Made by a program: the position numbers and the translations under genes. The notes beneath the pieces were generated by a model, which was not told the DNA's origin, searched no databases, and saw only the letters and a program-made list of their open reading frames with translations. Below are positions 1-27,944 of a DNA stretch of 27,944 nucleotides, piece after piece. The stretch comes from a virus: the IMG/VR virus record IMGVR_UViG_3300025770_000076, positions 1 through 27,944 of that record. One strand, given 5' to 3'. How positions within the stretch are numbered: position 1 is the stretch's first letter; every line of letters begins with the position of its first letter.

Positions 1-102
1 CAAGCGTTTTCGACGAGCTTTTCTCCGGGAAGTCCGTTGGATGACGTTGGAACTTTTGACGTGACGCTGAGACTCAGCGGAACATTACTTGACACGTTGT
101 AG
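1..102 (+). CDS. C-terminal end of a tail-tube-like protein (truncated by window edge)
   Basis: Frame 1 is open from the first base to a TAG at 100-102 and encodes 33 residues. Aligned to the C-terminus of the next gene, it is almost identical up to the shared motif TFDVTLRLSGT; the last few residues differ. The stop codon is embedded in the AGGAGG ribosome binding site of the next gene (TAGGAGG), so the two are tightly coupled. The simplest reading is a tandem duplicate of the tail tube gene whose 5' part lies outside the window. Shared C-terminal sequence is direct observation; the function is inferred from the neighbour. Confidence 0.75.
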   Translation, partial: QAFSTSFSPGSPLDDVGTFDVTLRLSGTLLDTL

Positions 103-111
103 GAGGAAAAA

Positions 112-711
112 ATGTCAGGAATAGCAGGACGTTTAGGAGAATTGTGGGTTGCGTGTGAGGGTGGCTTTCCGGTCACTTCCTTGTCCGGGAGCGCAACAAA
201 TGACACGGAGCCATTTGCGCTAGACCAGCTTGAGAACGATGGCCTTACCGCAAACCCCGGTACGGCCACGGGGGCGCTTGTTGACGCTACCATGAACGGT
301 AACGTCGATGAGCTGGAAACAACGGTGCATAACACCAGTGGAGCCAGCCCAACACATGGTACAGCTAGGACATACATACCAAACTTTCACGATGAAACAT
401 TGGACGTATCATTTCGATACAATGAAGAAGATGATGAATCGATGGGTGTCTTGGTTTGTGCTTTGAACAGCTTTTTGTTCCATTTCTGGTATGTTCCTGA
501 CGGCGAAGCGTTTGTTATGGATGCAGATCCGTCGAATATATCCGTGGCCCTTCGCGGCACACCATCGCCGCAGGGAACAGTTGGCGCAAATGCTTTTTAC
601 GGCAAGGCGTTTTCGACGAGCTTCTCTCCAGGGAGCCCGCTTGACGATGTGACTACATTCGATGTAACACTTCGCTTAAGCGGTACAAACATTGTTACGC
701 TTACTGCGTAA
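112..711 (+). CDS. major tail (tail tube) protein
   Basis: This 199-residue protein has the size, position and C-terminal strand motif (TTFDVTLRLSGT) of a siphovirus tail tube subunit, which polymerises around the tape measure to form the tail channel. It lies directly upstream of the paired tail assembly chaperones and the tape measure, the standard order. It starts at an ATG eight bases after the AGGAGG that overlaps the preceding stop. No signal peptide or membrane segment is seen. The preceding gene ends in a closely related C-terminus, so the tube may be built from two related subunits, or one copy may have a decorating or terminating role. Assignment rests on context and general strand pattern, not on a diagnostic catalytic motif. 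Confidence 0.72.
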   Translation: MSGIAGRLGELWVACEGGFPVTSLSGSATNDTEPFALDQLENDGLTANPGTATGALVDATMNGNVDELETTVHNTSGASPTHGTARTYIPNFHDETLDVSFRYNEEDDESMGVLVCALNSFLFHFWYVPDGEAFVMDADPSNISVALRGTPSPQGTVGANAFYGKAFSTSFSPGSPLDDVTTFDVTLRLSGTNIVTLTA

Positions 712-729
712 TATGCACATTAAACAAAC

Positions 730-746
730 AGCCCCAAAGGGGGGCT
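730..746 (+). other. GC-rich hairpin between tail tube and chaperone genes
   Basis: The bases AGCCCC at 730-735 pair perfectly with GGGGCT at 741-746 around a five-base loop, giving a six base-pair, GC-rich stem 18 bases after the tail tube stop. Only TCT follows, so there is no U-tract and it is not a canonical intrinsic terminator. In tail operons a strong hairpin here could act as a partial terminator or mRNA 3'-end protector, letting the tube protein be made in much higher amount than the chaperones. That role is inference. The AGGAGG of the next gene begins at about 753, outside the stem. Confidence 0.5.
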
Positions 747-763
747 TCTAACAGGAGGAAACG

Positions 764-1213
764 ATGGGAAGTGTTGTAGGTTTAAAAAACAAAACGAGGG
801 GTATGGTTGAAGTGCGCATGGGCGGACGGACGCATACCCTTCGTTTCCGTACTCATGAAATTGCGATGCTGGAAGAAAGACTTGGGTCTTCGATTACGAA
901 TATCCTTTCAGAGTCTCAACTCGGCATTCGCACTCTTCGTGAGGCGATTCTAGTGGGCGTTGCGCATGAGTATGCCGGTAAAAAAGGCAAAGAAGCGCGG
1001 CTTACGCTGGCCAAGGTTGGTCGTTGGATTGATGAGTGTGAAGACCTTGGCGAGTTAATGTCAACGGTAATGGAGGCAGTCGCATTGGGTATTCCTGGTT
1101 CACAGGATGACGATGACGATGACGATGAGGAAGACGGTGAAGAAAAAGAACCAGACCCTTTCGTCCCGCCGAAAAAGGCAAGCAAGAGCGCTTCGACTTC
1201 TACAAGCTCTTAG
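764..1213 (+). CDS. tail assembly chaperone, short form (lambda gpG-like)
   Basis: This 149-residue protein resembles the G-type tail assembly chaperones found just upstream of tape measures: an N-terminal beta region (around GRTHTLRF, residues 21-28), then helices containing MLEERLGSSI. These proteins coat the tape measure and recruit tube subunits. The C-terminus is a low-complexity acidic linker with seven consecutive Asp codons (around 1106-1126) followed by Glu/Lys/Pro and a Ser/Thr tail. The start is supported by an AGGAGG upstream. Only the region before the AAAAAG at 1172-1177 would be shared with the frameshifted long form; the Ser/Thr tail is unique to the short form. Assignment relies on size, fold pattern, position and the frameshift. 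Confidence 0.75.
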   Translation: MGSVVGLKNKTRGMVEVRMGGRTHTLRFRTHEIAMLEERLGSSITNILSESQLGIRTLREAILVGVAHEYAGKKGKEARLTLAKVGRWIDECEDLGELMSTVMEAVALGIPGSQDDDDDDDEEDGEEKEPDPFVPPKKASKSASTSTSS

Positions 1214-1227
1214 GCTCTGCTGTCGAA
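1171..1227 (+). promoter_or_regulatory. programmed -1 ribosomal frameshift site with downstream structure
   Basis: Frame 1 has its last upstream stop (TGA) at 1138-1140, and the short-form frame stops at 1211-1213, so any -1 shift must occur between these. The best slip site is G AAA AAG (1171-1177), read as AAA AAG in the zero frame. Six bases downstream, AAGAGC (1184-1189) pairs with GCTCTT (1206-1211). In addition TTCGAC (1192-1197), inside that loop, pairs with GTCGAA (1222-1227), so a pseudoknot topology is possible, although its middle loop is long (8 nt). The heptamer departs from the common A AAA AAG because its first base is G. A -1 shift here joins the two chaperone domains without gaps. 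Confidence 0.75.
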
Positions 1228-1644
1228 ATAGGCATGACCCCGGAGCAATTCTGGGGTATGCCGGACGATATAGGAACGGGTGTTACCTTGCGCGAGCTTA
1301 GTCTTATGTTTAAGGGTCACCAGGCACAGCAAAAGCGGCAGATGGAGATGCTTGCTTGGGCTTGTGCCAATATCATGAATTGCTGGTCCAAGAAGAGCAT
1401 TAAACCAAAAGACCTTCTCCCTAAAGAGAAGGGTGTTGCTTCAGACTATGAGAACCAACGCGTATCAATGTCACCGGGGTCCATCGGAGACTTTAAGGCT
1501 ATGATGCGACGTAGAGTGGAGGATGCAGAGGTCAGAAGTGCTGGCAGTGACGCCGACCCGTTCGTAATCCTTGGTATGCGGGAGCCAGAGGCGATACAAT
1601 ATGATGAAGAGGTTGACTTTAGCGGTTTCGGGGAAGGTGAGTAG
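1177..1644 (+). CDS. tail assembly chaperone, T domain made by -1 frameshift (gpGT-like)
   Basis: After the -1 slip, translation continues at 1177 in frame 1 and runs 155 codons to the stop at 1642-1644, giving a 293-residue G-T fusion. The first new residues (GKQERFDFYKLLG) already look like the T domain, and they precede the first ATG of this frame (1234). That ATG has no convincing ribosome binding site, so independent translation from it is unlikely. The stretch LAWACANIMNCWSKK followed by IKPKDLLP matches the general pattern of T-type chaperone domains. The family's role is to bind tube subunits while the G part binds the tape measure. The stop lies two bases before the tape measure ATG, so the two are probably coupled. 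Confidence 0.72.
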   Translation, partial: GKQERFDFYKLLGSAVEIGMTPEQFWGMPDDIGTGVTLRELSLMFKGHQAQQKRQMEMLAWACANIMNCWSKKSIKPKDLLPKEKGVASDYENQRVSMSPGSIGDFKAMMRRRVEDAEVRSAGSDADPFVILGMREPEAIQYDEEVDFSGFGEGE

Positions 1645-1646
1645 TT

Positions 1647-4600
1647 ATGACTGTGGCAAGAGAAGTAACTGTAAAGCTAAACGCTGATGTCCAAAAAGCC
1701 GTAACAGACCTCACTAAGGCTGTTGACAAGATTACCAAGCTTGTGGCTGGCCTTCAGAAAACCTCAGCCGCAACCAAGAAGTCGTCAAAGGAGTTCAGCA
1801 AGGGAACAAAGTCGATGGCGTCTAGCGCAAAAACGCTAGAGAAGCGACTGGGGTCGCTTAGGTCCAACATGACCGGCCTGTCGGAGTCTTTTAGGAAAAT
1901 ATCCATTGGTGCCGTGGCAGCCTTTGGTGCCCTTGCGGCGACAGCCTCCGTCATCGTTAAGATATCGGCAGACTTTGAGCTTGGGATGTCAAAGGCTGCT
2001 GCTGTTGCTTCCGGTAGTTCGCTCGCCTTTGGAGGCGCATTTAAGTCTATGCGCAAAGAGGCTATTAAGACAGCGAACATTACCATCCATACCGCCAAGC
2101 AAGTCACAGGGGCCATGGAATTTATGGCAATGGCCGGTTTCAGTGCTGCCGAAGTGATTGCAACCATTGGCGAGGTCGCGAAGCTGGCCACTGCGGCCAA
2201 TATAACAATGGCTGAAAGCGGCAATGTTTTAACAAACATTATGTCCACCTTTGGCATTACTGCGGTCAATGTGAGGTCGGAGCTGACACGGACCACTGCT
2301 GGCATGGTGGACCAGGGTGCGGTCGCACAAGAGCTTGGTAAACAGTTGACCGACGTGAACAATATCCTTGTTGGCGTATTCACCAATTCCAATGTGAATG
2401 TGCTTCAGCTTGGTGAGGCTTTCAAAATCGTGGGCGCGGTCGCCAGCGCTGCAGACGTAAGCCTGAAGGACGTTGCTGTATCCATCGGCCTCCTGGGCAA
2501 CGTGGGCATACAGGGCACTCTCGCCGGCACTTCTCTTAAGCGAGCCTTTTCTGCTCTCGTGAAACCCACCAAGCAGTCAGCCAAGGCGATGGGGCGCTTA
2601 GGACTCACAACGGAAGTGCTTAGGGAAAGGCAGAAGGGTCAAGCATCTGGGATGCTTCGAGTTATCGCGATTCTTGAGAAAATGAAGAAAAAGTATGCGG
2701 AGACTGGGAAGACAACCCAATACGTCGCGGACCTTATGGAGGTGTTTGGTGAGAGGTCCGGTCCAGGTATGGCCGCACTGGTCAAGCAGGGCACCGATGC
2801 CTTTATCGACTTGTCCGTAGCGACAAAACAGGCTCAGTTTGACGACATCACAACCTTCCTCCAGAATATCCAGCACGAGACGACAACCGGAAAACTCAAG
2901 ATACTAAAAAGCAATGTAGAAAGCCTTGCCATTGCCATTGGTGACCTTCTGCTGCCAAAATTGAATGACCTTGTCGATAGGGTTAAGGACGTAGTGAATT
3001 CCTTTTCTGCGGGAGATGGTACTCTTATAAGATTTATAGCGAATTATGGGCAGGCGGCACTGGTAATCGGTGCCGTGACAAGCGCATTAGCCCTGCTTGC
3101 AGCTACGGTTACCGCTGGGTTTGCTGCATTTATATTCTTCGCAATATTCGGGCCTGCCGCTGGAATCACTTTTGCGGCAATAGGCACAGCCGTGGGGGGA
3201 GCTGCTCTCGCCTTCGGAGGGTTAACCCTAGCAACAGGAACTGCCCTACTGGGGGCAGAGGCGTTCAACGCGGCACTTGGGCGACAGGGGATGGCGGCGA
3301 TTGACCTGGGCTACAGCCTGGACACGGCATCATTCGGTTATATGGGCTTAGTGAAGCAGATGAAAGCCTTTGTTGGCCTGTCTAACGAAATAGACAGGAT
3401 GGAATTCAACCAAGAAATTTTCAAGGGAGCGGATGCTGCGATGAGGCTCTCGTCTGCCGACTTGCGCCTTGATGCGATGATGGATGACATGGCGGCTCTT
3501 GACACTGCAAGCTCAGGTCTTTTCCAGAAGGCTCTGACGGTACAAATTGGCGCAGAGATAACATCATTTGACAAAGTGAGTGACTTTAAGAAATTTTACA
3601 AAGAACTTTTTGATTCGATAGGAAAAGATAGTGGTGGCCTTTTTGAGGAAGCATTAAATCCCGCTCAAATGGATGTTTATGAGAATAGGCTGAACGAAAT
3701 AACAGGAAACATAGCGACGACGTCGAAGCTCCTTAGCCGGGTTGACCTCACGCCGAAACAGATTGCGAAGGCCCAAGAAAACCTTGACGATTTCGTTAAC
3801 CAGCTAGAGCAATTGCGTGGTGAAATAAAGGTGAATGTATCGGACATTGAGGAAATCGCCGCAAAAGTTAAGGTCACCGTTGAAACGGAAGGTCGGACTG
3901 AAGCCATAGCGGAAAAGGCAAGAGAGGTTTCTCCTGTCCTCCAGGCATTCCTAGACTCCCTTAAAGAGCTTGAGATGGAGCGCCTCAAGAAAACTCTTCA
4001 AAAAATCAACGATATGATCAACGAGGGGGACAAAAGCGTAGGTAAGCTGCTTGTTAAGGCAACGGAGGCGTTTGCAAAGCAGGAAGACCAGGTTGATAAA
4101 ACTGGTAAGCTCTGGGATTCCTTTTTCGACTGGATCGGCGGAAAAATAAGGTCTTTGTCTGCCAAACTTATATCTGCCTTTAAGCCGTCCATGAAACCAT
4201 CAATTCAGGCTGGTGCCTTTATTGATAAATTCATTGCTGATGCAGGGAAGAAACTTGATCGCATAGCCAAGGATGGCGGGGGTAAGCTTTCAGGGCGAAG
4301 TTCAGAGGAGATCAAGAAATTTGGCGTTGCCGTTGGTCTAACAGCCATGGAGGCCATCAGACTGGCGTCTTCTTTTGTCGATGTCAAAAAAGGGGCCATC
4401 AGGCACAGCGACGCCTCCTACAAGCAGATAAAACAAATAACAGCGGGAATGGCTCCACACATAGACAGGCTTAATGAATTCTCGAAAAGTGTCGGCGGAG
4501 TTAGCGTTGCATTTGGTGACCTGACAGACATTGTTTACGCGATGGCGATAGCTCAGGAAGACTATAAGAAAAAGATTAACTCTGCGACTTCTTCTGTAGA

Positions 4601-7565
4601 GAAGCTTCAAAAGTCCTACGATGAATCAGTTGCATCCTTGGCAAACACTGAACGTGACATAAAGCTTGAAATAGCCGTCTTACAGTCCGAGTCCCCAGAG
4701 ATAACTCGCCTCATGCAGGATATCGGAAAGCAAAAGAGCGGCGTCGATGAAACGATTAAAGCCATAAAGGAAAATGCTGAGGCTTTAAGGAGAGAGTCTA
4801 TACTGCTCGAATCGCTAAATGCAGGCTTGGCTGTGCAGGGGCCGGCGTCAGAACTCATGGTGGCGACCATGAACAACCTTGGCATCGACAGCCTTGCCAT
4901 GCAGATGAGCGGCCTTGAGACTGCCGTTCTCGGCAATACCGCTGCGATCTTGGGCAGGACCGACGAGCCCGATACCAAGGCTAACCATCCCGACGCTGTG
5001 GAGGCACTCAGAAAGGCGGAGCTTAAAGAGGAGTACCAGAAAGCCCTCGAAGCGTACCAGGATGCAATGGATAGTTCGGCAAAGATTGCTACTGCTGCTG
5101 TTGCCGATATAAACAAGGACGCCAAAGACCAAAATAAGGGCACCGACAGCAAGGGGGACACGACTAAAGACCTTCTTGATGTAAAGGGGCAGCTAGATTT
5201 CCGTGACATGTTTTCAAACAGCGCCCGGTCGGTGAAAGAACTCAACAGTATGCTGGAGACATTCGGGAAAGGTGCAGCCGATGCGGTAAAAGGGCTAGAG
5301 ATAATGCCTTTAATCGAGCCCAACCCGGTGGACGATAAGTCTGTCATCAAGGACATACTGACATCTGCTTTTTCAGGTATAAACACGTTCTACGTGAAAA
5401 ACGGCGAGATTGTTGCAGAAAACACGGTATTCCCAGGCATGGAGGCGAAAGGCGATGGATTGCAGGGCATCGTTGACATGATAGAAACCGTATCAAATGG
5501 GGCAGGGGAATACCTAGAGGGGTTAACGGACAAGGGTGGAGCCATCGGCGGATTCGTCGGCGGGGCCATCGGGACAATGTTCGGAAATAGCGTCATGGGG
5601 AAGAAGATCGGCGAATTCGTAGGCCGAGCAGTTGAAATGCTTGTTGTCGTCATCCCAAAGGCCATCATGGCTGGGTTCAATTTCATTAAAAGCGGGTTTG
5701 ACAAGATAGCCAGCGGCATAGCCAAGGCAGCCAACGTCGTCCCCGAGCCCAGATGGCAAGACGCATCAAAAAATGCCGCAAAGATATTCGCTCCGCTGGC
5801 GGCTGCGGTCATCGCTTTGTCCGTTCCGCTGGCCGCAGTTCTTGTTCCAGCCGTATGGACTCTGTCCGTTGTCGCGGTTGCTGCCTATATTGCCTTTGGC
5901 ATTTGGATCGGTGTCATAGCCGCCGCGTCTCAGCAGTATTGGGTCTACGCTGGAATAGTCGTGGCCGTCCTGGTTACTCTTGCTGCGGCTCTAAGCCTGT
6001 TTATCTACGCTCTTGCTGCAGCAATATCAATCGCCGCAGGTGGTGCCATCAGCTCTCTTTTGCTGGCTCTCGGCATGAAACAGATTAAGCATCAGAAGAT
6101 CGCCGGGATGGCGAGCGCTGGCCATGAGATAGTTACGGGGCAGCCGTCCACTAGCGACCCGCGTGAACAGTTCCGACGCGATGTTATGGAAAATCTGACA
6201 ATAAGAGATCCTGGCGCGACAACAACTGAACAGTCTGGCGAAACTACGGATCTTGGTGAAAATTACCGTACTCCATGGACGCGCATTATGGATGCGCTGG
6301 CTGTGTCAATTGACCGGGTTATTTTTGCGATGGGACCGTTTTATGAAAACCTGTTCTCGCTGGTCGGCCTGTTCGATATGGTCATGGACGCATTCGTGGT
6401 AATAGCACAGTCAATGGGTAACCTAAATTTTGCTGAAACGCTTTATGATATATTTAAGCGACTGGCTCTTGCAATCGTAGCAACGCTTACCGCATTAGCC
6501 CATATGCACAATACGTTTGTCTCGATTGTGAGGGTGCTGGTTTACATGAGCACGGGATTCATCACGCTTCACCAGTTCCTCTTTACGCTGCCCCATACCT
6601 TTGAGATTATACTATTCGAGTTCCAAAAGGTGTTGGGAGAATTTGCGAACAGCCTTCTCCCCGGATCTGGGAATTCGCTGATCAATAGTGCCCAAGAGGA
6701 ACTGAACGACCTGAACGCCCAGAACCCCGAAGACTACATACCAAATTTGCAGTCCATGTTGGATCTGGCGGAGGAGATAACGACTATGGCCAACGATATG
6801 GCCCAGTATATCAATCCCGACCAATTCAAACCTATTTATGACATGATTGACAAGTCAGAATGGACGGACGGCCTGGGCCGCTTTGGCGACTTGGACGATA
6901 TCGCGGGAGCAGGAGACAGGACAGACAAAGAGTTTGGCGAGCAGCTCACCAACGTCCCAACGGGATTCAAGGTCAACCTCGCCCGATACAAGGCAATGGA
7001 CGCCGAGGGTGAAGGTGCCGCAGGAGATGGAGACGGTGGAAGTCTCTGGAGCATGGGCTCAAACGAGTATTTCCGTCGCCTCGAAGATGCCATCAGAAAC
7101 GGCAACGACCTTAGAGGGTTCATGGAGGGGCAGTCCCTGTCGGAGCTTGGAGAAGAAATCCGCAACATGGTGGACAACCTTATGGACCCCGCATCCTGGG
7201 GGGATATCTTCGGTAACTCCATTCGGGAGGTTGGTGATGAACTCGGCAACGCAGTTGATTCCCTAACCAACACCCTCGGGTTTGCCTTGCTTGGCCCAGA
7301 GGAAGCATTCCAGGGTGGAGGAGGAATGGGGGCCGCGATGGGCGGAAGACAGGCTGGCGGAAACATAACTTCCGGCAGCAACACCATGAATATCAACATC
7401 AACGAACTCAGCATCGCCGATGCGGCGAACCCAGACCAGCTCGCCAACATGATTGCAGAGAGGTCTACGCGCAACCAGATGGCTCAGGCTGGCACTCCGT
7501 TTCCAAGTCATCAATCAGGCTCTGGCTGGTGGGGTGGCAACGAAGGTGGAGGCGGAAGGTCATAA
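1647..7565 (+). CDS. tail tape measure protein
   Basis: This 1972-residue protein is by far the longest gene and sits right after the chaperones, as tape measure proteins do. Residues about 1-70 are rich in Lys/Ser and helical. Residues about 105-200 match the conserved core of TP901-type phage tail tape measures (around AMEFMAMAGFSAAEVI and LTNIMSTFGI). Strongly hydrophobic blocks lie at roughly 464-541, 1381-1476 and 1551-1651, separated by long charged helical or coiled-coil stretches. The C-terminus is Gly-rich. The protein sets tail length and, in many phages, leaves the tail to help DNA cross the membrane, which the hydrophobic blocks would suit. At about 0.15 nm per residue it predicts a tail close to 290 nm. 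Its stop TAA shares its last base with the next ATG. Confidence 0.95.
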   Translation: MTVAREVTVKLNADVQKAVTDLTKAVDKITKLVAGLQKTSAATKKSSKEFSKGTKSMASSAKTLEKRLGSLRSNMTGLSESFRKISIGAVAAFGALAATASVIVKISADFELGMSKAAAVASGSSLAFGGAFKSMRKEAIKTANITIHTAKQVTGAMEFMAMAGFSAAEVIATIGEVAKLATAANITMAESGNVLTNIMSTFGITAVNVRSELTRTTAGMVDQGAVAQELGKQLTDVNNILVGVFTNSNVNVLQLGEAFKIVGAVASAADVSLKDVAVSIGLLGNVGIQGTLAGTSLKRAFSALVKPTKQSAKAMGRLGLTTEVLRERQKGQASGMLRVIAILEKMKKKYAETGKTTQYVADLMEVFGERSGPGMAALVKQGTDAFIDLSVATKQAQFDDITTFLQNIQHETTTGKLKILKSNVESLAIAIGDLLLPKLNDLVDRVKDVVNSFSAGDGTLIRFIANYGQAALVIGAVTSALALLAATVTAGFAAFIFFAIFGPAAGITFAAIGTAVGGAALAFGGLTLATGTALLGAEAFNAALGRQGMAAIDLGYSLDTASFGYMGLVKQMKAFVGLSNEIDRMEFNQEIFKGADAAMRLSSADLRLDAMMDDMAALDTASSGLFQKALTVQIGAEITSFDKVSDFKKFYKELFDSIGKDSGGLFEEALNPAQMDVYENRLNEITGNIATTSKLLSRVDLTPKQIAKAQENLDDFVNQLEQLRGEIKVNVSDIEEIAAKVKVTVETEGRTEAIAEKAREVSPVLQAFLDSLKELEMERLKKTLQKINDMINEGDKSVGKLLVKATEAFAKQEDQVDKTGKLWDSFFDWIGGKIRSLSAKLISAFKPSMKPSIQAGAFIDKFIADAGKKLDRIAKDGGGKLSGRSSEEIKKFGVAVGLTAMEAIRLASSFVDVKKGAIRHSDASYKQIKQITAGMAPHIDRLNEFSKSVGGVSVAFGDLTDIVYAMAIAQEDYKKKINSATSSVEKLQKSYDESVASLANTERDIKLEIAVLQSESPEITRLMQDIGKQKSGVDETIKAIKENAEALRRESILLESLNAGLAVQGPASELMVATMNNLGIDSLAMQMSGLETAVLGNTAAILGRTDEPDTKANHPDAVEALRKAELKEEYQKALEAYQDAMDSSAKIATAAVADINKDAKDQNKGTDSKGDTTKDLLDVKGQLDFRDMFSNSARSVKELNSMLETFGKGAADAVKGLEIMPLIEPNPVDDKSVIKDILTSAFSGINTFYVKNGEIVAENTVFPGMEAKGDGLQGIVDMIETVSNGAGEYLEGLTDKGGAIGGFVGGAIGTMFGNSVMGKKIGEFVGRAVEMLVVVIPKAIMAGFNFIKSGFDKIASGIAKAANVVPEPRWQDASKNAAKIFAPLAAAVIALSVPLAAVLVPAVWTLSVVAVAAYIAFGIWIGVIAAASQQYWVYAGIVVAVLVTLAAALSLFIYALAAAISIAAGGAISSLLLALGMKQIKHQKIAGMASAGHEIVTGQPSTSDPREQFRRDVMENLTIRDPGATTTEQSGETTDLGENYRTPWTRIMDALAVSIDRVIFAMGPFYENLFSLVGLFDMVMDAFVVIAQSMGNLNFAETLYDIFKRLALAIVATLTALAHMHNTFVSIVRVLVYMSTGFITLHQFLFTLPHTFEIILFEFQKVLGEFANSLLPGSGNSLINSAQEELNDLNAQNPEDYIPNLQSMLDLAEEITTMANDMAQYINPDQFKPIYDMIDKSEWTDGLGRFGDLDDIAGAGDRTDKEFGEQLTNVPTGFKVNLARYKAMDAEGEGAAGDGDGGSLWSMGSNEYFRRLEDAIRNGNDLRGFMEGQSLSELGEEIRNMVDNLMDPASWGDIFGNSIREVGDELGNAVDSLTNTLGFALLGPEEAFQGGGGMGAAMGGRQAGGNITSGSNTMNININELSIADAANPDQLANMIAERSTRNQMAQAGTPFPSHQSGSGWWGGNEGGGGRS

Positions 7566-8587
7566 TGCAGTTCCTTATCTTAAACGGCATAAATATCCCA
7601 ATCGTAATGAACCAGTGTTCACGCGGTGAAGATAAAATACAGGGTGTCAGCCGTTCTTTCGGCGGGCAGCTTCGCAATGCTGGACGTGGATACAGGCGCA
7701 CATGGGAAGCAACGGCGCTATTCCAAGACTTCGATATAGCCGATGGGTTCATCAACCTGATTAATGGCGAAGGTCATTACTGGGCGCTCGGAAACGGCTC
7801 GACATCCGACACGGGCATGTCCCTGGTTCCCGGCTACACGGCTCGCGGTTTAATGGCGTCTGTCGGTGCATCGACGGATGGATTAACTTTCTCAGGGACA
7901 GGTGGAGACTATTGGTCGAGTGGATGTCTTGACATACAACTCGATACCCCCGCTTTCGTCATCTTGGATTTCACGGATATGTTCGCGTGGGATTGCCAGC
8001 TCGAAGACGATAAATGGACGGCGATGTTCCTTGTCCTCAATAGTGATACGTCGAAATATGACCCACTGTTCTTCAGGTCCAACGGTGATATCTATTTGGC
8101 CGGGGTGAAACAGAATTACGACAACACGTATACGGACACCATCAAGTACATCCCTGTCGGTGACATTGGCTATTCCGCCAATGTTCGCGAAGGGGTTCTT
8201 TACCTTTCGATAGAATTTAATGTTAACGAAAATCCTATACCACTACAGTACAATTCTAAGATATCAGACATGTTCATTGTCCCATATGTAATGCCGGACT
8301 ATTTTATCGAGCAGTTGAGCGTGGGCACAGGATACACAAGTCCCGTGGTGGCAGAGCCGAGTGTCCCCGTAACTGGCGAGGTTACATCTATAGCCTATAT
8401 ACAGAAACCGGGCTCCAATAACGCTAAAACTGTCTCATTTAAGCTTACTGAGTACCTGCCGGGATATAAGTATGACCCGGACGTTGCAGTGCCGGTTTCC
8501 CCATTTAACCTTCCAGTCCTTCGTCTTGGTGGTTCCGTTCTCTCAGAGGGAGAAGGCGAACCAACCAGATATCCGGTGCTGCCATGA
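7565..8587 (+). CDS. distal tail protein-like, paralogue of the next gene
   Basis: The ATG at 7565 overlaps the tape measure stop (TAATG) and follows a GGAGGCGGAAGG purine run, so I prefer it to an in-frame start at 7529 inside the tape measure gene. The product has 340 residues. Its position after the tape measure suggests a distal tail protein that caps the tube and starts the baseplate or tip. Its first ~80 residues align with the next protein: NGINIPIV against NGWNVPIV, then SF, W, LFQ and GEGH against GRGH in the same order. A second shared stretch occurs near residue 235 (DMFIVPYV...FIEQL) and after it (GEVTSIAYIQ). No catalytic motif is visible. Function is by position and architecture only. 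Confidence 0.6.
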   Translation: MQFLILNGINIPIVMNQCSRGEDKIQGVSRSFGGQLRNAGRGYRRTWEATALFQDFDIADGFINLINGEGHYWALGNGSTSDTGMSLVPGYTARGLMASVGASTDGLTFSGTGGDYWSSGCLDIQLDTPAFVILDFTDMFAWDCQLEDDKWTAMFLVLNSDTSKYDPLFFRSNGDIYLAGVKQNYDNTYTDTIKYIPVGDIGYSANVREGVLYLSIEFNVNENPIPLQYNSKISDMFIVPYVMPDYFIEQLSVGTGYTSPVVAEPSVPVTGEVTSIAYIQKPGSNNAKTVSFKLTEYLPGYKYDPDVAVPVSPFNLPVLRLGGSVLSEGEGEPTRYPVLP

Positions 8588-10863
8588 GCTTCTTTAACAT
8601 CAACGGATGGAATGTCCCGATTGTAAACGGCGGCATGTCGGAAACATCGACGCAATATGGGAACTCTGGCAAATCTTTTACAAACAGGGCACTGATTAGC
8701 AGGAGAATGAATCCAAGAACCTGGAGCGGCAGTATGCTGTTCCAGACGCCCTCTGTGGCCGATACGGTCGAGGGCCTTCTGATGGGTCGCGGGCACCACT
8801 TCCCCTTGAATACAAACTTCTGGAGCGACTCTGGGGTGGCACCAACGTCTCTGGCGAGCAAGTCCATTGTCGAAGGCGGTGGGCTACAGCGATTCGGAAC
8901 CGGTCATGCGAGTTTTACCGCAGACATGTCATTTGACGTTGGATTTCCAACAAAGAAGTGGACGGTTATTGTCTGGGCAGACAACACTGGGTCTGGAGAA
9001 TGGCATCAGCATGTTGAAACTGCGACCGGAGACACATACCAGGATGGGGTTGCCACAGCGGTGACATCTTTTATCACCGTAGCAGATGGCATCGTGACCA
9101 TTGACTATACAAACTTTCCCGCCGGGACTGTATCGAAAGATATGGACGATTTAGTCCTGCTTCCATTTAATGTTGACGCATCATTCATCGCGGACCTTTA
9201 TACCTGGCAAAACGCTGACGGCATCGTGATGCAGTGCCCGTTTGATTATCCCGGTGATTTTGCAGACAGAGTGAATGGCATAGAAGGAGTCCCAACGGCG
9301 ACGATTGCCGACCCTATAGCAGCAGGTGACCCGAATCGCAAAACTGGTAGCGGGTCACTTTTGAATATAAGCGCAGCGGACAAGGTGGAATTCCCCGGAT
9401 CTTCCCCTGGCCCCATTGAGCTAAACACCGACGATGAAATAACCGTATGCTTTTGGGTCAACCCGTCATCTGGTGCCATAGCGGCAGCTTCACCAGACCT
9501 GGCAGAGCAATTTGCCCTCACCTATGGGTGGGTGTTTTCCCTGGCAGCCGGAAACGCTCGAATATTCTATCAGCTCGTCGGCACTAGCGCGTCCATTAAT
9601 GACCCCGACAAGTTGGTTGCGGACGAATGGGCGCACCTGACCATGGTGTACTCATCTCCGACGACAACGCCCACGTTATCGCTCTATAAGAATGGTACGC
9701 TGATTGGAACAGACACTGCGACCACGATAGCAACAACGTCTTCTGCGGAGAACATATATATGGGGGACAAAGGAGGGACCGACAGTGCCCTTTGCAATAT
9801 CGACGACTTCAGGTATTACAAGCAAGCCCTTAGCGCCAACCAGATTGCCGAGATTTACTCCCACGGATTGTATGGATATGACTTCATTCCCCCGCAGGAC
9901 CGCGCCTTCTCAAAGCTGCCACGCCTTCTCGTTTCCGGTGACTGTATCGGCAGCCAGCACCCGAAAGAAGTTATCGGCAAGGTCGATTCTGAGGCATATG
10001 TCCAGCATGGTGGTACATACTCACCAAACGACCGCTCTATTAACCTGATGCTCCAAGAAGTTTCGCCGCTACAAGAGAGCGGGATATCAAGGCCAGATGC
10101 CAACTTTATCCTCGACCCCGAATTTGTCATAGACCAAATAAATGGTCCATACAGCCTCGACGCTTCCGGCGGATACGAATACGAGAAAAAAGCTGGAGCC
10201 GCAGCGCCCACGCTCGTCTACGACATAGACGACGGGTTTGGCTTTTGCCAGAGCTTTGATCCAGTCAATGCACAGGGGTTCGAGCTGCCGAGCGACCATT
10301 CTGGGTTCTCCAACCTGTCTTCAGATCTTGGTGGCCACTCCGGGGTAAGTGTCGGCGCTTGGATTTATGTTGAGAATATGACCGTCGGAACAATACTGAA
10401 TATTCCCATAAAGGCTGGACCATCTTTCAGCAAGGTCGCCTTGAACGTCCACACGGACAACGGCGGATCTATCCAATGGGGTGGCAGATCCCGGAGCGCG
10501 GATATCAACTTTCAAGGGCTGAAAAGTAACACGGACGTACTCTCTACCGGGGAATGGTATTTTATCCTCGGTACGCTCGACCTCCCAAGTGCGACTGCCT
10601 CTATATATGCAAACGTGGCATCAAAAACAACGGTTTCGCTACTGGATGAAGTTACCAGCCTGTCTTTTGGGCAGACTACTTTCTCTGCCGAGAACGGCGG
10701 GACCGGTGCTGGAACCATCCATGGCAGCGTAATCGGAACGAACGACGTGCCGCAGAATTTCGACGGGAAAATTAAGTCGGTCATGGTATGGAAAAGAGTC
10801 ATTGAAATGGATGAGATCGTAACCACCTTTCGCAAGGGATACGATAGACGGATTTTTAGATAG
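8584..10863 (+). CDS. distal tail-like protein with two LamG-like domains
   Basis: The start overlaps the previous stop (ATGA). The 759-residue product repeats the framework of the previous protein: an N-terminal block (NGWNVPIV ... LFQ ... GRGHHFPL, residues 1-75), a block ending FIADL near residue 205, and a block with GKVDSEAYVQ near residue 460. Between the last two lies a LamG/concanavalin-like jelly-roll of about 230 residues (around ITVCFWVNPSS, EWAHLTMVYSS, LYKNGTLIG and IDDFRYYKQALSANQI). A second such domain occupies about 515-759 (SVGAWIYVENM, GEWYFILGTLD, GKIKSVMVWKR). LamG-like domains in phage tails usually bind surface glycans. The protein is probably a tip component carrying adhesion modules; domain identity is by motif pattern. 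Confidence 0.65.
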   Translation: MSFFNINGWNVPIVNGGMSETSTQYGNSGKSFTNRALISRRMNPRTWSGSMLFQTPSVADTVEGLLMGRGHHFPLNTNFWSDSGVAPTSLASKSIVEGGGLQRFGTGHASFTADMSFDVGFPTKKWTVIVWADNTGSGEWHQHVETATGDTYQDGVATAVTSFITVADGIVTIDYTNFPAGTVSKDMDDLVLLPFNVDASFIADLYTWQNADGIVMQCPFDYPGDFADRVNGIEGVPTATIADPIAAGDPNRKTGSGSLLNISAADKVEFPGSSPGPIELNTDDEITVCFWVNPSSGAIAAASPDLAEQFALTYGWVFSLAAGNARIFYQLVGTSASINDPDKLVADEWAHLTMVYSSPTTTPTLSLYKNGTLIGTDTATTIATTSSAENIYMGDKGGTDSALCNIDDFRYYKQALSANQIAEIYSHGLYGYDFIPPQDRAFSKLPRLLVSGDCIGSQHPKEVIGKVDSEAYVQHGGTYSPNDRSINLMLQEVSPLQESGISRPDANFILDPEFVIDQINGPYSLDASGGYEYEKKAGAAAPTLVYDIDDGFGFCQSFDPVNAQGFELPSDHSGFSNLSSDLGGHSGVSVGAWIYVENMTVGTILNIPIKAGPSFSKVALNVHTDNGGSIQWGGRSRSADINFQGLKSNTDVLSTGEWYFILGTLDLPSATASIYANVASKTTVSLLDEVTSLSFGQTTFSAENGGTGAGTIHGSVIGTNDVPQNFDGKIKSVMVWKRVIEMDEIVTTFRKGYDRRIFR

Positions 10864-10871
10864 GAGAGAGC

Positions 10872-11114
10872 ATGTCAGGAATACGACAACCAATAAGAAA
10901 AATAATCATTGAAGTTGATGGAGAGCTGGACGTTCCAGCTCCGGGTGGAAACTTTATCGGGCAGGCTGTTTCGCTTGCAATGAGTGCCCCTGTTGTTTCC
11001 GGGTTTAAGGCTTCCATGAAGCGGGGTGAGGCATCAGAAATAACCGTTAACATTAGATGCACGACTGCTGCCGTAACAATAGTGCAGTCTGAATCAGGTG
11101 AAGAAGTAATATGA
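10872..11114 (+). CDS. small tail-region protein, unknown
   Basis: This 80-residue protein is preceded by GGAGAGAG and lies 8 bases after the previous gene; its stop TGA overlaps the ATG of the hub gene. It has no obvious signal peptide or metal site. The sequence alternates polar and hydrophobic residues (KIIIEVDGEL; EITVNIRCTTAAVTIVQ), suggesting a small beta-rich fold. Its fixed place between two tip proteins suggests a tail-tip assembly or structural role, but I do not recognise the family. Confidence 0.6.
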   Translation: MSGIRQPIRKIIIEVDGELDVPAPGGNFIGQAVSLAMSAPVVSGFKASMKRGEASEITVNIRCTTAAVTIVQSESGEEVI

Positions 11115-14100
11115 GAATGCCCCCAAACAGACGCGGAGCGCATCCAAAGCAGAGGTCTTCATCTCTGCGGGCATGGTTTTTTGACGAAACCACGGGTGTT
11201 GCATCTCCGTCTGTGTGGGGCACAACTGGCGAAAGCCTTATAGACCACCCGACTGCGACGGTGGACCCTCCGTACATATGTGCTTCTCCCATAGGCATGG
11301 GCCGCGAGTTCATTGGTGCCGATGTGATGGGTCTAGCCACCGAAACGCCTGGGTCTGACGCAACGTCCATAGCTGCATTTAAGACGCAAACAGTATCAGT
11401 CGGGTGCTGGATGTATGTGGCCGACATTGCGCCAGCGCCACCTGTCTTCAGCACTGTCCTAAAGTTCAGCGGGCCAAGCGACTCGGCAGCCGCTGCGGAC
11501 AACTATCTTTTCAGGTTGAGCATCACAACCACCCCCCTGTTTGAAATTGTGACTGAGGACGGTTCTGGCTCTATTAGCAGGTGGAGATCTACATACCAGC
11601 CACCCATGAACAGGTGGATATACGTCTGCTTTGTCAGGAAGGCCAACGTGGGTTCCCAGGTTGATTATGATTTGTACGTGAACGGACGATTCATGGAGCA
11701 GATGGGGTTAAACTCGGGCACCGGGAACAAACCAAGCAATGGGGCTAACGCGGAATGGAACATTGGTGGCCAGGTGTCATCTGTCGGGGCCTGGGGTCAG
11801 CCGTTTAGCGGTAAGATAGCCGGGGTATACGCTTGGAGCGAATCGCTCACCGCAACCCAAATAGAAGAGGACTATCGTCGCGGCCTCCTGCTTCCGTTTC
11901 ACACAAGTCAGAGCGTTAAAGTTGCGATAGAAAAACCAGACAGCAGTGGCACTGAGTTTTATTACGATGCCACGGACCTTGATGGTCTCGACTTCGTTTC
12001 AAGCTTGAGTACGTCAAACAGCCCGGACAATGCTTGCGTTCAAGGCACTGTTAAGTTTTTGCGTGAGCAGGAAAACCTGTCTCTTGCCTATCTTAAGAAT
12101 GACACAAGGTTAAACCTTCAGTCTCCAGATTCAGATCTTACGACGACGGAAAAGTTCATTGAGATAAACCGTGGCATCAAAATATACACGGCTACAATGC
12201 CTCTTGGTATTCAAGCCAGTGGCAGTGATTATTGGCAGTTTTTGGATGGCACGATTGACGGGGTTGATTGGGGCACTGAAGAGACCTCCGTTATGTTTCG
12301 GGATAAGGGTGGGGTTCTTGTTGATACGTTCATTGAGACTGATGCGTTTTACGGCAATGAGCCTGACGCCGTTCCTCCCCTCAAGTATGCCGCCGAGATA
12401 ATGGGCGAAATACTGGCGGCGAACAGCGACACCAATAAAACAGATTCATACGTTGATCCTGGAGCCCCCGTGTCTCTTGTTGATGCCCCTTACGAGTGGG
12501 CCGTTAATAAGTATATTCAAAAGCGCGAACCCGTCATGGTCGCCATCAGGACCATTGCAGGGCAGTTTGGTCATGACGTTAAGTACAGGTGGGATGAGGA
12601 TACCGAGTCATTTAAACTTGTGATTTATGAGCCGGAGCGCGACTCTTTGACCATATCGTCTCTTTTCTCGCCTGAAGATATCAAGTCCGTTTCAAAGGCG
12701 GAGCTGGCGGGCCAACGCATAAGGAATGTTGTGCGTGTTTCGTATGATTCTGGGGAAACAGATCAATCCGTGCAGGATGCTAATGTGACTGCCTTTGGCT
12801 CTCTTCCTGCGGGGATAACTTATGCAGGACCGTCAGCCAGCGTGGGCCCACCCCCGCCGTTTGGGTATGAGGTCAATGGGACAACTGCCGTAAACCCAAG
12901 TGAAGAGGATGAGGAGACTCCTGGGTATGTTGAGCTGAAGAATGACGCATCAATGGCGGCCTACGGCAGAAGGTTCATGGAAGTACAAGAGTCCTCAACC
13001 AGCCAGATAAATACGGTCACCGAGGCCATAAAAATGGGCATTTCCATGATATTGGATTTGTCGGACCCAGAGTTCGACCATTCCGTAACCATACCCATAA
13101 TGCCATCGCTTGACATCCATGACATCATCGGGTTTCAGCCAAACAGTTACCTGTACACTGAATCCCAGTATCTGGCTGTCGCAAACATAACCCACAACTT
13201 CCAAGAAGATGCGACCACCACCATCTCCCTTCGAGGTAAACCCAATCTTGGGTTTAAACGATGGCTTGCACTTGAGTCTCGCGGCGCACCAAACCCAGCG
13301 AACACCCCGATGGAAGCATCGAACAGCTTAACCAAGGCCCAAAAGCTACAGTCTGTTCAGTCCGTCCTCGGCAAGACGCAGATGAACCTCGGTGGCAGGT
13401 TTACACAGGTCCGAAACAATTCGTTTATGACCTGGGCTGACGGAAGGCTGAATCCGCCTACTGCGTGGACAATGCAGTCCGGCACGGACTGGGATAATAG
13501 TGAAATAAAGGCCACTACGACTTCTCTTACTGGCGGGCTGTCTATATCTATGCACACATCAAGGCGTATAGAGTCAGATCTTATTCCCTTGGACGGCAAT
13601 TCAAACGTCCCCTATTGTTTGGAGGTTAGGTGGCAACGTATTGCTGGTTCAGGTGGCGCGGCTCGGCCAAACATTACTATAAAGTGGTACGATGGAGATG
13701 GGGCACTTTTGTCATCCTCCGGACCCTTTGCGGATGCTTACGGAACCGCTGCAGAATGGGTCACTCAGAGATACCAGGGGATACTTCCTGAAGACGGTCT
13801 GAGTTCTGACGCACGGTACGCGCGTATAAACGTCGGCAAAGAGCTTTCTGGGGCAGCGGAAGAGGTGATATTTGACAGTATATCTATTTACAGGAACGCC
13901 CCTGCCTTTAGATCTTATTACACGGCAGTAGGAAATGCCTGGTCGGCCTCTACGATCAGAGCTGACTCAAGCGCCCCTCCCGCTGCCACAGATGTTTTAA
14001 ATATAACATTTTCCGATGTTGCAAGTTCAGGCGCATTTGACTTTGGGGGCAGCATAATAAAAGATCAGGCGGGGTCTGGGTCTGACGATGGCACGTATTT

Positions 14101-14494
14101 TCTCGTACCATCTGATGGGTACTACAGCATAGATGGATCTTTTTATGTTAGGTTTACAACAGCCGACACGAACATTCGCCAGTTGACGATAGGTGTTCAG
14201 GCCAGAGTCGGCGCTGATTATGATGTGAGCGGAAAGGGGAATTCCCCAGGAACCGTGGTGGCGGCCTCAAGTCAGCTCTATGAGATAGATTTTAACGGAG
14301 TAGCCTATGACAGCTATGTTCCCCTAAGATTATCCTCATCAAATCTTTTTTTAAGCAAGGGAGATAAACTCTCCTTCACTGTTTCGGCCCTTAATGAGAA
14401 GGCGTCCGGGCTCAGTGTCTCTCTATCCCTTTTGGATTCGGGACCGCTCGGGGACAACTCTTTCATGTCTGTAAAATTTGCAGAAAACGATTAA
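11111..14494 (+). CDS. tail hub / tail-tip protein with LamG-like, CBM-like and C1q-like domains
   Basis: This 1127-residue protein is the largest tip component and starts by overlapping the previous stop. Residues about 15-260 form a LamG-like domain (SVGCWMYVADI; RWIYVCFVRK; GVYAWSESLTATQIEEDY). The central part, about 275-720, has the features of a tail hub protein: AIRTIAGQFGHDVKYRW near residue 478, RNVVRVSYDSGE near 537, and ITHNFQEDATTTISL near 690. Residues about 770-932 look like a carbohydrate-binding jelly-roll. Residues about 935-1127 resemble a C1q/TNF-like trimeric head (FLVPSDGYYSIDGSF; LSKGDKLSFTVS). The hub normally closes the tail channel and anchors receptor-binding proteins; here adhesion domains flank it at both ends. 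Hub assignment is inferred; the domain order is read from the sequence. Confidence 0.65.
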   Translation: MRMPPNRRGAHPKQRSSSLRAWFFDETTGVASPSVWGTTGESLIDHPTATVDPPYICASPIGMGREFIGADVMGLATETPGSDATSIAAFKTQTVSVGCWMYVADIAPAPPVFSTVLKFSGPSDSAAAADNYLFRLSITTTPLFEIVTEDGSGSISRWRSTYQPPMNRWIYVCFVRKANVGSQVDYDLYVNGRFMEQMGLNSGTGNKPSNGANAEWNIGGQVSSVGAWGQPFSGKIAGVYAWSESLTATQIEEDYRRGLLLPFHTSQSVKVAIEKPDSSGTEFYYDATDLDGLDFVSSLSTSNSPDNACVQGTVKFLREQENLSLAYLKNDTRLNLQSPDSDLTTTEKFIEINRGIKIYTATMPLGIQASGSDYWQFLDGTIDGVDWGTEETSVMFRDKGGVLVDTFIETDAFYGNEPDAVPPLKYAAEIMGEILAANSDTNKTDSYVDPGAPVSLVDAPYEWAVNKYIQKREPVMVAIRTIAGQFGHDVKYRWDEDTESFKLVIYEPERDSLTISSLFSPEDIKSVSKAELAGQRIRNVVRVSYDSGETDQSVQDANVTAFGSLPAGITYAGPSASVGPPPPFGYEVNGTTAVNPSEEDEETPGYVELKNDASMAAYGRRFMEVQESSTSQINTVTEAIKMGISMILDLSDPEFDHSVTIPIMPSLDIHDIIGFQPNSYLYTESQYLAVANITHNFQEDATTTISLRGKPNLGFKRWLALESRGAPNPANTPMEASNSLTKAQKLQSVQSVLGKTQMNLGGRFTQVRNNSFMTWADGRLNPPTAWTMQSGTDWDNSEIKATTTSLTGGLSISMHTSRRIESDLIPLDGNSNVPYCLEVRWQRIAGSGGAARPNITIKWYDGDGALLSSSGPFADAYGTAAEWVTQRYQGILPEDGLSSDARYARINVGKELSGAAEEVIFDSISIYRNAPAFRSYYTAVGNAWSASTIRADSSAPPAATDVLNITFSDVASSGAFDFGGSIIKDQAGSGSDDGTYFLVPSDGYYSIDGSFYVRFTTADTNIRQLTIGVQARVGADYDVSGKGNSPGTVVAASSQLYEIDFNGVAYDSYVPLRLSSSNLFLSKGDKLSFTVSALNEKASGLSVSLSLLDSGPLGDNSFMSVKFAEND

Positions 14495-14541
14495 TTTAAG
14501 GATTCACCTTTCGATTTGATAGATTATTTTTGGAGGATTAG

Positions 14542-16689
14542 ATGCCCACAGCAGGACTGCTACAAAGAACCGGAAACGTCGTCTGGGTAGACGCCGTCAA
14601 CGGCAATGATGCCAGCGGTACGTCTGGCGACCCTCTGCACCCGTTTTTGACGGTTGGCGCAGCTTTGGCTGTTGCTGTGTCTGGTGATGAGATCTTGGTA
14701 TATCCAGGTACCTACGCTGAGTCTGGGCTCACTGTGCCGGCTGGGACAACCCTAAAAAGCTCTGGCGGATACCAGGTTACGCGCATCGGAGACGTATCGG
14801 CTGTTGCGGACATTGTAACCCTTTCGGCAGACTCGCAGATTGAGGGATTTGCTGTTGACTGCCCGGACACCCTGGGATTATCGGGTGTCTTGTTTGATGG
14901 TGGCGTTTCTAGTGCATCATCGATATACAACTGCCAGTTTCACGGCGATGGGGCTGTGGGCCAAGGGAACGGGCTGCGAAAAATAGGCGGCGGCAAGATT
15001 ATCGGAGCTGAGATACGTTTTGACACTGGCGGCCTGCGTTCGTGTATGGTCAACGAAAGCGGCGTTATTGCAGTTGAGTCGATACATGTTCCTCCCGGTC
15101 CTGGAACGATTGACGCTGTTGTGAGAGGGGAATCGGCTGGCAGGTTTCAGATTGCCGACTTTAACGTCGGATCACCGAATGTTACCGATGGCGTCTACTG
15201 CGATGGAACCTCGACAACTTTGATATTCGGAATCAATACCCTTGACCTGTCAAACAGTATTCACATAGTCAGCGATGGGATAAACCTTTCTGTCCTCGGT
15301 GGGAAGATGGACCAGTCGGCGTTTGCCGTACTGGCTGACCCAGCCCTTCTCGGCACCGGTACAGTTGTTCGCATTACTGCAAATCATGAAACGGCTTACA
15401 ACTTTCCCCCTGCGATGCTGAACTCTGACTTTGGCTTGAGTTTCTTCCGAGAGCAAAATGACACCAGCTTTTCGCAACAAAGGACATTCGGTGTTGACTC
15501 CGTTTTTGGATTCCCAGAAAAGGGATCTAGCGTGTACGCTGGAAGCGGTTCGCCATATGCGGACGGGATAAAAGTCGTCACCTCGAACGCCACAGGCACT
15601 GGTGGCCTCGTGGATGTTACGGCAGACGCTTCGAGTATTTCTGGGTCAACGATCACGTTTCAGGGAACTGCCGCAGGACACAGGATATATTTCGGGTCAT
15701 TGCGACAGGATACAGCTTCAGTGATTAAGCACTGGGGACTTCAAATAGCCCAAAGCGCCGCTGGGGTGGGTGGGTCTTACGAGTTTAAGATTTGGAATGG
15801 AGCCGCGTGGGAGAATGTCGGCGTCGAAGCCGTAAGCGAAGAAGAATCATACCGATATGCGAATGATGTGTTTCTTCGCGCATCCTCTGAGGAGGAGCTG
15901 CATTACGGCATTGACGATGATTCAACGTGGGCAACCACGTCAGTGGATGCAGTAACGGCATATTGGTCATGCGTCGAAATCATTTCTGCCCCATCTGTGC
16001 TTCCCACATTTGAGCGGACCTGGCTGACGCCTTCCACTTCACAAATAAATAGGAGAGGGCGAAAAACAGCATCCGGTCTTGCGAAGTGGCGCGGAACCCT
16101 TTCTGCCAGTGGAAATGTTTTCGGTGAAAGCGGCGGGGTTGTTTTGGCCAATGTTGACGTTGGGTCTGGAGGGACTCCGACAGGTTGGACACACCCAATG
16201 CCGAACAGCAGGCTCAATCAAACGGGTGATGCGATTTACTTCCAATTCGCAATCCCTGAAGGCATCTGCACGGCCCATCCCTTGGACATGTCCGTCGTCT
16301 ACAAGGTTGATGGGTCAACCCCTATCACTGTTGCGCCGGAGCTTACGATGTCTGTCTACACGGCAGAGGTCGCTGGGAATCTGGTGGCAGACCCAGCAGG
16401 CGGTATCGATCCAACCCCAAGAATACTGGCAAACACGGATGTCTTAACGACTGGTATCGCAGAGTTTGACGCCCAGAACCTAGTGCCTGCGGGGGCGGTC
16501 CTTCCCGCAACATATGATGACTACGCGATTGACCAGGAGTTCGCCGCATTCGATGCGTCATCATATTACGAAGGCGACGTTTTGTTTGTCCGTGTCGAAC
16601 TGACCGACGATGGGACGCCAAACCAGGATGTGATCATTATCGCCCTTGTCGTTAACGGAATAAAGTTTAGCCTTGGAGGAGCGTTGTAA
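14542..16689 (+). CDS. beta-helix tail fibre / tailspike-like protein
   Basis: A GGAGG precedes the ATG after a 47-base gap in which I see only A/T-rich sequence. The first part of this 715-residue protein has the signature of right-handed beta-helix (pectin-lyase-like, DUF1565-like) proteins: WVDAVNGNDASGTSGDP at about residues 14-30, then PFLTVGAALAVAV and DEILVYPGTYAE. Short repeating beta-strand turns follow to about residue 300. The C-terminal 400 residues are beta-rich and unrecognised (SYEFKIWNGAAWENVGVE; TERTW-like and YEGDVLFVRVELTDDG segments). Such proteins bind or cleave surface polysaccharides. I see no clear catalytic dyad, so enzymatic activity is open. The stop shares its last A with the next ATG. 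Confidence 0.6.
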   Translation: MPTAGLLQRTGNVVWVDAVNGNDASGTSGDPLHPFLTVGAALAVAVSGDEILVYPGTYAESGLTVPAGTTLKSSGGYQVTRIGDVSAVADIVTLSADSQIEGFAVDCPDTLGLSGVLFDGGVSSASSIYNCQFHGDGAVGQGNGLRKIGGGKIIGAEIRFDTGGLRSCMVNESGVIAVESIHVPPGPGTIDAVVRGESAGRFQIADFNVGSPNVTDGVYCDGTSTTLIFGINTLDLSNSIHIVSDGINLSVLGGKMDQSAFAVLADPALLGTGTVVRITANHETAYNFPPAMLNSDFGLSFFREQNDTSFSQQRTFGVDSVFGFPEKGSSVYAGSGSPYADGIKVVTSNATGTGGLVDVTADASSISGSTITFQGTAAGHRIYFGSLRQDTASVIKHWGLQIAQSAAGVGGSYEFKIWNGAAWENVGVEAVSEEESYRYANDVFLRASSEEELHYGIDDDSTWATTSVDAVTAYWSCVEIISAPSVLPTFERTWLTPSTSQINRRGRKTASGLAKWRGTLSASGNVFGESGGVVLANVDVGSGGTPTGWTHPMPNSRLNQTGDAIYFQFAIPEGICTAHPLDMSVVYKVDGSTPITVAPELTMSVYTAEVAGNLVADPAGGIDPTPRILANTDVLTTGIAEFDAQNLVPAGAVLPATYDDYAIDQEFAAFDASSYYEGDVLFVRVELTDDGTPNQDVIIIALVVNGIKFSLGGAL

Positions 16690-18170
16690 TGGCTGGTGCA
16701 TGGAAAGAACTTTTTGCTCAAACATTCTCGTCGTCCTCGTCGATACCGATTACACATAATCTTGACCGTGTGCAACTTGGAGCCATGGTCCTGGTTGACG
16801 GTGTATCTCGAACAGACTTGATTGATGTCATTGAGCTTTCGTCGGCAGATCCACGAAATGCTCTAACCATAACGCTGACAGGTTCTCATTCTGGGACAGT
16901 GGTTTTGGTCGATATGAACGTCGCCCTGGCGTCGATTCGGAACCCAGGCGAAACGGCATCTCTGCAAACCACGTCTGTTGATGGAATCTTGGACACCATT
17001 GTGGACGCAAAGGGTGACCTGATTGTTGCAACGGCTGCGGACACTGTTGCGAGATTTCCGGTGGGGTCAACAAGGCAGGTTCTGACGGCAAACAGCGTTC
17101 AGCCCTCGGGGCTTTCATGGGTTGACCTGCCAGAAGCTGCTTTCGCAAACTATTATAATTCTGTTTCTTATGCCGGGATTACCACGTCGGCTAGCACCCT
17201 CCCTTTCAACACGGCAAGAATAACGAATGCGGCTTTCACCCTAAGCGGATCTTCCGAGCTTACCATTAACGCGAATGGTACATATCGTATCGATTTCGGG
17301 TGTTCTTCAAGCGAGACAAGTAATAACGACGCAACTGTTGGGTTCTGGGTGGAGCTAGACACGGGCGGTGGTTTTGCCGAGGTTGGCGGAACTAGATCTA
17401 GGTGGTTTCACGACTCAGGCGAAGAAGAGGGTGGAAATTCCGGGTTTGCCATCTTGGAGCTGAACGCCTCCGACGTGATTCGCATTAGGGGTCAGGTTGT
17501 TGATGGCAGCGATCAGGTAAACACGCTTGCCAACAGCCTTCGCCTAAGCATCCAAACGGTGGGAGCGAACGGGGCAGCAGGAGCGACGGGTCCACAAGGC
17601 CCAGCAGGGTCCGGCAGCAGTATTATTGTCGAGGATGAGGGTTCAGTTGTTGCGGGTGGCCCTCATACAAACCTTGACTTTGTTGGCGATGCGGTCACCG
17701 TAACGGACGCAGGAAGCGGGGTGGCCAACATTTCTATAGACGGCTTCACCCCGAACGTATCTCAGTACCGACAGACCGGCAATCTAACTATCAACACAAC
17801 GGCAACAACGGTGGTTCTGAACGCTAACGACTTTCAGGACTCAAGCTACACTCGGTCAGGCGAGAATGTAACGATCAACACGGCTGGCGTTTACCGAATT
17901 TCATACTCCATAATGTTTGACACGAATGCAAATGCTCGAAGAACCGTTGATGGATGGGTGGAGAACAATACGGTCGAAATCGTTCCTTCTAGGTCGTCCT
18001 CTTATTCTCGTAACACCATTGACGACACTGCCAACAGCAGCGCTGCGTTTTTGGTCCAGCTTGCCGCCTCTGATGTCGTTCGCCTGAGATGCCAGTCAAC
18101 TGGTACAAACGGAACGGCAATCGGCCAGGGCAACAGGATGTGGTTAACCCTAGAATTTGTGAGGTCGTAA
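16689..18170 (+). CDS. tail fibre with two C1q-like domains and a collagen-like linker
   Basis: The ATG overlaps the previous stop (TAATG). Residues about 1-90 form an N-terminal domain (ITHNLDRVQLGAMVLVDG). Residues about 98-145 hold the motif DAKGDLIVATAADTVARF and QVLTANS...GLSWV, which recurs in phage tail fibre proteins. Two similar beta-sandwich domains with C1q/TNF-like pattern follow (residues ~150-290 and ~355-493): NANGTYRIDFG against NTAGVYRISYS, and LELNASDVIRIR against VQLAASDVVRLR. Between them are five perfect collagen-like Gly-X-Y triplets. The pattern indicates a trimeric fibre carrying a duplicated receptor-binding head. Internal duplication and collagen motif are direct observations; receptor binding is inferred. 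Confidence 0.72.
   Translation: MAGAWKELFAQTFSSSSSIPITHNLDRVQLGAMVLVDGVSRTDLIDVIELSSADPRNALTITLTGSHSGTVVLVDMNVALASIRNPGETASLQTTSVDGILDTIVDAKGDLIVATAADTVARFPVGSTRQVLTANSVQPSGLSWVDLPEAAFANYYNSVSYAGITTSASTLPFNTARITNAAFTLSGSSELTINANGTYRIDFGCSSSETSNNDATVGFWVELDTGGGFAEVGGTRSRWFHDSGEEEGGNSGFAILELNASDVIRIRGQVVDGSDQVNTLANSLRLSIQTVGANGAAGATGPQGPAGSGSSIIVEDEGSVVAGGPHTNLDFVGDAVTVTDAGSGVANISIDGFTPNVSQYRQTGNLTINTTATTVVLNANDFQDSSYTRSGENVTINTAGVYRISYSIMFDTNANARRTVDGWVENNTVEIVPSRSSSYSRNTIDDTANSSAAFLVQLAASDVVRLRCQSTGTNGTAIGQGNRMWLTLEFVRS
17562..17609 (+). repeat. collagen-like Gly-X-Y repeat within the fibre gene
   Basis: The frame reads GAN GAA GAT GPQ GPA G: five uninterrupted Gly-X-Y triplets plus a Gly. 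Short collagen-like runs in phage fibres trimerise the chains and act as stiff spacers. Here it joins the two C1q-like domains. Confidence 0.85.
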
Positions 18171-18172
18171 AA

Positions 18173-18334
18173 ATGGCTACAAGGATGCTTTTTATTTGCT
18201 CGTGCGGAGAGACTTTCGACATCGACAACTATGCAGGAATGGATGCCCATCTGGAGGCCAACCCGGACCATACAGCATCGGAAGAATACGTTCATGCGTC
18301 AGTCGTTGCGTCAAACCCAGAAGAACCGTCATGA
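18173..18334 (+). CDS. small Cys/His protein, possible zinc-binding
   Basis: I place the start at 18173, two bases after the previous stop, with GAGG about 11 bases upstream; an in-frame ATG at 18089 would lie well inside the fibre gene. The 53-residue product reads FICSCGETFD... then DAHLEANPDH, giving C-x-C-x(12)-H-x(6)-H, a compact arrangement able to bind one zinc ion, like a reduced C2H2 finger. Small proteins of this kind occur scattered in phage genomes. Its role among fibre genes is unknown; a chaperone or regulatory function is possible but unsupported. Confidence 0.55.
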   Translation: MATRMLFICSCGETFDIDNYAGMDAHLEANPDHTASEEYVHASVVASNPEEPS

Positions 18335-18361
18335 GCGTAGAGATTATTAGTGGAGGAAGCG

Positions 18362-20764
18362 ATGATTGAAGTAATCACAGGCGATACAGTTTTACTGGAG
18401 CTTGTTTTGGCAGATGGGGACACCACAAGGTTTCCGCAGGCTGAAATATACGATAGTGCTGGTGTTGCCATCGTTGCAAGCCCGGTGAACCTTTCCCATG
18501 TTGCAGATGGCCTTTATCAAGGTACGTTTACTGCTCCTGCCATCGGCGGATATTCGATTATCTACATTACATATAGCGACGCGCTGCATACGACGCTGGT
18601 CGGAAACATCGAGCGTGTCTCTGAACATATGCGGGTAACGAACGCCGTGCAGGACGATGTTTGGGCAGAAGCCCTTCCTGGCGCTTTTGGTGCTGGCTCG
18701 GCAGGCAGCATTGTTGGCACCAACCTAGACGCCACCATCAGCAGCAGGTCTACTCTTACGCAGGCGGACATCCTAAGCGATGCCACTCCGTTCGCGGGAG
18801 CATTGATACCCAATCTTGATGCAACTGTTAGCTCTCGCTCAACATTGACTCAGGCTGACATTTTAAGTGATGCTACTCCATTCGCTGGAGCAAGCATAGA
18901 CGCGACTATTTCAAGTCGAGGCACTGCCAATCCCGGTGACGCAATGACACTGACCGCAGGCGAGAGAACAGCTATTGATGCCCAACTCAGTGGAACTCAC
19001 GGCGCTGGAAACTGGGAGTCTGCAAGCGCAACAGACTGGACTGGCGCAGAGAAGCAACAGATTCGTCAAGCGCTAGGTGTTACGGGTCTCACGGCTGCGA
19101 CTGCTGCGGGCGAACTTCAGGATGTCCTTGCGGATACTGCGGCGATGGAGCCGCTGGTGTCCACGAACCTGAACGCCACCGTAAGCTCCAGGTCTACGCT
19201 GGTCCAAGCAGATATTTTATCTGATGCAACACCATTCCCCGGAGCGGATATCGACGCAACGATCTCCAGCCGGTCAAGCCATACAGCCGCAGACGTTGAT
19301 GCCCTCGTGACAGCCAGTCATGGCGCGGGCTCGTACATCACGGCAACTGGATTCGCAGTGGCTGGAGACAACATGGGTCTCACCGCTGCGGGTGTTGATG
19401 CCGTATGGGATGAGCCTATTGCAGGTCACCTTGGCGTTGGCAGTGTTGGCGAGGCCCTGAATGACGCATCCAGTGGAGCAGGCGTTGACTGGACAGTCTC
19501 GGAGCGAAGCCAAATGAGGCAGGCGTTGGGCATCACGGGTGCCACCTTGGCCACCGCAGCCGGTGAACTTCAAGATGTCTTGGCTGATACGGCAGCCATC
19601 GAGCCGCTTGTCACAGCTAATGTCGATGCGACCATTAGTTCTCGGTCTACTTTGACCCAGGCAGATATCCTTTCTGATGCAACACCGTTTGCTGGTGCAA
19701 GCATCTCAAACCTTGACGCAACTGTTAGTTCCCGATCCACATTGGCCCAGGCAGATATTTTGTCTGATGCCACACCTTTTCCAGGTGCGGACATCGATGC
19801 AGCAATATCTACGCGGAGCAGTCACACTGCCGCAGATGTGGATGCTTTGGTCACGGCGAGTCATGGGGCAGGGTCTTATCAGACGGCCACTGGATTTGCA
19901 GTCGCCGGGGACAACATGGGGCTTACGCCAGCAGCAACCGCAGCGGTCGATGTAGAGCTTACCGCGACACACGGCGCAGGCGCATGGACTGGCGGCGGAG
20001 CTGGTCTAACTCAGCAACAAGTGCGTGACGCGATGAAGCTTTCGCCAACGGCAGGTGCTCCGGCAGCAGGGTCTGTGGATACGCATCTCGATGACATCGA
20101 GGCAGATACGAGTGCAATGCAGCCGGTGGTCGCCACAAACTTGGACGCTACTGTTTCCAGTCGTGGAACAGCAGACCCAGGTGATGCGATGACGCTTACA
20201 GCCGGAGAACGCACAGCCATCGACACTGAGCTTTCTGGCACCCACGGCGCTGGTCTTTGGGAGTCAGATTCAGATACGGATTGGACCGCAGGAGAAAAAG
20301 AACAGATTCGCCAAGCACTCGGCGTTACTGGGGCAACCGCGGCAACTGCCGCTGGTGAACTGCAAGATGTTCTTGCGGATACCGCAGCTATCGAGCCAGT
20401 CGTTACGGCCAACCTCGATGTGGCTGTATCAACCAGGGCGACACCTGGGGATGCAATGAGCCTGGATCCTGCTGGTGTCGATGCCATTTTCGACGAGTCT
20501 CTTGCTGGTCATCTCGCGACAGGAACAGCGGGTCAAGCACTTGCTGCCGCATTTGGTAACGCAGGTGGTAATGTCAGGGACGATGCCTTGACATACGACG
20601 CAAACGATAGACCATTGACTTTGCGTAGACGCATCTTCCCAGATGCTGCCACCGCCAACGCTTCCACGCCGGGAGGAGTTGGAGAGGGCGAACTCATAAC
20701 CGTTACCATGTCGGCTGTCCAGATAGACGCGGCCAAATGGGAAACACTGCTGAGGACGATATGA
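18362..20764 (+). CDS. BppU-like baseplate/fibre adaptor with degenerate-codon tandem repeats
   Basis: The ATG at 18362 follows GGAGG by six bases and is preferred over an in-frame GTG at 18350 that overlaps this site. The product is 800 residues. The N-terminal ~90 residues (MIEVITGDTVLLELVLADGD) have the short beta-domain pattern of phage baseplate upper proteins. Residues about 120-690 are built from repeats: a 30-residue unit (SSRSTLTQADILSDATPF), an 87-residue unit present twice (GDAMTLTAGERTAID ... AAGELQDVLADTAA) and a unit beginning SSHTAADVDALVTASHGAG present twice. VWDEPIAGHLGVGSVGEAL also resembles repeats in phage tail fibre linkers. The C-terminus (YDANDRPLTLRRRIF) matches a common end module. 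The repeats probably form a long helical or coiled spacer. Repeat DNA is highly diverged although the protein is not. Confidence 0.62.
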   Translation: MIEVITGDTVLLELVLADGDTTRFPQAEIYDSAGVAIVASPVNLSHVADGLYQGTFTAPAIGGYSIIYITYSDALHTTLVGNIERVSEHMRVTNAVQDDVWAEALPGAFGAGSAGSIVGTNLDATISSRSTLTQADILSDATPFAGALIPNLDATVSSRSTLTQADILSDATPFAGASIDATISSRGTANPGDAMTLTAGERTAIDAQLSGTHGAGNWESASATDWTGAEKQQIRQALGVTGLTAATAAGELQDVLADTAAMEPLVSTNLNATVSSRSTLVQADILSDATPFPGADIDATISSRSSHTAADVDALVTASHGAGSYITATGFAVAGDNMGLTAAGVDAVWDEPIAGHLGVGSVGEALNDASSGAGVDWTVSERSQMRQALGITGATLATAAGELQDVLADTAAIEPLVTANVDATISSRSTLTQADILSDATPFAGASISNLDATVSSRSTLAQADILSDATPFPGADIDAAISTRSSHTAADVDALVTASHGAGSYQTATGFAVAGDNMGLTPAATAAVDVELTATHGAGAWTGGGAGLTQQQVRDAMKLSPTAGAPAAGSVDTHLDDIEADTSAMQPVVATNLDATVSSRGTADPGDAMTLTAGERTAIDTELSGTHGAGLWESDSDTDWTAGEKEQIRQALGVTGATAATAAGELQDVLADTAAIEPVVTANLDVAVSTRATPGDAMSLDPAGVDAIFDESLAGHLATGTAGQALAAAFGNAGGNVRDDALTYDANDRPLTLRRRIFPDAATANASTPGGVGEGELITVTMSAVQIDAAKWETLLRTI
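18722..20404 (+). repeat. protein-level repeats with near-saturated synonymous divergence
   Basis: ADILSDATPF(A/P)GA is encoded at 18764-18802, 18854-18892, 19208-19246, 19661-19699 and 19751-19789. An 87-residue unit lies at 18899-19159 and again at 20144-20404, with 74 of 87 residues identical by my count. A third unit starts at 19247 and 19790. The 30-residue unit occurs twice as a direct pair (spacing 90 bases). Every SSR tripeptide in the array (eight copies) uses a different nine-base spelling. The repeats are therefore invisible or weak at DNA level. Confidence 0.85.
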
Positions 20765-21528
20765 GTATAAGTGGCATAATAACGGGGGGAATGGTTGCTG
20801 ACCCGACGACGGTCACGGTGGAGATTTGTGTGCAGGAGCAAATATCTGGCGTGATAGCTGCTGACCCAAACCTTGTTGGGACCATTATTGAAGATTGCGC
20901 AGCTCCAGCCTTCGATATTACATCGTTCTCTTCCTTGTCTGGTTCGAGCTTTGAGGTGGGGCAGTCTTCTGCGACACCATCATTTAGTGCGGCATACAAC
21001 CGCACACCCGACAGCGCTGTTCTGACTGACGACGACGGAACCCCGGCGAAAGATGTAACCGTTACGCCAACATCATTCAGCTCTGACGGCACATTCACCA
21101 AGACGGCTAACAACGCATCCGTGACTTTCACACTGACGGCAAGTCAGGCTGGAAGTCCAGACACGGGGCAGGTTGTATTCACCTGGCGGCCATTGGTTTT
21201 CACGGGCATCACCGCTAACGCTGGACCGTACACCGAAGCGGATATTGAGGCTCTCGTAACGCAGAGTCTTTCTTCATCTGCTTCGTATTCAGGGACGATT
21301 GCACCAGTGAACCAGTACATTATTCACGCATATCCCGACCCGTATGGACCTTTGCTACCCACCAACTTTGAGATTGGCTCTTTTGGTCCTGGCGATATGA
21401 CCGAGGTCCAGGTGGGACTTTCCGTGACGAATGCGTTTGGGAATATCCAGAACTATCGGGTTGCACGTTCAGACAACCTTATTGACACAACTATCACCGG
21501 GCCACTGGCCTTTACTGTTACGCCGTAG
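20761..21528 (+). CDS. tail fibre-associated Ig-like protein
   Basis: The ATG at 20761 overlaps the previous stop (ATGA) with GAGG just upstream; an in-frame ATG at 20737 would overlap the preceding gene further and is less likely. The 255-residue product begins with short repeated beta units (ISGIITGGMVADPTTVTVE; ISGVIAADPNLVGTII). A beta-sandwich of Ig-like character follows (FSSLSGSSFEVGQSSATPSF; TPSSAVLTDDDG-like strand; DVTVTPTSFSSDGTFT; SVTFTLTASQAG), then a less typical C-terminal part with IIHAYPDPYGPLLP. Such domains decorate fibres and tips and bind surface sugars weakly. No catalytic motif is visible. Placement in the fibre block supports a structural or adhesion role. Confidence 0.5.
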   Translation: MSISGIITGGMVADPTTVTVEICVQEQISGVIAADPNLVGTIIEDCAAPAFDITSFSSLSGSSFEVGQSSATPSFSAAYNRTPDSAVLTDDDGTPAKDVTVTPTSFSSDGTFTKTANNASVTFTLTASQAGSPDTGQVVFTWRPLVFTGITANAGPYTEADIEALVTQSLSSSASYSGTIAPVNQYIIHAYPDPYGPLLPTNFEIGSFGPGDMTEVQVGLSVTNAFGNIQNYRVARSDNLIDTTITGPLAFTVTP

Positions 21529-21537
21529 GAGATTGCT

Positions 21538-22998
21538 ATGCCCACATTTGCAGGAGAACTAATCAATGCTGCCGTTGGCGTCGCATCGCTTGATGATACC
21601 GCCCTTCGCGGCGGGTATCGGGTTGTCGCCGACATCGCAGGGCGAAACGCTATTGATGGTTCTGACTTCGACAAGACTGGGTGCCTGGTTCACGTTCAGG
21701 CTAACGGGGTTACATACCAGAGAACGGCCGCTGGATGGGATGCAGTATCCTATACCGAAAACACTGCGTCCGATATCTACTTCGCCCTGACTGGGGATGA
21801 CGAAACTGGCGATGGAACCATCGGGAATCCTTTCCGTACCCCTCAACGATGTATTGATGGACTAGTTGACGGGCAGGAAGGTGATGTTGTTTTTCACGCT
21901 CTTGACAATGGCCCCTACGACGTGCCAGCGCTTACGAGTGTGCAGGCTGGCCCGGCCGGACTGGGCATAATGTTTGGCGGCAACATCAATCAAACGCCAA
22001 CTGCGGTGATACCAACGACATCGACGCGAGCCCTCATACCGGGAACGGCAGCCCAATATGCTGTGACAAGTAATGGGTTCACCGATCCTATCACCGACGG
22101 CTCGCACTGGATGCTTGACAGCACAGCCGGTTCTCCGTTTTTTGCCTTTGAGTTTGGTCTTGGGTCCGTACCGGTCGCCAGCCCGTCCAGTCCTACGATA
22201 AATATTATTACAGCGTTTGACTTCTATATTGGTCTTGCCGACATAGAGATTTATCCCATCAGCACCGTCTTTCAAACACAGGGGAGCCAGAGCATCATCG
22301 GTGCCTCGGGGCGGGGCGTAACAATAAAGTTTGCAGGAATAAAGTTTGAGAACGTGGCGGCTGCAAGTTTTGAAATCTGGGAAAGCGTAGAGATGTGGGA
22401 TTGCAACCTGGACGGATTGACAAATGCACTTCTGTTCAACTTTTACAACTCATCTGCATTTCTTGCCTCGGGGGAGGTCAACAACCAAAACCTTGAAGAC
22501 AGCCCCAACTCGTTTATTGGTGGAAATCTAACGAGAGCGACTGCCGCCAGTGGAACGATGCTATTAACCAGCTCGAAGGTTAGCGAGCGTGTTACGGTTA
22601 ATCCCGCAGGCTACATGAAGACGGCAGACCCTATCGACTTCGACACGGCGGCCTCAACGGAGTGCATTAGGGTATGGAATTTTGGCAACGGAGAATCGAG
22701 AGTGGAGATTACTGTCGCCATGACTGTCGCGGGAACCTACACCAGCTTTCTTCGTTGCGAAGAGGGTTCCAGTTCGTTCATCAAGGGTTTTGGCACTGGC
22801 TCGATAACGGGATCTGTCTCTGGCACTGCATGGGATCTGGCCTCTCGGGTTACAGCAACTGGGCTTGGAACAGTTAGCGGTTCGCTAACGTCTGCTGCCG
22901 ACGTGCAGGTTGGTAACGCAGGGACATCAACATATGCCGCGCTACCCCAGAACGACTTTACATCTCCAGACGGTCTTGGGACCGTGGTGAGGAGCTAG
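21538..22998 (+). CDS. second beta-helix fibre protein
   Basis: The 486-residue protein starts nine bases after the previous stop, with TAGGAG partly overlapping that stop as ribosome binding site. The segment GGYRVVADIAGRNAID followed by LVHVQANGVTYQ (residues about 28-65) is a module common near the base of phage tail fibres. Next, DIYFALTGDDETGDGTIGNP and FRTPQRCIDGL (about 79-110) match the opening of beta-helix proteins such as DUF1565 members. The rest consists of short turns and strands (IEIYPISTVFQ; KFAGIKFENV; EMWDCNLDGL), typical of a beta-helix. It is a second, shorter version of the architecture at 14542-16689, not a close copy. Enzymatic activity against polysaccharide is possible but unsupported. 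Confidence 0.6.
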   Translation: MPTFAGELINAAVGVASLDDTALRGGYRVVADIAGRNAIDGSDFDKTGCLVHVQANGVTYQRTAAGWDAVSYTENTASDIYFALTGDDETGDGTIGNPFRTPQRCIDGLVDGQEGDVVFHALDNGPYDVPALTSVQAGPAGLGIMFGGNINQTPTAVIPTTSTRALIPGTAAQYAVTSNGFTDPITDGSHWMLDSTAGSPFFAFEFGLGSVPVASPSSPTINIITAFDFYIGLADIEIYPISTVFQTQGSQSIIGASGRGVTIKFAGIKFENVAAASFEIWESVEMWDCNLDGLTNALLFNFYNSSAFLASGEVNNQNLEDSPNSFIGGNLTRATAASGTMLLTSSKVSERVTVNPAGYMKTADPIDFDTAASTECIRVWNFGNGESRVEITVAMTVAGTYTSFLRCEEGSSSFIKGFGTGSITGSVSGTAWDLASRVTATGLGTVSGSLTSAADVQVGNAGTSTYAALPQNDFTSPDGLGTVVRS

Positions 22999-23000
22999 AA

Positions 23001-23198
23001 ATGAAGTACGCAAAGTCTTTTTCTACCGCAAAGATCTATCTGCCTTATTCTGGCCAGGGGAGGGGCAGCATGCTGGCCTGGATAGATCAAGTTCAAGCGT
23101 TGGAGATTGGCGATACGCCGGGCCTTAGTGACGTAGAGTTGATAGAGATTAAAACCGACATGGCCTTGATGAAGACATGGCTGGAAGGGTTAGGATAA
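23001..23198 (+). CDS. small fibre-region protein, unknown
   Basis: This 65-residue protein starts two bases after the previous stop, with GAGGAGC upstream, and its TAA shares a base with the next ATG (TAATG). The C-terminal half is predicted helical and amphipathic (LSDVELIEIKTDMALMKTWL). No metal site, signal peptide or membrane segment is seen. Its coupling to both neighbours suggests a small structural or chaperone role in fibre assembly, but no family is recognised. Confidence 0.55.
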   Translation: MKYAKSFSTAKIYLPYSGQGRGSMLAWIDQVQALEIGDTPGLSDVELIEIKTDMALMKTWLEGLG

Positions 23199-23791
23199 TG
23201 ACAGACATTAGCATCGTCCGGGGAGACTCGCGGAACTTCAACGTCACGATATACGAAAGCGATGGTACCACGCCGGTTGATATCACCGAGGCTGTGTTGC
23301 GCTTTGCAGTTAAGGGTAGCGTCTATGACGACAACAGCCGGTCCATCATATTTAAGCAGTCGTACTATCCAGACCAGCTCCAGATAACAGTCCCAGCCAG
23401 CGGGGAATCGCTCATTAAGTTGTTCGTGGCAGACACAATCAATGTCACCCCTGGTCAATATTATTGGGATCTAGATGTGACTCGCAAGGGAACTCTCGCG
23501 ACCTCGGCAGGGACATTCGCCGTGACCGCAGGAAGCGGGGTTTTGACTGGGACGGGTATCGACTTTGCGGAGATAAGCCTGGGCCAGGTCATTGACCTAA
23601 CCAGTGGGTTTCCGCAGAATAATCTTCTCGTGGTCATCACGGACTTTGATGCCACCGCAGAAACCATCACCGTAGGTTACACGGGGTTTGTGGACGAGGC
23701 AGGCATCACGCATACGACTTACCAGGGGGATAGGAAAACGCCGACAGGGCTCAGTGGAAACTTTTCCATTGGCGCGGACGTTGTGGAGTAA
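23198..23791 (+). CDS. BppU-like baseplate upper protein with inserted beta domain
   Basis: The ATG at 23198 overlaps the previous stop; an in-frame ATG at 23177 would lie inside the previous gene. The 197-residue product opens with ISIVRGDSRNFNVTIYESDG, and continues DITEAVLRFAVKG and PGQYYWDLDVTRKG, the strand order of the N-terminal BppU-like domain that plugs fibres onto the tail tip. The final strand (LSGNFSIGADV) is separated from the rest by about 80 residues containing FAVTAGSGVLTGTG and LVVITDFDATAETITVGY. This looks like a small beta-barrel inserted into a loop of the first domain. The role is probably anchoring one of the fibres encoded just upstream. The N-terminal family match is by motif pattern. 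Confidence 0.62.
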   Translation: MTDISIVRGDSRNFNVTIYESDGTTPVDITEAVLRFAVKGSVYDDNSRSIIFKQSYYPDQLQITVPASGESLIKLFVADTINVTPGQYYWDLDVTRKGTLATSAGTFAVTAGSGVLTGTGIDFAEISLGQVIDLTSGFPQNNLLVVITDFDATAETITVGYTGFVDEAGITHTTYQGDRKTPTGLSGNFSIGADVVE

Positions 23792-23793
23792 TC

Positions 23794-24063
23794 ATGGAAT
23801 ACGTTGAAGTAGCAGTGGATATTCTTGGGGTGATTGTGGCATTGGTGTTTGCCATAACGCCGGTCATTGTGGCCAGAGTTCAGACTGGGAAGTTTGATTT
23901 GACGAAGACGCTTGAGGCGGCAGAGGATGTTGCCCATGTTATCGAGGACGTGGAAGAATGCGTAAAAAAGATCGAAGAGATCCGTGGCAAAAAGCTTTCA
24001 AAAAAGATGAAAAGAAAAGCCGAAGCCAGGGTAAAAAGGATTCAACAACAGACGAGCGAATAA
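23794..24063 (+). CDS. holin candidate (single membrane segment, basic tail)
   Basis: This 89-residue protein begins two bases after the previous stop, with GGAG upstream. Residues about 9-28 (DILGVIVALVFAITPVIVA) form one clear membrane segment; the remainder is a charged helix ending in a strongly basic tail (KKLSKKMKRKAEARVKR). Size, one membrane segment, basic C-terminus and position just before an amidase gene fit a holin, the membrane protein that forms lesions and times lysis. A spanin-like or other membrane-anchor role is also possible. No direct sequence family match is claimed. Confidence 0.5.
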   Translation: MEYVEVAVDILGVIVALVFAITPVIVARVQTGKFDLTKTLEAAEDVAHVIEDVEECVKKIEEIRGKKLSKKMKRKAEARVKRIQQQTSE

Positions 24064-24100
24064 AAAAAATGCTCGCTAATAAAAACAGAGGGAGAGTGAC

Positions 24101-24322
24101 ATGGACTTGATTAGCTGGGGAAGTGGACGTGTTGGCGATGCAGATCGAGACGGAAACCTTGAACTTGAAATCAAGGGTGTAAAGGTCTTGGGCGCATTCA
24201 GTGTACCCGATGTCAAAGTGGAGCTACCCACATCCGTGATAGCTGCCGGACTCATCACTTTGGGACAGACAGCAGCGGCAAAAATGCCATGGGCTGCGGC
24301 ACTCGGAAGGCTGATGAAATGA
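24101..24322 (+). CDS. small protein in the lysis cassette, unknown
   Basis: GAGGGAGAG precedes this ATG. The 73-residue product has a beta-like first half (LELEIKGVKVLGAF) and a weakly hydrophobic C-terminal half (SVIAAGLITLGQTAAAKMPWAAAL) that might lie on or in the membrane. Its stop TGA overlaps the amidase ATG (ATGA), so it is translationally coupled to the endolysin. Position between the holin candidate and the amidase suggests a lysis accessory or antiholin, but this is inference from context alone. Confidence 0.55.
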   Translation: MDLISWGSGRVGDADRDGNLELEIKGVKVLGAFSVPDVKVELPTSVIAAGLITLGQTAAAKMPWAAALGRLMK

Positions 24323-24906
24323 AAGTGGTCGAGCGGATACCCGAAGATATTCCTCGTCCAATAAGAAAAATAACCTCAAGCATTGTTGTCCACCGGATCA
24401 AAATTGGATACACGGTGGATTCTGTGCATGAGTTTTTCACGGAAGACCCAGAGGGCGTTGCCACGGTGACCATTGGGAGCCTTGAGGCCCGCTTGGATGC
24501 GATTCGGGACTGGAGGAAGTATGGTGTGCCGGAAAACTATAAAAGCCGAGCATACGTCCCGTACCACTATATCGTGGACAGGAAGGGGAAGGTTTACCAG
24601 TTCCTTGACGCAGCGTGTAAAGGTGCCCACTGTGCAGGAGTTAATTCTACTTCCATTGGGGTTGGTAACTTTGGGGATTTTCGTCGTTCGAGTCCAACGG
24701 CTAGTCAAATCTTAAGCACGAAGCATCTCTGCCGAGACCTGTGGTTAGACTTTCCTGACATCCGTGGGGTCTACGGTCATGACGAGATCTTAGCTATGCG
24801 AAACCGAAAACCAAAACAATGCCCAGGGCCAAACTATCCGATTTCGGAAGTCCGATCCTGGGCATCCACTGCCGTACAGAACGTGAATAGTGACGACAGA
24901 TTTTAG
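24319..24906 (+). CDS. endolysin, N-acetylmuramoyl-L-alanine amidase (Amidase_2/PGRP type)
   Basis: The 195-residue protein carries the zinc amidase fold of T7 lysozyme and related enzymes, which cut the bond between N-acetylmuramic acid and L-alanine in peptidoglycan. Zinc ligands are likely H25 (SIVVHRI), H154 (GVYGHDEI) and C168 (KQCPGP). The catalytic pair corresponds to Y82 (PYHYIVDRKGKVY) and K166, keeping the K-x-C spacing of T7 lysozyme. The segment GAHCAGVNSTSIGVGN matches the conserved substrate-side loop. No signal peptide is seen, so release should need a holin such as the gene at 23794. There is no added cell-wall-binding domain. The start overlaps the previous stop. An in-frame ATG at 24289 lies within the previous gene and is less likely. 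Confidence 0.9.
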   Translation: MKVVERIPEDIPRPIRKITSSIVVHRIKIGYTVDSVHEFFTEDPEGVATVTIGSLEARLDAIRDWRKYGVPENYKSRAYVPYHYIVDRKGKVYQFLDAACKGAHCAGVNSTSIGVGNFGDFRRSSPTASQILSTKHLCRDLWLDFPDIRGVYGHDEILAMRNRKPKQCPGPNYPISEVRSWASTAVQNVNSDDRF

Positions 24907-24918
24907 CACGTATGTGGT

Positions 24919-25371
24919 TCAGTTGGGTTTTTGCTCCGTAGTTTCACCTCCCTTCTTTAAAAAGGAAGCCTCATCCTCCATCGTGTGGGCATCTCCCAAT
25001 CTCATAGGGCTTACGATGTAGGCATCATCGGAATCGGAAGGGTTTTGCGGCGTCGGGGGGACGGACTTTACCTTAAACCCGACAATGTAATAATTTTCTG
25101 GCGGGAAACCGTCATCCAGGTTAGGAAGTACGGATACGAACGGACCCTCCGTAAACTCCAGTGATTCAAATTCCCACTTTGGATGCGCGTTGCTTATTCC
25201 TTCTGTCGCTGCTTCGATAGCACGATCAACAGATCCTGACACGTTGCTCATTGTGTCCAGGGCAACCTCGCTGTTGTGCCTGTTTAGGCATAACTGCATC
25301 ACCTCATCTGGATTCATCCAAGATGCGAACTTAAACAAACCATCTATTTCATCCACTTCGTACACGTGCAT
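24919..25371 (-). CDS. hypothetical accessory protein
   Basis: I place the start at 25371 because AGGAGG lies five bases upstream; a longer in-frame start at 25461 would overlap the upstream gene by 74 bases. The product has 150 residues. It is acidic in its N-terminal part (MHVYEVDEIDGLFKFASW) and has a beta-rich central segment (NYYIVGFKVKSV) after a Pro/Gly-rich loop. No known motif is recognised. It is the last gene of the opposite-strand block and stops 12 bases from the amidase stop, so the two transcription units converge here. Confidence 0.6.
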   Translation of the reverse strand: MHVYEVDEIDGLFKFASWMNPDEVMQLCLNRHNSEVALDTMSNVSGSVDRAIEAATEGISNAHPKWEFESLEFTEGPFVSVLPNLDDGFPPENYYIVGFKVKSVPPTPQNPSDSDDAYIVSPMRLGDAHTMEDEASFLKKGGETTEQKPN

Positions 25372-25387
25372 TCCATCCTCCTTCTTG

Positions 25388-25687
25388 TTAGAATTCATCA
25401 AGGTGGTCGATGTCGATCCCTTCCTTTTCGGCATAGTCTCGAATCCGCCCCATGAGTTCACGCGCCCCTATGCCCAGGCAGACACGTAGTATATGCGCCC
25501 TTTCAACCTTGGACATGCTCGTGAGAGCGTAAAACTCTTTTTGCTCGCAAACCCAGTCAGTATTTTCCCGGCAGAAGACCTTCATGTCACCCACCTTCCT
25601 GTCTAGGTGGCCCGCAATGGAGACCGTTATCTTCACCGGCTTCCTATGGCCTTCGTCGGCCTTGTCTTTAGGTGTTTTTTCTGGCAT
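25388..25687 (-). CDS. small hypothetical protein, possible ribbon-helix-helix-like
   Basis: This 99-residue protein starts four bases after the upstream gene's stop, preceded by AAGGATGATGGA, a modest ribosome binding site. A Lys-rich N-terminus is followed by a strand (KPVKITVSI) and helices, with MSKVERAHILRVCLGIGARELM (written here in parts: MSKVERAHILRV, CLGIGARELM) resembling the helical half of ribbon-helix-helix DNA-binding proteins. The resemblance is weak and the internal insertion is long. Regulatory function is therefore speculative. It lies directly downstream of the HTH-HNH gene and upstream of another unknown, presumably co-transcribed. Confidence 0.55.
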   Translation of the reverse strand: MPEKTPKDKADEGHRKPVKITVSIAGHLDRKVGDMKVFCRENTDWVCEQKEFYALTSMSKVERAHILRVCLGIGARELMGRIRDYAEKEGIDIDHLDEF

Positions 25688-25691
25688 TCCA

Positions 25692-26957
25692 TCATCCTTT
25701 TTCGCTGAGATTGTAGATTTTTTTTACCACCAGAGACTTCAACGTCTCACGAATGCCCATTGTCTTTACTTTGTTAATCTCCATCTGCATTTTTTCCATG
25801 TTTTTTTTGAGTTCTATGTTTTTCTCTTCTTCTTGACTTAGCCTCTCTGTGAGAGTTTTTATTTTTATGTTTTTTTCTATCAGCTTTTCATGGTGTGCTG
25901 CGGTGCCGCTTTTTTGTTGGACATTGAAATCCTGTCTCGCTGCTGGATTACTTTCGGATTTAATTCTTTTTAATACGTCCCCTGAAAAGTCGCTTCCGTA
26001 TATGCTCTTAAACTCATTAGCGTACATCTTATAAAAGCTTCCTTCTTTTCTTTGTTTCGCTAGCTCAAAAAAGTGTTCAGCCTTATTTTTGCCGACGGCT
26101 TGATGAAACCTGCGAATCAATATGGAAAGAACGCTCCATATCATATTTGAATATGAGTTTGATGTATGCTTTGCTGCTGAGTTATGCCTTACTTTCATCC
26201 CTATCAGGTCTTCCATTTTTTGGGTCATGCTTCGAAACATTTCGTCTGCTTGACTCTTTGATATCCCTCCGCTTTCCTCTGTGGCAATAGCAACGGCGTC
26301 ATACCAAAAAACTGCCTCACCAAGAAAGAAAAGCTGCTTTATTGGTTGCCTTACTGCGCAGTGGTGCTTTGTCCTCAGCCACTCTGCCTGAACATCCAGT
26401 GGCTCACAGTCTGGCTGCTCTCTGTGGCACAAATCGCACAGAAGAAGATAATTTCCTGGTTCATTAACTATTGTGTCCAGGTTTTTATCTTTTGCATATT
26501 CCTGGGGAATTATGTGGCACCTTGTTAACTTCTGCACTGGAGCAAGACACGCCCAACATGTATCCCTAGCTGTTTCCAAAACAAGTTCTTCTCCGTTGTC
26601 TCTGAATTTATTATGAATAACAGCGTGAATATCGGGTGACTCTAAGTCGAAAAGAGCCTCCGCAATTCGGCTTTGTGAAGGCATATTCTTTCTAAGGTCT
26701 TTCTTTTTTGCTTTTAAACGCGCACCTTCACGTCTTAAGTTTGATTCTTTTCTTTCTTTTGCCTCCATCGCTCGCAAAACCTCCGCCCTGCTAAGGAGAA
26801 GGGGAGAAGTTGACGAAGAATATGGCCCCCTTTGATCGCTAATAAACCCCTCTCTCTTCCATCTTCTTATTGTGTGGGCAGCTTTTCCGGTTATCTCACA
26901 GGCTTTTCTAAGCGTGATAATTTCATCGCCTTCTAGGTGCTCTTTTAAGGTTTCCAT
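25692..26957 (-). CDS. HTH + HNH nuclease + coiled-coil protein
   Basis: The start at 26957 is supported by GGAGG nine bases upstream; a longer in-frame start at 27005 lacks that. The 421-residue protein has three parts. Residues about 13-65 form a helix-turn-helix of MerR/excisionase type (LRKACEITGKAAHTIRRWKREG). Residues about 134-180 form an HNH nuclease core: C134-x2-C137, H148 in RCHIIP, N169 in GNYLLL, and C174-x2-C177-H178, with the four Cys forming the structural zinc site. Residues about 355-400 form a charged coiled coil (KLIEKNIKIKTLTERLSQ; EEEKNIELKKNMEKMQ). HNH proteins cut DNA as homing, packaging or defence nucleases; the HTH suggests site-directed binding and the coiled coil dimerisation. 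The gene appears more AT-rich than the tail genes. Which role applies is not visible. Confidence 0.72.
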   Translation of the reverse strand: METLKEHLEGDEIITLRKACEITGKAAHTIRRWKREGFISDQRGPYSSSTSPLLLSRAEVLRAMEAKERKESNLRREGARLKAKKKDLRKNMPSQSRIAEALFDLESPDIHAVIHNKFRDNGEELVLETARDTCWACLAPVQKLTRCHIIPQEYAKDKNLDTIVNEPGNYLLLCDLCHREQPDCEPLDVQAEWLRTKHHCAVRQPIKQLFFLGEAVFWYDAVAIATEESGGISKSQADEMFRSMTQKMEDLIGMKVRHNSAAKHTSNSYSNMIWSVLSILIRRFHQAVGKNKAEHFFELAKQRKEGSFYKMYANEFKSIYGSDFSGDVLKRIKSESNPAARQDFNVQQKSGTAAHHEKLIEKNIKIKTLTERLSQEEEKNIELKKNMEKMQMEINKVKTMGIRETLKSLVVKKIYNLSEKG

Positions 26958-27442
26958 ACCCTTTGTCCTCCCTTTAGTGTGACGTAGTAGCAGGCATGTG
27001 AACAAAACTTGCGGTCCTGTCCCCGTTGCCCTGTGAATCTCTTACCGCACGTCTTGCAGGTCAGTGTTTTTGCACCACCGTGCTCGTTTAGGTGGCACGT
27101 CCGGCAAATCCACTCGACGTCAAGTGGCTTGTCGTAATCATGGTGATGACCATGGATCTCTCGTGATACGTGTTTCTTGTTACACTTCTCACACTTTTCT
27201 GGCTTGTCTATTTCCCCACGCTTAACCGCTCTGTCGAGCTTCCCGTGGGCTCTCTTCTTCTTGTTGTGAAGGTCTCTTTCTTCGTCGGTCATTCTTGCCG
27301 CACGTTCTCTTCTCCTCGCGGTATCCATCTCGTACTTACACGGCTTGCACCACGAACTCAGACCGTCCGTCGATGCCTTCTTTTTGTGGAAGTCAGCATG
27401 TGGCTTGGCCGATTTGCACTTTGAGCATTCCTTTGTTTTCAT
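26945..27442 (-). CDS. HNH endonuclease with three zinc modules
   Basis: This 165-residue protein begins with a zinc ribbon (C6-x2-C9 ... C32-x2-C35; ECSKCKSAKPHADFHKKK) of the type common at the start of phage HNH proteins. Then comes the HNH core: C84-x2-C87, IHGHHHDYDKPLDVEW (residues 96-111), and C113-x2-C116-H117. A third Cys4 motif (C129-x2-C132 ... C147-x3-C151) ends the protein. The invariant HH.DY.KPL pattern is typical of HNH endonucleases found in phages. AAGGGG precedes the ATG. The 3' end overlaps the next gene's start by 13 bases and contains that gene's GGAGG, so expression is probably coupled. The role may be homing or packaging-related cleavage; context does not decide. Confidence 0.85.
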   Translation of the reverse strand: MKTKECSKCKSAKPHADFHKKKASTDGLSSWCKPCKYEMDTARRRERAARMTDEERDLHNKKKRAHGKLDRAVKRGEIDKPEKCEKCNKKHVSREIHGHHHDYDKPLDVEWICRTCHLNEHGGAKTLTCKTCGKRFTGQRGQDRKFCSHACYYVTLKGGQRVWKP

Positions 27443-27514
27443 ATGTACCCCTTACTTCCACCACTGGTCATGCTTTTTTCTTTTTATCATTGCCGTTCCC
27501 TTTTATTTTTATGC

Positions 27515-27944
27515 TTACAATGACCCCACCTTCAGGGGTGCCTTAAAGATATCGTTCACAGTGCTAAAGGAGGCCCCGTCAAGGGAGCGGCCCTCGCCAC
27601 ACGATGCCCAGACCTGGCCAGAGAAAGAAATTTTCCACCCGTCTGTGACCGGCACGTAGCCCGGTATGATCAACTCGCCCACCATCGAATACCTTAACGA
27701 GCACATCATTGCCTTGTAGGCCGGTTTAAGTTCGCCGTTACAGTCAAACGCAAATCTTCTTTCGCGGATAAACGATAAGTTTGAGAAAACTAATGTAAAC
27801 GCGGTAGAAAATTTTCTTCCAGACCTGGAGTATATAGATTCTTGATATGTTTGAGACTGCCTCAATGTCTTTCTTATTTTCTTTACCTGCCCTCTGGTGT
27901 TCATAAGGTCAAAGTGTTTCACTTCGACGCCAAAAGGCTTCTCT
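27515..27944 (-). CDS. unrecognised protein, N-terminus cut by window edge
   Basis: The frame is open from the right edge of the window down to a TAA at 27515-27517. A GTG at 27920-27922 could be read as a start, but the frame stays open upstream of it (EKPFGVE precedes), and no ribosome binding site is visible, so a truncated gene is more likely. The visible ~143 residues contain no known motif; the C-terminus (WKISFSGQVWAS, then SLDGASFSTVNDIF) looks beta-rich. The 72 bases between this stop and the HNH gene are A-rich and hold the HNH ribosome binding site and nothing else convincing. Confidence 0.55.
   Translation of the reverse strand, partial: EKPFGVEVKHFDLMNTRGQVKKIRKTLRQSQTYQESIYSRSGRKFSTAFTLVFSNLSFIRERRFAFDCNGELKPAYKAMMCSLRYSMVGELIIPGYVPVTDGWKISFSGQVWASCGEGRSLDGASFSTVNDIFKAPLKVGSL

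What the first reader, a model, noticed from the sequence alone, without database searches (positions are those of the whole stretch)
25692..26957. HTH-HNH-coiled-coil protein of unclear role
The combination of a MerR/excisionase-like HTH, a zinc-stabilised HNH core with intact H148, N169 and H178, and a C-terminal coiled coil is not one I recognise as a standard homing or packaging nuclease. The gene stands in an opposite-strand block beside a second HNH gene and two unknown small genes, and is visibly AT-rich. It might be a mobile endonuclease, a regulator with nuclease activity, or part of an anti-competitor system.
Basis: partly seen in the sequence, partly recalled or inferred. Interest (0 to 1): 0.6.

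Follow-up and report, generated by a model that had tools for sequence, protein, structure and literature searches.

The report
Accessory HTH–HNH nuclease gene in phage
A tailed-phage genome carries a recently acquired gene for a probable DNA-cutting enzyme that joins a MerR/excisionase-like DNA-binding domain to an HNH nuclease; it sits in a genome slot that related phages leave empty or fill with other genes, so it is most likely an unusually built member of the common group of mobile phage nucleases.

Summary
The gene is real: an intact 421-codon ORF (25692-26957, minus strand) with a good ribosome site, overlapping the end of a second HNH gene by 13 bp. Its three parts check out to different degrees. 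The N-terminus is a MerR/Xis-type winged HTH (weak profile hits, fitting predicted topology). The core is an HNH nuclease with all family-invariant residues, including H148, N169 and H178 (52.8 bits against 9.0 for the best of 2,000 shuffles; profile of 23 independent viral proteins). The C-terminus is a long helix; a coiled coil is likely but not proven. No relative covering all three parts was found in the phage, plasmid, IMG/VR or GTDB collections, within the limits of those searches. Three related phage contigs lack the gene: one has an empty slot, one holds other small genes, one has a helicase. It is the lowest-GC gene of the window. Best reading: a recently acquired, DNA-targeted, free-standing HNH endonuclease, homing-like or competitor-excluding, in a cassette slot at the end of the early operon. 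A nuclease fold is well supported; cleavage and homing are inferred. New variant of a known kind, modest interest.

The parts
25692..26957 (-). P0001: 421-aa HTH-HNH-long-helix protein, intact ORF, ATG start, SD GGGAGG
26760..26930 (-). MerR/Xis-type winged helix-turn-helix, residues ~10-66, followed by a basic helical linker (67-92, net charge +8)
   Evidence: PHROG 66 E 9e-4, Pfam MerR_1 E 7e-4, AF2 secondary structure H16-23, H27-35, E54-56, H57-91, Foldseek GlnR prob 0.99 / CadR / Pukovnik Xis, charge
26358..26576 (-). Zn-type HNH nuclease core, residues ~128-200: CWxC...RCHIIP...N..LLC..CH...P...W
   Evidence: hhalign against 23 viral proteins without P0001, prob 98.3, E 2.6e-14; 52.8 bits vs shuffles 9.0; AF2 pLDDT 84-89
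25902..26357 (-). helical middle region, residues ~201-352; no detectable family
   Evidence: no Pfam hit; low to moderate pLDDT
25698..25901 (-). C-terminal single long helix, residues 353-420, probable oligomerising coiled coil
   Evidence: H353-420, pLDDT mostly 71-92; heptad test not significant
26945..27442 (-). P0002: second HNH / endonuclease-VII-like zinc-finger nuclease, 165 aa; its last 13 bp overlap the start of P0001
   Evidence: phrog_2340 endonuclease E 2e-26, endonuclease VII phrog_1035 E 3e-8; ~91% DNA identity in contigs G003 and G004
25388..25687 (-). 99-aa unknown protein in the same slot; 68% identical homologue in G003
24919..25398 (-). 159-aa unknown protein, last gene of the slot; its final ~11 codons are slot-border sequence shared with G003 and G004
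24958..26974 (.). variable slot: absent from G004 (12 bp instead), other genes in G003, helicase plus 115-aa gene in G001
24319..24906 (+). amidase (endolysin), conserved border of the slot
   Evidence: Pfam Amidase_2 E 2e-16; 99% identical to G001

Best explanation
P0001 is a free-standing DNA endonuclease that the phage lineage picked up recently. The MerR/Xis-type winged HTH, probably dimerised through the long C-terminal helix, docks the protein on a specific DNA site. The zinc-stabilised HNH core then nicks or cuts DNA nearby. Its benefit is most likely selfish or competitive: cutting co-infecting relatives that lack it, so that repair or recombination copies the gene and its flanks (homing, marker exclusion). 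Shown here: intact gene, HNH active-site residues, HTH-like fold, foreign base composition, presence/absence in one slot at the end of the leftward early operon beside a second HNH gene. Inferred: catalysis, site specificity, dimerisation, and that cutting drives the gene's spread.
For: HNH core with all invariant residues. MerR/Xis HTH by profile and predicted fold. No match to P0001 in G001, G003 or G004 by protein or HNH-profile search, with the same HNH profile ringing in the window as positive control. G004 has P0002 followed 12 bp later by the amidase border, i.e. an empty slot; G003 has other genes in the slot. GC3 outlier, z -5.9. Overlap with another nuclease gene of a kind known from phages. 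Literature: phage homing genes share a plan of DNA-binding domain at one end and nuclease at the other, and sit at borders of genetic exchange (PMC10448857); HNH genes vary in number and place among lactococcal Skunavirus phages, and some show marker exclusion (PMC12724721).
Against: No relative with the same architecture was found, so spread of this particular gene is not shown. The slot is a mosaic with several gene contents, not a clean insertion into one conserved recognition site; joints fall at Shine-Dalgarno-like AAGGAGG sequences, which ordinary phage mosaicism also produces. The usual GG loop after the first histidine is replaced by a longer loop, so activity cannot be assumed. The window is a fragment and no second contig confirms its junctions.
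Confidence: 0.55

Rival explanations
1. An accessory ('moron'-type) nuclease kept for conflict: it degrades host, satellite or competing-phage DNA during infection, with the HTH recognising target or own DNA, but the gene itself does not home.
For: Position at the end of the early operon in a variable slot next to other unknown small genes. The HNH core is distantly like modification-dependent McrA (6ghc, E 2e-7), and weakly like CBASS SAVED-HNH (E 9e-5) and retron PtuB (Foldseek E 3.9, not significant).
Against: No defence-system partner genes recognised nearby; no PADLOC hit for the two small neighbours; no sensor domain detected.
Confidence: 0.25
2. A DNA-binding regulator of the early operon that has acquired an HNH domain, now used for binding or no longer catalytic.
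For: The MerR/Xis HTH with a long dimerisation-like helix is a classic regulator layout; altered loop between H148 and N169.
Against: All nuclease and zinc residues are kept; the gene is absent from relatives with the same early operon, so it is not a core regulator.
Confidence: 0.12
3. A terminase-associated HNH that helps genome packaging, like HK97 gp74.
For: The two HNH relatives that share most with P0001, L026 and L027, lie beside terminase genes.
Against: In the three related contigs the terminase is about 32 kb from this slot, and those phages lack P0001 altogether.
Confidence: 0.04

Closest known systems
Short viral CWxC-type HNH proteins (L025-L052, mostly 164-256 aa; Pfam PF01844 HNH / PF14279 HNH_5 / PF13391 HNH_2)
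   Same: Same HNH core with 11 invariant residues including C134, W135, C137, H148, N169, C174, C177, H178, P182; L026/L027 also share CHxxQPDxxPxxxQxEWL
   Different: No HTH family is found in the 24 scanned members and none has the long C-terminal helix; P0001 has a longer loop and lacks the GG turn
Free-standing phage HNH homing endonucleases (I-HmuI-like, T4 Mob, IPA-HNH with AP2 domain)
   Same: Nuclease domain fused to a DNA-binding module; variable presence at a locus among related phages
   Different: DNA-binding module is MerR/Xis-type instead of AP2, NUMOD or zinc finger; no intron or interrupted gene seen; homing not shown
EcoKMcrA (6ghc)
   Same: Best solved-structure match of the HNH profile (E 2e-7); N-terminal DNA recognition plus HNH
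   Different: Sequence match limited to the HNH core; no significant whole-model structural match (E 0.58)
MerR / excisionase winged-HTH proteins (GlnR, CadR, Pukovnik Xis)
   Same: N-terminal ~66 residues share the winged-HTH topology
   Different: No nuclease in those proteins; here the HTH is followed by an HNH core

Membership tests
HNH nuclease superfamily | H-N-H catalytic residues and paired CxxC zinc ligands in a beta-beta-alpha-metal core | tested here: met
HNH nuclease superfamily | metal-dependent DNA cleavage | not testable with these tools
   needs biochemistry
Pfam HNH_2 (PF13391) | score above curated cut-off (21 bits) | tested here: not met
   18.8-20.2 bits
MerR_1 / excisionase HTH | winged HTH of MerR/Xis topology, profile score | tested here: inconclusive
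   predicted topology fits; MerR_1 20.0 bits on the segment vs cut-off 21.6
Free-standing phage homing endonuclease | gene present in some and absent from other close relatives at one locus | tested here: met
   absent from G001, G003, G004; empty slot in G004
Free-standing phage homing endonuclease | inserted at or next to a conserved cleavage site present in the empty allele | tested here: inconclusive
   P0002-side breakpoint similar in G003 and G004 (26978 / 26975), other side mosaic
Free-standing phage homing endonuclease | biased inheritance in mixed infection | not testable with these tools
   needs phage crosses
Terminase-associated HNH (HK97 gp74 type) | adjacent to terminase genes | tested here: not met
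   terminase ~32 kb from the slot in G001, G003, G004; the window itself is a fragment
IscB / Cas9-type HNH | NCBIfam IscB/Cas9d match | tested here: not met
   no such NCBIfam hit for P0001 or its HNH segment, although several short viral relatives do match the IscB HNH part weakly

The most novel reading that the evidence does not exclude
A new class of phage competition nuclease: a MerR/Xis winged HTH gives site-specific targeting to an HNH cutter that excludes co-infecting relatives, working in tandem with the adjoining endonuclease-VII-like HNH as a two-nuclease cassette that drives exchange of the early-operon end.
Probability: 0.1. Interest if true: 0.55.

Novelty: new variant of a known kind. 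Interest (0 to 1): 0.32.

Why it matters
It adds a MerR/Xis-type targeting domain to the DNA-binding modules found fused to phage HNH nucleases, and shows four alleles of one cassette slot (empty, two small-gene contents, helicase). If it homes or excludes rivals, it would be a compact natural example of an HNH cutter targeted by a regulator-type HTH.

Tried and rejected
Full-length relatives: none by viral contigs, phage tblastn or genome contigs; the collection scans depend on short peptide patterns, so distant full-length relatives may be missed. The one plasmid hit (E 0.09) was a frame-shifted HNH gene of Enterococcus hirae, used only as a bridge to the viral family. Alignment A4 found nothing further in genome contigs. 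Whole-model fold searches gave no confident match. RNA-guided (IscB) reading rejected: no NCBIfam hit for P0001 and no room for a split RuvC in the recognised parts. Terminase-associated reading rejected on distance. Apparent homology beyond residue ~200 seen when P0001 was in the profile vanished when it was left out. The 'coiled coil' label was tested and is not significant by heptads. The AAGGAGGATGGAATGC sequence shared by slot joints occurs only twice in the window: a shared ribosome-site module, not a repeat family. A search for other carriers of the 99-aa gene gave only G003 again.

Full report
Observation. The ORF at 25692-26957 on the minus strand is intact, 421 aa, and overlaps the 3' end of the second HNH gene, P0002 (26945-27442), by 13 bp, with GGGAGG upstream. 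The residues C134, W135, C137, H148, N169, C174, C177, H178 and P182 are all present.

Domains. HTH: PHROG 66 'excisionase and transcriptional regulator' E 9e-4, Pfam MerR_1 E 7e-4 on the isolated segment, just below cut-off. A single-sequence AlphaFold2 model of residues 1-111 (mean pLDDT 68) shows two short helices, strands and a long third helix, and Foldseek returns CadR, GlnR, TnrA, BldC and phage Pukovnik Xis, with high probability for several but E-values no better than 0.036. HNH: direct Pfam scores are just below cut-off. An alignment bridging through an Enterococcus pseudogene found 28 viral loci, from which 23 proteins were aligned. That profile, built without P0001, matches residues 128-199 with hhalign probability 98.3, E 2.6e-14 and 52.8 bits by hmmsearch, while 2,000 shuffles of P0001 reach 9.0 at most. 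The family was collected with a P0001-containing alignment, so the shuffle control, the independent Pfam HNH matches of the members and the invariant residues carry the argument. The best solved structure for the family profile is the HNH of EcoKMcrA (that profile included the P0001 core). C-terminus: residues 353-420 form one helix with good pLDDT; hydrophobic heptads are not better than shuffles (176 of 2,000). Nothing is known about residues 201-352.

Relatives and the locus. No full-length relative was found in viral contigs, phages or GTDB genomes, within the limits of the pattern-based scans. Three related phage contigs were found. G001 (57 kb; amidase 99% aa identical) has a UvrD-like helicase and a 115-aa gene between the 272-aa gene and the amidase. 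G003 (38.8 kb) has P0002 at 91% DNA identity, then a 208/232-aa ORF, a 92-aa homologue of the window's 99-aa gene and a 142-aa protein. G004 (56.9 kb) has P0002 at 91% DNA identity followed 12 bp later by the amidase border. None of the three gives a match to P0001 or to the HNH profile, while the profile rings in the window. The joints lie at Shine-Dalgarno-like AAGGAGG motifs. The window keeps the first nine codons of the G001-type helicase (MIKRKKHDQ) between the 272-aa gene and P0002, so the block replaced that helicase or an allele of it; whether the helicase lies elsewhere in this phage is unknown because the window ends there. Order and flanks agree with G003 on both sides, so a chimeric assembly is unlikely, but no second contig covers the window's junctions.

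Origin. P0001 has GC 41.5%, the lowest of the genes listed, and GC3 40.8%; its neighbours P0002 and the 99-aa gene have GC3 57.8% and 62.0%. Resampling synonymous codons from the rest of the window gives GC3 0.547, sd 0.024, z = -5.9, and none of 72 (overlapping) blocks of equal length elsewhere is as low. This points to recent acquisition from another source.

Function. The conserved nuclease residues plus a DNA-binding domain argue for a targeted endonuclease. Phage homing endonucleases generally pair a DNA-binding module at one end with a nuclease at the other and occupy borders of genetic exchange (PMC10448857), and HNH genes of lactococcal phages vary in number and location, some showing marker exclusion (PMC12724721). 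P0001 fits that pattern, but homing itself is not shown: the slot is a mosaic, no recognition site was identified, and ordinary recombination at gene borders would look similar. A packaging role is unlikely, because in the three related contigs the terminase lies about 32 kb away; among the wider HNH family two members are terminase neighbours and others are not. A defence-type role cannot be excluded; a PADLOC match to SAVED-HNH (E 9e-5) covers the general HNH region and beyond, and no partner genes were recognised.

Verdict. A real, recently acquired accessory gene encoding a probable DNA endonuclease with a MerR/Xis-type HTH not seen in its 28 nearest HNH relatives. New variant of a known kind.

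Noticed in passing
L049:1606-3021: A 471-aa protein with the same HNH core at the N-terminus followed by a serine-recombinase 'Recombinase' domain and zinc ribbon, with no resolvase catalytic domain detected.
   Followed up: partly
27430-27515: Nine-codon remnant of a helicase start (MIKRKKHDQ) left between the 272-aa gene and P0002; the full helicase is present at this place in G001.
   Followed up: partly
18600-20400: The 804-aa ORF 18350-20764, GC up to 58%, shows many off-diagonal DNA matches to related contigs, suggesting internal repeats, perhaps in a tail-fibre-like gene.
   Followed up: no
25368-25383 and 25684-25699; L013:8013-8028: A 16-base ribosome-site module AAGGA(G/T)GATGGAATGC stands in front of three different slot genes and may serve as a short joint for cassette exchange.
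   Followed up: partly
L016:2144-2914: A frame-shifted, unannotated HNH gene on an Enterococcus hirae plasmid between a SEC-C protein and an AbiH family gene.
   Followed up: no
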